From contig JACRCL010000001.1 of assembly GCA_016219015.1 (NCBI GenBank), positions 134,308-198,307 of the forward strand: DNA of 64,000 nt. Direction: 5' to 3'. Positions 1-64,000 of this stretch are shown here, piece after piece. The stretch is from Deltaproteobacteria bacterium (GTDB lineage Bacteria; Desulfobacterota; GWC2-55-46). The notes beneath the pieces are model-generated. The model saw only the letters and a list, made by a program, of their open reading frames with translations, ran no database searches and was not told the DNA's origin. Position 1 is the first letter of the stretch; each line of letters starts with the position of its first letter. The position numbers were made by a program, and so were the translations under genes.

Positions 1-2435
1 CTCAAGCTCAGATGGCACGACGAGCAGCCGGAGCTTAAGTTCAAATGGCTGAAGCTCCACGACGTGAACGTCGTCGTGTGGCACTGCTTGCAGTCCGTCG
101 AGTACCCGTTTGCCACGTGGCCCGAGGCGGACATATAGTTGCTCGCGTGGCAGTTGTAGCAGAATACCGGGGTGTTCCTGTAGAGCCTGTTGGCGTGGCA
201 GGCCTGGCACTCGGCCGAACGGTGGTTGCCGATGAGCGGGAAGCTCGTTGAGCTGTGCCTGAAGTCGACCGGGTTCCATGACCTCTGGCCGTGGCACTTC
301 TCGCACTCAACGACCCCGAACTGGTTCAGGTGCGGGTCGACGTGGCACTGGTTGCAGTAGCGGTTGACCTTCTTGTACTCCTTTGTCACGTGGCAGCTCG
401 AGCAGATGACGTCGTTATGGACGCCCCGGAGCTCGAAGCCCGCCTTTTTCTTGTGGTCGAACTTCCTCGGCTGCCAGTCGGACTGCGTGTGGCAGGACGA
501 GCACTCCTCCTTGAACTCTCCCTTGTGGACGTCCTTGTGGCAGTCGATGCACTTCTCGGCCTTTGTTTTGTACTTTTTCTCCTTATGGCACTTGTCGCAC
601 GGGGTGTCCCTGTGCTTGCCGACCAGAGGGAACTTGGTCTGGAGGTTGTGGTCCATGGTGGACTTTTTCCAGGTCTCCTCGTTATGGCACTTCTTGCAGA
701 CCTTCCCGAGCTCGTCCTTGTGCGCGTCGTCCTTCTCGTGGCAGTTCTGGCAGACGGTCTGTATGGGCTTGTACTTGCCGTCAACGTGGCACTTCTCGCA
801 GGGCGTCTTTACGTGCTTGCCTTCAAGCCTGTACCCGGCGTAAGAGGTCGCGTTATGCTCGAAGAGCGTCGTCTTCCACTCCTTCGTTGTGTGGCACGCC
901 TCGCACAGCTTATCCGAGAACTGCTTCTTGTGCGGGTCCTTGTGGCAGTCCTCGCACTTCTTGAAGTCAAGGGGCCTGTACTTGCCGTCGGCGTGGCACT
1001 TCTCGCAGTTGACCTTCAGGTGCTTGCCGTCGAGCCTGTACCGCGCGTTCTGAGGGGAGTTATGGTCGAACGACGTCGACTTCCAGTCCTTCACTACGTC
1101 GTGGCAGGAATCGCAGGCCTTGTTCTGGAACTGCTTTTTGTGCGGGTCCTTGTGGCAGTCGTCGCATTTTTTCGATTCTATGGGCTTGAACTTGCCCTGG
1201 ACGTGGCACTTCTCGCAGTTCACCTTCTGGTGCTTGCCTTCGAGCTTGTAGCCCTTATAGTCGGCTGAGTTATGGTCGAACCCGGTCGACTTCCAGTCCT
1301 TCTTGACGTCGTGGCAGGCATCACAGGCCTTATTGGGGAACTGCTTCTTGTGCGGGTCCTTGTGGCAGTCCTCGCACTTCTTCGATTCTATGGGCTTGAA
1401 CTTGCCCTGGACGTGGCACTTTTCGCAGTTTACCTTCTGGTGCTTTCCTTCGAGCCTGTAGCCCTTGTACTCGGCTGAGTTGTGGTCGAAGCCGGTCGTC
1501 TTCCATTCCTTCATGACGTCGTGGCAGGAGTCGCAGGCCCTGTTGGGGAACTGCTTCCTGTGCGGGTCCTTGTGGCAGTCGTCGCACTTCTTGTAATCAA
1601 GGGGCTTGTATTTGCCCTTGACGTGGCACTTGGCGCAATCGACCTTCAGGTGCTTGCCTTCGAGCCTGTAGCCGATGTATGCGGACGAGCTATGGTCGAA
1701 GTCCGTGGTCTTCCAGCTCCTTGTCGCATGGCAGGAGTCGCAGGCCTTGTCCGTGAACTGCTTCCTGTGCGGGTCCTTGTGGCAGTTGTCGCACTTCTTG
1801 TTCTCTATCGGCTTATATGTGCCTTTTTCGTGGCACCTGGCGCATTTAACGTCTATGTGCTTGCCCGTAAGGAGGTACTTCGAGAAGGTATTGTGGTTGA
1901 ACTTGGCGACGTCCTTCCAGCCCTTGAAGTTATGGCAGCGCGCGCAGTCCTGGTCGAGCTGCTTTTTGTGCTCGTCGTCATGGCAGGAGTTGCACTCCTG
2001 CTTGAGGCCCGTGTAGACGCCCTGCTTCTTGTGGCACTTGTCGCACTTCGTCTCGGCGTGCTTGTCCCTGAGGCGGTAGTCCGTCCGGTCGTGGTCGAAC
2101 CTGTCCTTCTCCACCGAAATCATCTTGTACGACCTGCCCTTGTGGTCGCCGTGGCATTTTATGCAGGTCTCGGTGAACTTGGCGTGCAGCCCCTCCTTGT
2201 TCTGGATCCTTTTGGCGAGCTTGTCGTGGCAGTCGAGGCAGGTGGAGTCGGGCACGCCCTTGCCGAGCCTGTGGCATTTGACGCAGTTCAATATGCCTTC
2301 GTACTTGGAGTGCGCGCTTGCCAGGTCCCCCGGGCTTATGAGGGTGCCTATGCTGTCCTCCGCGGCCGCCGGAACAGAGACGGATACGGAGATGAATGTC
2401 AAGAACGAGAACAGGATTAAGACGATGCGTCCCAT
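1..2435 (-). CDS. Giant multihaem c-type cytochrome, at least 34 haems, C-terminus beyond left edge
   Basis: The frame is open without a stop from the ATG at 2435 to the left edge (811 codons visible). After a signal peptide (residues 1 to about 26, ending in an AAA region) it carries 34 CxxCH haem-binding motifs. Most of the protein is built from a three-haem unit of 65-70 residues. Each central unit also has exactly three further histidines, in DPH, FDH and GKH contexts, enough to give every haem a second axial ligand. GGGAG lies just upstream of the ATG. The gene starts 22 bp after the cytochrome b gene and is surely co-transcribed with it. The likely role is periplasmic or extracellular electron conduction. 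Family assignment beyond multihaem cytochrome c is not possible by eye, and the true haem count is unknown because the 3' end is missing. Confidence 0.95.
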   Translation of the reverse strand, partial: MGRIVLILFSFLTFISVSVSVPAAAEDSIGTLISPGDLASAHSKYEGILNCVKCHRLGKGVPDSTCLDCHDKLAKRIQNKEGLHAKFTETCIKCHGDHKGRSYKMISVEKDRFDHDRTDYRLRDKHAETKCDKCHKKQGVYTGLKQECNSCHDDEHKKQLDQDCARCHNFKGWKDVAKFNHNTFSKYLLTGKHIDVKCARCHEKGTYKPIENKKCDNCHKDPHRKQFTDKACDSCHATRSWKTTDFDHSSSAYIGYRLEGKHLKVDCAKCHVKGKYKPLDYKKCDDCHKDPHRKQFPNRACDSCHDVMKEWKTTGFDHNSAEYKGYRLEGKHQKVNCEKCHVQGKFKPIESKKCEDCHKDPHKKQFPNKACDACHDVKKDWKSTGFDHNSADYKGYKLEGKHQKVNCEKCHVQGKFKPIESKKCDDCHKDPHKKQFQNKACDSCHDVVKDWKSTSFDHNSPQNARYRLDGKHLKVNCEKCHADGKYRPLDFKKCEDCHKDPHKKQFSDKLCEACHTTKEWKTTLFEHNATSYAGYRLEGKHVKTPCEKCHVDGKYKPIQTVCQNCHEKDDAHKDELGKVCKKCHNEETWKKSTMDHNLQTKFPLVGKHRDTPCDKCHKEKKYKTKAEKCIDCHKDVHKGEFKEECSSCHTQSDWQPRKFDHKKKAGFELRGVHNDVICSSCHVTKEYKKVNRYCNQCHVDPHLNQFGVVECEKCHGQRSWNPVDFRHSSTSFPLIGNHRSAECQACHANRLYRNTPVFCYNCHASNYMSASGHVANGYSTDCKQCHTTTFTSWSFSHLNLSSGCSSCHLSL
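993..1829 (-). repeat. Four tandem 210-bp units inside the cytochrome gene
   Basis: The antisense of the CEKCH/CAKCH codons recurs at 993, 1203, 1413, 1623 and 1830, a period of 210, 210, 210 and 207 bp (70 or 69 codons, three haems). Long stretches are nearly identical at the DNA level between the units starting at 1203 and 1413. More diverged units of 195-207 bp continue on both sides (390, 585, 786 and 1830, 2031). The length is always a multiple of three, so the frame is kept. Confidence 0.9.
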
Positions 2436-2457
2436 GCTTCTCCCATCCAGCTCGGCC

Positions 2458-3423
2458 CTAAACCGCCGGCCTGAAGACGTAGTAGACTATTATGTGAAGG
2501 AACATTATGAGGAACATCACTATCGCGAGCGGGACGTGCAGGACGTGCCAGTAGTGGAGGAGACGGTGGGAGGTGGTAAGGAAGTTCTTGCGCCTTATAA
2601 GCGCGGCCTTTCTCCTTAAAAGAGTTACTATCTCTCTCCTTGCGTCCCTGCTCAACCCGTAACGGCGCTTTAGCGCGCCTCCAAGCCTGTATATCCTGAA
2701 GCGGTTTTTTATATCGTTTCTCATCATGAAAAACAACGCCTTTACCGGGCTCAAATGTCCCGCCTCCGCGTCGGCAGTGCTTATGGCCCCGAGGAGGTGG
2801 GAGAAGTTGGCCTTGCTGAAGTACCTGTGCAGCTCGATGTTAAGGTCTTCGACGAGGGAATCCATCTCCCTCACCCCGAGCTCAGCGCCGGTAATGGACC
2901 TCGGTATCTGGACATATATGTACCTTCCGAGTATCCCGAATACCATCGTCACAATCATGCACCAGAAGCTCGTCGCTATTATCCCGTGGAGCTTGAACGT
3001 GGTGTGAAAGGTCACGAGCACCGGCCCGAGTATGCCTAAGAACATGTGGGCGGAAAGCCAGTGGCGCATTGAGCCGAGCCTGGACATGAAATCGAACCTC
3101 TTCCGGACGCTGTAGAGCATCATGACGGCCATCATCGCCGACCCCGTCCAGCCTATGAGGTGCCAGACGCCCTTGCTCGGCTCGAAGACGACCGGGTACC
3201 CCTTCAGGTAACCCGCGAGGTGGAGGGCCTTTACGATGCTCAGGCCCGGCGCATAGGCCTGAGCCATGCTCTCATAGACGCCGATGGCGATTGAGGCCAG
3301 TACGGTTAAAAGGGCCCATTCGAAGGCCGAGCCCCTTCCCTCTTTTTTCCCGGCGACGACGGGGACGGAGCTGTCCGCCGTGGCCTCAGCGCAGCTTATT
3401 TTTTCCATCTCGTTTGCGCTCAT
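2458..3423 (-). CDS. Membrane cytochrome b (b561/ferric-reductase-like), partner of the multihaem cytochrome
   Basis: A 321-residue membrane protein with about five hydrophobic segments (roughly residues 34-52, 85-105, 120-140, 150-170 and 295-318). Histidines suited to b-haem ligation sit in the membrane segments: VWHLIGW near 88, HWLSAH near 121-126, TFHTTFKLH near 139-145, and a histidine-rich last segment with HYWHVLH and FLHIIVYY. A basic, soluble stretch of about 100 residues separates segments four and five. Together with the downstream cytochrome c it resembles the quinol-oxidising membrane half of a cytochrome b/c conduit, passing electrons from the quinone pool to the periplasm. The role is inferred from context. 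The ATG at 3423 has no clear ribosome binding site. Confidence 0.75.
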   Translation of the reverse strand: MSANEMEKISCAEATADSSVPVVAGKKEGRGSAFEWALLTVLASIAIGVYESMAQAYAPGLSIVKALHLAGYLKGYPVVFEPSKGVWHLIGWTGSAMMAVMMLYSVRKRFDFMSRLGSMRHWLSAHMFLGILGPVLVTFHTTFKLHGIIATSFWCMIVTMVFGILGRYIYVQIPRSITGAELGVREMDSLVEDLNIELHRYFSKANFSHLLGAISTADAEAGHLSPVKALFFMMRNDIKNRFRIYRLGGALKRRYGLSRDARREIVTLLRRKAALIRRKNFLTTSHRLLHYWHVLHVPLAIVMFLIMFLHIIVYYVFRPAV

Positions 3424-3660
3424 AAAGAATAAAATAGACCTCTGCGGAGACGTCAGGACGAAGAAATCCCAAATTTTCCTTTGGGTGGATTATGAACAAT
3501 CCTTTATTAAAGGAAGATTAGAACAGGAAGTCCATGTATTTATTAAGTTTTTACTCAGGCAAGGCGTGCAGCTTGAACCCGCCGGACTTAAAGTAACCCG
3601 GCTCCCGAAAAGTAAGTATGCCTGAGTCGCGAAAGAAGTCATGCTTTTGACAAGTATATC
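3424..3660. other. Intergenic region upstream of the cytochrome operon with a long-range inverted repeat
   Basis: This AT-rich stretch should hold the promoter of the cytochrome b/c pair, but no convincing -35/-10 pair was found. The 9-mer ACTCAGGCA (3553-3561) is perfectly inverted as TGCCTGAGT (3619-3627), 57 bp apart. It could be an operator, or the ends of a decayed repeat element. A short piece of repeat A (ACGAAGCAGATGGACTT) lies just beyond, near 3729-3745. Confidence 0.35.
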
Positions 3661-3704
3661 AAAAAAAAACGCCCCCCGCGCCTTTATAACAAAAGCCGGG
3701 AGGC
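3661..3704 (-). terminator. Rho-independent terminator of the 3760-4194 gene
   Basis: On the minus strand the arms GCCTCCCG and CGGGGGGC (plus coordinates 3697-3704 and 3671-3678) pair over 8 bp with one G-U pair. They are followed by C/G and then nine T residues (3669-3661). The site lies 55 bp after the stop of the hypothetical gene at 3760. Confidence 0.75.
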
Positions 3705-3759
3705 AAATCTGTGACTTTTATCCGTTTTTAACGAAGCAGATGGACTTATTTGAAGGCTA

Positions 3760-4194
3760 TCAGCTCTCTTCGACCGCTATCGCGTTGACGACGAGCATCG
3801 TCTCGGCTATCTCCACCCCTCCGTCCTGCGCCGCCTGTATGGAAGGGGCGTCCCACACACCTCCGTCCACCCGCCATACGCCGTTGAAGACGAGCTTTTC
3901 TCCTTCGCCTAAAAGCTCCAAGGGGGGCTTTTTGAGCCTGTAGCGTGGGATCAAAAGCAGGCTCCTGAAGCGCATCCCCTCGAAGCTCATCGGGGAGCAT
4001 GTGACGGCGAACCAATACTCGGTATTGTCCTCGAGCTTTTTTTCGCCCTTCGTCACTATCATCGTCGCCGCGTTCGGCGGCCTCTCTACTACCCGCGAGC
4101 CTTCAGATCCCGCTATGACATCCGCTATTATCGCGTTCGTGCCGTCGCCCGCGTCAAAACCGCGGGGCTCCCCAACCTCGATCCTTAACTTCAT
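3760..4194 (-). CDS. Hypothetical protein, 144 residues
   Basis: A soluble, rather acidic protein without a signal peptide or membrane segment; I do not recognise a family. It contains a valine-rich centre (residues 35-50) and ends in a run of alternating hydrophobics (ETMLVVNAIAVEES). It is a stand-alone transcription unit: a -10 box lies 32 bp upstream of the start and a strong terminator follows. Its codon use matches the GC-rich neighbours, so it looks native rather than recently acquired. Confidence 0.6.
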   Translation of the reverse strand: MKLRIEVGEPRGFDAGDGTNAIIADVIAGSEGSRVVERPPNAATMIVTKGEKKLEDNTEYWFAVTCSPMSFEGMRFRSLLLIPRYRLKKPPLELLGEGEKLVFNGVWRVDGGVWDAPSIQAAQDGGVEIAETMLVVNAIAVEES

Positions 4195-4225
4195 CTACGA
4201 AAGACCTTCTTTCTTTTTTTCTTAT

Positions 4226-4252
4226 ATTATACCATATCGGGCTTTTAGCAAA
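4226..4252 (-). promoter_or_regulatory. Probable promoter of the 3760-4194 gene
   Basis: Reading the minus strand, a perfect TATAAT (4231 to 4226) lies 32 bp before the ATG at 4194. The nearest -35-like hexamer, TTTGCT (4252-4247), is poor and 15 bp away, so the -10 box carries the call. Confidence 0.5.
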
Positions 4253-4263
4253 GCTAAATATGG

Positions 4264-4839
4264 CTACCCGGCAAGCCCGTCCATCGCCCTCTGCACCCTT
4301 ACGAAGTAGCCGTCGTCCGATAGGCCCCCTCCCCTGTAATACCGTAATATGCCCTCCCTATGCCCCCATTTTTTTATATTTTCGGCGAGGATATGGGTGC
4401 CTATGCGTATGTTCGTGTCCACGGAGGAGAGGTCGCCCTTGATGCCGAGCTCCTTTGGCCACCACGGCATCACCTGCATGAGGCCGACCGCGCCCTTCGG
4501 GCTTACGGCATCGAGCCTGCCGTGCGACTCGACCTTTATTACCGCGACGATCAGCCCCGGGGGGAGCTTGTAGGCGCTGCTGTAACGCACTATCGCCCTG
4601 CCGATATCATATATTTCGCCTGTGCTGAGCGACGGGTTTATTGACCGCAGGTGCGCCCCCCAGTAAAGGTAGTCCCTGTCAATTTGCGGGTTTTCCGTAT
4701 TTGAAGCGGCTTCGGGCTGTTTTTCCGGGGGCATGGCCGCGAAGATCGAGCAGGAGATAAGGAAAAAGATGGCCAGCGAGAAAATTGAAATCCCGCGTCT
4801 CTGGTCCCGCAGGCTTAAGCGCCCGTTTTTCTCATCCAT
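4264..4839 (-). CDS. Membrane-anchored lytic transglycosylase (SLT domain)
   Basis: 191 residues from the ATG at 4839, chosen because a near-perfect AAAGGAGGTGA ribosome binding site lies directly upstream; a longer in-frame reading lacks one. Residues 15-33 are hydrophobic and contain LISC, so this may be a lipoprotein anchored at Cys30. The SLT domain starts near residue 75. The catalytic glutamate is Glu104 in IKVESHG, and the family motifs AVGLMQVMP and NIRIGTHIL follow. Family members cleave peptidoglycan glycan strands to 1,6-anhydro ends. It stands alone between a tRNA and a hypothetical gene. Confidence 0.88.
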   Translation of the reverse strand: MDEKNGRLSLRDQRRGISIFSLAIFFLISCSIFAAMPPEKQPEAASNTENPQIDRDYLYWGAHLRSINPSLSTGEIYDIGRAIVRYSSAYKLPPGLIVAVIKVESHGRLDAVSPKGAVGLMQVMPWWPKELGIKGDLSSVDTNIRIGTHILAENIKKWGHREGILRYYRGGGLSDDGYFVRVQRAMDGLAG

Positions 4840-4924
4840 TTTCACCTCCTTTGGACTGAATCTCAGCAGCCACCGGCAAGCCGGGGATAAAGGCGCAACA
4901 AACGTAAGTCCCCGCAAGGCGCGT

Positions 4925-4950
4925 TTTAAACAGGCAGGGGCCTGTTTAAA
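4925..4950. other. Perfect 11-bp hairpin in the leader of the lytic transglycosylase gene
   Basis: TTTAAACAGGC (4925-4935) and its exact complement GCCTGTTTAAA (4940-4950) flank the loop AGGG. A second small hairpin (CCGGC-AA-GCCGG) lies nearby at 4867-4878. A TATACT box on the minus strand (4996-4991) would start transcription upstream of both, placing them in the 5' leader. Confidence 0.5.
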
Positions 4951-5097
4951 GACCTGAAGACCGAGTCCGGGTTCTTTTTTGATAGGTTTGAGTATAACGC
5001 AAAAAAAAATTCCTGCAGGTTAGCAGGCTGCTGATATCGCTTGATGGGCAAAGGGGGGGGCTTTACTATCTATTAATCCCCTTGACTCTTAATCCCG

Positions 5098-5103
5098 TAT
5101 AAT
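5098..5103 (+). promoter_or_regulatory. -10 box of the tRNA-Gly gene
   Basis: A perfect TATAAT 30 bp upstream of the mature tRNA 5' end. The TTGACT at 5082-5087 is only 10 bp away, too close to be its -35 box, so the -35 element is unclear. Confidence 0.55.
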
Positions 5104-5133
5104 GTATTTTTATATTTCTTCTACCGTTTCATC

Positions 5134-5207
5134 GCGGGCGTAATTCAATGGTAGAATGGAAGCTTCCCAAGCTTCATACGAGGGTTCGATTCCCTTCGCC
5201 CGCTCCA
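5134..5207 (+). tRNA. tRNA-Gly, anticodon CCC
   Basis: The acceptor stem GCGGGCG pairs with CGCCCGC. The D arm contains AATGGTA. The anticodon stem is GAAGC/GCTTC around the loop TTCCCAA, giving anticodon CCC (codon GGG). The T arm carries the standard GGTTCGATTCC. The 3' CCA is encoded (5205-5207). The sequence closely resembles known bacterial glyU genes. Confidence 0.96.
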
Positions 5208-5212
5208 TGTTC

Positions 5213-5241
5213 AAAGGCCGGCCTTCAGCCGGCCTTTTTTT
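5213..5241 (+). terminator. Rho-independent terminator of the tRNA gene
   Basis: AAAGGCCGGC and GCCGGCCTTT form a perfect 10-bp stem around CTTCA, ending in seven T residues. It starts 6 bp after the tRNA CCA. Confidence 0.93.
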
Positions 5242-5263
5242 ATCCCCATCAATTTGAAAAGGC

Positions 5264-5380
5264 GCTCAAAAAGCTCCAGATGCGAGGCGGCAAGGAGCGA
5301 GGAATGAGACGTACTCTTTTCGTACGTCGCAATGATGAGCTTTGATGCCAACGAAGCAGATGGACTTTTTGAGCAGCCGG
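5264..5380 (+). repeat. Repeat family A, copy A1
   Basis: A 117-bp element bounded by imperfect inverted ends: GCTCAAAAAGCTCCAGATGC at the left, and the inverse of GCTCAAAAAGTCCATCTGC at the right. Inside is a perfect hairpin, GACGTAC-TCTTTTC-GTACGTC. It aligns along its whole length with the copies at 7690 and 19983. Its right end stops 3 bp before the motA sigma-28 promoter. Confidence 0.85.
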
Positions 5381-5383
5381 AAT

Positions 5384-5410
5384 TAAAGTCTTTCCATCTC
5401 CTGCCGATAA
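5384..5410 (+). promoter_or_regulatory. Sigma-28 (FliA-type) promoter of motAB
   Basis: TAAAGTCT (5384-5391), an 11-bp spacer, then GCCGATAA (5403-5410). The flagellar sigma-28 consensus is TAAAGTTT-N11-GCCGATAA, so 15 of 16 positions match with the exact spacing. It lies 86 bp upstream of the motA ATG. Confidence 0.88.
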
Positions 5411-5496
5411 TTAATTATACGCGCTGCCGCAATTGCACTGCATATGTTCATTTTTCAAAATAAAACCCCGGTATTATAAGGTTTAGAAGCACCGGC

Positions 5497-6354
5497 ATGT
5501 TCCCAATAATAGGCATAATCATAGTCTTCGGCTCCATCCTGGGGGGCTATCTCCTGGAGCACGGGAATATCTATGTGCTCATCCAGCCGGCCGAGTTCGT
5601 TATCCTCGGGGGCGCCGCGATAGGCTCGCTTGTAATAACCTGCCCGCCCAGGCTCCTTTTCAAGATACTCAAGAGCCTCCCCGTCATACTCAGCGGGAGC
5701 AAACACAGCAAAGACAGCTATCTCTCGCTCATGGGCCTCCTTTTCAGCATATTCAACAAGATAAGGAAGGAAGGCTCTCTCGCGGTGGAAAAAGACATAG
5801 AGGACCCGGGAAAAAGCCCGCTTTTCAAGGCGTACCCGGAAATACTCAAGAACCACCACGCGATCGACTTCATCTGCGACAACCTCCGGATATTCGTGCT
5901 CGGGGTAAATCCGTTCGAGATGGAAGAGATGATGACAATGGAGATGGACGCGCACCACCAGGAATCGGGCGTCGCCCCGGCCGTAATAACGAAGATAGCC
6001 GATTCTCTCCCCGGCTTCGGCATAGTGGCTGCCGTCCTCGGCGTCGTCATCACGATGGGGAAGATGAGCGAGTCTCCCGAGGTGATAGGCCACAGCGTCG
6101 CCGCGGCGCTCGTGGGGACTTTCCTCGGCATCCTCCTCTGCTACGGCTTCCTCGGCCCGGCGGGGGCGCACCTCGAACACAAGGCGCGGGAGGACTCCAA
6201 ATACCTCGAATCGATCAAGGTCGGCATACTCACTTTCGCCAAGGGCTCCGCGCCCCAGATAGCGGTCGAGGCCGCGAGGAGGGTCCTTTTCAGCGACACC
6301 AAGCCGTCGTTCAAGGAGCTCGACAGCTCTTTAAGGAAGAAAAAGGCCGCTTAA
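5497..6354 (+). CDS. motA: Flagellar motor stator protein MotA
   Basis: 285 residues, the normal MotA length. Four membrane segments lie at about 2-20, 31-48, 172-188 and 201-222, with the long cytoplasmic loop between the second and third. The loop residues Arg90 and Glu98, which contact FliG in characterised MotA, are present at the same numbers. Pro172 of LPGFG matches the conserved proline at the cytoplasmic end of segment three. MotA and MotB form the proton channel that drives the flagellum. The stop is 1 bp before the motB ATG. No other flagellar gene lies in this window, so the sigma-28 promoter is the link to the flagellar regulon. Confidence 0.95.
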   Translation: MFPIIGIIIVFGSILGGYLLEHGNIYVLIQPAEFVILGGAAIGSLVITCPPRLLFKILKSLPVILSGSKHSKDSYLSLMGLLFSIFNKIRKEGSLAVEKDIEDPGKSPLFKAYPEILKNHHAIDFICDNLRIFVLGVNPFEMEEMMTMEMDAHHQESGVAPAVITKIADSLPGFGIVAAVLGVVITMGKMSESPEVIGHSVAAALVGTFLGILLCYGFLGPAGAHLEHKAREDSKYLESIKVGILTFAKGSAPQIAVEAARRVLFSDTKPSFKELDSSLRKKKAA

Positions 6355-6355
6355 G

Positions 6356-7195
6356 ATGGACAACAACGCCAACACCGCCGAGACCCCGGCCCCGCAAAAA
6401 CCCGCGCAGACCGTCATAATAAAGAAGATAAGGAAAGCCGGCCATGAGGGCGGCCACCACGGAGGGGCCTGGAAGGTCGCCTATGCCGATTTCATAACGG
6501 CGATGATGGCCCTGTTCCTCGTCCTCTGGCTCGTCGCGGTGATGTCGATAGACGGCAAGAAGGCGGTGGCCGAATACTTCAGGAGCTATACGATATTCAA
6601 GGGTACTGAGGCGGGCGGCGGCAAGGGTATCTCGGTAATGATGGGCAACCCCGTAAAGCTCGACAAGGAACCGGGCGAGGTCAAGAACAAGGGGCAGGAG
6701 AGCGCGAAGATCGTCCTCGAGCTCGGCAAGATAATCGAAGCCCAGCTCAGCGAACTCAGGGACAACCTCCTCATATTCACGACCAACGAGGGCGTGAGGG
6801 TAGAGATGGTAGACAGGGAGAGCAAGACCATGTTCGAGCTCGGCAAGGCAAACCTCCTCGGCAACGGGCAGAAGGTCCTTACGGTGCTCGCCTCGGCCTT
6901 CAAGGACCAGGACTATACCATCCAGATCGAGGGGCATACCGACAGCTTCAAATACCCTCAGGACAATTACACGAACTGGGAGCTTGCCGCGGACAGGGCG
7001 AACGCGGCCCGGAGAGAACTTATAAGGAACGGCCTCGACCCCAAACGGATAACAAGGGTGACGAGCTTCGCCGATACCGCGCTCTTAAACCCCGACAGGC
7101 CCCTTGACGCGAGCAACCGCAGGGTGAGCATACTCATAGAGACCGTGAAAGAAAGCCCGGCCGAAGGGGACAAACAGCCTACCCGCAGTCGATAG
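6356..7195 (+). CDS. motB: Flagellar motor stator protein MotB
   Basis: 279 residues. A short basic N-terminus is followed by one membrane segment (about 44-64) starting with ADF; Asp45 is the expected proton-carrying aspartate. A plug/linker region comes next. The C-terminal OmpA-like peptidoglycan-binding domain (about 150-275) carries IEGHTDS and NRRVSILIE. It anchors the stator to the cell wall. It follows motA by 1 bp, so the two are one transcript. The 3' end overlaps the convergent gene at 7179 by 17 bp. Confidence 0.95.
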   Translation: MDNNANTAETPAPQKPAQTVIIKKIRKAGHEGGHHGGAWKVAYADFITAMMALFLVLWLVAVMSIDGKKAVAEYFRSYTIFKGTEAGGGKGISVMMGNPVKLDKEPGEVKNKGQESAKIVLELGKIIEAQLSELRDNLLIFTTNEGVRVEMVDRESKTMFELGKANLLGNGQKVLTVLASAFKDQDYTIQIEGHTDSFKYPQDNYTNWELAADRANAARRELIRNGLDPKRITRVTSFADTALLNPDRPLDASNRRVSILIETVKESPAEGDKQPTRSR

Positions 7196-7517
7196 CCTCA
7201 GGGTCCTTCGGTATCACCTTCTCGATAAAGTCCTTCTTCACCCAGCCGACTACACCTCCAAGCACGTCAGGCAGCCTTACCTTGTAGTAGCCAATCCTTT
7301 CATCAAGTATCAGCACCTGAAGGCCCGGCAGCACCTTGCCTATGACCATTATCTGGGCGGGCGAGTCCCACAGGTTTATCTGCACCCTCCCCTTTGACCA
7401 GTTGTATTCCTTTACGAAAAATTCAAAATCGTGCAGGAGTGCGTACTCCCGGCATTCGCTTGCCTTGGCGTCAGCCGCAACGAACAGAAGAAAGACTATG
7501 ACCAGGAATCTCCTCAT
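7179..7517 (-). CDS. Secreted SH3-like domain protein
   Basis: 112 residues from the ATG at 7517; a GTG one codon upstream is possible. Residues 1-20 form a signal peptide ending near AKA/SEC. The rest resembles a bacterial SH3 domain: INLWDSPAQ, a central IGKVLPGLQVLIL, and a VGWVKKDFIE ending typical of the last strands. Such domains usually bind peptidoglycan or peptides. Three cysteines may form disulphides. It is convergent with motB and overlaps its 3' end by 17 bp. Confidence 0.65.
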   Translation of the reverse strand: MRRFLVIVFLLFVAADAKASECREYALLHDFEFFVKEYNWSKGRVQINLWDSPAQIMVIGKVLPGLQVLILDERIGYYKVRLPDVLGGVVGWVKKDFIEKVIPKDPEAIDCG

Positions 7518-7622
7518 CACTTACACTTCGACATTTTTTTGAGCGGACTTTAGGCGAAAGTTTAATTTTTAGATGGATTTCAATTAGTTAGGATTCTGTC
7601 CAAAGGCCCTGTCCTCTCCTTA

Positions 7623-7651
7623 TTGCCTGGCCCCTGCCTCTCTGATATACT
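7623..7651 (+). promoter_or_regulatory. Candidate sigma-70 promoter for the aldehyde dehydrogenase gene
   Basis: TTGCCT (7623-7628), a 17-bp spacer and TATACT (7646-7651). Transcription from here would carry the whole of repeat A2 in a leader of about 170 bases. Confidence 0.45.
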
Positions 7652-7689
7652 TTTTTTAACCGGGGTGCTGAAAAACCCGGAATTTATTC

Positions 7690-7813
7690 AGGCTGCTCAA
7701 AAAGCTCCAGATGCGAGGCGTCATTAAAATAGGGGAGCGAGGAATGAGGCGTACTCTCCTTACGTTATGACAAGACGCAGACAACAAAGCAGATGGACTT
7801 TTTCAGCAGCCTG
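7690..7813 (+). repeat. Repeat family A, copy A2
   Basis: A 124-bp copy with the most complete ends: CAGGCTGCTCAAAAAGC at the left, and the inverse GACTTTTTCAGCAGCCTG at the right. It fills the gap just upstream of the aldehyde dehydrogenase and would be part of its 5' leader. The middle differs from A1 and A3, and the hairpin there is degraded. Confidence 0.85.
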
Positions 7814-7830
7814 GTATGCCGGAGGGGCGG

Positions 7831-9324
7831 ATGACCGCAAACTATAAAAACCTTATTAACGGCAAATGGACTGATTCGGCGTCGGGCAAGACGCTCAAGA
7901 GCGTAAACCCGGCGAATACGGACGAGGTCATAGGGACGGTCCCGGCTTCCATCGCAAAAGACGTGGACGAGGCCGTCGCCGCCGCCCGGAAGGCGTACCC
8001 CGGCTGGAGACTGCTGCCCGCCCCTAAAAGAGGTGAAATCCTCTTCAGGGCGGCGGAGTTGCTGGTCAAGAGGAAAGACGAGCTCGGCCGCCTCGTCACC
8101 CGCGAGATGGGCAAGGTCCTGCCCGAAGGGCTCGGCGACGTCCAGGAGGCTATAGACATGGCCTACTACATGGCGGGCGAAGGCAGGAGGCTCTCGGGCG
8201 AGACCGTCCCCTCGGAGCTGCCGTCAAAAGACTGCAAGTCGGTCCGAGTCCCCATAGGGGTGTTCGCGCTCATAACCCCCTGGAACTTCCCTATCGCCAT
8301 CCCTTCGTGGAAGCTCCTCCCCTCGATAGTAAGCGGCAATACCGTGGTATTTAAGCCGTCGAGCTATACGCCCGTGTGCGCCACAAGGCTCGTCGAGGTC
8401 CTGCACGAGGCGGGCGTCCCCGAAGGAGTCGTCAACCTCGTCCACGGCACGGGGGATGAAATCGGCGAATACCTTTCCACCCACAGGGGCGTAGACGGCG
8501 TCTCTTTTACCGGCTCCACGGCCGTGGGCGAAAGGCTCGCGAGGATATGCGGCGGGCTGGAGAAGGAGATATCCTGCGAGATGGGCGGGAAGAACCCGAT
8601 TATCGTCATGGACGACGCGAGGCTCGACCTCGCGGTAGAAGGCGCGCTCTGGGCGGCCTTCGGCACTACCGGGCAGAGGTGCACGGCGGCGAGCAGGCTC
8701 ATAGTCCACGAGAAGGTCCACGACAAATTCATAGATATGCTCGCGGCTGCCGCCAAAAAGCTCAAGCTCGGCGACGGGCTCAAAAAAGAGACGGGCGTGG
8801 GCCCGCTCATAAACGAGGCCCAGATGAACAAGGTCCTCGGGTACATAGAGACAGGCAGGAAGGAGGGCGCCAGGCTCCTGCTCGGCGGCAAGAGGAGGAC
8901 CGAAGGAGAGCTGGCAAAGGGTTTTTTCATTGAGCCGACGATATTCACTGGCGTGGACCCGGAGATGAGGATAGCGAGGGAGGAGATATTCGGCCCTGTC
9001 GTGGCCGTACTGAAGGCAAAGGACCTGACGGACGCGATAGGCATAGCCAACGGGGCAGAGTACGGGCTTTCGTCCTCCATATATACCCAGGACGTGAACA
9101 ACACGGCCATAGCGGAAAGGGACCTCGAGGCCGGGATAGTCTATATAAACGCCCCGACCATCGGGGCCGAGATACAGCTCCCGTTCGGGGGGACCAAGAA
9201 AAGCGGGCTCGGGCGCAAAGAGGCCGGGGGAAGGGGCGGCGCGCTCGACATGTTCACGAAATGGAAGGTCGTGTACAGGGACTTCAGCGGCAGGCTACAG
9301 CGCGCGCAGATTGATAAGGAGTGA
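7831..9324 (+). CDS. NAD(P)-dependent aldehyde dehydrogenase
   Basis: 497 residues from the ATG at 7831, which has GGAGG 6 bp upstream; an ATG at 7816 lies at the repeat end without a binding site. It is a full-length ALDH: TPWNFPIAIP, the Rossmann motif FTGSTAVG (near 228), catalytic Glu250 in CEMGGKNP, catalytic Cys284 in GQRCTAASR, and the C-terminal EEIFGPVV and PFGGTKKSGLGR. It oxidises an aldehyde to an acid. The substrate is not readable by eye. The aminotransferase and proline dehydrogenase nearby make a semialdehyde from amino-acid breakdown plausible, including glutamate semialdehyde from proline. Confidence 0.9.
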   Translation: MTANYKNLINGKWTDSASGKTLKSVNPANTDEVIGTVPASIAKDVDEAVAAARKAYPGWRLLPAPKRGEILFRAAELLVKRKDELGRLVTREMGKVLPEGLGDVQEAIDMAYYMAGEGRRLSGETVPSELPSKDCKSVRVPIGVFALITPWNFPIAIPSWKLLPSIVSGNTVVFKPSSYTPVCATRLVEVLHEAGVPEGVVNLVHGTGDEIGEYLSTHRGVDGVSFTGSTAVGERLARICGGLEKEISCEMGGKNPIIVMDDARLDLAVEGALWAAFGTTGQRCTAASRLIVHEKVHDKFIDMLAAAAKKLKLGDGLKKETGVGPLINEAQMNKVLGYIETGRKEGARLLLGGKRRTEGELAKGFFIEPTIFTGVDPEMRIAREEIFGPVVAVLKAKDLTDAIGIANGAEYGLSSSIYTQDVNNTAIAERDLEAGIVYINAPTIGAEIQLPFGGTKKSGLGRKEAGGRGGALDMFTKWKVVYRDFSGRLQRAQIDKE

Positions 9325-9370
9325 GGGGCTCACGCCTCAATCTTCTCTGTAACTTTCCCGGCCTTTCTGT

Positions 9371-9376
9371 TATAAT
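9371..9376 (+). promoter_or_regulatory. -10 box upstream of the rubrerythrin-like gene
   Basis: A perfect TATAAT 56 bp upstream of the ATG at 9433. No good -35 hexamer stands at 16-18 bp. The gene has a clear AGGAGG ribosome binding site (9418-9423). Confidence 0.45.
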
Positions 9377-9432
9377 CCGCCTCGTTCGGCGCTGACAGAC
9401 GAATTTATTTTTCATTAGGAGGTAGGACTTTT

Positions 9433-9933
9433 ATGGACCCGGTTCATTTTACTGGCAATGAAGTGCTCGAGATGGCCGTAAGGATAGAGGAAAACGGGCT
9501 TAAGTTCTACACCGACGCCGGCAAGGCGTCTAAGGACAGGTCCGTAAAAGATCTCTTCAAGACCCTTGCCGAGGAAGAAGGACGCCACATTAAGGTCTTC
9601 CTCGACCTCAAGAAGCTCCTGGGCGAGGACGAGCAGGCCTCCGTTGGCTTCGACGCCTACCTCGAAGAGGCTTCGCTGTACTTGAAGGCGCTCGCCGATA
9701 CCGAGGTCTTCACCAGGCCCGAGGGCGGGAAGAAATTCGCCGGGACGGTCCACGGCGAGCGGGACGTGCTCAATACCGCCATAGGCATGGAGAAGGACTC
9801 GCTCCTTTTCTATTACGAAATACTGAAGATGATAAGGGAGAAGGACAGGGCCGTCGTCGAAAGCCTCATCGAGCAGGAAAAGAACCACCTGAGAAAGCTC
9901 ACGGAAGTCCTCTCAGGCCTTGCCGGTAAATAG
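9433..9933 (+). CDS. Rubrerythrin-like ferritin-family di-iron protein
   Basis: 166 residues forming an all-helical ferritin-like domain. Glutamates and histidines are placed as in rubrerythrins: a first-helix Glu near 20 (RIEENGLKFY), EEEGRHIKVF near 47-56, MEKDSLLFYYE near 118, and EQEKNHLRKL near 146-155. These would ligate a di-iron centre. There is no C-terminal rubredoxin domain, so this is the erythrin-only type. Such proteins usually reduce peroxide in anaerobes. A zinc-ribbon protein is encoded 18 bp downstream and may act with it. Confidence 0.82.
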   Translation: MDPVHFTGNEVLEMAVRIEENGLKFYTDAGKASKDRSVKDLFKTLAEEEGRHIKVFLDLKKLLGEDEQASVGFDAYLEEASLYLKALADTEVFTRPEGGKKFAGTVHGERDVLNTAIGMEKDSLLFYYEILKMIREKDRAVVESLIEQEKNHLRKLTEVLSGLAGK

Positions 9934-9951
9934 AAAAGGAGCCGCCTTTAA

Positions 9952-10200
9952 ATGACACAGTACGTAAAGACCTACTCATGCCCCACGTGCGGGGCCACGG
10001 CGAGCGGCAGGGGGCATCTCTGCCACCCGAGGAAAGAGGCCCCGCCCTTCCAGTGCGAGTTCTGCGGCAAGACCGTAAACGACGCGCGGCACGTCTGCAC
10101 GACCATGCTCGACAGGATAGAGTACATCTGCAAGAAATGCGGCCGACTGGCCATCTACGATTCTCTCCTCTGCGAGCCCGCCCCGATAGACGAGGAATAA
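9952..10200 (+). CDS. Small double zinc-ribbon protein
   Basis: 82 residues with many cysteines and histidines: CPTCG, HLCH, CEFCG, HVC and CKKCG. They suggest two or more zinc (or iron) binding knuckles, and one pair could resemble a rubredoxin site. AAAGGAG lies upstream. It sits between the rubrerythrin-like gene and the aminotransferase with short gaps (18 and 9 bp), so it is co-transcribed. Its function is unknown; an electron-donor role to the di-iron protein is only a guess from position. Confidence 0.7.
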   Translation: MTQYVKTYSCPTCGATASGRGHLCHPRKEAPPFQCEFCGKTVNDARHVCTTMLDRIEYICKKCGRLAIYDSLLCEPAPIDEE

Positions 10201-10209
10201 ACCAGGCCC

Positions 10210-11481
10210 ATGGCAAAGGATACCCTTAAGAGGTCTAAAAGGCTAATAACCCCGGCCCTCGTCTTCCATACGGACATAGTCGTAAAAAAGGCCGGGGGCC
10301 TGTATGTCGAGGGCGAGGACGGGAAGAGGTACATGGACTTCACTTCCGGGCTCGCCACGGCCAACGTCGGCCACTGCCCCCCGGAGGTCATCGAGGCCGC
10401 TTCTGCCCAGATGCGTAAGTTCATACACTCGGGGTGCATCTTCCATTACGATTCCGAGGTCGAGCTGGCGGAAAGGCTTGCCGGAATAACCCCGGGTTCC
10501 ATAGAGATGTTCTTCTTCTCAAACAGCGGCTCCGAGGCCGTGGAGGGGGCGATAAAGCTTGCGCGGCACTCCACCAACAGGCAGGGCATCATAGCGTTTA
10601 CCGGCGGCTTCCACGGCCGGACATTGGGCGCTGTCTCTCTTACCACGTCGGCAGCCAGGTACAGGAGGCGCTACCACCCGCTATTGCCTTCGGTATTCCA
10701 TTCACCCTACCCTTACTGCTACCGCTGCCCGATGGGGCAGAATGTCAATACGTGCTCAACCGACTGCTTCAACTACCTTGAGCGCATACTCAAATACCAG
10801 ATAACGCCCGAAGAAGTCGCCTGCATGGTCATAGAGCCGGTGCTCGGCGAAGGCGGCTACATAGCCCCGCCTTTCGAGTTCATGAAAAGGCTCAAGGGAC
10901 TCTGCAAAAGAGAAGGGATACTGCTCGTAGCCGACGAGGTGCAGACAGGCTTCGGCAGGACCGGCAGGTGGTTCGCCTCAGAGCATTTCGACCTGAAGCC
11001 CGACATCATCACCATGGCCAAGGGCATAGCCTCCGGGTTCCCCCTGAGCGCCTTCGGGGCCTCGAAAAAGATAATGTCGAAGTGGCCCCCCGGCGCGCAC
11101 GGCACGACCTTCGGGGGCAACCCCGTGGCCTGCGCCGCGGCCTGCGCGACTATAGATAAGATAAAAAAAGAAAATCTCCTCCAAAACGCCGTCACTATAG
11201 GCGCCCACGCTGTATCCCGCCTCAAGGAGATGCAGAAAAAGTCCAGCCGTATCGGCGACGTGCGGGGCCTGGGATTGATGATAGGCGTGGAGTTCGTGAA
11301 AAAGGACGGCCAACCCGACAGAGAAGGGCTCATCAAGGTCATGAGGAAGTGCCTCGCTAAAGGGCTTGTGATAGTCGAATGCGGGGTCGATAAGAACGTC
11401 GCGCGCCTCATGCCGCCGCTTACGATAACGCGGACCGAGATGGACAGGGCCCTCGATATCCTTGAGGAGGCCGTTGTTTGA
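10210..11481 (+). CDS. Class III (4-aminobutyrate/ornithine-type) aminotransferase
   Basis: 423 residues, the usual size. PLP-enzyme signs: SNSGSEAVEGAIKLAR near 104-119, GGFHGRTLG near 132-140, Asp242 in LLVADEVQTGFGRTG for the pyridine nitrogen, and Lys271 in ITMAKGIASG for the Schiff base. A cysteine cluster CYRCP...C...C (170-186) is shared with a subset of GabT-like enzymes. It should move an omega- or alpha-amino group to 2-oxoglutarate, giving a semialdehyde that the neighbouring ALDH could oxidise. Substrate specificity cannot be told by eye. Its TGA overlaps the TTG start of the next gene. Confidence 0.88.
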   Translation: MAKDTLKRSKRLITPALVFHTDIVVKKAGGLYVEGEDGKRYMDFTSGLATANVGHCPPEVIEAASAQMRKFIHSGCIFHYDSEVELAERLAGITPGSIEMFFFSNSGSEAVEGAIKLARHSTNRQGIIAFTGGFHGRTLGAVSLTTSAARYRRRYHPLLPSVFHSPYPYCYRCPMGQNVNTCSTDCFNYLERILKYQITPEEVACMVIEPVLGEGGYIAPPFEFMKRLKGLCKREGILLVADEVQTGFGRTGRWFASEHFDLKPDIITMAKGIASGFPLSAFGASKKIMSKWPPGAHGTTFGGNPVACAAACATIDKIKKENLLQNAVTIGAHAVSRLKEMQKKSSRIGDVRGLGLMIGVEFVKKDGQPDREGLIKVMRKCLAKGLVIVECGVDKNVARLMPPLTITRTEMDRALDILEEAVV

Positions 11482-13643
11482 TAAAGGTCCGCAAACCCGT
11501 CGCCGTTGCCATCTCCATAGCGGCCATCGCCATATTTTTTCTTCAGCTCGATAACATCCTTGTCGGAAGGCTGCCCCAGGCGCAGGCGCTCGTAGCGCTC
11601 TCCCGGTTCTTGAGCTTCGTCGGCAACGGCGGCTTCCTGATAGCCGTGTGCGCGGCCCTCTATCTATTCGGGTTAAGCTCCAAAGGCCTTTCACTGAGGA
11701 ACGCGGGCAAAGAAGCCGCATTTTCACTCGTCCTATCAGGCGCGGTGACGCACGTCTTGAAGGCCGCGTTCGAGAGGCCGAGGATAAACAGCGGCGCGGG
11801 CGCCGCCATAAGGCTCCTTGAGAACCCGTCCCTGTTCGACCTTACCGGCAGGTTCAACTCCTTCCCCTCCGGACACACGGCTGCGGCGTTCGCCGTGGCG
11901 TACGTGCTGGCTAAGAGGTACCCGCGCTTTTCGCTTATATTCTATACGACAGCCGCGCTCATAGGCGCGGCCCGTGTCTACCTCGGCTCGCACTACCCTA
12001 CCGACGTCCTGGCTGGCGCTTTCGTCGGGGTCTGCGCGGGTTATCTCGTGACGGCGAGTGAAAGGGCGCGGGAGAAGTGGCTCATCGCGGGCCTTTGCCT
12101 CCTGATACTGTCGGTATCGTTCTTCAAGACGGGCGGGTTTTTCCTTTTCGACGTGGACGAGGCGGTCTTCTCCGAGGCGTCGAGGGAGATGGTCGAGACC
12201 GGCGATTATATCACCCCTACATACAACTACGAGCCGAGGTACGACAAGCCCGTCCTCATATACTGGCTCATGTCGGCATCCTTCAAGCTCTTCGGCCTAA
12301 CCGAGTTCGCGGCACGGTTCACCTCGTCGCTCTTCGGCTCTCTGCTCGTTTTCATGACCTTCCTTTTCATGAGGCGCGTAAAGGGCGGCTCCGCCGCATT
12401 CTTCGCCGCGCTCGCGCTTCTTTTGAACCTCGAGTATTTCGTATACACCCATTCCGCGGTAACGGACATGACGCTCGCGTTCTTCGTCTCGGCGTCGATA
12501 TATTCCTTTTACCTCGGCGCCTTCGAGGACAGGAAATGGTTTACGGCCTTCTGGGTCTCAGCCGCGCTCGCGGTGCTGACGAAAGGCGCGGTAGGGCTCC
12601 TCTTCCCGTTAGCCGTGGCGTTCCTGTTCTCCATGCTCTCAAAGGACATGACGAGGGTAAAAGGGCTCTTTAGCCCGAGGCTCATCGCGCTTTTTCTCGT
12701 CATATCCGCGCCGTGGTTCGCGGCGCAATTTTACATAAACGGCTGGGAGTTCTTCAACGCGTTCGTCATAAAGCACCACATACATCGCTACTCGGAGGTG
12801 ATTTCGAGCCACGGCGGGCCTTTCTACTTCTACCTCGGCGTCCTTGTTGCCGGGTTTTTCCCGTGGGTGGCCTTCCTGCCGGGGGCCGTATACCGGGGGA
12901 TCAAGGAGCGGCTCGACCCGCTTTCGGACCTGTACCTCCTTTCATCGGTATGGTTCATCTTCGTGCTCGTCTTTTTTTCGATAGCGAAGACGAAACTGCC
13001 CAATTACATATTCCCTCTCTTCCCCGCGGGCGCGATACTCGCGGGGCTTTCGATAGCGGAGCTTGTCGAAGAAAAAAGAGGGAAAGGCGCTGTCTACATC
13101 CTCATCATAATATCGCTCGCCTTCGCCGCCTCTCTTTTCATATTGCCTTCGACGCATATAAAGATGGACATCATTCTGCCCCCCTGGTTTTTCTACACCG
13201 CCGGGGCGTGTTTCCTCGCGATAGCCGTGCTGGCGGCATTGTCGCTTTTAAACCCGCTTAAGCCCGTGCTCGCGATATGCGCCGTGGTGGCGGGGCTTAT
13301 TATATTTTTGAGGCTATACGCGCTACCGCCCGTGAACATATACCTCCAGAGGACGCTTTACGATTACTCCAGATACGCGGGGAGCCGCCTCGACAAAAAG
13401 GGCGTGCTCGCCACGTACGAGCTAAATAAGCCCTCGATAGCCTTCTACGCGGCCAGAAAGACGCTCAAGGTCGAAAAAAGCGCCGAGTGCGACATAAAGG
13501 AGTACGCCAAGAGGACCGGCCTCGTCGTGATAACAACGGCCCCGAAATACGCGGAGTCCGAGGAGCTTAAGAAACTTCAGGTGCTGGACGCGAAGGGCGG
13601 GTATATGCTCCTTGGCACCAAAGAGATGCCGCCGTTTAAATAA
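11478..13643 (+). CDS. Fusion of a PAP2 lipid phosphatase with an ArnT/PMT-family glycosyltransferase
   Basis: 721 residues with a TTG start that overlaps the previous TGA and has GAGGAGG 7 bp upstream. Residues 1-195 are a membrane PAP2 phosphatase: KAAFERP (95-101), PSGHT (130-134), and Arg166-x5-His172-x3-Asp176. Residues 205 to about 640 are a GT-C glycosyltransferase like ArnT: an acidic DVDEAVFSEASR loop (225-236), RYDKPVLIYW, many membrane segments and KTKLPNYIFPLFP. A soluble tail closes the protein. GT-C enzymes use polyprenyl-phosphate sugars to modify lipid A or proteins. The fused phosphatase could recycle or prepare the lipid carrier. The joint activity is inferred. Confidence 0.85.
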   Translation: MIKVRKPVAVAISIAAIAIFFLQLDNILVGRLPQAQALVALSRFLSFVGNGGFLIAVCAALYLFGLSSKGLSLRNAGKEAAFSLVLSGAVTHVLKAAFERPRINSGAGAAIRLLENPSLFDLTGRFNSFPSGHTAAAFAVAYVLAKRYPRFSLIFYTTAALIGAARVYLGSHYPTDVLAGAFVGVCAGYLVTASERAREKWLIAGLCLLILSVSFFKTGGFFLFDVDEAVFSEASREMVETGDYITPTYNYEPRYDKPVLIYWLMSASFKLFGLTEFAARFTSSLFGSLLVFMTFLFMRRVKGGSAAFFAALALLLNLEYFVYTHSAVTDMTLAFFVSASIYSFYLGAFEDRKWFTAFWVSAALAVLTKGAVGLLFPLAVAFLFSMLSKDMTRVKGLFSPRLIALFLVISAPWFAAQFYINGWEFFNAFVIKHHIHRYSEVISSHGGPFYFYLGVLVAGFFPWVAFLPGAVYRGIKERLDPLSDLYLLSSVWFIFVLVFFSIAKTKLPNYIFPLFPAGAILAGLSIAELVEEKRGKGAVYILIIISLAFAASLFILPSTHIKMDIILPPWFFYTAGACFLAIAVLAALSLLNPLKPVLAICAVVAGLIIFLRLYALPPVNIYLQRTLYDYSRYAGSRLDKKGVLATYELNKPSIAFYAARKTLKVEKSAECDIKEYAKRTGLVVITTAPKYAESEELKKLQVLDAKGGYMLLGTKEMPPFK

Positions 13644-13685
13644 GCTTGATTTTTAACCTGCGCCCGATAAGATTTCCAATAGGTT

Positions 13686-13837
13686 GCGGAAAAACCATTT
13701 CAACCTGTCATTCTGAGCGTGTGAGCCGAAGCCCTGAGCGAAGTGAAGGGGAAGAATCTCGGGTCTAATGAAATCAACTTACGAGATTCTTCGTCGCCTT
13801 CGGCTCCTCAGAATGACAACCTTGGGGCTTTTTCCGC
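13686..13837. repeat. Repeat family B, copy B1
   Basis: The core 13706-13818 begins TGTCATTCTGAG and ends CTCAGAATGACA, with GAAGAATCTC and GAGATTCTTC inverted inside. Outside, GCGGAAAAA (13686) and TTTTTCCGC (ending 13837) extend the symmetry. Elements of this TGTCATTCTGAG type are widespread in bacterial genomes. It fills the gap before the GTPase gene. Confidence 0.8.
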
Positions 13838-13882
13838 GTCCTGCTGACGTTTCCATCTCCTTAAAAATGCGGGGAAAAGAGA

Positions 13883-15196
13883 ATGAGGAAAAAAGTCGTC
13901 ATAATGGGCGCGGCTGGCAGGGACTTCCATAACTTCAACATCCGCTTCAAGGACGACCCCTCCTGCGAGGTCGTCGCGTTCACCGCGGCCCAGATACCTT
14001 TCATCCACGATAGAATTTACCCGCCGGAGCTTTCAGGCCCGCTCTACCCCGAAGGCATCCCCATATTCCGCGAAGAAAAGCTCCCTGAGATAATAAAATC
14101 CCGGAAGGTGGATGAGGTCGTATTCTCCTACAGCGACGTCTCCCACGAGTACATCATGCTGCGGGCCTCGCTTGCGGCCTCGCTCGGCGCGGACTTCGTC
14201 CTCCTTGACGCGGAATCGACTATGCTCAGATCTAACAGGCCCGTCGTCTCGGTCTGCGCCGTAAGGACCGGCTGCGGAAAGAGCGGGGTGACGAGGTTCA
14301 TCGCGAGGGAGGCCGTGCGGGCGGGCAAAAGGCCCGTCGTCATACGCCACCCCATGCCGTACGGTGATATTCTCAAGCAGAGGGTGCAGAGGTTCGAGAG
14401 GTACGAGGACCTTGAGCGGCACGGCTGCACCATCGAGGAGATGGAGGAGTTCGAGCCGCTTATAAACGAAGGGGTCGTCGTCTACGCCGGTATCGATTAC
14501 GGGGAGATACTAACAGAGGCAGAGAAAGAGGCCGACCTTATCATCTGGGACGGCGGCAACAACGACACGCCTTTCATAAGGCCGGACCTCGAACTGACAA
14601 TAGCCGACCCGCTCAGACCCGGCCACGAGCTTAAGTATTATCACGGCGAGGTCAATGTCCGGAGAGCCATGTTCGTCATCATCAACAAGGCCAACAGCGC
14701 AACCGACGAGGCAATCTCCACGGTAACAAGGAACATCAGGACCCTGAACCAGACCGCTGGCATAATAAAGACCGCGTCCGAGGTCACGGTGGATGCTCCG
14801 ATCGAAGGCAAGAGAGTACTTGTAGTCGAGGACGGCCCAACCCTCACTCACGGTGGCATGGACTTCGGCGCCGGGATAATAGCTGCGCGGATGCACGGCG
14901 CCCATCCCGTGGACGCCGGACCGTTCGCCAAAGGCAGCATAAGGGAGACGCTCTCGAACTACCCTAACCTTAAAAACCTCCTCCCGGCGATGGGGTACTC
15001 GAAAGCCCAGATGAAGGAGCTTGAGGAGAGCATAAACTCAACGCCATGCGACGCCGTCCTTATCGCCACGCCCGTTGACCTCGCCAGAGTGATAAAGATA
15101 AAAAAGCCTGCTGTCCGCGTGCGGTACGAGGTGGCCGATATCGGCTCCCCCGGCCTCAAGGGGGTGATAAATGATTTCCTCAAGAGGGCCCTGTGA
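13883..15196 (+). CDS. Cyclic 2,3-diphosphoglycerate synthetase-like P-loop GTPase
   Basis: 437 residues. The N-terminus (KKVVIMGAAGRDFHNFN) is a dinucleotide-type fold and is followed by a P-loop in VRTGCGKSGVTRF (about 127-139). IWDGGNNDTPF near 223-233 and the overall pattern match the COG2403 / cyclic-2,3-diphosphoglycerate-synthetase family. In methanogenic archaea this enzyme makes a thermoprotectant. In bacteria the role is unsettled. It is translationally coupled to proline dehydrogenase: its TGA lies inside the GTGA start of that gene. That link to osmolyte or amino-acid metabolism is suggestive only. Confidence 0.75.
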   Translation: MRKKVVIMGAAGRDFHNFNIRFKDDPSCEVVAFTAAQIPFIHDRIYPPELSGPLYPEGIPIFREEKLPEIIKSRKVDEVVFSYSDVSHEYIMLRASLAASLGADFVLLDAESTMLRSNRPVVSVCAVRTGCGKSGVTRFIAREAVRAGKRPVVIRHPMPYGDILKQRVQRFERYEDLERHGCTIEEMEEFEPLINEGVVVYAGIDYGEILTEAEKEADLIIWDGGNNDTPFIRPDLELTIADPLRPGHELKYYHGEVNVRRAMFVIINKANSATDEAISTVTRNIRTLNQTAGIIKTASEVTVDAPIEGKRVLVVEDGPTLTHGGMDFGAGIIAARMHGAHPVDAGPFAKGSIRETLSNYPNLKNLLPAMGYSKAQMKELEESINSTPCDAVLIATPVDLARVIKIKKPAVRVRYEVADIGSPGLKGVINDFLKRAL

Positions 15197-16041
15197 AAGG
15201 CCTTCTCTTCTTTTTCGCGAAGAGGTACATAGCGGGCACGGATAAAAACGACGCGATAGGGGCGGCCCTGCGGCTCAACAAAGACGGAATACTGGCCACC
15301 ATCGACCACCTCGGTGAAAACGTAAAGAGCGGCCCTGAGGCCCAGGCCGTTACAAACGAATACCTCGCCCTCCTCGACGGTATCAAGGCAACGGGGGCCG
15401 CCTCCACCGTCTCGCTTAAACTTACCCACCTCGGCCTCGATATCTCCAACGACCTTGCCGCCAAAAACGCTGAGACGATAATCGAAAAGGCCGCCGGATG
15501 CGATAACTTCGTCCGCTTCGACATGGAAGGCTCGGCCTACACGCAAAAGACCCTCGACATTTTCCTTAAGCTCCACGGGAAATACCGGAATATGGGCATA
15601 GCGATACAGTCCTACCTTTTAAGGAGCCGGGCCGATATAGAGCTCCTTATAAAAAAGGGCGCGTCCGTCCGCCTGGTGAAGGGCGCTTACAAGGAACCGC
15701 CGGAGATAGCGTTCAGGGATAAGAAGGACGTCGACAAGAACTTCGATTCCATCATGAAGGAACTTCTATCGAAGGGATTCAAGCCCGCGATAGCCACGCA
15801 TGATGAAAAACTTATCGACGAGGCGAAAAGGTTCGCGGACAAGAACGATATCCCCAAAGACAGGTTCGAGTTCCAGATGCTTTTGGGGATAAAGAGAGGC
15901 CTGCAAAAAAGGCTCGCGGACGAGGGCTACAGGGTGCGCGTCTACGTGCCTTACGGACGCGACTGGCTGCCGTACACCATCAGGAGGTTAAAGGAGAGGA
16001 AGGAGAATATTTACTTTGTAGTTAGAAACATATTTGACTAA
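15193..16041 (+). CDS. Monofunctional proline dehydrogenase
   Basis: 282 residues, GTG start in a GTGA overlap with the upstream stop. It shows the PRODH beta/alpha-barrel features: VSLKLTHLGLDIS, FVRFDMEGSAYTQKTLDIF, GIAIQSYLLRS, VRLVKGAYKEP, IATHDEKLIDEA, FEFQMLLGI and VRVYVPYGRDWLPY. These include the FAD- and proline-binding residues of the family. It oxidises proline to pyrroline-5-carboxylate and passes electrons to quinone at the membrane. It is the short bacterial type, not the large PutA. The P5C step would need an ALDH, possibly the one at 7831. Confidence 0.9.
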   Translation: MKGLLFFFAKRYIAGTDKNDAIGAALRLNKDGILATIDHLGENVKSGPEAQAVTNEYLALLDGIKATGAASTVSLKLTHLGLDISNDLAAKNAETIIEKAAGCDNFVRFDMEGSAYTQKTLDIFLKLHGKYRNMGIAIQSYLLRSRADIELLIKKGASVRLVKGAYKEPPEIAFRDKKDVDKNFDSIMKELLSKGFKPAIATHDEKLIDEAKRFADKNDIPKDRFEFQMLLGIKRGLQKRLADEGYRVRVYVPYGRDWLPYTIRRLKERKENIYFVVRNIFD

Positions 16042-16054
16042 AGCGCTATCTCGG

Positions 16055-16172
16055 ACACAAGAAATGGCTTTAGACGAGGCGGCCGACGAGGAAAACCGCA
16101 GGCGTACTTGTTTTGTACGTCGAGGATTTTCCGAGGAGGACAACAAAGTATAAAGACATTTATTGCGTCCGC
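16055..16172. repeat. Repeat family C, copy C1
   Basis: About 118 bp matching C2 and C3: AGAAATGGCTTTAGACGAGG, AAAACCGCAGGCGTAC, the central hairpin GTAC-TTGTTTT-GTAC, GTCGAGGATTTTCCGAGG, and ACAAAGTATAAAGACATTTA. It starts 14 bp after the proline dehydrogenase stop. Its ends are more worn than those of C3. Confidence 0.8.
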
Positions 16173-16174
16173 AT

Positions 16175-16290
16175 TGAATCTCCCCGCAGCAAGCTGCGGG
16201 GAATCTTCGACACATAAGGAAAAAATTTCGATTCGCTCGCTAAGACCCCGCTGCAAGCAGCGGGGAATGCGCTCGCTATGCGTGTTCAAG
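16175..16290. repeat. Repeat family E, copy E1
   Basis: Two strong hairpins, CCCCGCAGC-AA-GCTGCGGGG and CCCCGCTGC-AA-GCAGCGGGG, separated by about 50 bp that include AAATTTCGATTCGCTCGC. The element ends in TGCGTGTTCAAG, inside the last codons of mog. A reverse-orientation copy lies at 62040-62155. Confidence 0.8.
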
Positions 16291-16777
16291 GCGTCGCGCA
16301 CTCCGTCGGACTCCCCTTAATCTTTTCCACCGCATGTACAAGCGCGGGCATGACCACAGCCAGGTTCTCCCTTACGGCCTTCGGGCTGCCGGGCAGGTTT
16401 ATGATGAGAGATTCCTTCCTTATCCCGCAAACGGCCCGAGATATCATGGCGTTCGGGGTCTTCTTGAGGCTCTCGGCCCTCATCGCCTCCGACATGCCGG
16501 GCAGTTCCCTTTCTATGACGGCCTTTGTAGCCTCGGGCGTCACGTCGCGCGGGGTCACCCCGGTGCCGCCCGTGGTGAGGATGAGGTCGAGCCTTTTCAC
16601 GTCCGCGTACTCGATGAGCTTGGCCTTTATTATCGCGGTCTCGTCCGGGATGACCTCATAGGCCTTTACCTCGGAGGGGAGTTCCTTGATCATGCGCTCT
16701 ATCTCCCTGCCGCTCAAGTCTTCCCTCTCGCCCCTTGAGCCCTTGTCGCTCATCGTAAGTATGCCTACTGTTATCAT
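16286..16777 (-). CDS. mog: Molybdopterin adenylyltransferase / MogA-MoaB family protein
   Basis: 163 residues with family motifs ILTMSDKGSRGEREDLSG, LILTTGGTGVTPRDVTPEA and INLPGSPKAVRENL. MogA adenylates molybdopterin before molybdenum insertion by MoeA. It follows moaE by 10 bp in a moaD-moaE-mog operon. The last codons lie inside repeat E1, so the C-terminal residues may derive from the repeat. MogA and MoaB are close relatives, so mog rather than moaB is probable but not certain. Confidence 0.85.
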   Translation of the reverse strand: MITVGILTMSDKGSRGEREDLSGREIERMIKELPSEVKAYEVIPDETAIIKAKLIEYADVKRLDLILTTGGTGVTPRDVTPEATKAVIERELPGMSEAMRAESLKKTPNAMISRAVCGIRKESLIINLPGSPKAVRENLAVVMPALVHAVEKIKGSPTECATP

Positions 16778-16787
16778 GGTTATCCTG

Positions 16788-17225
16788 TTACGGGGTCTCT
16801 GAGACCCAGACCTCGCCCGATTTGGTCGTCTCCCTCTTCCAGATGGGGGTCGTCCTTTTAAGCTCGGTTATCGCCCACTCGCACGCCATGAATGCGTCGT
16901 TACGGTGGGCCGAGGCCGCGGCTATCACGACGATGTCCTCGCCTATCTCAATCTTGCCGGTCCTGTGGACTATCGCCATCTCGATTATGTCGAAGTTCTT
17001 CAGCGCCCGCTCCCTGATGTCAATGAGCTTCTTCTCGGCCATCCCTGGGTAATGTTCAAAATCGAGACCTGTAATGACAGAGCCTTTCGAGAAGTCCCGC
17101 GCCGCGCCGAGGAAGGTCACGACCGCGCCTATCCCCTTCGAGGCGGCCTTCACGGATTCCACGACCTCCCCTACGGAGAAGCCCTTCTCCTGAATCTTTA
17201 CCAAAACGGATGACTTTGTCTTCAT
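16788..17225 (-). CDS. moaE: Molybdopterin synthase catalytic subunit MoaE
   Basis: 145 residues. Family motifs: VVTFLGAARDFSKG, LDFEHYPGMAEKKL, VHRTGKIEIGEDIVVIAAAS, HRNDAFMACEWAITELKRTTPIWKRE (the active-site region with the conserved lysines) and a C-terminal GEVWV. MoaE binds the MoaD thiocarboxylate and inserts two sulphurs into precursor Z to give molybdopterin. It lies 27 bp after moaD and 10 bp before mog. Confidence 0.93.
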   Translation of the reverse strand: MKTKSSVLVKIQEKGFSVGEVVESVKAASKGIGAVVTFLGAARDFSKGSVITGLDFEHYPGMAEKKLIDIRERALKNFDIIEMAIVHRTGKIEIGEDIVVIAAASAHRNDAFMACEWAITELKRTTPIWKRETTKSGEVWVSETP

Positions 17226-17252
17226 CGATATTGCCCTTGCCTGAAATAAATA

Positions 17253-17501
17253 TCAGCCCCCCGAAAAAGGCGGGAGCAGCCCGACCTCGTCGCCGTCCTT
17301 TACGACGGCGTCCCTTGACGCGAACTCCTGGTTTATTGAGATAAGTATCGAACGGCTGTCCAGCACGCCCGAGAGCGCGGGGAAGTCCTTCTTTAGCATG
17401 GACTTCAGCTCTTCGAGCCTTACGGGGCCGCTTACGCTATATTCCTTGACTTCGGTCTTTGCCAGGCTTTTGAGCATGGCGAAGAACCTTACGGTTATCA
17501 T
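17253..17501 (-). CDS. moaD: Molybdopterin synthase sulphur carrier MoaD
   Basis: 82 residues with a ubiquitin-like fold pattern, ending in the required Gly-Gly (LPPFSGG), which is activated to a thiocarboxylate. ITVRFFAMLKSLAK at the start and DGDEVGLLPP near the end are typical. It is the first gene of the moaD-moaE-mog run. Repeat D1 occupies its upstream side, so its promoter lies in or before the repeat. Confidence 0.93.
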   Translation of the reverse strand: MITVRFFAMLKSLAKTEVKEYSVSGPVRLEELKSMLKKDFPALSGVLDSRSILISINQEFASRDAVVKDGDEVGLLPPFSGG

Positions 17502-17512
17502 CGTTTATTAAG

Positions 17513-17656
17513 CGGAAAAAGTCCATCCATGGCTTTTTCCGTCACGACTTGGCCGGAGTGAATCCGGCCAAGTCTCTCAAATTGCTCGATTTATAATCTC
17601 GCAATTTGGCAACCCATCCCTGGATTGCCTAGCAGGTTGCGTGACGCAACCTGCTA
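17513..17656 (-). repeat. Repeat family D, copy D1 (multi-hairpin element)
   Basis: Five consecutive hairpins. In plus order: CGGAAAAAG/CTTTTTCCG with CCAT-CC-ATGG inside; ACTTGGCCGG/CCGGCCAAGT; AAATTGC/GCAATTT with GATT/AATC inside; GGCAA.CC/GG.TTGCC; and AGCAGGTTGCG-TGA-CGCAACCTGCT. The same series, inverted, makes up copy D2 at 25830-25986. The last bases overlap the stop region of the GAF gene at 17654. Confidence 0.88.
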
Positions 17657-19966
17657 GAATTCCGTGTCGTACGTCTTGTCGAGGTCGAGCTTTGCCCTGT
17701 TAGAGGCCTTCGAGAAAAGCTCGGCGAACGAGTCCCCTTCCCTCGGGAACACGGCATACCCGTAGAGTATGTCCGATTTGCCTTCGGCAAGCGCCTTGTG
17801 GAACGACGCGTCGTTCGCGACGACCTCGGTTATCGAGCCGAGGAGCCTTACGATCTTCTCGTTAGTGTCGAGGAAGAGGAAGCCGAAGGTCTCTTCATTG
17901 AGCCTTACGACGACGTCGAAGTTCCTCGTCTTTTTCCTTATGTTGCTGATGAGGCGGGCTTCGAGGCCGGCCCTGTCGCCGGTAAAGTCCTTCAGCCCGG
18001 CTATCCGCACTGTAGCGAGCACGAGGTTTTTATCGAACCTCCTCGCTCGGTTAAGCTCCTGCTCGACCCTCTGCTCGAAAAGCGAAAGCGGCGACTGCGA
18101 CACGCCTGTCTTTTCGGGTTTTTCCTCTACCGGGATGCTGCCTATGGTGTTGGCAAGAGATTTCTCGGCGTATACCGAGAACCGCGCGAGTATGTCCGAG
18201 TCGGTCCTGGAGAACCCGCAGGGGTATACAGAGGCCTCGCCCGTCTTGTTGAAGAGCGACAGCACGCCAACGAGGGCGTCGTTCACCAAAAGCGGGCGGG
18301 AGAGCACCGACCTGATGTACGGGCTCGCCTCCTCCGAGAACTCGCGCACTACCGTCTCTTTCTTCCTCAATACCTCCATCACGGTCTCTTTCTCTATGGG
18401 GAGGAAGTACTCCCTTATGTTCTTGTCGTCAAGCCCGAACGTGGCGGCAGTGGCGAACCGCTTGGAGCCTGCCTGCTTTATCCGGAGGAGCGCCCCCTCG
18501 GCCCCGAGGATCGCGGCCGGCGTTGTCGCGATGATGGTAACGAGCCTCTTGGGGTCCTTCATAGTTATCATCTCGAGGCCGGCCTCGTCCACGGCGAACA
18601 TCTTGCGCGACCTCAATGTCTCCTTCTCGCTCTGCCTGTGCTTGTAGAGGCTCTCCGCCAAAAGGGTCCTTATCTCCTTCAGGAACGACTCGTGGTACTT
18701 CGAAAGCCCCTGGGACGACACCACCTGCCCGTTCAGGGTGCCGACAAGGGTGCCGTGCGATATCATCGGCAGGGTCAGGTACACCCTTTTTATGTTGCCT
18801 TCCTCGGCCCTGTCCACGAGGAAGAGGTCCCTCATCGTGTCAATGGAATTTCCTTCCATGCCCTCCCCGGCCCTGATGCTCAGCAGGCCCAGGCCCTTGC
18901 TGTCCCTTATGCTCGAGGCCTTGAGGAAGAGCCTCATGCGGTCCTCGTCGAAGACGTAGATGAAGCATGTGAGCCCGGGCACTATCTCGACGAGCTTCCT
19001 GGCGACCGTGTTAAGCCTCTTGTCCACGGGGGCGGAGGCCGACATGATGGAATCGACCTCTTTCCAGAAGGAGAACTTCGCGGCGTTCACCCGGAGCTTT
19101 TCGTACTCGTTAGACCTGTGGATGACCTCGGCAGCGAGCCCCGCGAGGCTGGTCAGGAAGTTAAGGTCGTCGTTCGTGAAGACGTGGGTAGATTCCGACG
19201 AGCTTACGTTTATTACGCCTATTATCTCGCCGTTCACTATAAGAGGCACGCACATCGCGCTCTTGACGTCGCTTCTTTCCATGGGCCGGGCGAAGTTTTC
19301 GCCGTTCGCCTTGCCGGATATGAGGAGCGGCTTGCCGTCCTTCGCCACCTTTCCGGAGATGCCTTCCCCTATCGGGACCCTGATCTTTCTTATTACCTCC
19401 TCGTCCATGCCCTTGGCTATCTCCACGCGGAGCATCCCCTCGTCGGCAAAGCTGAGCATTATGGAGCCCCTCTCCGCGCGGGTAGATTCCGTTGCGAGCT
19501 TGAGGATCACGGACAAAAGCTCTTTCCTGTCGATCGTGAGCCTGACCGCGTCGACTATCTCGCGGAGCGAGGTAAGCAGCGTCGTCTGCTCGTGGGACCT
19601 GTCGCCGGTAGTGGGCGCGGCGGCCCTTACGCCCCAGATAAGACGCGTTGAAAGCGGGCCGAGCTTTTCTATGTCCCTGAACTCGGGGGACTCGAGGAAC
19701 TTCTCGGTGGCGGGGTCCTGCAGCGCGTTTATTATTATGTCGAGCTTCGGTATCTTCTTAATCTCGTTAAGGTCGGAGGTTATCCTTACGTCGAGGCTCC
19801 TCGAGAGCCTGTAGCCGAGCTCGTTCAATTTAAAGAGCATGGCGTCCCTGTTCGAGTCGGCTATCAGGCAGACCCTGCTCTTCTTATCCGAGACAAGCGT
19901 GGGCAGGAGCTTGAGCCCTTCCTTGTTCGCGCCGATTATGGCGATATTTTTTATTGTATTTGCCAT
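17654..19966 (-). CDS. Multi-GAF sensor protein with a degenerate GGDEF domain
   Basis: 770 residues, cytosolic. Residues 1-110 look Rossmann-like (IAIIGANKEGLKLLPTL). Three GAF-type domains follow, at about 125-285 (with IRVPIGEGISGKVAKDGKPL and AMCVPLIVNGEIIGVINV), 295-440 and 465-615. The C-terminus (about 640-765) has the shape of a diguanylate cyclase domain, but RLNEETFGFLF stands where RxGGDEFxxLL is expected. The signature is gone and the domain should be catalytically dead. It could act as a c-di-GMP or nucleotide-responsive effector, or as a scaffold. It is a single-gene unit between repeats D1 and A3. Confidence 0.75.
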   Translation of the reverse strand: MANTIKNIAIIGANKEGLKLLPTLVSDKKSRVCLIADSNRDAMLFKLNELGYRLSRSLDVRITSDLNEIKKIPKLDIIINALQDPATEKFLESPEFRDIEKLGPLSTRLIWGVRAAAPTTGDRSHEQTTLLTSLREIVDAVRLTIDRKELLSVILKLATESTRAERGSIMLSFADEGMLRVEIAKGMDEEVIRKIRVPIGEGISGKVAKDGKPLLISGKANGENFARPMERSDVKSAMCVPLIVNGEIIGVINVSSSESTHVFTNDDLNFLTSLAGLAAEVIHRSNEYEKLRVNAAKFSFWKEVDSIMSASAPVDKRLNTVARKLVEIVPGLTCFIYVFDEDRMRLFLKASSIRDSKGLGLLSIRAGEGMEGNSIDTMRDLFLVDRAEEGNIKRVYLTLPMISHGTLVGTLNGQVVSSQGLSKYHESFLKEIRTLLAESLYKHRQSEKETLRSRKMFAVDEAGLEMITMKDPKRLVTIIATTPAAILGAEGALLRIKQAGSKRFATAATFGLDDKNIREYFLPIEKETVMEVLRKKETVVREFSEEASPYIRSVLSRPLLVNDALVGVLSLFNKTGEASVYPCGFSRTDSDILARFSVYAEKSLANTIGSIPVEEKPEKTGVSQSPLSLFEQRVEQELNRARRFDKNLVLATVRIAGLKDFTGDRAGLEARLISNIRKKTRNFDVVVRLNEETFGFLFLDTNEKIVRLLGSITEVVANDASFHKALAEGKSDILYGYAVFPREGDSFAELFSKASNRAKLDLDKTYDTEF

Positions 19967-19982
19967 TTTATGCGCATCATGT

Positions 19983-20115
19983 CAGGCTGCTGAAAAAGTC
20001 CATCTGCTTTGTTGGCATCAAAGCTCGTAATTGCGACGTACGAAAAGAGTACGTCTCATTCCTAAGCTCCCCTATTTAATAGGGGCCTCGCATCTGGAGC
20101 TTTTTGAGCAGCCTG
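19983..20115 (-). repeat. Repeat family A, copy A3
   Basis: A 133-bp full copy in reverse orientation, with perfect outer ends CAGGCTGCT and AGCAGCCTG. It keeps the internal hairpin GACGTAC...GTACGTC and adds a second one, CCCCTATT-TA-AATAGGGG. It fills the gap between the GAF gene and the DUF4388 gene. Confidence 0.87.
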
Positions 20116-20148
20116 AACAAATTACAATTTTAAGCAACCAGCAACCTG

Positions 20149-20556
20149 TTATATCTTTTCCAGTATCCCCAGGTCGAGCAGCCTGTTTATGAGCCTTATC
20201 GATTCCATGTCCCCGACGTAGGCCCCGCCCGCGGAGCCGCCCTTGCCCTTTGACTCGTCGAGCCTCCTCAGCCCTTCGAGTATGAGCGCCTCGGGTGAGC
20301 CGGTTACGGTTTGCTCGGGCGCGACCCCGTTGGGCTCCACCTCGAACTCGCCGTCCTTCCATGAAAGGAGCATGTAGAACGCCTCGGGGCCCGTGAACTC
20401 CCTGTAGGCGGCATGGACTATGTTGCCGTCCTTGACGTAGACCCTCCCGTAGCCCATCTCGGAGCCGAGGTGGACGGCGACGGTTTTGCGCTCAGAGTTG
20501 AATATCTGGATGATATCGACAAGGCCCATATCTTTAAGCCTGCCTTTTACACCCAT
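20149..20556 (-). CDS. DUF4388 (PATAN-like) domain protein
   Basis: 135 residues, with GGAGG 7 bp before the ATG. The N-terminal KGRLKDMGLVDIIQIFNSERKTVAVHL and the following GRVYVKDGNIVHAAY...FYMLLSWKDGEFEVEP are the DUF4388 signature. In other bacteria the domain occurs in signalling and motility regulators, often fused to receivers. Here it stands alone with a short C-terminal helical tail. It has its own AT-rich upstream region. Confidence 0.82.
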   Translation of the reverse strand: MGVKGRLKDMGLVDIIQIFNSERKTVAVHLGSEMGYGRVYVKDGNIVHAAYREFTGPEAFYMLLSWKDGEFEVEPNGVAPEQTVTGSPEALILEGLRRLDESKGKGGSAGGAYVGDMESIRLINRLLDLGILEKI

Positions 20557-20870
20557 TTTACGGCCTCCGGCGTGGATTCTCTATTATGCTTTACGGACAG
20601 GTTTTCCAAATGTATTTTACACTAAATCCCTATTGTTTTCTATATATTACATATCCAGACATATCCAGGTTATAGAATTGCAATACCTGTGCCAAAGATA
20701 ACCTATTAATTTTCTTGATGTTTTACTTTTACAGGTGTCAAAATCCCGTTTTTTTTGCGTAAATACGGTAATCCCTGTCATAGAGGCAAAGGCGCAAGAC
20801 GCGCCACGGCCCGGATGATGCGTAAGGGCAAAATAACGCCTGTAGAGGTGAATGGAATAAAGAAGGCGCT
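20557..20870. other. AT-rich intergenic region with a direct repeat, promoter region of the DUF4388 gene
   Basis: About 310 bp without a credible gene, clearly more AT-rich than its surroundings. It contains the direct repeat CATATCCAG at 20650-20658 and 20660-20668 (period 10 bp, one helical turn), a plausible regulator site upstream of the gene at 20556. No clean -35/-10 pair was recognised. The part from about 20780 onwards is GC-rich trailer of the PAP2 gene. Confidence 0.4.
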
Positions 20871-21635
20871 TCAGAACAGCCGGCTGAAGCTCAGCATCGC
20901 CCCGTCCTTGAACGGAAGAACCTCGACATGGGAGGAAACACCCCCGCTCTTCTTGAAGACCTTGTCCGCGCTCAGGTAGGCGAGGTACCAGCCGAGCGAT
21001 ACCTGGGAGATATAATGCTCGCCGTCGTTTATCCTCGTCAGGCCAGGGAGGAAAGAAAGGCCGTAGAAGAGGCCCTTCAGGCAGACGTTGTCCTGCATCT
21101 TCGCGGCCACTATTAAAGGCGCCGCCCCGATGAAGGCGTGCCCGCTCAAGGTGTTGTTGTTCTTGAAGGGCCTCCATTTGGAATCACCCTCCTTTGGCCT
21201 GCCCCCGCCGCCCGCGTATTGTATCGCAAGCCCCGCGGGCCCGCCCACCAGAAGGGCCCTTAATGACATATCGGCCCACGGCCCGGCAACGGTGTCTTCG
21301 AAAAGTATCTTTGTTCCGGCAAGTATCGGCAGGGCCACGAGGGCCTCGCCGGGCAGTTTCAACAACTTTGAGGCGTTGTCGGTCGTCCTGCTCTTGAGGT
21401 CGTCCCTGTAATACTCGTGGAATTCCCTGTCAGCCGAGGTGTTCGCGAGCACCCCTGCCCCGGCGACCCCGGCCCCTAACTTGAGGAGGTTGCCCCCGTC
21501 AAGGTAGAAGTCCCCGTAGTCGCCTTTAAGCGTAGAGGCGAATTCCGTGAGTTTGGTTATTTGCCCGGCAACCGAATCCGAAGTAGAATAAAGGAAGGCA
21601 AGGACGGCCAGGGTTATTATCAAGGCTTTTTTCAT
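20871..21635 (-). CDS. Secreted PAP2-superfamily protein
   Basis: 254 residues from the ATG at 21635; a GTG at 21662 is less likely because MKKALIITLAVLAFLYS is a clean signal peptide start. PAP2 features: KWRPF, LSGHAF in place of PSGH, and TRINDGEHYISQ, which fits SRx5Hx3D except that the final aspartate is glutamine. The protein is exported and probably periplasmic or outer-membrane associated, hydrolysing a phospho-lipid or similar ester if active. The altered motifs make activity uncertain. Confidence 0.7.
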   Translation of the reverse strand: MKKALIITLAVLAFLYSTSDSVAGQITKLTEFASTLKGDYGDFYLDGGNLLKLGAGVAGAGVLANTSADREFHEYYRDDLKSRTTDNASKLLKLPGEALVALPILAGTKILFEDTVAGPWADMSLRALLVGGPAGLAIQYAGGGGRPKEGDSKWRPFKNNNTLSGHAFIGAAPLIVAAKMQDNVCLKGLFYGLSFLPGLTRINDGEHYISQVSLGWYLAYLSADKVFKKSGGVSSHVEVLPFKDGAMLSFSRLF

Positions 21636-21713
21636 AAGGATAGGACAGCGGAAGGATAACACTTGCAGGAAGAAAGCGCAAGGGGTTTTGGCGGCCCGAT
21701 TGGATTTGACCTG

Positions 21714-21747
21714 TATGCTTTCAATTATGCTTTCAATCTGGTAAAAT
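21714..21747 (+). promoter_or_regulatory. Tandem 12-bp repeat and -10 box in front of moxR
   Basis: TATGCTTTCAAT occurs twice with no gap (21714-21725 and 21726-21737), followed 4 bp later by TAAAAT (21742-21747). The -10 box would start transcription near 21754, only about 3 bases before the ATG at 21757. No ribosome binding site is present. The repeat covers the -35 position and could be an activator site. Confidence 0.45.
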
Positions 21748-21756
21748 TTCTATCCG

Positions 21757-22695
21757 ATGGAATTTACTGAGACATACGGAAAAATAGAGGCCCTTAAAGG
21801 CAACCTCGGGAAGGTGATAAGGGGCAAGCCAGGTGTGATCGACCTGGCGATAACCGCCCTCCTCTCAAAGGGGCATCTCCTTATAGAGGACGTCCCCGGG
21901 GTCGGGAAGACCACGCTCGCCCACGGGCTTGCGAGAAGCATCAGCTGCTCTTTTCAGAGGATACAGTTCACGAGCGACCTGCTGCCGTCCGACGTCATAG
22001 GGGTCACGGTCTACAACCAGGCGCTAAATACCTTCGAGTTCAGGCAGGGGCCGATATTCGCCAATATCGTCCTGGCGGACGAGATAAACAGGGCCACCCC
22101 CAAGACCCAGAGCGCCCTGCTCGAGGCCATGAACGACAGGCAGGTATCCGCGGACAGGGCCACTTACACGCTCCCCAGCCCCTTCATGCTCCTTGCCACG
22201 CAGAACCCGCTCGAATTCTCGGGGACCTTCCCTCTGCCGGAATCCCAGCTCGACAGGTTCACCATGTGCGTAAGGATAGGCTACCCGGATGAGGCGCACG
22301 AGAAGGAGATAATGCAGTCCGACCCGTCCTCAGCCATGCAGGACCTCCTGCCGGTGCTTACGACCGCCGACGTCGAGGGCATGCAGGCCGCGGCCGGGAA
22401 GGTCAGTGTCGAGGAGGACCTCGTAAGCTATATAATGGCCATCGCATCGGCAACGCGCGCGCACAGGGCCATAAGACTCGGGGTCAGCCCCCGGGCCACG
22501 ATGACACTCTACAAGGCGGCGCAGGCACACGCCCTCACCTCCGGCAGGAATTACTGCATACCCGACGACATTAAGCGCTTGAGCGCCCCGGTCTTCGCCC
22601 ACCGGATAATACCGAACGAACGCGTTCCCGAAGGGATAGAAGGGCCGTCTTCCCTGATAGAGGACGTTTTATCCGGCGTTGCAGTGCCGGTCTGA
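21757..22695 (+). CDS. MoxR-family AAA+ ATPase
   Basis: 312 residues. Walker A GVGKTTLAHGLA (about 49-59), Walker B in NIVLADEINRATPKTQSALLEAM, sensor 1 in FMLLATQNPLEFSGTFPLPESQLDRF, and the C-terminal lid domain. MoxR ATPases act with von Willebrand-type and DUF58 partners as chaperones for assembly or maturation of enzyme complexes. Here it heads the standard moxR-DUF58-transglutaminase operon. There is no Shine-Dalgarno sequence, in line with a near-leaderless transcript. Confidence 0.93.
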   Translation: MEFTETYGKIEALKGNLGKVIRGKPGVIDLAITALLSKGHLLIEDVPGVGKTTLAHGLARSISCSFQRIQFTSDLLPSDVIGVTVYNQALNTFEFRQGPIFANIVLADEINRATPKTQSALLEAMNDRQVSADRATYTLPSPFMLLATQNPLEFSGTFPLPESQLDRFTMCVRIGYPDEAHEKEIMQSDPSSAMQDLLPVLTTADVEGMQAAAGKVSVEEDLVSYIMAIASATRAHRAIRLGVSPRATMTLYKAAQAHALTSGRNYCIPDDIKRLSAPVFAHRIIPNERVPEGIEGPSSLIEDVLSGVAVPV

Positions 22696-22721
22696 TTTTT
22701 TTAACACTCACCTGAAAACTT

Positions 22722-23780
22722 ATGAGGATAATGTCGGTCCCCCTGCCCTGGCTCATAATATTCTTCGGCAGGTTCTTCGGGAAGAAGAAAAAGCCCCCGG
22801 CCCCCCAGGCCCAAACGTTCAGGCGGCGGCTCTTCAGGCTCCCGAGGTCCCTATCCATAACAACCGAGGGCAAATGGTTCATAGCCGTCCTCTTCCTCAT
22901 CGGGATAGCCGCCATAAATACCGGCAACAACCTCCTCTACCTGGTCCTCGCGACACTCTTATCGCTCATAATCGTCTCCGGCATAATGTCCGAATCCACG
23001 TTGAGGGGCGTAAAGGTCAGAAGGACTCTCCCTTCGCAGGTCTACAGGGACATGCCCCTCATAGTGCGCCTCAATATCGAGAACAGGAAGAGGCTCTTCC
23101 CCTCGTTCTCGTTCCTCGTAAAAGAGCTACCCTCACCCGGTTTGAAGGCGGACGCGGCGTACGTGGTAAAGCTCGGCCCCTCCGGCAAGGCCGTAAAGAC
23201 GGCCCGGTACACCTTCGGGAAAAGGGGCAGGCAGACGCTCCCGGGCCTCAAGGTGACGACACGGTTCCCCTTCAGCCTCTTCCTTAAAGGCAAGGAGGAG
23301 CTGACGGAGGACTCTGTGCTCGTCTTTCCGTCCATAAAGCCCATGAAGGATATATCCATACTTGCCAGGCACGGGGGCGATGAGCGGCCTTACGCGGGAA
23401 AAGGCGACGGAAGCCAGCTCTACGGCCTGCGGGACTACACCCTCGAGGACGACTCGCGCTTCATCCACTGGAAGTCGGCCGCCAGGAACTCTCGGCTCCT
23501 CGTAAAGGAGTTCGAGCGGGAGCGGGAGAAGAAGGTCGTCATAGTCTTTGACAATTACTCTGCCGCTGACGACGCGGCGTTCGAGAAGGCGGTTGACGAG
23601 GCGGCGTCAATGGCGAGCCACTACATGGACAGGGGCTGCTCGGTAGGGCTCAAGACCTTTTCAGACGACATAATGCCCAGGGCGGGCTACGGCCAGCTCC
23701 AGACCATCCTCCGGGCGCTGGCCCTTATCGAGCCGGCGGGCTCCCAAGGGGCAATCAGGGTAACGGCGGTGGGGTCGTAA
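22722..23780 (+). CDS. DUF58 (von Willebrand-like) membrane protein
   Basis: 352 residues; an alternative ATG at 22731 has AGGA just upstream. Two membrane segments lie at about 50-68 and 72-90. The diagnostic DUF58 motif GLRDYTLEDDSRFIHWKSAARNSRLL is present near 236 (described here as GLRDYTLEDD...IHWKSAAR), followed by VVIVFDNYSAAD, a partial metal-site-like strand. It is the partner of the MoxR ATPase. The stop overlaps the next start (TAATG). Confidence 0.9.
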   Translation: MRIMSVPLPWLIIFFGRFFGKKKKPPAPQAQTFRRRLFRLPRSLSITTEGKWFIAVLFLIGIAAINTGNNLLYLVLATLLSLIIVSGIMSESTLRGVKVRRTLPSQVYRDMPLIVRLNIENRKRLFPSFSFLVKELPSPGLKADAAYVVKLGPSGKAVKTARYTFGKRGRQTLPGLKVTTRFPFSLFLKGKEELTEDSVLVFPSIKPMKDISILARHGGDERPYAGKGDGSQLYGLRDYTLEDDSRFIHWKSAARNSRLLVKEFEREREKKVVIVFDNYSAADDAAFEKAVDEAASMASHYMDRGCSVGLKTFSDDIMPRAGYGQLQTILRALALIEPAGSQGAIRVTAVGS

Positions 23781-25759
23781 TGGCGATGAGCTCCCCTTCA
23801 TATATCCTTTTGATCACCTACTTCATGGCGGCCCTCGCGATAGCGTCGATATCGCTCGTGGAGTCCGTGGGCGCGGGCTTCGTGATACTCGCCTCCTCGC
23901 TCATGCTCTTGAGCGGCGCGGCGAACCTGAAAAAGAAAACGCTGGTAACGGGCGCGCCGTGGAACCTGCTTGCCGCCGGGGCGCTTGTCTTTTTCATAAT
24001 CGACTACGCCGCCTTTTCCGGGAGCGTCCTTGCCTCCGCCGCGCGCTTCCTTACGATACTGCTGGCGCTGAAGCTCTTTGACCTCAAGGCCGACAGGGAC
24101 TGCCTCATCGCCTGCTCCCTCGTCTTTTTCCTCGTACTCGCGGCCGCGGCCTCCACCGTAAGCCCGCTCTTCCTCGTGATACTGTCGCTTTTTGTGGCAG
24201 GCTCCATCTCGGCGATGGTGGCGTTAACCATAAGGAGGGACCTGCGGGAGAACCTCCAGAATGACGGACAGGTCCCTTCCGGGGTCTTCAGCCCGGCCTT
24301 CTTCGCGGCCGTCCTCGGGTTATCCGGGGTCTCGATGGTCATGACCTTCGCCCTCTTTTTCACGCTGCCGAGGATGGGCATAGGGCTGTTCGAGCGCAAG
24401 ACCCTCAATACAGTGAAGGTGACGGGCTTCTCCGAAAGGATCGACCTCGGGACGATGGGGCCGGTAAAGCAGGACCCGACGGTAATAATGCGTGTCCAGA
24501 TAGACGGCCCGCCGCAGTCCTTTCTTTACTTCAGGGGGGCGTCCCTCGACCACTATGACGGAAAGGGCTGGAGCAGGACGGTTAAAAACAGGCGGCTCCT
24601 TAAAAAAGACGCCTTGGGGACATTCCGGATATCTGACGGGGATGGGCCTTCCATCGGACAGACGATACTCCTTGAGCCGCTCGACACCGATACCATCTTC
24701 GCGGCCTCCCATCCCGTTGCCATGGAAGGGAATTTTCACAACCTCTGGGCCGACTCTGCCGGCTCTATACGGCTCCCCTCCCCGCCATATTCGAGGATAG
24801 AGTACAGGGCGTGGTCTTCGGCACTGCCGGCCTATGAGCCGCCGCAGGAGATAGCCCCGCAATATCTTGACGCCTCGTACCTTGAAGGCAGGGCCGGGCA
24901 AAGGGTGCGCGACCTTGTAGGCGGGATAACAGGCGAAGAATCAAATGACATGAAAAGGGCGGCCCTGATAGAAAGGTTCCTCAGATCAAACTATACCTAC
25001 ACGCTCGACCCCGTGAAGGACGGCGGGGACGGCCCGCTCGATGATTTCCTCTTCTACTCGAAGCAGGGCTACTGCGAACATTACGCGACGGCCATGGTCA
25101 TGATGCTCAGGGCCGCCGGGGTCCCGGCGCGGATAGTGACGGGCTTTACGCAGGGCGAATGGAACGATATCGGAAATTATTTCATCATCAGGCAGCAGGA
25201 CGCCCACAGCTGGGTAGAGGCGTACATAAGCGGCAGGGGGTGGGCGACCTTTGACCCGACGCCTCCGGCGGGGGTGATGGCGCAGAAGCCGTCGCTTATC
25301 TCGCTATACCTCGACCTGGCGCTCTTCAGGTGGAACAGGTACATAATACACTACACTTTCGCCGACCAGAGGAGGGCCGCCGGGGCGATAGAGGGCGGGA
25401 CGGACAGGATGATAGCATCGCTCAAGTCCTTCAGGCCCTCTTTTGAATCCCTCAAGGGCGCGGGGCCCGCCCTCGGCGTTGTCGCCGTATTCGCCCTCCT
25501 GCTCGTATTAAGGCAGGCGCGCTCAAAGGCGGCCCGCTCCAAAACCCCGGGCTATTACGCGGAGATGATCAAGGCTCTCGGAAAAAAAGGGTTAGTAAGG
25601 AGGACCGACGAGACGCCGCTCGAGTTCGCGGAAAGGACCAAAAGCAGGGAGGTTGCGATGGTCACGGCGGCCTTCCAAAGCCAGCGATACGGCGGAGGCG
25701 AGCCTGAAGAGGACGTGATGGCTGAAGTAAGGAAGGCGATCGAGGCGTTGAAAAAGTGA
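23780..25759 (+). CDS. TgpA-like membrane transglutaminase (DUF3488-transglutaminase-DUF4129)
   Basis: 659 residues. About six membrane segments fill residues 5-200. The periplasmic transglutaminase core holds the catalytic triad Cys432 (GYCEHYATAM), His476 (DAHSWVEAY) and Asp492 (WATFDPTPP). A further membrane segment lies near 555-575, and a C-terminal DUF4129-like helical region ends the protein. Such proteins follow moxR and DUF58 genes in many bacteria and probably act on envelope peptides or proteins. Translation is coupled to the DUF58 gene. Confidence 0.9.
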   Translation: MAMSSPSYILLITYFMAALAIASISLVESVGAGFVILASSLMLLSGAANLKKKTLVTGAPWNLLAAGALVFFIIDYAAFSGSVLASAARFLTILLALKLFDLKADRDCLIACSLVFFLVLAAAASTVSPLFLVILSLFVAGSISAMVALTIRRDLRENLQNDGQVPSGVFSPAFFAAVLGLSGVSMVMTFALFFTLPRMGIGLFERKTLNTVKVTGFSERIDLGTMGPVKQDPTVIMRVQIDGPPQSFLYFRGASLDHYDGKGWSRTVKNRRLLKKDALGTFRISDGDGPSIGQTILLEPLDTDTIFAASHPVAMEGNFHNLWADSAGSIRLPSPPYSRIEYRAWSSALPAYEPPQEIAPQYLDASYLEGRAGQRVRDLVGGITGEESNDMKRAALIERFLRSNYTYTLDPVKDGGDGPLDDFLFYSKQGYCEHYATAMVMMLRAAGVPARIVTGFTQGEWNDIGNYFIIRQQDAHSWVEAYISGRGWATFDPTPPAGVMAQKPSLISLYLDLALFRWNRYIIHYTFADQRRAAGAIEGGTDRMIASLKSFRPSFESLKGAGPALGVVAVFALLLVLRQARSKAARSKTPGYYAEMIKALGKKGLVRRTDETPLEFAERTKSREVAMVTAAFQSQRYGGGEPEEDVMAEVRKAIEALKK

Positions 25760-25770
25760 GCGGACTATGC

Positions 25771-26043
25771 GAACGCGAGAAATGGCTTTAGACGAGGCGG
25801 ACGACGAGGAAAACCGCAGGCGTACTTTTTAGCAGGCTGTTGAAAAAACAGCCTGCTAAGCAATCCACGGAAGGATTGCCAAATTGCGAGGCTTAACAAG
25901 CCGAGCAATTTGTGAGACTTGGACGGATTCATTCCGGCCAAGTCGTTATTGAAAAAGCCATGGATGGACTTTTTCAACATTGATAATACGTCGAGGATTT
26001 TCCGAGGAGTACAACAAAGTATAAAGACATTTATCGCGTTCGC
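25771..26043 (+). repeat. Repeat family C, copy C2, split by repeat D2
   Basis: The left half 25771-25829 (GAACGCGAGAAATGGC ... GGCGTACTTTT) and the right half 25987-26043 (TACGTCGAGGATTTTCC ... TTATCGCGTTCGCC) together match the uninterrupted copy C3. The break falls in the T-run loop of the central C hairpin GTAC-T6-GTAC. The insert is an entire D element. Confidence 0.87.
25830..25986 (+). repeat. Repeat family D, copy D2, inserted in repeat C2
   Basis: It starts with the hairpin AGCAGGCTGTT-GAAAA-AACAGCCTGCT, continues with CAATCC/GGATTG, AAATTGC/GCAATTT with GGCTT-AAC-AAGCC inside, and ACTTGGACGG/CCGGCCAAGT, and ends with TTGAAAAAG/CTTTTTCAA. The order and spacing are those of D1 read on the other strand. 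Confidence 0.88.
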
Positions 26044-26055
26044 CCCGAAGCCTCC

Positions 26056-26445
26056 CTAAACCCCTTCCTTCTTCCTCTCCCCCAGGCTCAGGGTGATGGT
26101 ATCAAGCAGCTTCTTGACCTCGATGGGCTTTGCCACATACCCGTCGAAGCCTTTGTTGAGGATATTGCCCTCTTCGCCCTTCATGGCCGAGGCGGTGAGC
26201 GCCAGCACCGGGATCGACCTGTTCCTCTCCTCCGATTTTATGATCCGAGTCGCGGTTATCCCGTCCATCTCGGGCAGGTGCAGGTCCATCAGTATTATAT
26301 CGGGCCTTTCGGTCATAAGGACCTTCAGGGCCTCGGTGCCGCTCTTCGCCTCTATTATCTCGTAGCCGTTAATGGTAAGTATCTCCCTTACGAGGACCTT
26401 GTTCATGTAATTGTCCTCCACGAGAAGCACTTTCAATTTCCCCAT
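26056..26445 (-). CDS. Single-domain response regulator
   Basis: 129 residues, receiver domain only. It has the acidic pair Glu10-Asp11 (LLVEDN), the phospho-acceptor Asp54 (IILMDLHLPEMDG), a threonine in LALTAS and lysine in VAKPIEVKKL. It lacks an output domain, so it signals through protein contact or a phosphorelay. It is encoded 21 bp after the hybrid kinase at 26467, whose own receiver lacks the acceptor aspartate, so this protein may be the true phosphate target. Confidence 0.9.
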   Translation of the reverse strand: MGKLKVLLVEDNYMNKVLVREILTINGYEIIEAKSGTEALKVLMTERPDIILMDLHLPEMDGITATRIIKSEERNRSIPVLALTASAMKGEEGNILNKGFDGYVAKPIEVKKLLDTITLSLGERKKEGV

Positions 26446-26466
26446 TACCAGTCGCCTCCGCTCCCG

Positions 26467-28503
26467 TCAGCTGCTTATGCGGGCGAGGACCTGAAGGAGC
26501 CTCTCCCTGTTCACGGGCTTTTCCATGTACTCCATTGCGCCGAGCGCGAACCCGAGGTCTTTCTTGTCGATCGACGATATTATCACCACCGGTATATCCC
26601 CGGTCTCAGGGTTCGACTTGAGCTCCTTTAGCGCCTCCCAGCCGTCCTTTTTCGGTATGGCGATGCCCATGACTATGGCGAAGGGCCTGCGCTCCTGGGC
26701 CTTCCTCAGTAGGTCGAAGCCGTCGGAGGCGATGAAGACGTCGTACATGCCGCCGGCGAGGTATATTTCGAGGAGGTGGTTTATGTCGGGGCTCTCGCTC
26801 GCTATGAGGACGAGCGGGCGCTTGCCAGCGCTCGCCGACGGGGCGAACGTCCTCGGAGTGAAGACGGGCATGTCTATCTCCTCGGTCCCCTGCGGGAGCT
26901 TTATGAAGAAGACGGTGCCCTTGCCGGGCTCGCTCTCCACCCATATCTCGCCGTTATGCAGCTCCACGAGCCTCTTCGTGAGCACGAGCCCCAGGCCGGT
27001 GCCGCCGTACTCCCTCGTGATGGACGAGTCTATCTGCTCGAACTCCTTGAAGAGCTTCTCCATGTCGTCTTCCTTTATGCCTATTCCGGTATCCTCGACC
27101 CTGAACGTCAGGAACCTCTCCATCTTCATGCCGCTCGGCTCCTCGGAAATCTCCCAGCCGACCATTATCCTGCCGCCCTCGACGTTGAACTTGACCGCGT
27201 TGGACAGCAGGTTTATCATTATCTGCTTGAACTTGGCCTTGTCGGCGCGGAGCTTCGGGGAGGCGGGCACCGTCTTCGACTCTATCGTGACGTTCTTCTC
27301 GTGCGCCATGGCCCTTACTATGCCGAGTATCTCGCCGAGTATCTCCATTATGGAGAACTCTTCGGGGGCAAGCTCCATCCTGCCCGCCTCTATCTTCGAG
27401 AGGTCGAGAATGTTGTTTATGAGCTGCAGGAGGTGCCCGCCGCTTGAATGGACGAACTCCACGTACTGCATCTGCCTCTCGTTCAGGTCCCCGAAGGCCT
27501 TCTCCTGCAGAAGCTCCGAGAACCCTATGATGGAGTTCAGGGGCGTCCTTAGCTCATGGGAGACGTTGGCCAGGAACTGGCTCTTCATCCTGTTCGCCTC
27601 CTGGAGCTCTATGTTCGCCAGCTCTATCTCCTGCTTGTTCCTGAAAAGCTCCTCGTTCGAAAGCCTGAGCTCCTCGGTCCTCTCCTCGACCTTCTTCTCG
27701 AGCGTGTCGTAGTAGTTCTGGAGGCTTTCGGCCATCCTGTTGAACTCCGTGGCGAGGTTGCCTATCTCGTCGTCCGTCATGACCGGGACCCGCTGCCTTA
27801 AGTCCCCCTGCCCTATGCCCTTGGCGGAATCCTCGATTGCCAGTATCGGCTTCACTATCGAGCGGGTGAGCGCCATCCACATCACCGCCGCCATGATGAT
27901 GGCTATTACCGTGAACGCCAGCGTGACCGCTATTATGACGTCGGCGAAAAAGTCGCTCTCCTGGTAGGCCGTATAGGCCGTGTCCTTCTCCTGCTTTATG
28001 AGCTTCTTTAAAGCGTTCACAGAGTCCGTGAAGGTCTTGTTCCCCTCCATCTTGATGATGGACATGGCCGCGTCCCTCTGGCCCCTCCTGGAGAGGTCCT
28101 CGACCTCGCTGTGGATGTACCAGTAACTGTCGAGGTGGTCCAGCAGCTCGTTATACTGCGCCTCCTGCCCGGGGCCGAAGCCCATCATCTTGTATTCGTA
28201 CAATAGCTTGGCGATCTTCTTCTTGTGCTCGATTATCGAGCCTTCGAGGTAGGCCTTCGAGGGCTCGTCGCTTACGATGGCGTGGAGGAACATCTCCTGC
28301 CGGGCCGAGAGGAACTCGTTTTCGACGGACGAGAGCGTTTCCTCCCTCTTGAAGGAATCGACGTAAAGCCTTTTCGTGACGTTGGCGAGCTGGCCCGCGT
28401 TATAAAGGCCGACGAGGCCTCCGACCCCCATCATGAAAAGCAGCGAGAGGAAGACGACCGCGAGCTTGTTCGATATGCTCAGCTTGTTGAAGAGCTTCTT
28501 CAT
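26467..28503 (-). CDS. Hybrid sensor histidine kinase with a pseudo-receiver domain
   Basis: 678 residues. Membrane segments at about 12-33 and 188-212 flank a periplasmic four-helix-bundle sensor. HAMP covers about 213-265, and a coiled coil runs 262-308. HisKA has His316 in VSHELRTPLNS. The ATPase has NLLSNAVKFN (431-440), DTGIGI (471-476) and YGGTGLGL (499-506). The C-terminal receiver (about 562-678) has Gly613 in IVMGIAIP where the phosphorylated aspartate should be, and the acidic pocket reads ASESPD. The kinase should therefore phosphorylate a separate receiver, such as the one at 26056. It follows the 28506 gene by 2 bp. Confidence 0.9.
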   Translation of the reverse strand: MKKLFNKLSISNKLAVVFLSLLFMMGVGGLVGLYNAGQLANVTKRLYVDSFKREETLSSVENEFLSARQEMFLHAIVSDEPSKAYLEGSIIEHKKKIAKLLYEYKMMGFGPGQEAQYNELLDHLDSYWYIHSEVEDLSRRGQRDAAMSIIKMEGNKTFTDSVNALKKLIKQEKDTAYTAYQESDFFADVIIAVTLAFTVIAIIMAAVMWMALTRSIVKPILAIEDSAKGIGQGDLRQRVPVMTDDEIGNLATEFNRMAESLQNYYDTLEKKVEERTEELRLSNEELFRNKQEIELANIELQEANRMKSQFLANVSHELRTPLNSIIGFSELLQEKAFGDLNERQMQYVEFVHSSGGHLLQLINNILDLSKIEAGRMELAPEEFSIMEILGEILGIVRAMAHEKNVTIESKTVPASPKLRADKAKFKQIMINLLSNAVKFNVEGGRIMVGWEISEEPSGMKMERFLTFRVEDTGIGIKEDDMEKLFKEFEQIDSSITREYGGTGLGLVLTKRLVELHNGEIWVESEPGKGTVFFIKLPQGTEEIDMPVFTPRTFAPSASAGKRPLVLIASESPDINHLLEIYLAGGMYDVFIASDGFDLLRKAQERRPFAIVMGIAIPKKDGWEALKELKSNPETGDIPVVIISSIDKKDLGFALGAMEYMEKPVNRERLLQVLARISS

Positions 28504-28505
28504 AG

Positions 28506-30197
28506 TTATAGCGCGTCACCCGGGTTTGCGTTAATCTCCTGCGCGTCGGTAAGGTCCTCGTACAGGAGCGCTATGTTGGAAATCTCGCCGCCCGCGTCAT
28601 AGAGGGGGAAGCTTTTTATCTTGAACCTCTTCGGGGCGCTCGTGAAATTATACCTCGAAAAGAGGCCGGGGTTGTAGTTGATTATGAACTCGGTGGCGTA
28701 CCCTTCGTAGGACTTCTTTATCGAGGTTATCATGCCCTGCGACGAGAGCACCTCGTCCTCGATGAACCGGTACCTGCCCTCGGGGCTGAACTTCTGCTCG
28801 GCGCCCAGGAGCCTCTTCAAAACGCTGTTCATCATCAGGCAGGTCCCGGACTTGTCGAAGACTACCAGCCCGAACGGCATCTGGTGGATGACTCGCTCGA
28901 GGAACCTCCTGGACGCGTGCTCCGCCTGGAAAAGGCCCGTGTGCCCGGCGGATACCGCCAGGGCGGAAGCGACGGCCTCAAGGAAAGGCCCCGAGGAAGG
29001 CGCGGGCTCGCCGGTTTTGAACCCCGCCACCACCAGGCCGGTCATCTCCCTGTTGTATTCCATGGGCGCCGCTATGAACCGCTTGAAGCCTGGGGCCGCC
29101 CTGAACGCCCCGCCGAGGAGGCCCTCACCCGGCCCGAAGGCCGCGCTCCCGCCCTCTCCCGTGAGCCCTGATTCCGCCGAGGATATGAAGGACGAGTCCT
29201 TTATGAGGTTATCGTCAAAACCCGTTGCCGCCTTGAGCCTGAAGCCCCCTGGCGCCGGGGCGTATATGTATATGGCCGCGCCTTCCGCGCCGCTCCCGGC
29301 CGCGGCCATCCTGACCGAGGCGCTGAAGAGATCGTCCTGCGAAAGCGACCTCCCGGCGAGTTCAAGTATCGACCTGACGGCGTCGATCTGCCCGGTCTTC
29401 TTAAGCGACTCAGCCGCGAGCTCGGACCCTTTCCTGTCCTTCCGCCCGAGGGAATCGGCCACCGACTCGAGCATGCGGTTCAGTTCGCCGTTGAGCCTGC
29501 CGACGGCGCTGTTGTTCTCGTGGAAGCGCGCCCCGTAGTCGCCCGTAAGGACCCGGCGCGCTACGGAGGCCGCGCGGTTTGCGGGGGAGACGACCCTTTT
29601 CTGGAAAAAGAGGCTGGCGAGGAGGACTATCAGTATGAAGCCGACTATGCTTTCGAGCGCGAGCGTCTTGGTGTCCTCGAAAACACCCTTCCTGCTCTCG
29701 GCTATTATGCTCAAGAGCCTGTCGGACTTCTCCGTGACCATGACGCTGTTCATGTCCACGGCGTTATGGATGAGCATTATCTCGTCCTGCGACAGCGCGT
29801 TATTCAGCCTGTTTATCTCGTTCTTTATGGTCTGCCAGTCGTCGGCTATCGAGTTCATCCCCTCCGAGAGGAGGGTGTCGTCCTTCAAGACCTTCGCGTA
29901 CCTCGGGTTGCCGAGGACCGCGTTCACGTTCTCGTCGAGGTTGTCCACGTCCCCTTTTATGAGCTCTACCGTGGTGTTCTCGAACCTCCTCGCCACGGCG
30001 AACATATCGAGGAGGTACTCGAGCTTGGTAATGGAGACCCTGATCGCGCTTATGCGGAAGTTCAGGTCGTCGTAGACCTCTATGCGCTTCGATTTTGCTA
30101 TGAAGGACTGGTAATCGACGATGGCTATTACAAAAAGCACGGAGAGGGTTATGAAGAACTTCTGTATGTTGGACAGGCCCCTGAAAGGAAGTTTCAT
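28506..30197 (-). CDS. Membrane sensor without kinase domain (HAMP-GAF-PAS)
   Basis: 563 residues. Membrane segments at about 13-30 and 182-198 flank a periplasmic helical sensor of about 150 residues. HAMP-like (200-250), GAF (about 270-415) and PAS (about 430-555; MPFGLVVFDKSGTCLMMN) domains follow. There is no histidine kinase, GGDEF or EAL domain. Being encoded 2 bp before a hybrid kinase gene, it probably supplies a second input to that kinase, for example through hetero-dimer contacts. That idea rests on context only. Confidence 0.78.
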   Translation of the reverse strand: MKLPFRGLSNIQKFFITLSVLFVIAIVDYQSFIAKSKRIEVYDDLNFRISAIRVSITKLEYLLDMFAVARRFENTTVELIKGDVDNLDENVNAVLGNPRYAKVLKDDTLLSEGMNSIADDWQTIKNEINRLNNALSQDEIMLIHNAVDMNSVMVTEKSDRLLSIIAESRKGVFEDTKTLALESIVGFILIVLLASLFFQKRVVSPANRAASVARRVLTGDYGARFHENNSAVGRLNGELNRMLESVADSLGRKDRKGSELAAESLKKTGQIDAVRSILELAGRSLSQDDLFSASVRMAAAGSGAEGAAIYIYAPAPGGFRLKAATGFDDNLIKDSSFISSAESGLTGEGGSAAFGPGEGLLGGAFRAAPGFKRFIAAPMEYNREMTGLVVAGFKTGEPAPSSGPFLEAVASALAVSAGHTGLFQAEHASRRFLERVIHQMPFGLVVFDKSGTCLMMNSVLKRLLGAEQKFSPEGRYRFIEDEVLSSQGMITSIKKSYEGYATEFIINYNPGLFSRYNFTSAPKRFKIKSFPLYDAGGEISNIALLYEDLTDAQEINANPGDAL

Positions 30198-30253
30198 CGC
30201 AAACCTTTTCTATAAATAAGGAAGGGGGGCTTAAAAGGCCCTTTGACCGGCAA

Positions 30254-30820
30254 TCAGCCTAAAAGCTTCTGGACGTTCTTCTGGAAGTCCTTGAGCTTGA
30301 TGGGCTTGGGCTGGCAGTTGTCGGCCCCGCTCTGGATTATCCTGTCGATATCGTCCTTGCCGTAGGCTGTTACGGCGAGTATCTTTATGTCTTTCGTTTG
30401 GGCGTCGCCCTTGATGCGCCTGCAGACCTCGAAGCCGTCAAGCTTCGGCATCCTTATATCGAGCACAAGGAGCTCGGGCTTGAAGTCCCCTACCTTGATA
30501 AGGGCCTCGTACCCGTCCCCGGCCGTCTCTATCTGATACCCCTGGTGCATCGACTCGAGCGCGCCCTTTATGTACTCAACCACGTTCGTCTCGTCGTCGA
30601 TGATGAGTATCTTTTTCCTTTCAGGGAATATCGACTCCTTGATATCGAGCTTGTACCTGCCGAGGAACGACATGAAGTCCTCGCGGTTTACCCTGTAATG
30701 GCCGCCGGGGGTCCTGAAGGCATCGAGCTTGCCGGAGGCTATCCACTTCTTGACCGCGTTAATGGTGACATGGCAAAAGCCCGCTATCTCCCCGGTCGTA
30801 TATGGCTTCTTGTTTTCCAT
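30254..30820 (-). CDS. Helix-turn-helix (MerR/excisionase-like) DNA-binding protein fused to a receiver domain
   Basis: 188 residues. Residues 5-50 resemble a MerR/excisionase winged helix (YTTGEIAGFCHVTINAVKKW, then FRTPGGHYRVNREDF). Residues 69-187 are a receiver: acidic pair in IIDDE (75-76), phospho-acceptor Asp121 (LVLDIRMPKLDG), threonine in AVTAYG and lysine in PKPIKL. The order is reversed relative to ordinary response regulators, which put the receiver first. It is the first gene of the signalling cluster (56 bp before the 28506 gene) behind a good promoter, so it may be the transcriptional output of the system. Confidence 0.85.
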   Translation of the reverse strand: MENKKPYTTGEIAGFCHVTINAVKKWIASGKLDAFRTPGGHYRVNREDFMSFLGRYKLDIKESIFPERKKILIIDDETNVVEYIKGALESMHQGYQIETAGDGYEALIKVGDFKPELLVLDIRMPKLDGFEVCRRIKGDAQTKDIKILAVTAYGKDDIDRIIQSGADNCQPKPIKLKDFQKNVQKLLG

Positions 30821-30931
30821 ACTTTAAATAGGAGTTCCCGAAAGCTCAAAACTGGAAAGGTTAAAAATAAAGGTTTGTGCGCCTGGTAACGGGGTATTTC
30901 GGTTCAAGCAAAGTGATAATTTTTATATTTC

Positions 30932-30960
30932 ATAATAACTTTAAAGGATTTTTCCGTCAA
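30932..30960 (-). promoter_or_regulatory. Sigma-70 promoter of the signalling cluster
   Basis: On the minus strand TTGACG (30960-30955), a 17-bp spacer and TATTAT (30937-30932). Transcription would start near 30925, about 105 bases before the ATG at 30820. The 30821-31098 gap is otherwise AT-rich and shows no gene. Confidence 0.65.
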
Positions 30961-31098
30961 GTCCTTTTTATATTGAATCATTTTGCGTTTTATGGATTTG
31001 TGGCAAAGGGGCCGGAAAGGGCTTCAGACAGGTTCTTGGATAATATCCGTAACTATATGTATTTGAAACGGAAACCATCTTAGCAAAGGCTTGGCGCG

Positions 31099-33729
31099 CT
31101 ATGCGTTCTCGACCATATTCCAGTTAGCCCCTGTCTTGATGTTGACTTTTACTGGCACTGAAAGGCTTAAGACCTCCTCCATCTCCTTTTTTACGAGGGC
31201 CGAGACCTCTTCCATCTCGTCTTCAGCCGCCTCGAATACAAGCTCGTCGTGTATCTGGAGTATCATGCGGGACTTAAACCCCCTCTCCTCCATGACGCGG
31301 GATATCGTTATCATCGCGGCCTTTATCATGTCGGCGGCCGAGCCCTGGATAGGGGTGTTTATCGCGAGCCTCTGCCCGAGCCTTACCGTGGACTCCACGG
31401 GGCTTTTAAGCTCGGGGATGAACCTGCGCCTCCCGAAGAGCGTAACGGTATACCCGCGCTCCTTCGCCTCTTCCACCGTGCGGTCTATGAACGCCTTTAC
31501 CAGGCTGTAATGCGCGAAGTAACTGTTGATGTAATCAAGGGCCTCTTTCATCGATATGCCCAGCTCGGTTGAAAGCCCGTAGGGCCCCATGCCGTAGATG
31601 ATGCCGAAGTTTATCGCCTTGGCCCTCCTCCTCATCTCGGCCGTAACAAGCCCCGGCAATACGCCGAATACCCCGCTCGCGGTCCTCGTGTGTATGTCCT
31701 CGCCTTTCATGAAGGCGTCCTTCAGGACCGGGTCACCGGAGAGGTGCGCCACAAGCCGGAGCTCTATCTGCGAGTAATCCGCGGACAGGAACAGGAACCC
31801 CTTTTCCGCTACAAAGGCCTCCCTTATCCTCCCGGCGACCTCGCCCCTTATCGGGATGTTCTGAAGGTTCGGCCTCGAGCTCGAAAGCCTGCCCGTCGCC
31901 GTGACCGTCTGGTTGAATGAGGTGTGCACCCTCCCGGTTTCAGGGTCGATAAGACCCGTGAGCGCGTCAACGTAAGTGGATTTCAGCTTGGACAATTGCC
32001 TGAAGTTCATTATGAGCTGCGGCACCTCGTGCATGGGCGCGAGCTGAGTAAGGACCTCCTCGTCCGTTGAAAACCCGGTCTTCGTCTTTTTAAGGGGCTT
32101 CAATTTAAGCCTCTCGAAGAGCACCTCGGCAAGCTGTTTCGGCGAGTTGATATTGAAGCTGCAACCGGCCGAGGCGTATATCCTCTCTTCCGTGCTTGCG
32201 AGCTCGACCTCTATCTCTTTCGAGAGGTCCTCGAGCCTGTTTTTTTCCACCTTGATCCCGAGGGCCTCCATCCGGGCCAAAACCTTTGAGAGCGGCAGTT
32301 CCATATCGGCATAGAGCTTTTGGAGGCCGTCGACATCCTCAAGCTCTTTCTCAAGTATTTCAGCTATCCTTAGTATATTGCAGGCTTTTTGGCATACAAT
32401 CCTCTTGATAATATCCATGGGAAGACCGTCTTCGTAATGCTCTGCCATAAGCCCGAGGTACTCGTAGGCGAGCGCGTCCGCCGTATGTTCCGGCTTGGAC
32501 GGGTTCAGCAGGTACGAGGCTATCGAGGTATCGATGTCTACGCCCTTCACCTCCACCCCGCGCCTGGAGAAATAAAGGTATAAAGCCTTTGAGTCGTCCG
32601 TGTCTTTTTTTATGGAGCTGTCCTCAAGGGACGGCTTCAATATGGAGACGATCTCTCCTTCGGAAATACCGTCACCGGCATGGACATAGCACGCCTTTCC
32701 CTCCCCCATGCCGATGGCAAACCCTGCAAGCCTTCCTGAAAAACCCTCTTCGGTAAGAAGGGGCGTCATGGAGACGCGGCCCGGCATGGCCTTAATCGCA
32801 TCTTTAAGCCCATGAGCGCCGGTTATCAGGGAATACTCGCCTCCGGGCGGCTCGGCGTGCGGCAGCGTGGGGAGCATCTCCTTCAATATCTTTTTGAACT
32901 CAAGCTCGTTCAAGAGCGGCTCAAGCTCCTTGAAGTCCGGCCCCGTGTACTTCAGCGCATCGGGGTCGAGTGCGAGCGGGACATCGGGGTGCAGGGTGGC
33001 AAGCTCCCTTGAAAGGAGCGCCTGGTCTTTGTATTCCGTAAGGTTCCTCTTGAGCTTGTCCCCGGATATCTCCTGGATATTCTCGAAGACCCTTTCAAGG
33101 GAATGGTACTTGCTCAAAAGCTTCGCCGCGGTCTTGAGCCCTATGCCCGGCACTCCGGGGATGTTGTCGGTGGAGTCCCCGGCAAGACCTAAGAGGTCCC
33201 TTATCTCCGAAGGGGCTACCCCGAACTTCCCGGCCACGTCTTCCGGCCCGTACTCCTTGCCCGTAAGGTAGTCGAGTATCACCGTGTTGCCGTCCACGAG
33301 CTGGTACATGTCCTTGTCGCCCGTTATGATGGCGATACTAAAGCCCGTGGAAGAAAACTTTTTCACGAGGGTGGCTATCACGTCGTCGGCCTCGAACCCC
33401 TCCATCTCCAATACCGGGATGTCAAAGGCCCTCACAAGCCGCTTTATGAAGGGTATCTGCACCGACAGGAGGTCGGGCATCGGCGGCCTCTCGGCCTTGT
33501 ATTCGACGAAGAGGCCGTGCCTGAAGGAAGGCCCCTTAACGTCGAACGCTATGCAGATGTGCCCGGGCTTGAAGTCGTTCAATATCTTCCTCAGCGACTG
33601 GGTAAAGCCGTAGACCGCGTTCGTGGGCATGCCCTTCGAGTTGGTGAAGGTGGAGGGTATGGCGTGGAAGGCCCTGTAGATTATGGAGCTGCCGTCTATT
33701 ATGAAAAGGGTCTTTTTTTCAGTGTTCAT
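31099..33729 (-). CDS. polA: DNA polymerase I, proofreading domain degenerate
   Basis: 876 residues. The 5'-3' exonuclease domain fills about 1-290 (FIIDGSSIIYRAFHA, GFEADDVIATL, ITGDKDMYQLV, GVPGIGLKTA). The polymerase has motif A (LSADYSQIELR), motif B (RRRAKAINFGIIYG) and motif C (QIHDELVFE). The middle domain keeps the 3'-5' exonuclease layout (DIDTSIASYLLNPSKPEH) but lacks the metal-binding acids: the DTET, LKYD and AAEDAD positions are TPLLTEE, ALYLYF and VCQKAC. Proofreading is therefore probably lost, as in some thermophile PolA enzymes. Confidence 0.95.
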   Translation of the reverse strand: MNTEKKTLFIIDGSSIIYRAFHAIPSTFTNSKGMPTNAVYGFTQSLRKILNDFKPGHICIAFDVKGPSFRHGLFVEYKAERPPMPDLLSVQIPFIKRLVRAFDIPVLEMEGFEADDVIATLVKKFSSTGFSIAIITGDKDMYQLVDGNTVILDYLTGKEYGPEDVAGKFGVAPSEIRDLLGLAGDSTDNIPGVPGIGLKTAAKLLSKYHSLERVFENIQEISGDKLKRNLTEYKDQALLSRELATLHPDVPLALDPDALKYTGPDFKELEPLLNELEFKKILKEMLPTLPHAEPPGGEYSLITGAHGLKDAIKAMPGRVSMTPLLTEEGFSGRLAGFAIGMGEGKACYVHAGDGISEGEIVSILKPSLEDSSIKKDTDDSKALYLYFSRRGVEVKGVDIDTSIASYLLNPSKPEHTADALAYEYLGLMAEHYEDGLPMDIIKRIVCQKACNILRIAEILEKELEDVDGLQKLYADMELPLSKVLARMEALGIKVEKNRLEDLSKEIEVELASTEERIYASAGCSFNINSPKQLAEVLFERLKLKPLKKTKTGFSTDEEVLTQLAPMHEVPQLIMNFRQLSKLKSTYVDALTGLIDPETGRVHTSFNQTVTATGRLSSSRPNLQNIPIRGEVAGRIREAFVAEKGFLFLSADYSQIELRLVAHLSGDPVLKDAFMKGEDIHTRTASGVFGVLPGLVTAEMRRRAKAINFGIIYGMGPYGLSTELGISMKEALDYINSYFAHYSLVKAFIDRTVEEAKERGYTVTLFGRRRFIPELKSPVESTVRLGQRLAINTPIQGSAADMIKAAMITISRVMEERGFKSRMILQIHDELVFEAAEDEMEEVSALVKKEMEEVLSLSVPVKVNIKTGANWNMVENA

Positions 33730-33834
33730 ATAAGGTTCGATTACCCAAAAAGGCCGGGATTGCCGGCAAGGCGCCTGCCTTTTACGTGCCGGGTTGATGC
33801 GCCCTTAAAAGGGCGGGGCTCCGCGAGAACCGGA

Positions 33835-33863
33835 TTGACAGCCGTCCCGCGAGCCTATATACT
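33835..33863 (+). promoter_or_regulatory. Consensus sigma-70 promoter ending 6 bp before a start codon
   Basis: TTGACA (33835-33840), a 17-bp spacer and TATACT (33858-33863). The expected transcription start, about 7 bp after the -10 box, falls on the A of the ATG at 33870, so the mRNA would be leaderless. Confidence 0.7.
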
Positions 33864-33869
33864 TCAGGT

Positions 33870-34373
33870 ATGCTGAAGTATCTGGTACTCGCCGCCGCCA
33901 TCCTTTTAGCGTCCAATTCCCTTGCCAGGGCCGACAGCGTATCCAAGGCCGTCGACATCGTCAATAACTTCAACTCGGAGACGGAGACACTGACAAAGGG
34001 CCTCTTGAGCCCTTCCCTCCAAGAGCAATTGGCCGGGGAGAAGGCCGGGGCCCTTAACGCGCTCGATACTCTGGACTGGACCGAGAAGCCGGGAAAGAGG
34101 AGGTCGAGCCTTGTCTACTCTACCGTCGATTCCTACACGGCGAAGGTAATAGACTCCATAGACGAGGTCGTCCTTGAATCCCCCCCGAGCAGCAGGGAGG
34201 CGTTACAAAACGCCGTAGACAGGCTATCTTCCCTTAAGACCGCCGCCATGAGAGAGCTGAACGAGGCCCTCAAGGCCGAGGCCCGCGAGCAGGACAGGAC
34301 GCCCGTGCCCCTCATAGACCGCTCGCCTTTCGAGGCCCCGCCCGAAGAAGCGCCGGGGATATGGTTCAGGTGA
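33870..34373 (+). CDS. Secreted hypothetical protein, probably translated from a leaderless mRNA
   Basis: 167 residues. MLKYLVLAAAILLASNSLARA is a clear signal peptide, with cleavage near residue 21. This fixes the start codon despite the absence of a ribosome binding site. The mature part is charged, mostly helical, and ends in a proline-rich tail (FEAPPEEAPGIWFR). No family was recognised. It is divergent from polA. Confidence 0.7.
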   Translation: MLKYLVLAAAILLASNSLARADSVSKAVDIVNNFNSETETLTKGLLSPSLQEQLAGEKAGALNALDTLDWTEKPGKRRSSLVYSTVDSYTAKVIDSIDEVVLESPPSSREALQNAVDRLSSLKTAAMRELNEALKAEAREQDRTPVPLIDRSPFEAPPEEAPGIWFR

Positions 34374-34423
34374 GGCCATTTCACCCCCGTTACGCGCGCG
34401 TTCCTTTAAAATAACTTTCCCTG

Positions 34424-34517
34424 ACGAAGCCCTGAGCGAAGCGAAGGGGAAGAATGAGATTCTTCGTCGCCTTCGGCTCCTCAGAATGACCACTTTGGGG
34501 ACTTTTTGAGCAGCCTG
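34424..34517. repeat. Repeat family B, truncated copy B2, joined to a repeat A end
   Basis: It has CGAAGCCCTGAGCGAAG and GAGATTCTTCGTCGCC up to CTCAGAATGAC (34491), but lacks the left TGTCATTCTGAG end and the centre. It runs directly into GACTTTTTGAGCAGCCTG, the terminal segment of repeat A, beside the yraN stop codon. Confidence 0.7.
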
Positions 34518-34889
34518 CTAAAGCTCAATTGCCTCGAACGCGTCCTTTATGACCTCGGCCGAGAGCCTGTCACCGGTCTTGAATACGCTCACCACGTCGA
34601 ACCTGACATCGATATCATCAATCCCCTTCTCGGCCATGTAGCAGGAAGATGCCATTGTGATGTGCCTCTGCTTCTTCAGGTTCACCCCGCACTGCGGGGT
34701 GCCGAAGTTGGCGTTCGCCCTCGTCTTTACCTCCACGAAGACGAGCGTCTTCCCGTCGCGCGCGACGAGGTCTATCTCGCCGAACCTGCACCTGTAGTTC
34801 TTCTCTATGACCCTGTAGCCGCGCTTCTTGAGTTCCCTCTCGGCCTCTTCCTCGCCGGCCCTGCCAAATATTATCCTCGATAAATCCAT
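34518..34889 (-). CDS. yraN: UPF0102 (YraN) family nuclease-like protein
   Basis: 123 residues. The YraN pattern is complete: GRAGEEEAERELKKRGYRVIEKNYRCRFGEIDLVARDGKTLVFVEVKTR, here given by its key parts GEEEAE, FGEIDLV and FVEVKTR, a PD-(D/E)XK-like arrangement (Glu in GEIDL, Asp, and ExK in VEVK). The function is not settled; homologues are linked to DNA uptake and recombination. It lies 1 bp after rnhB, the usual position. The stop is beside a repeat A remnant. Confidence 0.9.
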   Translation of the reverse strand: MDLSRIIFGRAGEEEAERELKKRGYRVIEKNYRCRFGEIDLVARDGKTLVFVEVKTRANANFGTPQCGVNLKKQRHITMASSCYMAEKGIDDIDVRFDVVSVFKTGDRLSAEVIKDAFEAIEL

Positions 34890-34890
34890 C

Positions 34891-35481
34891 TCAGCTCACG
34901 ACCCCCCTGAAGCTCCTCCTGTGGATCGGGCACGGACCGATTTTAGATAACGCTTCGAGGTGCTCCTTTGTGCCGTAGCCCCTGTTGGACGCGAAGTTAT
35001 AGCCCGGATAGAGCCGTTCGTACCCGTCCATTATCCTGTCCCTTGTCGTCTTTGCGATAATGGAAGCGGCGGCGATAGATACGCTGAGGGCGTCGCCCGA
35101 TATCACAGGAAGCTGCGGGAGGCCGGTCTTGATGGGGAACATGCCGTCGATGAGGAGGAACTCAGGGCCGTCAAGCCCTGAGACCGCGATCTCCATCGCC
35201 TTGAGCGAGGCGTTATGGATGTTTATCCCGTCTATTTCAGCGGGCCAGACGATGCCTATGCCCACCGAGAGCGCCTCCCTGTAGATGCCGAAGACAAGCC
35301 CCTCGCGAGCCTTCGCGCTCAAGGCCTTTGAGTCCTTTATGCCGAGTTTTAGAGGAAGTGACCGGGGGAAGATTACCGCCGCCGCGACTACGGGGCCTGC
35401 AAGCGGGCCGCGGCCCGCCTCATCAACCCCGGCTATCGCCTGAAAGCCTTTTGAACGGGCGTCTTTTTCAAAGGAGTCCAT
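34891..35481 (-). CDS. rnhB: Ribonuclease HII
   Basis: 196 residues. The active-site motif GVDEAGRGPLAGPVVAAAV (Asp and Glu near 18-19) is followed by IKDSKALSAKAREGL, ASIIAKTTRDRIMDGY with the third acid in the usual helix, and GYGTKEHLEAL. It removes RNA primers and misincorporated ribonucleotides from DNA. It is part of the rplS-rnhB-yraN end of the ribosomal block, but a hairpin and a repeat separate it from rplS. Confidence 0.95.
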   Translation of the reverse strand: MDSFEKDARSKGFQAIAGVDEAGRGPLAGPVVAAAVIFPRSLPLKLGIKDSKALSAKAREGLVFGIYREALSVGIGIVWPAEIDGINIHNASLKAMEIAVSGLDGPEFLLIDGMFPIKTGLPQLPVISGDALSVSIAAASIIAKTTRDRIMDGYERLYPGYNFASNRGYGTKEHLEALSKIGPCPIHRRSFRGVVS

Positions 35482-35488
35482 CTTTTAG

Positions 35489-35551
35489 GATGTTGAAAAA
35501 GTCCATCCATGACTTTTGGATGATTACCTCAGACAAGCTGCGGTAATCATC
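35489..35551. repeat. Repeat D-like terminal fragment with hairpins (D3)
   Basis: TTGAAAAAGTCCATCCATGAC matches the D end and forms AAAAGTC-CATCCAT-GACTTTT. Beside it a new hairpin, GATGATTACC/GGTAATCATC (10 bp, 13-base loop), replaces the rest of the element. It lies between rplS and rnhB. Confidence 0.6.
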
Positions 35552-35578
35552 GAAATGTGCGGACAGCGCTTGCTAAAA

Positions 35579-35604
35579 TTCCCCGCCCTTTTTAAAGGGC
35601 GGGG
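35579..35604 (-). terminator. Hairpin terminator downstream of rplS
   Basis: CCCCGCCCTTT and AAAGGGCGGGG form a perfect 11-bp palindrome 20 bp after the rplS stop. On the minus strand it is followed by AATTTTAGC. The T-run is short, so termination may be partial and allow read-through into rnhB. Confidence 0.6.
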
Positions 35605-35624
35605 CCGGAACGAACAATGCCGTG

Positions 35625-35966
35625 CTATCTCCTGGTCTTGATCCTCGCGGCCTTGCCCTTGAGGTCCTTGAGGTAGTAGAGCTTCGCCCTCCTCACAATT
35701 CCCTTGCTTAAGACCTTGATGGACTCTATGGCCGGCGAGTTCAACGGGAATATCCTCTCGACGCCTACGCCGTAGGATACCTTCCTAAGGGTGAAGGTCG
35801 CCCCCACTCCGCCGCCGCGCTTCTTTATTACGGTCCCCTCAAAGGGCTGCAACCGCTCTTTGTCCCCTTCCCTTATCTTGACCTTCACAAGGAGGGTGTC
35901 ACCGGGGTTGAACTCCGGTATGTCTGTCCTCAAATAATTCTTCTCGATCTCCTGGATTACTCCCAT
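35625..35966 (-). CDS. rplS: 50S ribosomal protein L19
   Basis: 113 residues, standard length. Diagnostic strings are [53 protein letters not shown] and [20 protein letters not shown]19 sits at the interface of the 30S and 50S subunits. It follows trmD in the conserved rpsP-rimM-trmD-rplS block with an 84-bp gap. Confidence 0.97.
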
Positions 35967-36050
35967 ACTGCGCCTCCGCTTTATTGGTATACGATTAGGC
36001 TGCCTCTAAAAATTGTCCTTTTCCTGATTTTAGAGGCATCTATTAATAAC

Positions 36051-36776
36051 TTATTTCCCGGACTTTTTCAATTCCTCAATTATCTTCCTGTCGTTTCCCG
36101 TAAATTCTTCGCCGCTTATGAGGTCCGGCCTCTTGAGGTACGTCCTCTTTATCGACTCAGCCCTCCGCCATTTTTCTATCTCCGCGTGGTTGCCGGAAAG
36201 CAGGACCTCCGGCACCTTTTTGCCCCTGAACTCCTCCGGCCTCGTGTACTGCGGGTATTCAAGGAGCCCGCCCGCGTAGGACTCGCTCACGGCGGACTCA
36301 GGCTCCCCGAGGACCCCGGGGATGAGCCTTCCGACGGCGTCCATTATGACAAGGGCGGGTATCTCCCCGCCGGTCAGGACGTAATCGCCTATCGAGACCT
36401 CGAGGTCCGCCAGCCCCCTTATCCGCTCGTCAAAGCCCTCGTATCTCCCGCAGATGATGATAAGGCGGTCTTCCTTCGAGAGGGCCTCCGCGAGTGCATG
36501 GTTGAAAGGTACCCCCTGCGGGGTCGTCAATACTACCTTCCCGCCCCCGCCCTTTACGGCCTCCAAGGCCAGGGTGACGGGCTCGACCTTCATGACCATC
36601 CCGTGGCCGCCGCCGTACGGGTAGTCGTCGGTGGTCCTGTGCTTGCCCCGGGCGTAGTCCCTTATATTATGCGCGTGGACCTCTATGAGGCCCTTTGCTA
36701 TCGCCTTTCCGATGATGCTCTGCTCAAGCGGGGAGATGAAAAAATCAGGGAAGAGGGTAAGTATGTCGAACCTCAT
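36051..36776 (-). CDS. trmD: tRNA (guanine-37-N1)-methyltransferase
   Basis: 241 residues. The SPOUT-family trefoil knot motifs are present: [52 protein letters not shown], and [27 protein letters not shown]. It methylates G37 next to the anticodon to prevent frameshifting. Its ATG overlaps the rimM TGA (ATGA). Confidence 0.97.
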
Positions 36777-37297
36777 CTCTCCCCTTCCCCCGGAAGGAGG
36801 CCTTCCATCATGTGTATGACGAGCCTCCCGTTGCTTATATCGACCTTTACTATCGTGTCCTCGAGGGCCGGTATGAGCACTTCGCCAAAAGGCCCCTCTG
36901 CCTGAAGGACATCGTTACTGCCGGTTGAGAATATGTTCGTTATCTTCCCAAGGGCCCTGCCGTCATCCGCGACCACCTCCATGCCCATGAGCTGGAAGTA
37001 ATAATACTCGCCTTCGGGCAGCTCCGGCAGGGAGCCTCTATCGACCTCGACTTCGAGCCCGACGAGGCGCTCGGCGTCGTTACGCGTCTGGAGACCCTCG
37101 AGCTCGATTATAATGGCGCCTTTGTGCGCGCGCGCCCTCTTCACGCGGCAGGTTGACCCGCTCCCCTTGCCCTTGAGGTAGACCGTCTTCCACTCGAAAT
37201 CGAGGCCTCCGTAAGGCAGGACCTTTATCTCTCCCTTGATGCCGTGGACCCCGACGACCTTTCCGACGGGGACAGTCTCTCTATTCGATGATCTCAA
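36773..37297 (-). CDS. rimM: 16S rRNA processing protein RimM
   Basis: 174 residues with a TTG start at 37297 that overlaps the khpA 3' end by 17 bp; AGGAAG lies upstream. The N-terminal [16 protein letters not shown] and the C-terminal PRC-barrel ([14 protein letters not shown] ... [26 protein letters not shown]) identify RimM. It helps mature the 30S head domain by contact with S19. Confidence 0.94.
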
Positions 37298-37511
37298 GGA
37301 CTGAACGCTTCCTGAGCTTCGTGGAGGCCGCCGTAAGTATGATCCTTATCGCCCTCGCGGTGCGCCCCTGCTTGCCTATGATCTTGCCAAGGTCCTCTTT
37401 CGCGACAGCCAGCTCTATTACGGAAGTCCTTTCGCCTACGATCTCGGTCACCTTCACCTGGTCCGGATTGTCAACAAGCGCCTTCGCAATGTACTCGATC
37501 AGGTCCCTCAT
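37281..37511 (-). CDS. khpA: KH-domain RNA-binding protein (KhpA/YlqC type)
   Basis: 76 residues, a single KH domain with the loop [13 protein letters not shown] (GxxG). Like other KhpA proteins it is encoded between rpsP and rimM. It binds RNA with KhpB in bacteria where this has been studied. A GGAGGTG ribosome binding site lies just before the ATG. Confidence 0.93.
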
Positions 37512-37554
37512 TCGACACCTCCGTTAGCTCTGGTATAGGGGGGGATAGGGGGGT

Positions 37555-37809
37555 CTAGGCTGCCTTTTCGCTCCGCTGGTTTTTTTTGAGCAACTGTCTT
37601 ACCGTGTCGGTCGGGACCGCGCCCTTGCCGAGCCAGAAAGATATCCTGTCGTCTTTAAGGGTCACCTTCGGAGGCTCTGTCATCGGGTTGTAGTTGCCGA
37701 CGACCTCGATGAAGCTCCCGTCCCTCGGCGCCTCTGAGTCCGCCACCACGATACGGTAGAACGGTTTCTTCTTTCCTCCCTGCCTTGTAAGCCTTATCTT
37801 TACAGCCAT
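37555..37809 (-). CDS. rpsP: 30S ribosomal protein S16
   Basis: 84 residues with [29 protein letters not shown] (key parts [14 protein letters not shown] and SEAPRDG), VGNYNPM and [11 protein letters not shown], all typical. It is the second gene of the block. The gap to ffh upstream holds two repeat C copies, so an additional promoter there is possible. Confidence 0.97.
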
Positions 37810-37840
37810 GTAATTCCTTGACCTCCCTTTAAGTTTTATT

Positions 37841-37960
37841 ACGAACGCAATAAAAGTCTTTATACTTTGTTGTACTCCTCGGAAAATCCTCGACGTACAA
37901 AAAAGTACGCCTGCGGTTTCCCTCGTCGTCCGCCTCGTCTAAAGCCATTTCTTGCGTTCG
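37841..37960 (-). repeat. Repeat family C, complete copy C3
   Basis: A 120-bp uninterrupted copy with perfect inverted ends CGAACGCAA and TTGCGTTCG. In the centre is CGTAC-TTTTTT-GTACG (read on the minus strand). It defines the reference for the split copies C2 and C4. It fills most of the gap between rpsP and copy C4. Confidence 0.88.
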
Positions 37961-37980
37961 CACGACCTGCCTTTTGGTAC

Positions 37981-38182
37981 TTACGAACGCGATAAAAGTC
38001 TTTATACTTGGGGAAACTCTGATTAATTATGTCTTCCTGTCATTCTGAGGGAGCGGAGCGACCGAAGAATCTCGTAACTTTCTGATTTGTATACTACGAG
38101 ATTCTTCGCTACGCTCAGAATGACATGCAGTTGGGAATTAATCAGAGGTCCCTTTCGTTGTTACTCCCCGGAAAATCCTCGC
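37981..38182 (-). repeat. Repeat family C, copy C4, split by repeat B3
   Basis: The left part 37981-38009 (TTACGAACGCGATAAAAG ... TTTATACTT) and the right part 38156-38182 (GTTGTTACTCCCCGGAAAA) are the ends of one half of repeat C. They are separated by a B element. The remaining half of C is missing. The whole lies tandem to C3, ending 3 bp before the ffh stop. Confidence 0.8.
38010..38155. repeat. Repeat family B, copy B3, inserted in repeat C4
   Basis: The core 38038-38125 runs from TGTCATTCTGAGG to CTCAGAATGACA with GAAGAATCTCG/CGAGATTCTTC inside. It is enclosed by the outer inverted repeat CTCTGATTAATT (38017-38028) and AATTAATCAGAG (38136-38147), not seen in the other B copies of this window. 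Confidence 0.83.
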
Positions 38183-38184
38183 CT

Positions 38185-39516
38185 CTACATCCACTTCTGG
38201 AAGAGCCCCTTCATGCCCCTCGGGCCCGCGTTCTTGAGTTTCTTCATCATCTTGCGCATGTCCTGGTACTGGTTTATGAGCTTGTTGACGTCCTGCACCT
38301 TGGTGCCGCTCCCCCTGGCTATCCTCTGCCTCCTGCTCGCGTTGAGGATGGCCGGTTCGCGTCTTTCCTTGCCGGTCATGGAGTTTATAATCGCCTCGAC
38401 GCGGGCTATCTCTTTTTCATCTATCTTCACGTCCTTCGCCTGCTTCATGGCGCTGAAGCCCGGCACCATCGAGAGGATCGACTCTATCGAGCCGAGCTTC
38501 TTTATCTGCTGGAGCTGGGCCTTGAAGTCGTCGAGCGTGAAGGTGTCTTTCTTGAACTTCTGCTGCAGTTCCTTTGTCTGCTTCTCGTCGAACGCGGTCT
38601 GGGCCTTCTCGATAAGGGTCAATACGTCGCCCATGTCGAGTATCCTGCCCGCGAGCCGGGCGGGGTGGAAGACCTCGAGGCAGTCTACCTTCTCGCCGGT
38701 GCCGATGAACTTGATGGGCTTGCCGGTGGTCATCCTCATGGACAACGCCGCGCCGCCCCTGGCGTCCCCGTCGAACTTCGTAAGTACGACCCCGGTAATG
38801 CCCACGGAGTCGTTGAAGCCTTTGGCCGTATTGACCGCGTCCTGCCCCGTCATCGAGTCCGCCACGAAAAGGACCTCGGCGGGCTTCAATATATCCTTCA
38901 GGGCCTTCAATTCGTCCATCAGGACGCCGTCTATGTGGAGCCTTCCGGTCGTGTCCACAAGGAGTATGTCATAGCCTTTTATCGACGCAATCCGGAGCGC
39001 CTCTTTGCAGATATCGAGCGGGCTTTTGTAGTTTTCGCTGTCAAAGCAATCGACCTTTATCTCGGCGGCGAGCTTTTTAAGCTGCAATACCGCGGCGAGC
39101 CTGAAGAGGTCGGCAGGGACTATGTACGGGTTCCTGCCCTTGCTCTTAAGGTGCAGGGCGAGCTTCGCGGTGGTCGTCGTCTTGCCGGAGCCCTGAAGGC
39201 CCACGAGCATCACTACGGACGGCCTGCCCTTCAATTCGAGGGCGGAGTCCTCTCCGCCGAGAAGGGTGGTAAGCTCCTCGTGGACAACCTTGGTGAACTG
39301 CTGGCCCGGAGAGAGGCTTTCGAGGACCTCCTTGCCCATGGCCTTTTCCTTGACCGAGGCCACGAAGTCCTTTACCACGGCAAAGTTGACGTCGGCCTCC
39401 AGCAGGGCGAGCCTTACCTCTTTAAGGGCCTCCTGGATATTCGCCTCGGAAAGGGAGCCCTGCCCCCTTACGTCCTTAAGGATCTTCCGGAACTTATCTG
39501 AAAGTGACTCAAGCAT
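38185..39516 (-). CDS. ffh: Signal recognition particle protein Ffh
   Basis: 443 residues: N domain, GTPase G domain with GLQGSGKTTTTAKLA (about 108-122), DTTGRLHID, TKFDGDARGG, and a methionine-rich M domain with the GSGTKVQDVNKLINQYQ RNA-binding region. It binds signal peptides and 4.5S RNA to target membrane proteins. It heads the ffh-rpsP-khpA-rimM-trmD-rplS block. Confidence 0.97.
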   Translation of the reverse strand: MLESLSDKFRKILKDVRGQGSLSEANIQEALKEVRLALLEADVNFAVVKDFVASVKEKAMGKEVLESLSPGQQFTKVVHEELTTLLGGEDSALELKGRPSVVMLVGLQGSGKTTTTAKLALHLKSKGRNPYIVPADLFRLAAVLQLKKLAAEIKVDCFDSENYKSPLDICKEALRIASIKGYDILLVDTTGRLHIDGVLMDELKALKDILKPAEVLFVADSMTGQDAVNTAKGFNDSVGITGVVLTKFDGDARGGAALSMRMTTGKPIKFIGTGEKVDCLEVFHPARLAGRILDMGDVLTLIEKAQTAFDEKQTKELQQKFKKDTFTLDDFKAQLQQIKKLGSIESILSMVPGFSAMKQAKDVKIDEKEIARVEAIINSMTGKERREPAILNASRRQRIARGSGTKVQDVNKLINQYQDMRKMMKKLKNAGPRGMKGLFQKWM

Positions 39517-39670
39517 GCGTATTCTTCATGAAATTTTTTTTGTAAAAATTTATCCGGAGGAACTTACCCTTTCCTCCGGTTAATTATACATCAAATACCG
39601 GTCTATTGCTTAGGACCCGGTACGCCCGGCCCCGTCGATACCTACGGCGCTGGATTTAGCAAATTATACA

Positions 39671-39700
39671 ATAATATAGGAAAATACCGGCCTGTGTCAA
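39671..39700 (-). promoter_or_regulatory. Sigma-70 promoter of the ffh block
   Basis: On the minus strand TTGACA (39700-39695), an 18-bp spacer and TATTAT (39676-39671). A start near 39664 gives a leader of about 150 bases before the ATG at 39516. Confidence 0.6.
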
Positions 39701-39763
39701 GGCTATTCGTGGACAATGCCGAAACGATACGGGCCGCGCCGGGCCTGTGCCGGGAAAATAGCT

Positions 39764-39793
39764 TTGACAGGGCCACGAGATATCTGTTATTTT
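39764..39793 (+). promoter_or_regulatory. Promoter directly abutting the 39800 gene
   Basis: TTGACA (39764-39769), an 18-bp spacer and TATTTT (39788-39793). The expected start falls at about 39800, the A of the ATG. It is divergent from the ffh promoter. Confidence 0.5.
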
Positions 39794-39799
39794 ATTGAC

Positions 39800-40057
39800 A
39801 TGGTCACCTCGAATACCGTAGCATTACTCGCAATTCTAACGATAGTTGCTTTGATTTTAAATCTTCCGTTCGGATATTTAAGAGTTAAGGCGAAGAAGTT
39901 CTCCATCAAGTGGTTCCTTTACATCCACCTGCCTATCCCGTTGATATTTCTCCTGAGGACCTCGGCGGGGTTCAGCGCGAAGGTCATCCCCATAATAGCC
40001 GCTGGAGCCGTCCTTGGCCAGCTCCTCGGGGGCAAACTCAATAAAACGGTATCCTGA
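39800..40057 (+). CDS. Small membrane protein of unknown function
   Basis: 85 residues. Two or three hydrophobic segments lie at about 5-24, 37-50 and 60-75, with a basic loop between (RVKAKKFSIKW). It resembles small inner-membrane proteins but no family was recognised. The start at 39800 is chosen because a promoter ends just before it and upstream in-frame residues look random. The next gene begins 1 bp after its stop. Confidence 0.6.
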   Translation: MVTSNTVALLAILTIVALILNLPFGYLRVKAKKFSIKWFLYIHLPIPLIFLLRTSAGFSAKVIPIIAAGAVLGQLLGGKLNKTVS

Positions 40058-40058
40058 A

Positions 40059-40544
40059 ATGAAGGGTAAAGGCTCCCCGGGGGGGCGCCGGAAGGGCAAA
40101 AACGGCGGCTCCTTCCACATTGGCGCTATCCTCGGCTCTTCCTTCAGCTCCCTCGGCATAGCCGGAAAGCTCCGGGAGCACTCCATAAGGAAGGCTTGGG
40201 CCGGGTGCGTCGGGGAAAATATCTCCCGGAAGGCCGCTCCTTCAAGGCTCATAGGCACCACCCTCTACTGCTCCGTAGTATCCTCCCCGTGGATGGCCGA
40301 GCTTAGCTTCCACAAACAATCGATGATCGAGAAGATAAACGAAAAACTCGGCTACCCCGCCGTAAGCGAGATAGTCTTCAAGCTCGGCCCTGTGGAGCCC
40401 CCGAAACAAGCCAAGGTTGTTGCCGCGCCCGTGAAGGAGCTCTCCCCATCGGACAGGGAGTTTATCGAGAAGGCCGCCTCGGCCATCAAGGACGAGGGGA
40501 TCAAGAAGGCGGTCAAAAGGGCGATGGAGAAGGCGAAGGGGTAG
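40059..40544 (+). CDS. DciA-like DUF721 protein
   Basis: 161 residues from the ATG at 40059; a TTG at 40014 inside the previous gene is possible. After a basic glycine-rich stretch (KGKGSPGGRRKGKNGG) comes the DUF721 pattern: AWAGCVGENISRKAAPSRLIGTTLYCSVVSSPWMAEL. The C-terminus is a charged helix. DciA is the ancestral bacterial loader of the replicative helicase DnaB, and many DUF721 proteins are its orthologues. That role is expected here but not shown. Confidence 0.75.
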   Translation: MKGKGSPGGRRKGKNGGSFHIGAILGSSFSSLGIAGKLREHSIRKAWAGCVGENISRKAAPSRLIGTTLYCSVVSSPWMAELSFHKQSMIEKINEKLGYPAVSEIVFKLGPVEPPKQAKVVAAPVKELSPSDREFIEKAASAIKDEGIKKAVKRAMEKAKG

Positions 40545-40622
40545 AAAATATTACTGTTTGAAATTTTAGATTCGAAACAACCATCTTTGGAAAAGCCCCT
40601 TTGCGCCCTGCCGGGCGCTTTC

Positions 40623-40749
40623 GGGCATAGGGCTCGGCTCCCTTTGCCTCATTCACGGATGACGAGCCCGCCGAACCTTCCTCAAAATACGCCTTCCGCC
40701 CCGCTCGCCCGCCCCTCCCCCAGCCCTACGGTCGCTACGCCCTATGCCC
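40623..40749. repeat. Intergenic element bounded by an 11-bp perfect inverted repeat
   Basis: GGGCATAGGGC (40623-40633) is exactly inverted as GCCCTATGCCC (40739-40749). The enclosed 105 bp are GC-rich and hold no gene. The gap lies between convergent genes (40544 and 40796). No second copy was noticed in this window. Confidence 0.5.
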
Positions 40750-40795
40750 TGAGTTTTTATAACCAAAAGACGGTAAATTCGGTTCCTCTTTGCTT

Positions 40796-41470
40796 TTATA
40801 CCTCTTCCTCTATAGTAAGCTCCCCTTGCATTCCCGCCTCCAGCAAAAATATCTTAGCCGGTTTAGCCTTGGACACGCGCGCGAACCTGAGCCTCAAGGG
40901 GCGGAGCCCCGCGGCTCTAAGACAGCCGAGCATCTCGAACAGCCGCGCTACAGGGAAGACGAAATATACCTTCCCGCCGTCGGCAACGAGGTATTTCGAG
41001 ACGGCTATGAGGTCGGAAATTTCGCCCTCGACCTCGCTGCGAGCCAGCGCCCTCTCCTTCGTGGGGCTTATCCTGCACGCCCCCTTTTTCATGTAAGGGG
41101 GGTTGGAGACGACGGCGTTGAAAGACCCTTTGGGGAAGACCCCTTCGATCTCCCTGTAATCGCTCTTCAGGACGCCGACCCTGTCATCAAGGCCGTTCAG
41201 GGCGATATTATCAGCCGCAATGGACGCGGCCTTCCCTTCTATCTCGATACCGGTTATTTTGGAGGCCCTGCTCTTCCACGCAAGGAGGAGCAGAAGCGCG
41301 CCCGCGCCGCAGCCGAGCTCGATTATGCTGTCAGTTTCTTTTAACGGGGGTATGAAATCGGCAAGGAGGACGGAGTCAGCGGTGAGCTTCTGGCCCGCGC
41401 CGCCCTGTAAAAAGCGGTACGGGCCGATTTTTCCGGATTTAATCTCTGGCGGAACGTTCTTTCGTGGCAA
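40796..41470 (-). CDS. TrmN6-type tRNA/RNA adenine-N6 methyltransferase
   Basis: 224 residues with a TTG start. SAM-binding motif I IIELGCGAGALLLLLA, then GIEIEGKAASIAADNIALNG, and the catalytic NPPY motif VVSNPPYMK identify an N6-adenine methyltransferase of the TrmN6/YfiC family. The known enzyme modifies A37 of tRNA-Val. The initial FLQGGAGQKLTADSVLLADF is the family's usual start. It lies 6 bp after the DUF1015 gene. Confidence 0.85.
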   Translation of the reverse strand: MPRKNVPPEIKSGKIGPYRFLQGGAGQKLTADSVLLADFIPPLKETDSIIELGCGAGALLLLLAWKSRASKITGIEIEGKAASIAADNIALNGLDDRVGVLKSDYREIEGVFPKGSFNAVVSNPPYMKKGACRISPTKERALARSEVEGEISDLIAVSKYLVADGGKVYFVFPVARLFEMLGCLRAAGLRPLRLRFARVSKAKPAKIFLLEAGMQGELTIEEEV

Positions 41471-41476
41471 TACGCT

Positions 41477-42844
41477 TCAGACCTTCGCGCGCTCCCCTTC
41501 GGAGTTCTTGTTGCCGAGCGAGTTTATCACAAGCCCTGAGAGGAGCTTCGGGTAGAAGTAGGTCGATTTCTGCGGCATGACGAAGCCAGCCAGCGCCACC
41601 GCCTTTACCTGCTCTATGCGGGTAGGGTTCAGGAGGAAGACGAGCTGGTTATCGTCCTTGGCCATCGCGCCGAGCGCCTCGTCGTAGCTCTTGACGTATA
41701 GGAGGTTCTCCTGCTTCTCCTGCGCCTCTTGGGTGATGCCGAGTATTTTCGATAGTATGAGCGAGTGGAGCACCGTGACGTCGAGGTTCTTGAAGACGTC
41801 CGGTATCCTGTCCCCGAAGACCCTGTCCATCATGTCGTCCGTCTTGAGCGTCAGGATGAAGTAGGCGTTCCTGCCCCTCATCTGAAGGCCGAAGGCGTTC
41901 TTCGCGCTCCCGACGGCCTCCAGCCCTTTAAGGAAAGAGCCGCGCACCGGGGCTTCGTTGGATACATCGAACGGGAGTTCCTTTATGTCGAAATATTCGC
42001 CGCACTGCTTGAGGAAAGAGGCCGGGTCGAAGCCCTTGAGGCTGTGGATTATCCTGTGCGTCGGCCATATCGTCATGCCCTCGTCGTCCATGTTCGAGAA
42101 ATACATCATGACGTAGTCGTAGGGCTCTTGGCCTGTCGGGTTCTCCGCCTTCTCCCTCATCATGTTCCTGTAGTTAAGGGCCGTTTCGTACCTGTGGTGG
42201 CCGTCCGCTATGAAAAGGGCCTTGTCCTTCATCGCTTCGGAGACCGATTTTATGACGAGCGGGTCGTCTATCCTCCAGAGCCTGTTCACTATTGCGTCGT
42301 CGTCCGGCACGTCGATTATCGGCGTTGCGCCCTTTGAGGCCCTGTCGAGCGCGCGGTTTATATCGAGCGAAGGGTCTGAATAGAGGGAGAATATGCAGCT
42401 CAAGTTCACGTTGCAGGCCTGCATCAGCTTCAACCTGTCGGCCTTGGGGCCTGAGAGGGTCTTCTCGTGCGGGTGGATGCCCTTGCCGAAGTCCTGTAGT
42501 CTGGAAAGCGCTATGAACCCCTTGCGGGTATGGGTGCTTCCGTCCTTTAATTTGTACGACTGTGTGTAATAGTAAATCGACGGCCTGCCGTCCTGGACGA
42601 GCACGCCGTCATTTATCCATTTCTTGAGGTCCACGGCCGCCCGCGAGTATTTGTCGCTCCCTTCCCTGTCATCGGGTGAGGTCTTGCCGAGTATGAGCCG
42701 TATTATGTTATTGGGGTGGCGGCCGTAGAGGTCGTCCTGCTTTTTCGGGGATATGACGTCGTAAGGAGGGGCCATGACCCTGTCAAGGCCGCCGACCTTG
42801 GCCGGGTTATAAAGTAGGCCTTTAAAAGGCTTTATCTCAGCCAT
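41477..42844 (-). CDS. DUF1015 family protein
   Basis: 455 residues. The N-terminal PFKGLLYNPAKV...VMAPPYDVISPKKQDDLYGRHPNNIIRLILGK is the DUF1015 hallmark (key parts APPYDVIS and NIIRLILGK). IADGHHRYETALNYR near 213-227 is the most conserved segment and may be the active site. The family is widespread and uncharacterised, often encoded near serine or phosphoserine metabolism genes. It is co-transcribed with the TrmN6-like gene. Confidence 0.9.
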   Translation of the reverse strand: MAEIKPFKGLLYNPAKVGGLDRVMAPPYDVISPKKQDDLYGRHPNNIIRLILGKTSPDDREGSDKYSRAAVDLKKWINDGVLVQDGRPSIYYYTQSYKLKDGSTHTRKGFIALSRLQDFGKGIHPHEKTLSGPKADRLKLMQACNVNLSCIFSLYSDPSLDINRALDRASKGATPIIDVPDDDAIVNRLWRIDDPLVIKSVSEAMKDKALFIADGHHRYETALNYRNMMREKAENPTGQEPYDYVMMYFSNMDDEGMTIWPTHRIIHSLKGFDPASFLKQCGEYFDIKELPFDVSNEAPVRGSFLKGLEAVGSAKNAFGLQMRGRNAYFILTLKTDDMMDRVFGDRIPDVFKNLDVTVLHSLILSKILGITQEAQEKQENLLYVKSYDEALGAMAKDDNQLVFLLNPTRIEQVKAVALAGFVMPQKSTYFYPKLLSGLVINSLGNKNSEGERAKV

Positions 42845-42889
42845 TTCAGAACACCTCGCGAAAGATTTGACTGCGGACTGGAATCTATA

Positions 42890-42919
42890 AATTTACTATT
42901 GAGGGGAGGTTTTTGTCAA
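42890..42919 (-). promoter_or_regulatory. Sigma-70 promoter of the DUF1015 gene
   Basis: On the minus strand TTGACA (42919-42914), an 18-bp spacer and TAAATT (42895-42890), about 40 bp before the ATG at 42844 allowing for the start site. Confidence 0.5.
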
Positions 42920-42973
42920 TGAAAAAAGGAGCGGCGTGAAACGGCTGATATAGCGGAGGAATTCGGTGAGGAA

Positions 42974-43009
42974 CCGAAGCTCCCCTCGGCAAGCCGCGGG
43001 GAGCTTCGG
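42974..43009. repeat. Long GC-rich hairpin related to repeat E
   Basis: Two 17-bp arms, CCGAAGCTCCCCTCGGC and GCCGCGGGGAGCTTCGG, with one mismatch and an AA loop. It has the same CCCC...GGGG plan as repeat E. On the plus strand an A-run follows, so it is not a terminator for either neighbour. Confidence 0.6.
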
Positions 43010-43024
43010 AAAAAAAACCAAAGT

Positions 43025-43131
43025 TGTCATTCTGAGGAGCCGAAGGCGACGAAGAATCTCTCGCCTTGTTAGCTCCGAGATACTTCCCCTTCGCTTCGCT
43101 CAGGGCTTCGGCTCACACGCTCAGGATGACA
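43025..43131. repeat. Repeat family B, copy B4
   Basis: It runs from TGTCATTCTGAGGAGCCG to CGCTCAGGATGACA with GAAGAATCTC and GAGATACTTC inside. Together with the hairpin at 42974 and the fragment A4 it fills the 370-bp gap between the DUF1015 gene and the DUF4350-like gene. Confidence 0.8.
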
Positions 43132-43150
43132 GGGTAGAACAGTTTTGTTT

Positions 43151-43207
43151 GTACGCCGCAGTGACGAGCGGTGAAGCCAACAAAGCAGATGGATTTTTTG
43201 TGCAGCC
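43151..43207 (+). repeat. Repeat family A, right-half fragment A4
   Basis: It matches the right half of A1 from GTACGCCGC through GAAGCCAACAAAGCAGATGG to TTTTTTGTGCAGCC. The left half is absent. It ends 8 bp from the stop of the next gene. Confidence 0.7.
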
Positions 43208-43214
43208 TCTTACC

Positions 43215-44003
43215 CTATCGCGTGAACCATTTTATTATATTTTCGGAAAGCCTCCTGTTGTCGGCCTCTCCGATGAATTTGTTCGCGAAAGGCGCGTCAT
43301 CGGCTACGACGACGACCTTGCCTTTCCCGAAGCTTGCCGCGCCAATGATGCCGAACTGCTGGACCGGCTCCCCTGGTTCGAACTTGCGGTCGCGGTTGAT
43401 GTCCGCCCACGCCTTGCCCGACGTGCTCGCCACTATCGAGGCGTCCGCTTCGGCCCTGAGCCCCCATGTGCCGAATACGGCTATCTTCTTAAGGCCTGCG
43501 GTCACGGGGTGGGCGGTGAACCTGCTTACATGGAAGTCCTGCGACTCGTTGCCTATCATATCCGTGGCCTCGGATATGACGAAGTTCGACACTATTATGC
43601 CGAAGTCCCCGGTCAGCTCGGCCACGGGGCTTGAGATATGCAGGAGCACAAGCAGGTTGCCGCCGCCTTTCACGAAGTCTTTGAGCGCGTCCTGCTCCTG
43701 CGGGGAAAAGCCCCTCGAAGGCCCGGCTATCACGTACGTCTTTACACCTTCAAGCGTCGGTTTCACCGGCTTCTCGTATGTCACGGCCACGTCCTGCCCG
43801 GAGTTTTTGATCATCCCGTAGAAGCTTGAGTAATCGAGCGGGCCATCCTTCACGGGTGAGAATATCTCGTTGTGCGAGAGGTCGAATACGGTCTTTCCCC
43901 TGTCCGGCGCTGCGGCGCTGCTCAGGGGCGCGGACAGCGCCACAATACAAAAAAAAGCTGCCGGGGCAACCAAAAATATCCTCCGGATAACGCGTTTTCT
44001 CAT
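43215..44003 (-). CDS. Secreted DUF4350-like (GATase-fold) protein
   Basis: 262 residues. A signal peptide covers about 1-31 (FLVAPAAFFCIVALSAPLSSA). The mature part reads FDLSHNEIFSP, TYVIAGPSRGFSPQEQDALKDFVKGGGNLLVLLH, and GKGKVVVVADDAPFANKFI, the pattern of DUF4350 and related glutamine-amidotransferase-like folds, which often sense or bind sugars at the envelope. DINRDRKFEPGE looks like a calcium-binding dockerin-type loop. It is a single-gene unit behind its own promoter. Confidence 0.72.
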   Translation of the reverse strand: MRKRVIRRIFLVAPAAFFCIVALSAPLSSAAAPDRGKTVFDLSHNEIFSPVKDGPLDYSSFYGMIKNSGQDVAVTYEKPVKPTLEGVKTYVIAGPSRGFSPQEQDALKDFVKGGGNLLVLLHISSPVAELTGDFGIIVSNFVISEATDMIGNESQDFHVSRFTAHPVTAGLKKIAVFGTWGLRAEADASIVASTSGKAWADINRDRKFEPGEPVQQFGIIGAASFGKGKVVVVADDAPFANKFIGEADNRRLSENIIKWFTR

Positions 44004-44057
44004 CTATGCAATCCTCACAGTGGTTTATGGCGCCCTTCCAACCGCGGCGCGGAGTTA

Positions 44058-44086
44058 ACTATATCGGCGTATCGCAGAGCTGTCAA
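44058..44086 (-). promoter_or_regulatory. Sigma-70 promoter of the DUF4350-like gene
   Basis: On the minus strand TTGACA (44086-44081), a 17-bp spacer and TATAGT (44063-44058). The expected start near 44051 is about 48 bp before the ATG at 44003. Confidence 0.68.
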
Positions 44087-44179
44087 GGACACGGGCGGGA
44101 AAAACTGGGCAGATATTTCTCGATGTGAAAAAGGTGCAGTAAGAAAACTATGATTGAAGATGATTGCATCATACGGGCT

Positions 44180-44217
44180 AAAAAAACAAAGGGTTTCAGG
44201 TCGCAGACCTGAAACCC
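44180..44217 (-). terminator. Rho-independent terminator of recG
   Basis: A perfect 12-bp stem, GGGTTTCAGGTC/GACCTGAAACCC (44191-44202 and 44206-44217), with a three-base loop. On the minus strand it is followed by TTTGTTTTTTT. It lies 46 bp after the recG stop. Confidence 0.93.
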
Positions 44218-44263
44218 GCGCAAAGCTTTCTTAAAGATAGCGGATTGATTTTCAAATACGCTA

Positions 44264-46687
44264 TCAGCCTATCTCCGCCAGCTCAAGCCTGCCTTCCCAC
44301 CGCGCCTTCAGGACCTCTCTTACGCCCTCTCCCTGGGGGCTCTGCAGCCTCGGGTTCCTCTCCAGGAAATTGAGCGCCTCCTCGCGCGCCTTTTTAAGAA
44401 GCACGAGGTCGGTCAACGCCTCCTGCGTCTTGAAGTCCGGCAGCCCGGCCTGCCTCGTGCCGAGGAAATCTCCGGGGCCGCGTATCTTCAAATCCTCCTC
44501 GGCTATCTTGAACCCGTCCTGCGTCGCCTCCATGACCTTAAGCCTTTTGTACGTGTCCTCGGAGTTGGTCCACGCCGCGAGGAGCAGGCAGACGGATTTT
44601 TTCTCTCCCCTGCCGACCCTGCCCCTGAGCTGGTGCAACTGGGCGAGGCCGAACCTCTCGGCGTGCTCGATGAGCATGACTGTGGCGTTCGGCACGTCCA
44701 CCCCGACCTCTATTACGGTCGTTGATACGAGGATATCGAGCCTTCTGTTCTTGAAGTCATGCATCACGGCCTCTTTTTCATCGGCCTTCAGCCTGCCGTG
44801 GAGGAGCCCCACCCTGAACTCCCTGAAGATATCCCTCTCAAGGTGCTCCTTCATGTTCGTGGCGTCCTTGAGCGGCAGCTCGTCCGAGCCCTCGACGAGC
44901 GGATAGACTATGTAGCACTGGCTGCCGGATTTCAGCTCGCCCCTTATGAGGTCATACGCCTGCATCCTGTCCCGCTCCCTGAGTATGCGGGTAGATACCG
45001 GCTTTCTCCCCGGCGGCAGCTCGTCGATTATCGACACGTCGAGGTCGCCGAATACGGTCATCGAAAGGGTCCTCGGTATGGGGGTTGCCGTCATTATCAA
45101 TATGTCAGGGGAAACGCCTTTCAGGGCGCCCTTTTTTTTCAAGGCCGCCCTCTGCGCCACCCCGAACCTGTGCTGCTCGTCTATTACCGCCAGCCCGAGT
45201 CTTTTGAACTCGACGTCTTTCTGTATGAGGGCGTGGGTGCCTACGATGAGATCAACGCCGCCGTCTTTTATCGAGGCAAGGGCCTTTGCCCTCTCGCTCT
45301 TCACCATATTGCCCGTAAGGAGTATTGAGCTAACACCGAGCTGGTCGGAATACCTGTGAGTAGTAAGGTAATGCTGCTCGGCGAGTATCTCGGTCGGCGC
45401 CATTATCGCGGCCTGATAGCCTGCTTCAACGGCCGTAAGCGCGGCGATCAGGCTCACAATGGTCTTTCCTGAACCCACGTCGCCCTGGATGAGCCTGTTC
45501 ATCGGGTGCGGCTCGCCCATGTCGGCCTTTACCTCGGCAAGCGTCCTCTCCTGCGCCCCTGTCAGGGTGAACGGAAGGAGCTTGCGGAGCTTTTCTTCCA
45601 GGACTCCCCCGGCGGACATCGGCACGCCGCCTTCCTTTTTAGCCTGCTCCCGTTTGAGCGCGAGGCCGAGCTCAAGGAGGAACAGCTCGTCGAAGGCAAG
45701 GCTCTTTTTAGCAAGAGATACTTTGCCTGCGTCATCCGAAGGCAGGTGCGCCTCTTTGAAGGCATGGGAGAGCTCAAGCATCCCGTTCCTTCCGAAGGCG
45801 GCGCGGGGAGCCCCGTTGACGGCGAATGAAGCGTAACCCTCCACCACCGAGCTTATTATCTTCCTGAAGGTCTTCTGGTGGAGGTTTTCGACCTGGGAGT
45901 ATATCGGGATTATCGAGCCGGAGCCTGACGGGCCGGATAAGTCCTCCCCCTCATCGAGCAACTCTATATCCGGGTGTATCATCTCTTTCTGAGGGCCGAA
46001 GGCCGACACCGTCCCGAACAGGATTAGCTTTTGTCCCGGCTTGTACCTGTTCTTCATGTAGGAAATCCGGTAATTGAACCACTTTACCTTGAGTATCGAG
46101 CCCCCGTCTGTCACGGCCATCTCGAAGACCTTCCTCTTGCCGTACCGCGCCTCGCCCGAGGCCATGACAGAGGCTGATACGGACCCGTTCTGCCCGGGGA
46201 CAAGCTCCTTTATCGTCTTTATCTTCCGCCTGTCCTCGTGTCGGATGGGGAGGAAGTAGAGGAGGTCCTCTACCGTGGAGAGGCCTTTTTTGGAGAGCCT
46301 TTCAGCGAGCCTCGGCCCGATGCCCTTTATGAACTGCAAAGGGGTACTCATGAGCTTGAGACGCCTTTTAACCTCTTGGAGGGGCATGGCCTGCGCCTCG
46401 TCCTCCGTGCGGGTCAATGAGTCCGCGAGCCCCATCGCCTTCGATATCCTCTCCTTCTTTTCAGCCGCGGCAAGGGAATCGAACCCGGAAAGCGTCTTTT
46501 TTATCTCTTTCAGCCTGGAGGCGTCCGCCTCCGGCAGACCGGGGACGGCCTCGTCGCAGAGGCGGGATACGAAAGGCTCGATGGATTTTACGGAGTTTAA
46601 GCGCTGGAAACCGTCTTTTGAGGCGAGCCTCAGGGGCTTGAGGATAGATTCGATTATCCCGTCCAGGTTCTTCTTTTCCTCTGCCAT
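44264..46687 (-). CDS. recG: ATP-dependent DNA helicase RecG
   Basis: 807 residues from the ATG at 46687 (a GTG two codons upstream is possible), longer than the common 690 because of an N-terminal helical extension of about 110 residues. The wedge domain starts near LQFIKGIGPRLAERL and LPIRHEDRR. Helicase motifs include QGDVGSGKT, MAPTEILAEQH, the DEQH box in VIDEQHRFGVAQR, TATPIPRTLS, and VGVDVPNATVMLIEHAERFGLAQLHQLRGRVGRG in the second domain. RecG remodels stalled forks and Holliday junctions. It lies 14 bp after kup. Confidence 0.95.
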   Translation of the reverse strand: MAEEKKNLDGIIESILKPLRLASKDGFQRLNSVKSIEPFVSRLCDEAVPGLPEADASRLKEIKKTLSGFDSLAAAEKKERISKAMGLADSLTRTEDEAQAMPLQEVKRRLKLMSTPLQFIKGIGPRLAERLSKKGLSTVEDLLYFLPIRHEDRRKIKTIKELVPGQNGSVSASVMASGEARYGKRKVFEMAVTDGGSILKVKWFNYRISYMKNRYKPGQKLILFGTVSAFGPQKEMIHPDIELLDEGEDLSGPSGSGSIIPIYSQVENLHQKTFRKIISSVVEGYASFAVNGAPRAAFGRNGMLELSHAFKEAHLPSDDAGKVSLAKKSLAFDELFLLELGLALKREQAKKEGGVPMSAGGVLEEKLRKLLPFTLTGAQERTLAEVKADMGEPHPMNRLIQGDVGSGKTIVSLIAALTAVEAGYQAAIMAPTEILAEQHYLTTHRYSDQLGVSSILLTGNMVKSERAKALASIKDGGVDLIVGTHALIQKDVEFKRLGLAVIDEQHRFGVAQRAALKKKGALKGVSPDILIMTATPIPRTLSMTVFGDLDVSIIDELPPGRKPVSTRILRERDRMQAYDLIRGELKSGSQCYIVYPLVEGSDELPLKDATNMKEHLERDIFREFRVGLLHGRLKADEKEAVMHDFKNRRLDILVSTTVIEVGVDVPNATVMLIEHAERFGLAQLHQLRGRVGRGEKKSVCLLLAAWTNSEDTYKRLKVMEATQDGFKIAEEDLKIRGPGDFLGTRQAGLPDFKTQEALTDLVLLKKAREEALNFLERNPRLQSPQGEGVREVLKARWEGRLELAEIG

Positions 46688-46701
46688 GGGCACCCTTAGG
46701 G

Positions 46702-48495
46702 TTACATCTCGACCCGCGTTATGACGCCGTGGAGCTTGTTCGAAGGGAGCTTGTAGAACTGAAGGAACGTCGGGGTAAGCTTCTTTATTAAGGAGAATAT
46801 CTTCCAGACGATGTTGCTCGTGGATATCTCCTCGAGGCCGTAGAATATGGTCTTCTCGTTCATCCCGGCCATCTTGAGTATCGATTCGACGTCGACGACC
46901 TCCATGTACCCGGCCTGTATCTCGAACGCCCTCAAGCCGGGGGCGAGCGGCTCGTTGAAGTAGTAATTGAGGCCGAAAGGCTCGTCGGACCTCACTATCG
47001 ACACTATGACGTTGTCCTCGTAGATGATGTTGTTCTTGAACATCGTGTGCACTATGTACGGGGCGATGTCCTTCGCGTCCTTGGCGAAGAATAGCGCGGT
47101 GCCGCCTATCTTGCTCAGGTTCCTGTATATCTGGTTATAGCTTATGAGGAACGCCTCCTGGTTCAGGGGCCGAAGCGCCCTGTAGAGCCTCTTCTGCCCG
47201 GCCGTGTAGATTATTATCATGCAGAGCGGTAAAAGGGCTATTATTATCGACCAATAGCCCCCGTGGGGTATCTTGAACATGTTCGAGACGAGGAACGTGA
47301 GGTCTACGAAGATCAGGAGGCACGAGACGGCGGACTTTATGAACTCCCGCCTGTAGTAGAAGATCGCCGTCATCATCGTGGCCGTGATCGTCATGGTCCC
47401 GTTGACGGCAAGGCCGTAAGCCACGGCGAGGTTCTTGGACTCCTTGAACTCGTACATTATGAATATCACGAAGGCAAGGAGAAACCAGTTTACGAAGCTG
47501 ATGTATATCTGGCCCCTCATCTCTTTGGATGTATAGTCCACCTTGAAGAGCGGCATAACATGGGTGGTTATGCCCTGATAAACTATCGAGAACATCCCGC
47601 TTATCATGGCCTGCGAGGCTATGATCGTGGCGGCTATGCTCAAAAGGAGGAACGGGACATAGAGGAACTGCGCCTGATGGAATATCATCTCGAAGAGCAC
47701 GTTGCGCGCGTCCGGATGGTTCAAAATAAAAGCGCCCTGCCCGAAGTAATTCAACATAAGGGCTATAAATACAAAATTCCATGCCTTGACTATCGGCCAG
47801 CGTCCCAAATGCCCCATATCGGAATACAGGGCCTCTCCGCCTGTGGCGCAGAGTATGACCTCGTTAAGCACAAGGAAGCCCGCGAACCCGTTTGAGTAGA
47901 TGAATTTAAGCCCGTAGTACGGGTTTACCGCCCACAATATGGACGAAAAATGTAAAATAGAGGCTATCCCTGAAATAGCCAGAACAAAAAACCATATGAG
48001 CATCAACGGGCCGAACGCCCACGCTACCCTTTCAGTGCCCCTTTTCTGAAAGACAAAAAGGAGTATGGCGATAAGCGCGGCTACGATGATCAGCTTGGTC
48101 TGGCTCACGTCCTCAAAACCGGGTATGAGCAATATGCCTTCGACCGCGCTCAAGATGCTTATCGCCGGGGTAATGACGCCATCGCCCACGAAAAGGGATA
48201 TGGCTATAAAGGAGAGTATCGTTATGAAAGCGGCCTGCCGGCCTGTCTTGAGATAAGGCGCCAACAGCTCTCTTAAAACAATGGTCCCGCCTTCGCCTTT
48301 GTGGCTTAAACTCGTGGCAAGCCAGGCGTACTCAACGGTCACATGGGTTATGACAGTCCATAAAATAAGGGATACTACGCCTATTACGTTGGCCTGGGTG
48401 GGTTTCGTGAAGAGGAAGATGACCGTCAGGGTGTATATAGGGCTTGTGCCTATGTCACCGAAGACTATGCCGAGTGATTTTATTATCTTCTGCAT
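46702..48495 (-). CDS. kup: Low-affinity potassium transporter Kup
   Basis: 597 residues, about twelve membrane segments over residues 1-440 and a cytosolic C-terminal domain. Kup motifs: GIVFGDIGTSPIYTLTVIF near the N-terminus, SHKGEGGTIVLRELL, GDGVITPAISILSAVEG, and ALYSDMGHLGRWPI. It imports potassium by proton symport in studied relatives. The gene lies directly upstream of recG, and a 200-bp gap with an inverted repeat separates it from carB. Confidence 0.93.
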   Translation of the reverse strand: MQKIIKSLGIVFGDIGTSPIYTLTVIFLFTKPTQANVIGVVSLILWTVITHVTVEYAWLATSLSHKGEGGTIVLRELLAPYLKTGRQAAFITILSFIAISLFVGDGVITPAISILSAVEGILLIPGFEDVSQTKLIIVAALIAILLFVFQKRGTERVAWAFGPLMLIWFFVLAISGIASILHFSSILWAVNPYYGLKFIYSNGFAGFLVLNEVILCATGGEALYSDMGHLGRWPIVKAWNFVFIALMLNYFGQGAFILNHPDARNVLFEMIFHQAQFLYVPFLLLSIAATIIASQAMISGMFSIVYQGITTHVMPLFKVDYTSKEMRGQIYISFVNWFLLAFVIFIMYEFKESKNLAVAYGLAVNGTMTITATMMTAIFYYRREFIKSAVSCLLIFVDLTFLVSNMFKIPHGGYWSIIIALLPLCMIIIYTAGQKRLYRALRPLNQEAFLISYNQIYRNLSKIGGTALFFAKDAKDIAPYIVHTMFKNNIIYEDNVIVSIVRSDEPFGLNYYFNEPLAPGLRAFEIQAGYMEVVDVESILKMAGMNEKTIFYGLEEISTSNIVWKIFSLIKKLTPTFLQFYKLPSNKLHGVITRVEM

Positions 48496-48513
48496 CGCTT
48501 TTGGACTTTTCAG

Positions 48514-48671
48514 CCACGGCTTGGCCGAGGTGAACGATGGAACTCCATTCTTCCGGCAAGGTAGTTTTATTTATAAAAAAGCACGCCTACCAGGCGATTC
48601 CGACCTATCGCCTGAACATGTCTTTAAAAAACCGGTTTTGGAGGACTTGGACGACCTTGGCCAAGCCGCGG
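48514..48671. repeat. Inverted repeat element between carB and kup
   Basis: CCACGGCTTGGCC (48514-48526) and GGCCAAGCCGCGG (48659-48671) are inverted with one mismatch. They recall the ACTTGGCCGG/CCGGCCAAGT arms of repeat D, so this may be a decayed D relative. The 130 bp inside are AT-rich without a gene. Confidence 0.45.
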
Positions 48672-48697
48672 CTTAAACCCGGGAAGGTTTTTCAGCG

Positions 48698-52003
<3,306 letters not shown>

Positions 52004-52051
52004 GAAAAATCCCTCCAGGCATCCTATAAATTCTAAAAATTTAATATATTT

Positions 52052-53137
52052 TTATAAACTTACAAATCCCTTAATGCGTGTATGAGTGGTTATATGAGAT
52101 AACGTAGCAGTGGTAAAGACTTTTCCACTCAAACGCAGAAGAAGTTGGCGCATATCTTCTCTTCTCTCACGAAATCCTCTACCATCGATACAGGCAATGA
52201 CTTCATAGCTTGCTCTACCAGATTCTACATGCTTGTTTCGTTGGGTCTCAAGTTCTTTTATGCGCGTAACTTTATCACGGGCTGTACCATCGTCACTCGT
52301 AATTTTAGCCTCAATTACTGCAACTGGATTTACTTCATCTGGAATACAAAAATCAGGTGCGATACCAAACCCAGGGATTCGTTCAGCACGTTTGGTTTTA
52401 CGGTAAGTAACTCCAGCGCTTCTCAACCGTTCCTCTACAGCGTTCTCCATCACCTCTCCAACAAGCTCCGATACTGCATCACGATGACAGGCAAATGGCC
52501 GCCCAAGGTAGCGTTCATATAACAGGACTGCATAGGGAATATTCTCTTTAGCAGCATATTGAACAGAATCTATTCCTGTCTTCGTATCAAATTTATCAAG
52601 ACGATGAATTATATCGTCAACCGCTTCAGGGGCACCTTGAATTATATATTGAACGGCTACTTTAACCAAAGCGTCAATACGCTCTAAGCTCTTTGAGCGC
52701 TTTACAGATTTACCTGCTTTCTTGGCACGGTCAAGTTGCGCTTGATAACGACTATCCATAGCGCTTATGTAATCAGGAATGTCACGGCATTTTCTATCTA
52801 ATGTCCTTGCTGCCCCTTGAGTTATATCACTATTTAACTCAGTGCGAGCCAGTTCGGCCCACTCCGGTGAAGTCATTCCAAGAATGGCACGTAGTACCCC
52901 TAAAACCCTGCTATTTTCACGCAATGCTCTTGCAATTACGGATTCGCTAAAATTTGTAAACACACTTGTTTGGCGCTTTAAGACCTCATAAGCGGAACGA
53001 AAATCAGGGTACTTTATAAAGCCCTCTCCCATAGGCATCAGGAGAAACTCAGACACGAGGTTCGAAATTGTGACTTCGACCATTTCGTCCAGACGATTTT
53101 GCAATTCGTTAGGTGTAAGTTCAAATGGCTTCTGCAT
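52052..53137 (-). CDS. Restriction endonuclease-like protein (PD-(D/E)XK), partner of the adjacent methylase
   Basis: 361 residues from the ATG at 53137, which has GGAGGTG upstream; it overlaps the methylase 3' end by 17 bp. Counting from this start, Asp262 in GIAPDFCIPD and Glu276-x-Lys278 in VAVIEAKIT form a PD-(D/E)XK nuclease core. The rest is mostly helical and I do not recognise it. An open frame overlapping a DNA methylase points to a type II-like restriction enzyme. Base composition is clearly more AT-rich than the flanking car genes, a sign of transfer. Specificity is unknown. Confidence 0.78.
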   Translation of the reverse strand: MQKPFELTPNELQNRLDEMVEVTISNLVSEFLLMPMGEGFIKYPDFRSAYEVLKRQTSVFTNFSESVIARALRENSRVLGVLRAILGMTSPEWAELARTELNSDITQGAARTLDRKCRDIPDYISAMDSRYQAQLDRAKKAGKSVKRSKSLERIDALVKVAVQYIIQGAPEAVDDIIHRLDKFDTKTGIDSVQYAAKENIPYAVLLYERYLGRPFACHRDAVSELVGEVMENAVEERLRSAGVTYRKTKRAERIPGFGIAPDFCIPDEVNPVAVIEAKITSDDGTARDKVTRIKELETQRNKHVESGRASYEVIACIDGRGFRERREDMRQLLLRLSGKVFTTATLSHITTHTRIKGFVSL

Positions 53138-55295
53138 GAACACCTCCGGACTTCCATGCAAATTCCAATTTTTGACGGAGGCAAGAAATTACTGAAGAAA
53201 TTTGAGCTTCACCTCCTATTTGTATCACGTAATTATTGGCTATAGACATCCTCGCTTTTAAAGAAAAATTAGCATCCCATTTTTTTCTTAATCTGTTTAT
53301 AGCAACACGAGCGGTATGCCCTGCATACAAGCATCTGATATCACTTTCGCTTACTTTGAGTCCTGCGGCATTGAGTTTTTCAATATCGCAACTCAATCGC
53401 GCTTCGAAAAGTGTTCTATCGGGCTTTGATATAGATTTTCTGCATACAAAAACAGTATCGAGAACAGAAGATTTAGAATGGGCAATATGAAGAGAAGCAC
53501 CCATCTCAGCAGGGACAGGAAAAGTTGCGGTACAGTCTAGACCGGCATCAAGGATTGCTACAACAAGCGGTACGTAGGCTACAGGATCATTATGATGATA
53601 AGTAAAAACAAACGGTGCCTTAGCCTTCAATGCAGCAGCATAATGACAAAAAACCTTCGATAATCCATCGGTAAAGCTTTCAAGTCCCCGGTTCATTGTA
53701 ATATTGCCGGTAAGCTCAGCACGCGCCCGAGTGGTGGTTGGCTTAAATATGTCAAACTCCTTGCCAAGCCCTAGGCGTAGCCACGAAAAGCAGAAGTCCA
53801 TTAACTCGGCGTACTGGACGTTGTCAAAATAAGGTGGATCGGTAAATACACCATCAATAGAATCAGGTTGTAATGGTAAGTCAGTTGCTGTTACGGCCTT
53901 AATGTATGCTTCGCGTTTTTTTGCTTGTGGGAAGTCTCTAACAAAATTTGCTATTATCTTTTCACCTTGTACAGGTAATCTCTCTTTTTTATGGCCTTTA
54001 AAAAGTGTTTCAAAAGGATTTAAGCAATACAGTTTTGCGCGCTGATATTTTTCTAAAAAGTGTCGAAAAGCACCAGCCCCGACGTTAGGAATGCCGAGCA
54101 AGTTATTCTCGCACTGAACCAATCCAACAGGGAAGCCATGAACGCTAAAAATATCCTGACATTTAAGTGCATAGGTGTCATAGCGGCAAAGCATATTTTG
54201 ATAGCGCAAAAAATCCGAAAATACAGTCAAAAGAGCATGACGCACATCTGAATCCTTTACCTTCATGATGCGCTGTAAAAGAAGCCCTAATCCCAAAAGT
54301 TGACGATCATTAAACATCTCACGAAATCTTCCATATCCCCACCGAAGAAGACGCTTGGTCTCGTCACCATTCGGTATCTTTTCATCCGGGATAGGTAGAT
54401 CAGAGTCTATATTTTGAAAACGTTCTTGAGCTTTTTTAAACTTACATAAATCCTCAGTATCAGGTTTTTTAAAAAATCGACCTTTATTTGTAGGCTTGCA
54501 ACGTTCGCAATTATATTCTATGGCCCACATGCGGTGCTTAGGTGGGGCATTGGGCTTCTTTGGTGGGTAAGAATATATTAAACCACATTCGCGACAGGTA
54601 ATTTTATTTCTCTTGGCAACGCCTTGGACATAAACAGGACAACTACAATTAAAGCACGGTTCTGGTTCCTCTTTACTCGGCTGTCGCTCATATTCATTTA
54701 ATTCCCCACATTGACTACACACAACCACATTCTTGGTGTGTCTCACAGCCGCTGACAGAAGATACCCTGGAAAGAGGTCATTATCCGTTTCGCATGCCGG
54801 ACAAGTTTGCGTCTTTACCCAAATAAAATATTTGACTGGTGCAGACTCACTGCAATTTACACATCTAGTGTTGTATAGATCATCAATTTCCTTTTCTACA
54901 TCCGCTATCACCTCCTTAGCGGTTTCTGTGAAGAGTTGTAAGTCAAGGGGAGCAAGAGACTGACGCACAATCCAATAGGACATAGGATTGATGTCGGTGC
55001 CAACAACACTGAAGCCCAATCTGTTAGCCTCAAAAATTGGTGTGCCGCCTCCCATAAAGGGATCGGCAATAATCCCCTTCATTTGATGTGCTCTCCAGTA
55101 ACCGGATTCAATGGGCTCCTCGCCATTGAACTCTGATAGGAGCAGGTTGCGAAATACTGTACCTGGACGGCGTGCAAACCATTTATGAATTCCAATAATA
55201 GGCCGATAGTTTTGCTGAATTTGCTTCTCCCGCTGAGCCAAAACCGCAGTAAAGGTGATGTCAAATTTATGTTCGAGACCGGACTTACTACTCAT
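53121..55295 (-). CDS. Zn-ribbon DNA adenine methylase (COG1743/DUF1156-like)
   Basis: 724 residues; GGAGGACAA precedes the ATG. SAM motif I is DPFMGGGTPIFEA (78-90) with the acidic partner Asp101 (GTDINP). The catalytic motif is DPPYFDNVQYAELMDF (486-501). Between them lie six CxxC pairs at 145, 165, 193, 214, 234 and 263, a zinc-ribbon insert. This layout matches the COG1743 adenine-specific methylases. It would protect the host site against the nuclease encoded next to it. It is AT-rich compared with carA and carB, and on the same strand as both. Confidence 0.85.
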   Translation of the reverse strand: MSSKSGLEHKFDITFTAVLAQREKQIQQNYRPIIGIHKWFARRPGTVFRNLLLSEFNGEEPIESGYWRAHQMKGIIADPFMGGGTPIFEANRLGFSVVGTDINPMSYWIVRQSLAPLDLQLFTETAKEVIADVEKEIDDLYNTRCVNCSESAPVKYFIWVKTQTCPACETDNDLFPGYLLSAAVRHTKNVVVCSQCGELNEYERQPSKEEPEPCFNCSCPVYVQGVAKRNKITCRECGLIYSYPPKKPNAPPKHRMWAIEYNCERCKPTNKGRFFKKPDTEDLCKFKKAQERFQNIDSDLPIPDEKIPNGDETKRLLRWGYGRFREMFNDRQLLGLGLLLQRIMKVKDSDVRHALLTVFSDFLRYQNMLCRYDTYALKCQDIFSVHGFPVGLVQCENNLLGIPNVGAGAFRHFLEKYQRAKLYCLNPFETLFKGHKKERLPVQGEKIIANFVRDFPQAKKREAYIKAVTATDLPLQPDSIDGVFTDPPYFDNVQYAELMDFCFSWLRLGLGKEFDIFKPTTTRARAELTGNITMNRGLESFTDGLSKVFCHYAAALKAKAPFVFTYHHNDPVAYVPLVVAILDAGLDCTATFPVPAEMGASLHIAHSKSSVLDTVFVCRKSISKPDRTLFEARLSCDIEKLNAAGLKVSESDIRCLYAGHTARVAINRLRKKWDANFSLKARMSIANNYVIQIGGEAQISSVISCLRQKLEFAWKSGGVHAEAI

Positions 55296-55342
55296 TTGTC
55301 CTCCAAAAACTCAAACCATACTATATATTTTATAAATTAAAC

Positions 55343-56464
55343 TTACTTATTACGCTCCATCATATCTACAAAGCGTTTGAACAGGTACTGCGAGTCGTGC
55401 GGGCCCGGAGACGCCTCCGGGTGGTACTGGACGGAGAAGAGCGGCAGTTCCCTGTGCGCGAGCCCCTCCACGGTCCTGTCGTTCAGGTTTATGTGCGTCA
55501 CGTCGGCTATGCCCTTGAGCGAATCGACATCGACCGCGAAGCCGTGGTTCTGGGCCGTTATCTCCACCTTGCCCGTTGTCAGGTCCTGCACGGGCTGGTT
55601 GGCGCCCCTGTGGCCGAATTTCAACTTGTAGGTCTTCCCTCCAAGGGCCAGAGACAATATCTGGTGGCCGAGGCATATACCGAATATCGGCCTTTTGCCG
55701 ATGAGCTTCGCGATATTTTCCTTCGCGTACGGCACCGCGTCCGGGTCGCCGGGGCCGTTGGAGAGGAATATGCCGTCGGGCTTCGCGTCGAGCACGGACT
55801 CTGCCGGGGTGTTGGCAGGCACCACCGCCACGTCGCACCCGGCCTCCGCGAGGTTCCTTAATATGTTCTTTTTTATGCCGAAGTCGTACGCCACGACCTT
55901 GTACTTCTTGGCTATCGCGGACTTCGGGTAACCCCTTTCAAGCCTCCATAGCTCCTCGTCCCACCTGTAGGGCCTCTTGCAGGTGACCTCCTTCACGAGG
56001 TCCCTGCCCACGAGCCCCGGCGCGCTGCGGGCCTTGTTTACGAGGCTCTTCAAATCCCTGTCGGCGGTGGAGATAACGGCCTGCATCGCGCCCTTGTCCC
56101 TTATTATCCTCGTAAGCGCGCGCGTATCTATGCCGGAGATGCCGACTATCCTGTTCCTTATGAGATAGCCGAGGAGCGTCTCGGTCGAGCGCCAGTTGCT
56201 CGGCACGAGGCAAGGCTCCTTTACTATAAAACCCTCGACCCACGGCGTCCACGATTCTATATCCTCCTCGTTTATGCCGTAGTTGCCCTGCTGGCTATAA
56301 GTCATAGCGACAATCTGGCCCTTGTAAGAAGGGTCGGTAAGGACCTCCTGGTAGCCGGTCATCGAGGTATTGAAGACGACCTCTCCTACTACTTCTCCAG
56401 CGGCCCCGAACGCGGAGCCCTCGAATACCGTCCCGTCAGCGAGAGCAAGAAATGCTTTGATCAA
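55343..56464 (-). CDS. carA: Carbamoyl-phosphate synthase small subunit
   Basis: 373 residues with a TTG start (AGAGGTG just upstream). The synthase-specific N-terminal half ([17 protein letters not shown]) is followed by the class I glutamine amidotransferase: nucleophile cysteine in [18 protein letters not shown], and His/Glu in [11 protein letters not shown]. It supplies ammonia from glutamine to CarB. It lies downstream of pyrC. A methylase gene follows 47 bp after its stop, where carB would be expected. Confidence 0.96.
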
Positions 56465-56479
56465 ATCACACCTCTATCT

Positions 56480-56532
56480 TTTTTACGGCCTTCAAGTTTT
56501 TACGGCCTTTCAAGTTTTTACGGCCTTTCAAG
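56480..56532 (-). repeat. Three tandem copies of the pyrC 3' end
   Basis: Units of 17, 18 and 18 bp (TTTTTACGGCC(T)TTCAAG on the plus strand) at 56480-56496, 56497-56514 and 56515-56532. The third unit contains the last codons and stop of pyrC, so the stop region has been duplicated twice into the pyrC-carA gap. Confidence 0.88.
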
Positions 56533-57822
56533 GCCGTACACGGACTTACCGCCTGTTATGGTCTTGACGACCCTTGCCTTTAATGTCGCGCCGAGCCAGG
56601 GGGTGTTCTTTGACTTCGACTTAAGCCCCTTCGCCTCCACTGTCCAGCTCTGGTTGAGGTCAATGAGCGTCATGTCGGCCTGCGCCCCTACCCTTAAAGA
56701 GCCCTTATCAAGCCCGAACGCCTTCGCCGGGTTGATCGTCATGGCCGCTATGGCCTGGTTTAAAGTAATCACCCCGGCCTCGACAAGGCCGTAGATAACC
56801 GAAAATGCCGTCTCAAGCCCTATTATGCCGTTTGCCGCCCTGTCGAACTCCACGTCCTTCTCTATCGTCGATTGCGGCGCGTGGTCGGTGGCTATGCAGT
56901 CTATGGTCCCGTCCCTGAGCCCTTCGCGGAGCGCCTCGACGTCCTCCGGGGCGCGCAAGGGCGGGTTCATCTTAGTGTTGGTGTTGTAACCGGCGACCGC
57001 CTCGTGGGTCAACGCGAGATGGTGCGGCGTCGCCTCGGCCGTGACCTTTACGCCGTTCCCTTTGGCCGCCCGTATAAGCTCGACCGCGCCCCTTGTGCTG
57101 ACATGGGCTATGTGGAGCCTGCCGCCAGTAAGGCGGGCAAGGCTTATGTCCCTGGCGACAACGGAATCCTCCGCCGCGTTAGGTATCCCCTTGAGGCCGA
57201 GCCTTGTGGAGACTGCGCCCTCGTTCATGACGCCGCTTCCGGCTATCAACGGGTCCTCGGCATGGCTTATAACCGGCATGTTGAAAATTTTGGAATATTC
57301 GAGAGCGCGCCTCATGAGGCCGCCGTCCACCACCGGCACCCCGTCGTCGGATACGGCAACGCAACCTGCGGCCTTCAACTCCGCCATCTCGGTAAGGCTC
57401 TCGCCCTTCTGAGCGCGTGACAGCGCGCCCACCGGAAGCACGGCGCACCCGCTGGCCTCGGCCTTTTTAAGTATATAGCGAGTGACGGACTCGTTGTCGT
57501 TCACGGGCTTCGTGTTCGCCATGCAGAGTATCGTCGTAAAACCTCCGGCCAGCGCGGCCTGAGCGCCCGTCTGGACAGTCTCCTTGTACTCAAAGCCCGG
57601 CTCGCGCAGATGCGTATGGACGTCTATGAGGCCGGGCACAACCAGGAGGCCTTCAGCCTCTATGATCTCAAGGCCGGGGGCGCCGGGTGTTATCTCTGTC
57701 GTGTCGGTCTTGGAGGGCTTTACCGAGGCTATCCTTCCGGCCATGACGTAGATGTTATAGACGCCGTCTATGTTCGATGACGGGTCTACCAGACGCCCGT
57801 TCCTTATGACAAGCCTCGTCAT
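56518..57822 (-). CDS. pyrC: Dihydroorotase
   Basis: 434 residues, class I type. Metal-site motif [21 protein letters not shown] near 59-79, the metal-bridging region in LLVVPG and [15 protein letters not shown] and HIAHVST histidines, and [10 protein letters not shown] for the catalytic aspartate. It closes carbamoyl aspartate to dihydroorotate. Its ATG overlaps the pyrB stop (ATGA). The 3' end is caught in the tandem repeat described separately. Confidence 0.95.
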
Positions 57823-58754
57823 TTCCCCTCTTCTTTCGCCGCCCCGAGGAGCAGGTAGAATATCGCCATCCGCACGGCCACCCCGTTAGTTACCTGGTCG
57901 AGGATGAGCGAGTACGGCCCGTCCGCGACCTCGGAAGATATCTCAACGCCTCTGTTGATGGGGCCGGGATGCAATATTATAACATCCTCTTTGGCCTTTT
58001 TAAGCTTCATTTCGTCGAGGCCGTATACCCTCGAATATTCCCTTATCGTCGGGAAGAATGACTCCTTCTGCCGCTCAAGCTGGATCCTCAGCATCATTAC
58101 AACATCAGCTCCCTTCAGGGCAGAGTCCATGTCGGTCGTCGCCCTGCACCCGAGGGTTTCTATCCCGGCGGGCATCATGGTGGGAGGCCCGGCAACCACG
58201 ACCTCGGCTCCGAGCCTGGTAAATCCGTATATGTTCGAGCGGGCGACCCTTGAATGGGCTATGTCGCCGATTATGGCTATTTTGAGGCCCGCTATACTGC
58301 CTTTCCTCTCCTTTACCGTGAGCATGTCAAGGAGGGCCTGGCTCGGGTGCTCGTGCGCCCCGTCGCCCGCGTTCACCACCGAGCAGCCGACGTAGCCCGC
58401 GAGCATCAGGGGGGTCCCGGACGAGGGGTGGCGGACGACGATGCAGTCCGGCCTCATGGCCTCGATGTTTTTGGCCGTGTCCTTAAGTGTCTCGCCCTTT
58501 ACGACCGAGCTTGTCGAGACGGATATATTGACGGCGTCCGCGCTCATCCTCTTGGCGGCTATCTCGAAAGACGTGCGCGTCCTCGTGGAAGGCTCGTAGA
58601 AGAGGTTTATGATAGTCTTGCCCCGCAGAGTCGGGACTTTCTTAATCTCTCTTGTCGATACCTCCTTGAAGGACTCGGCCGTGGAGAGTATCTGCTCTAT
58701 CTCTTCAAGCTTGAGGTCCTCGATGCCGAGGAGGTCTTTTCGTTTAAGTCTCAT
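57819..58754 (-). CDS. pyrB: Aspartate carbamoyltransferase catalytic subunit
   Basis: 311 residues from the ATG at 58754; a TTG two codons upstream is less likely. Carbamoyl-phosphate loop [43 protein letters not shown] and [14 protein letters not shown] are all present. It joins carbamoyl phosphate and aspartate. There is no pyrI regulatory subunit here. Control would instead come through PyrR upstream. Confidence 0.96.
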
Positions 58755-58771
58755 CTTCAAAACCGTGCCTT

Positions 58772-59364
<593 letters not shown>

Positions 59365-59377
59365 AAAATTTGATTTG

Positions 59378-59383
59378 ATTATA
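59378..59383 (-). promoter_or_regulatory. -10 box of the pyr operon
   Basis: TATAAT on the minus strand (59383-59378), giving a start near 59371 and a leader of about 60 bases that is almost entirely the hairpin. No good -35 hexamer was found. Confidence 0.5.
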
Positions 59384-59441
59384 TTCAACTTTTCTCTCCC
59401 TTTTTAATCTCGCAGGATTAATTTAAAGGGCGCATGTTTTT

Positions 59442-59506
59442 GGCAGGCCTGTTGAAAAACAGCCTGTTAAGCTATCCTGTCGGATGGACTTTTTCAACGT
59501 CCTGCC
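59442..59506. repeat. Repeat family D, internally deleted copy D4
   Basis: A 65-bp element made only of D ends: GGCAGGCCTGTTGAAAAACA and AGCCTGTTAAGC at the left, TGGACTTTTTCAAC and CCTGCC at the right. The three middle hairpins are gone. It lies between pyrR and the 59511 gene. Confidence 0.75.
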
Positions 59507-59510
59507 GGGG

Positions 59511-59906
59511 CTATCTCAAGACCCCGCTTGACTCTTTTAAAGGCTCGTCTACTTCTATGTTGAACTTCTGCACCTTCGTGTACTGGCCCAAGAAGTCCAT
59601 CGTGACGGAATAACGTATCGTGATGTTGATGAAGTCCCTGCCCCTTACTATCTCGAGGTCGTCCCTTTCGATGGGGACGCTCCATGTCTGGGCCTTCATC
59701 AGGATGCGCCGGGCGAGCGTTTCGTCGGCGTACATATGGGCGTTTCTTGCCTCGTCCTCGACTTCCGTCTTCAGCATGTAGAAGGACGCCCAGGGTGGCA
59801 CGAACTTATATCCTGTGTATAAGACGGAGGCTAAGACGAAGACCCAGAAAAGGGCTCTGAAGGTTACATAGCCGCTTTTATCTGAAAGCCGACCGGTCAC
59901 TTTCAT
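59511..59906 (-). CDS. Single-pass membrane protein, DUF4845-like
   Basis: 131 residues. A short basic cytosolic N-terminus, one membrane segment at about 18-36 (FRALFWVFVLASVLYTGYKF), then a mixed alpha/beta extracytoplasmic part. The size and layout resemble small pilin-like or DUF4845 proteins. The exact family is not certain. It lies alone between D4 and ugd, 39 bp from the ugd stop. Confidence 0.55.
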   Translation of the reverse strand: MKVTGRLSDKSGYVTFRALFWVFVLASVLYTGYKFVPPWASFYMLKTEVEDEARNAHMYADETLARRILMKAQTWSVPIERDDLEIVRGRDFINITIRYSVTMDFLGQYTKVQKFNIEVDEPLKESSGVLR

Positions 59907-59945
59907 TAGATATACAACTTTGGCCCGCGGTAGTCAATATTTTTC

Positions 59946-61307
59946 TCAATGCCGCGCAACGGGCGACTTCTTAAGCTCCGCCTTGAGCTTTAGCTCATGG
60001 GTCTTTTCACCCCTGCCCACGGATACGTACTCGAAGCCGAGCTTTGCCATGGCCTCCGGCTCGTAGATATTCCTCAAATCAACGACCTTCGGGGATTTAA
60101 GGAGCTTCTTTATCTTCGTCAGGTCCAGCTTCCTGAACTGGTTCCACTCGGTAAGTATCACCAGCGCGTCGCTCCCGTCGGCCACCTCGTAGGTATCGCT
60201 GCAATACTTGACGGCCGGCATGACCTTTTTCGCGTTCTCCATGGACGCCGGGTCGTAGGCCCGGACCTCAGCGCCCTCGGCCATGAGCTTTTCCACTATG
60301 TCCATGGCCGGGGACTCCCTTATGTCGTCGGTATTGGGCTTGAAGGCAAGGCCGAGCACGCCTATCCGGCTGCCCTTAAGATTCCCGGTCAACCCCTTTA
60401 TCTTCTCCATCATAAGGTCCCTCTGGAGGCTGTTTACCTCTATTACCGACTCCACTATCCTGAAGGTATAGCCCGCGGCCTTCGCTATCCTGGTTATGGC
60501 CATCGTGTCCTTGGGGAAGCACGACCCGCCGTAGCCCGGTCCCGGGTGGAGGAACTTGGGGCCTATCCTCTGGTCCAGCCCCATGCCCCTTGCGACCATG
60601 TGTATGTCGGCCCCCACCCTCTCGCAGATGTTCGCCATCTCGTTTATGAAAGATATCTTTGTGGCGAGGAAGGCGTTCGAGGCGTACTTGATAAGCTCGG
60701 CCGTCTCTATGTCGGTCACGACGAAAGGGGTCTCCAGGAGGTACAGGGGCGAGTAGAGGTCTTTGAGTATCGCTATCGCCTGCGGCGACCTCGCGCCGAT
60801 AACGACCCTGTTCGGCCTCATGAAGTCCTCAAGAGCCGAGCCCTCCCTGAGGAACTCGGGGTTCGAGGCGACGTCGAACTTGTGGTTGCCGCCCTGCTCC
60901 TTCGAGATTATCCCCTCGATGAGGCTCCCAGTGCCCACGGGCACGGTGCTCTTCGTGACAATGACCTTGTAGCCGTTGAGGTTCCTCGCTATGGTGCCCG
61001 CGACCTCCTCGATATACGACAGGTCGGCCGAGCCGTCGTCCTTCGGGGGCGTGCCCACGGCGATGAATATGACCAGCGACTTCTTTATGGCCTCGCTCAA
61101 GTCCGTAGTGAACGTGAGCCTCTTTTCGCTGATGTTCTTGTCGACGAGCTCCTTCAGGCCCGGCTCGTAGATGGGGATATCCCCCCTCTTGAGGGTCTGT
61201 ATCTTCTCCACGTCCTTGTCGACGCAGGAGACGTTCACGCCGAAGTCGGCAAAACAGGTGCCGGTCACAAGCCCCACATAACCTGTCCCTATAACGCAGA
61301 TATTCAT
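59946..61307 (-). CDS. ugd: UDP-glucose 6-dehydrogenase
   Basis: 453 residues. NAD-binding N-terminus ICVIGTGYVGLVTGTCFADFG, then IAVGTPPKDDGSADLSYIE, SNPEFLREGSALEDFM, and the catalytic cysteine in GYGGSCFPKDT. GVLGLAFKPNTDDIRESPA opens the C-terminal domain. It makes UDP-glucuronate for polysaccharides, in keeping with the glycosyltransferase genes that follow. GGAGGTCC precedes the ATG. Confidence 0.95.
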   Translation of the reverse strand: MNICVIGTGYVGLVTGTCFADFGVNVSCVDKDVEKIQTLKRGDIPIYEPGLKELVDKNISEKRLTFTTDLSEAIKKSLVIFIAVGTPPKDDGSADLSYIEEVAGTIARNLNGYKVIVTKSTVPVGTGSLIEGIISKEQGGNHKFDVASNPEFLREGSALEDFMRPNRVVIGARSPQAIAILKDLYSPLYLLETPFVVTDIETAELIKYASNAFLATKISFINEMANICERVGADIHMVARGMGLDQRIGPKFLHPGPGYGGSCFPKDTMAITRIAKAAGYTFRIVESVIEVNSLQRDLMMEKIKGLTGNLKGSRIGVLGLAFKPNTDDIRESPAMDIVEKLMAEGAEVRAYDPASMENAKKVMPAVKYCSDTYEVADGSDALVILTEWNQFRKLDLTKIKKLLKSPKVVDLRNIYEPEAMAKLGFEYVSVGRGEKTHELKLKAELKKSPVARH

Positions 61308-61416
61308 GTACGAAGGACCTCCATTTTATGCTCGATAAAGAAGCCTTACAAGCCTTTTTAAGATATCAGAGCCGCCGGTTTTATGCAACCATTACGTACG
61401 GCCTCTATTGGGAACA

Positions 61417-61422
61417 ATTATA
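61417..61422 (-). promoter_or_regulatory. -10 box upstream of ugd
   Basis: TATAAT on the minus strand (61422-61417), about 110 bp before the ugd ATG. The -35 region is weak. Confidence 0.4.
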
Positions 61423-61460
61423 TTTCGGTAAAAAGGGATGATACTTTAACCGGACGTGAA

Positions 61461-62027
61461 CTACCCGCCCTTCCCGAGCTTCAGCAGGGCTTTAATGAAG
61501 CCGAAGAGCCGGGCCTCGAACCTGCCTTTTGGGGTGTTCGCGTAATACCCTGATTCACCCCTGGCGTAACCGCCTTCAAGCATGTGGCCGAGCCTTCTAC
61601 TGAATATCTCATCCCCGGAGTAGAGCTTCTTCAGCTCCTCGAAGCTCAGTCTTTTTTCGATTGAATTCTCTATCTCTATCATGACCCTGACGGAGATGGA
61701 CCTGTCCACGATAAAGTAGAACTGGCAGTACCCGAGAAAGAGGAAGATGTAAAGGGAAAGGCCGCTCAGGAAGTTGAGCGCGGCGGTTATCCTGTAGGCG
61801 GCCTCAAGGGAGATGAGCGGCCTTGACGACGCCGTGCCGACCGGCGCGTATATCATGTAGCCCGTAGGGATAAGGAAATAGACAGCCGCGTAGAGCGGGA
61901 CCAAAGACAGGAATATTATTACAAGCGTCCTGAAGCGCTCCTTCGGCTCGAATCTGCGGAAGATGAAAAGATGCAAGGCGAGAAAGAGCACGAAGCACAA
62001 AAACCCTGTGAACACGGCCTTTATCAT
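61461..62027 (-). CDS. Membrane protein of unknown function
   Basis: 188 residues. Four hydrophobic segments lie at about 3-22, 34-54, 68-92 and 93-110, followed by a soluble C-terminal half (EIENSIEKRLSFEELKKLYSGDEIF) that looks like a winged-helix or helical regulatory domain. No family was recognised. It sits between repeat E2 and ugd inside the polysaccharide locus and may serve it. Confidence 0.6.
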   Translation of the reverse strand: MIKAVFTGFLCFVLFLALHLFIFRRFEPKERFRTLVIIFLSLVPLYAAVYFLIPTGYMIYAPVGTASSRPLISLEAAYRITAALNFLSGLSLYIFLFLGYCQFYFIVDRSISVRVMIEIENSIEKRLSFEELKKLYSGDEIFSRRLGHMLEGGYARGESGYYANTPKGRFEARLFGFIKALLKLGKGG

Positions 62028-62039
62028 CTAAATATGCCC

Positions 62040-62155
62040 CTTGAACACGCACAGCGAGCGCATTCCCCGCTGCTTGCGGCGGGGTTTAGCGAGCGAATCG
62101 AAATTTTTTCCTTTTGTGTCGAAGATTCCCCGCAGCTTGCTGCGGGGAGATTCAA
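62040..62155. repeat. Repeat family E, copy E2
   Basis: The inverse of E1: CTTGAACACGCA, hairpin CCCCGCTGC-TT-GCGGCGGGG, GCGAGCGAATCGAAATTTT, hairpin CCCCGCAGC-TT-GCTGCGGGG, then GATTCAAG. It lies between the membrane protein gene and the glycosylphosphotransferase gene. Confidence 0.82.
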
Positions 62156-62210
62156 GGGGAATCCGGACCGGGGGCCAATATAACATATCAAGGGGCTGAT
62201 TTAAAGGATT

Positions 62211-63608
62211 TCAGTAAGCGTTACGGTTCCTGAGCCCCTTCCAGACCGTAAGCCAGAGTATCTTCATGTCGAAGGCGAGCGACCAGTTCTCTATATAGAA
62301 GATGTCGTGCTCTATCCTCTTTTTCAGGTCGGTATTGCCCCTCCAGCCGTTCACCTGCGCCCAGCCCGTTATCCCGGCCTTCATCTTGTGCCTGAGCATG
62401 TACCCGGGGATGCTCTTCCTGAACTCGTCTATGAATACAGGCCGCTCGGGCCGGGGCCCCACCACGGACATATCACCCTTGAGGACGTTGAAGAGCTGCG
62501 GCAGCTCATCGAGGCTCGTGCCCCTCAAAAACGCCCCGAACCCGGTCCTCCTCGGGTCGTCCTGCCTCGCCCAGATTGCGCCGGTATCCCTTTCGGCGTC
62601 AATAACCATCGAGCGGAACTTTATCATCCTGAAGACCTCGCCCCCTATGCCCATCCGTTCCTGCCTGTACAGCACCGGGCCCCCCGAGGTGATCTTCACG
62701 AGCGCGGCTATCAATAACATGACCGGGAAGGCGAAAATCAGGGCGGCTGAGGCGAAGAGGATGTCCGCGGACCTTTTCAATATCATGTTCCACCCGTACA
62801 GGGGCGAGTTCCTTAAGTTAAGTATCGGCATTCCGTCGAACTCCTCGACCCCTCCCCGCAAAGTCATGAACTCATGGATGTCCGGGATGACCTTTATGTC
62901 AACGGCCTCATCCCCTATGGCCTTCAATACCTCCGCTACCTCTGAATGCTCGTCCCACGAAAGCGCTATGAAGACGTTGTCTATCCGCCGCCTCCTTATT
63001 GTCTCCCGGATATCCCGGTAATGGCCGAGAGGCTTCAAATTAGCCGCGTTGCCCGCCTCCCCCTCCGTTGTCGAGACCATGCCCTCTATCTTTATCCCGA
63101 CCTCGGGATGGCCTTCGAGCCGTTCGATGAGGGAGGCAACGGGCCTGCCCGAGCCGACTATCAGGGCAAACCTCAGGTTATACCCGTTCCTCCGGAGAAA
63201 CCGGAGCAAAGCCCTGAACAGTAGCCTGCCGAGGCTAAGGGCGAGGATGTTTATCGCCGTGAACAGCACGAACAGCGTGCGCGAGATGTCGAACCTCAGG
63301 AAGAAGGTAAGGGCTATGAGCACGAGGACGGAGACGACGCAGGCCTTCGAGATGTCATAGAGCTCGGCGCGGCGCGAGCCTATCCTCTTCGGCCTGTACA
63401 GGCCGAAGCCCTTGAACGCGAACGCCCATATTACGATTATCGGGACAAGGAGGAGCGAGTATTTGGTAAGGCCGGGCACACCTTTATCGACCGGGATGAC
63501 CCCGGCGAAGAACCTGAAGTAGTACGAGGCAAGCCACGAGAACGCGATTATGAAGAGGTCCGAGATGAAAAGGAGGCTCTCGAAAAACTGGCTGTGTTTT
63601 TTAAGCAT
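62211..63608 (-). CDS. Exopolysaccharide polyprenyl glycosylphosphotransferase (WcaJ/WbaP type)
   Basis: 465 residues. Four N-terminal membrane segments (about 12-30, 45-63, 85-103, 108-125) and a central Rossmann-like domain (ALIVGSGRPVASLIERL) precede a fifth segment near 278-300. The catalytic bacterial sugar transferase domain follows: RSADILFASAALIFAFPVM, PVLYRQERMGIGGEVFRMIKFRSM, GTSLDELPQLFNVLKGDMSVVGPRPERPVF, MKAGITGWAQVNG. It attaches the first sugar-phosphate to undecaprenyl phosphate. Its ATG overlaps the upstream stop (ATGCTTAA). Confidence 0.93.
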   Translation of the reverse strand: MLKKHSQFFESLLFISDLFIIAFSWLASYYFRFFAGVIPVDKGVPGLTKYSLLLVPIIVIWAFAFKGFGLYRPKRIGSRRAELYDISKACVVSVLVLIALTFFLRFDISRTLFVLFTAINILALSLGRLLFRALLRFLRRNGYNLRFALIVGSGRPVASLIERLEGHPEVGIKIEGMVSTTEGEAGNAANLKPLGHYRDIRETIRRRRIDNVFIALSWDEHSEVAEVLKAIGDEAVDIKVIPDIHEFMTLRGGVEEFDGMPILNLRNSPLYGWNMILKRSADILFASAALIFAFPVMLLIAALVKITSGGPVLYRQERMGIGGEVFRMIKFRSMVIDAERDTGAIWARQDDPRRTGFGAFLRGTSLDELPQLFNVLKGDMSVVGPRPERPVFIDEFRKSIPGYMLRHKMKAGITGWAQVNGWRGNTDLKKRIEHDIFYIENWSLAFDMKILWLTVWKGLRNRNAY

Positions 63609-64000
63609 ATCTTCCGGAGATGTGTTCGTTGTATCTGGTTGTGATGAACCCCCCGACTTTTTCCTTGAAAATCTCCCTGTCGAACCTGAGGGCGTGCGCC
63701 CTTATGGAAGCCGGGTCGAACCTCTCCTCATTCTCCTCGAATAGCCTTACTGCCGAGGTAAGCGCGCCGGGTGTCTGCTCACTGAAGAATACCCCGGTCG
63801 GCGGGGCGCCTTTGGCGCTTAAAGGGATTATTGTCTCAAGCGCACCGCCCTTGCCGAAGGCGATGACGGGCCTGCCGGAGGAGGCGGCCTCGAGCGGGAC
63901 TATGCCGAAGTCCTCCTCACCGGGGAATATCAACGCCCTGCAGTTGCCGTACAGAGAGGCCAGCTCATCCTGGGACTTCCACCCCAGGAACTCTACATTC
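63601..64000 (-). CDS. Glycosyltransferase family 4 protein, N-terminus beyond right edge
   Basis: The open frame continues to the window edge; 133 C-terminal codons are visible. FLGWKSQDELASLYGNCRAL, IFPGEEDFGIVPLEAASSGRPVIAFGKGGALETI is the nucleotide-sugar binding end of GT4 enzymes (key part EEDFGIVPLEAxASGxP). It resembles WbaZ-type mannosyltransferases. It directly precedes the glycosylphosphotransferase gene with an 8-bp overlap. Confidence 0.85.
   Translation of the reverse strand, partial: NVEFLGWKSQDELASLYGNCRALIFPGEEDFGIVPLEAASSGRPVIAFGKGGALETIIPLSAKGAPPTGVFFSEQTPGALTSAVRLFEENEERFDPASIRAHALRFDREIFKEKVGGFITTRYNEHISGRYA

Follow-up and report, generated by a model that had tools for sequence, protein, structure and literature searches.

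A 44-haem cytochrome c as the probable wire of a one-cytochrome porin-cytochrome conduit in a groundwater bacterium

Introduction

A review has remarked that the reason for a cell to build so many haems into a single protein is unclear (PMC7096707). The same question is raised by a gene at the left edge of a 64,000-nucleotide stretch of DNA from a groundwater bacterium. This whole stretch, called the window hereafter, is part of contig C12 (G000:C12) of a genome of 2.24 Mb, and a preliminary description of it had noted a long open frame crowded with haem-binding motifs. What does such a protein do in the cell, and does its length have a meaning? This paper discusses the complete gene, its neighbours and its relatives, focusing primarily on a possible role in extracellular electron transfer.

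The giant cytochrome gene

The gene for the giant multihaem cytochrome c occupies positions 1..2435 of the window on the minus strand and extends beyond the edge to -681, residues 1-811 of 1038 being encoded within the window. The count first given, 34 CxxCH motifs in 811 residues in a frame still open at the edge, is correct (minus-strand frame 2435..3), and leftward extension of the contig, which had been proposed for finding the C-terminus, located the stop codon at contig base 133626 (C12:133626; window coordinate -681), 682 bases beyond the left edge. The full-length cytochrome is therefore 1038 residues long, with 44 CxxCH motifs. All of its 88 cysteines lie within these motifs and there are 45 non-motif histidines for the 44 haems; residue shuffling of the full protein (1000 times) gave a mean of 0.6 CxxCH motifs and a maximum of 4. 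It is also the sole open reading frame (ORF) in the window with at least two CxxCH motifs. The haem number by itself is unremarkable and sets no record, 85-86 haems having been reported already.

Repetitive genes are open to the suspicion of frameshift or assembly collapse, and neither is indicated here by the internal nucleotide repeats or by the layout of an independent relative. The longest exact internal repeat is 40-49 bases, with none of at least 50 bases, and the repeat units differ at 13-49% of bases, which is enough difference to argue against collapse. In addition, an independent genome (L058) encodes a protein with the identical 44-haem layout.

Elsewhere in the window, a PyrR binding site (Rfam RF00515) was found at 59324-59433 on the minus strand (58.4 bits against a cut-off of 54). 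It immediately precedes a run of minus-strand ORFs from 59311 down to 56518, whose lengths of 179, 313 and 434 aa would suit a pyrimidine operon headed by pyrR. PyrR binding-site RNAs are known mainly from Gram-positive bacteria.

Organization of the cytochrome

The protein begins with a signal peptide (residues 1-25, window 2361..2435, minus strand, as are all parts of this gene), which was recognized by eye and is without a lipobox cysteine, every cysteine being in a CxxCH motif. It is followed by an N-terminal three-haem cap (residues 26-112, 2100..2360) with the motif SPGxLxxxHxxxEG and haem spacings of 15, 25 and 40, by an inner ladder of charged c7-like three-haem units (residues 113-770, 126..2099) and by a Ser/Thr-rich outer ladder (residues 771-1038), the start of which lies at 1..125 and the remainder left of the window. 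The cap and the inner ladder together carry 32 haems and the outer ladder 12. The preliminary description took nearly the whole protein for a ladder of 65-70-residue units with three haems each. This holds for nine full units from about residue 113 to about residue 760, and fails for the first three haems with their 15/25/40 spacing and for the final quarter of the protein, encoded largely outside the window, where haems are spaced 21-24 residues apart (about 22). The change occurs at about residue 770, that is, already inside the window. Composition shifts sharply at the same boundary: charged residues (K, R, D, E) make up 34% of residues 31-770 and Ser/Thr/Ala/Gly 19%, against 9% and 44%, respectively, of residues 771-1038.

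By curated profiles, the cytochrome is of the c7/class III type, the Pfam matches to PF14522 and PF14537 (Cytochrome_C7 and Cytochrom_c3_2) being 135.3 and 118.6 bits against cut-offs of 24.8 and 25. From homology to c7-type proteins, its haems would be arranged in a chain. An AlphaFold2 model of a 1025-aa relative in L098, made from 10 sequences, was unusable (mean pLDDT 35.5, pTM 0.18). The sole match of the full protein to solved structures by phmmer, a low-complexity hit on a designed protein, was discarded.

Neighbouring genes

The cytochrome gene is flanked on the same strand by two genes in tight order, and this trio of cytochrome b, giant cytochrome and barrel protein recurs in relatives. 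The first gene (2458..3423, minus strand) lies upstream at a distance of 22 bases and encodes an inner-membrane cytochrome b-like protein of 321 aa, the conserved partner, with two WxxxHx13H motifs (W122/H126/H140 and W292/H296/H310). The third, 45 bases downstream of the cytochrome gene and outside the window (window coordinates -1962..-727), encodes a secreted protein of 411 aa with a C-terminal Phe and without any Pfam match. Its relative in L098, folded from a 13-relative alignment, gave a model with 22 strands (mean pLDDT 85.2), which aligns with TonB-dependent receptors (Fiu, BtuB and FhuA; Z 17-20) over their barrel, past the plug domain, and also with Occ porins. The solved-structure matches listed for this model are mainly TonB-dependent receptors and Occ-type porins, MtrB not being among the matches listed, and a viral structure library gave generic phage-encoded porins only. 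The 411-aa protein is thus predicted to be an outer-membrane barrel, its homolog being modelled as a plugless 22-strand barrel; because the model has no plug, the empty pore would be wide.

Relatives of the trio

Searches of relatives and of GTDB genomes found the trio in many metagenome genomes of groundwater "Deltaproteobacteria" belonging to the same family and order, and also in a Desulfuromonadales-labelled genome from Hainich (L100). When ladder haems are counted as CX2CH to CX4CH motifs, with the cap counted in the inner ladder, the two ladders behave differently. Among the 16 cytochromes with a complete inner ladder, 12 have 29 haems, two have 32 (the window cytochrome and L058) and the remaining two have 23 (L099) and 20 (L078), the differences always being whole three-haem units. 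The outer ladder of the 11 complete proteins carries 10, 12, 12, 14, 16, 18, 22, 28, 34, 36 and 38 haems, a nearly fourfold span, and complete relatives range from 39 to 67 haems in all. In plain CxxCH counts, the coefficient of variation is 0.06 for the inner and 0.49 for the outer ladder. Since these sequences are mutually related, the near-fixed inner and variable outer ladder are to be read as a pattern, not as an independent test.

Several loci depart from this arrangement. The window genome has a second cytochrome b with a giant cytochrome (G000:C14:86036-89852, L077; 39 haems, with a 29-haem inner ladder), where the contig end cuts the locus. In L083 and L084 (G028:C13 and G018:C19), cytochrome b is followed by a 21-haem cytochrome with no barrel gene alongside, and the full trio is found elsewhere in those genomes. 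Nitrospinae/Nitrospinota loci (L091, L095 and L096) have an orphan cytochrome b, about 55-60% identical to that of the window, without a nearby multihaem gene. In L063 (2394-5112; G010:C95), the giant cytochrome is in two overlapping frames of 12 and 26 haems, owing to an assembly frameshift or a broken gene.

Relationship to PCC3 and two-cytochrome clusters

The inner-membrane proteins of the porin-cytochrome clusters PCC3 and PCC4 are di-haem cytochrome b-like proteins with two WX3HX13H motifs (PMC5566968). In PCC3, the periplasmic cytochrome has a median of 21 haems and the extracellular one a median of 34, up to 85 (PMC5566968; PMC10734462). Distant relatives of the window cytochrome b sit in clusters with two cytochromes in Bacteroidota, Ignavibacteria, Zixibacteria, Gammaproteobacteria and one lineage of the same order; one of the two cytochromes has mostly 18-21 haems and the other 9-46, and a larger barrel-like protein is present as well. 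These clusters, which served for the comparison with the window locus, are called PCC3-like here on the basis of layout and motifs.

With haem motifs masked, the inner-ladder profile scored 110-199 bits against the approximately 20-haem cytochromes of the two-cytochrome clusters and at most 0 against shuffled versions. Furthermore, the protein starts align residue by residue (SPGxLxxxHxxxEG..C..CH). These comparisons show homology between the inner ladder and the predicted periplasmic cytochrome of about 20 haems, a separate protein in PCC3-like clusters. Some extracellular cytochromes contain three-haem units too and reach up to 192 masked bits against the same profile, so that the cap at the N-terminus provides the more specific connection. 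A corresponding homology of the outer ladder to the extracellular cytochromes was also considered and not retained: the scores exceeded shuffled controls with the motifs in place and the signal was lost on masking, which limits the claim to similar composition and spacing.

In the tree of cytochrome b, a single branch separates the two-cytochrome clusters from the one-cytochrome clusters (94/94, and 98% of bootstrap trees), the one-cytochrome side including a few members without barrel or cytochrome. Fusion and fission are indistinguishable in this tree because it is unrooted and has some long branches.

In many relatives (L070 7999-9396, L118 8776-10116 and others), the one-cytochrome trio is accompanied by a convergent gene for an Fe-S/FAD oxidoreductase (Pyr_redox/4Fe-4S by Pfam), and in two-cytochrome clusters this gene lies within the operon. 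This suggests that the enzyme is a cytoplasmic partner of cytochrome b. The window genome has no close copy of the trio-associated enzyme.

A single-chain conduit and its alternatives

The gene probably encodes the wire of a porin-cytochrome conduit with one cytochrome. In such a system, the di-haem cytochrome b, the N-terminal cap, the periplasmic ladder, the barrel and the outer ladder would act in series, and the haem-loaded wire would link the inner membrane with the cell exterior. The charged inner ladder, of 32 haems here, would span the periplasm; the Ser/Thr-rich outer ladder, of 12 haems here, would thread the neighbouring plugless barrel and may project outside, and one polypeptide would do the job of the two separate PCC3 cytochromes. 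Assembly of the barrel around the haem-loaded chain is one possibility for the passage. Counted in favour of a conduit are both WxxxHx13H motifs of PCC3/PCC4 in cytochrome b, the conserved trio, the sharp compositional change between the two ladders and the 22-strand barrel model. In addition, the outer ladder weakly matches MtrA (6r2q_A; 22.8 bits, E 5e-4), which forms the haem wire within MtrB. The "long electron wire" of the preliminary description gains support from the gene context (cytochrome b and barrel) and from the homology of the first 770 or so residues to the approximately 20-haem cytochrome, conduction itself being inferred.

If a compartment boundary lay near residue 770, the inner ladder would be expected to stay near-fixed and the outer one to vary. 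GSU1996 of Geobacter has 12 haems in four three-haem domains and is 12 nm long (cited in PMC10138318). At this rise, an inner ladder of 29 haems would reach about 29 nm. The range of periplasm widths would accommodate this length. A fuller version of the proposal, in which a single polypeptide docked to cytochrome b spans the whole Gram-negative envelope, its outer ladder leaves through the plugless 22-strand barrel and its extracellular length evolves by gain and loss of repeats (10 to 38 haems), is put forward tentatively, at slightly below an even chance. Counted against a conduit are the following: the inner ladder is not absolutely fixed, with 20 (L078) and 23 (L099) haems; cytochrome b and a 21-haem cytochrome occur without an adjacent barrel gene in L083 and L084; and the resemblance between the outer ladder and extracellular cytochromes disappears once the motifs are masked. 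Moreover, the inner ladder may keep its length because its units have diverged too far to recombine, and not because of envelope width.

The number of outer haems bears directly on a first alternative, in which the inner ladder spans the periplasm, the chain stops within the barrel with its outer ladder doing no more than line the pore, and a cytochrome encoded elsewhere contacts the extracellular partner. The 12 outer haems are near the 10 of MtrA inside MtrB, the weak match to MtrA points the same way and the window genome has several other multihaem clusters that could supply the contact; however, the outer ladders of 28-38 haems in relatives far exceed what a membrane needs, and no second cytochrome gene adjoins the trio in the one-cytochrome loci examined, so this arrangement is judged unlikely. 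The c7-like repeat type, which the cytochrome shares with GSU1996 and the 27-haem GSU2210 of Geobacter, both periplasmic and proposed to be capacitors (PMC10138318), brings in a second, in which the protein is a wholly periplasmic electron store and the barrel has another job. It sits poorly with the conservation of the trio including the barrel gene, with a second ladder that differs in composition and varies in length and with a cytochrome b of the PCC3/PCC4 type, and it is quite improbable. That the protein is a free extracellular filament subunit of the OmcS, OmcZ and OmcE kind, as also suggested at first and in keeping with its many haems, regular ladder and secretion, is very improbable indeed, for the filament subunits named in the cited papers have 6 (OmcS) and 8 (OmcZ) haems (PMC10734462; PMC10138318), no OmcS, OmcZ or OmcE chain was among the PDB sequence matches of the cytochrome or its profile, the homologues of the inner ladder are cytochromes predicted to be periplasmic, and cytochrome b and barrel are co-encoded as in conduits.

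If the single-chain conduit is correct, the family suggests an answer to the question of why one protein has so many haems: the length of the inner ladder may follow the periplasm and the outer ladder is free to grow. Two cytochromes would be replaced by one chain, the haem count would be a readable ruler, and the complete relatives with 39 to 67 haems would be natural length variants of a trans-envelope wire for relating conduction to length. The gene content of the window genome did not decide which way the electrons would flow: it includes one haem-copper oxidase-like protein, no RuBisCO and no DsrA match above the cut-off.

Comparison with known systems

Like MtrCAB and MtoAB, the window locus would combine a haem wire with a barrel across the outer membrane. 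In contrast to it, MtrA has 10 haems, MtrB has 26 strands and MtrC is separate; the MtrB/PioB barrel family PF11854 has no match in the window genome, and TIGR03508 (DmsE/MtrA family) gave a below-threshold hit at residues 825-998 (38.6 bits, cut-off 192.2). OetABI and the Geobacter porin-cytochrome conduits (PMC10553843) likewise have a barrel and multihaem cytochromes in one cluster, a likeness drawn from published descriptions, and OetABI differs in having a separate periplasmic cytochrome, OetA, and an extracellular lipoprotein cytochrome, OetB. The multidomain cytochromes c7 of the GSU1996 type (3OV0) share tandem c7-like three-haem units in one chain, and 3OV0 is weakly matched by the cytochrome profile (19.8 bits, E 0.0016). 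GSU1996, however, is a periplasmic store of 12 haems, for which the source consulted describes neither a linked cytochrome b or barrel nor a second ladder.

The closest parallel is PCC3, a putative porin-cytochrome complex (He et al. 2017, PMC5566968; Hoover et al. 2023, PMC10734462). Its cytochrome b-like inner-membrane protein of about 300 aa with two WX3HX13H motifs is matched here by the 321-aa protein, a barrel is present in both clusters and the ladders have very many haems. The periplasmic cytochrome of about 21 haems has its counterpart in the N-terminal part of a longer protein, the homologous 32-haem inner ladder. PCC3 has two cytochromes, whereas the window locus has one, and no further multihaem gene adjoins the trio. 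The SGXXG motif in helix 4 of the PCC3 inner-membrane protein is absent from the window clade (FGILG here) and present at the corresponding position in the two-cytochrome clusters and L112, and the barrel protein is of 411 aa here against 540-690 aa in the two-cytochrome clusters examined. Because both the separate extracellular cytochrome and SGXXG are absent, the window system is not to be filed as PCC3. The papers searched, a partial coverage of the literature, contained no description of a one-cytochrome version. The window system probably works like PCC3, and it is best read as a one-cytochrome variant of a PCC3-type extracellular conduit, in which the periplasmic and the outer wires would lie in one chain.
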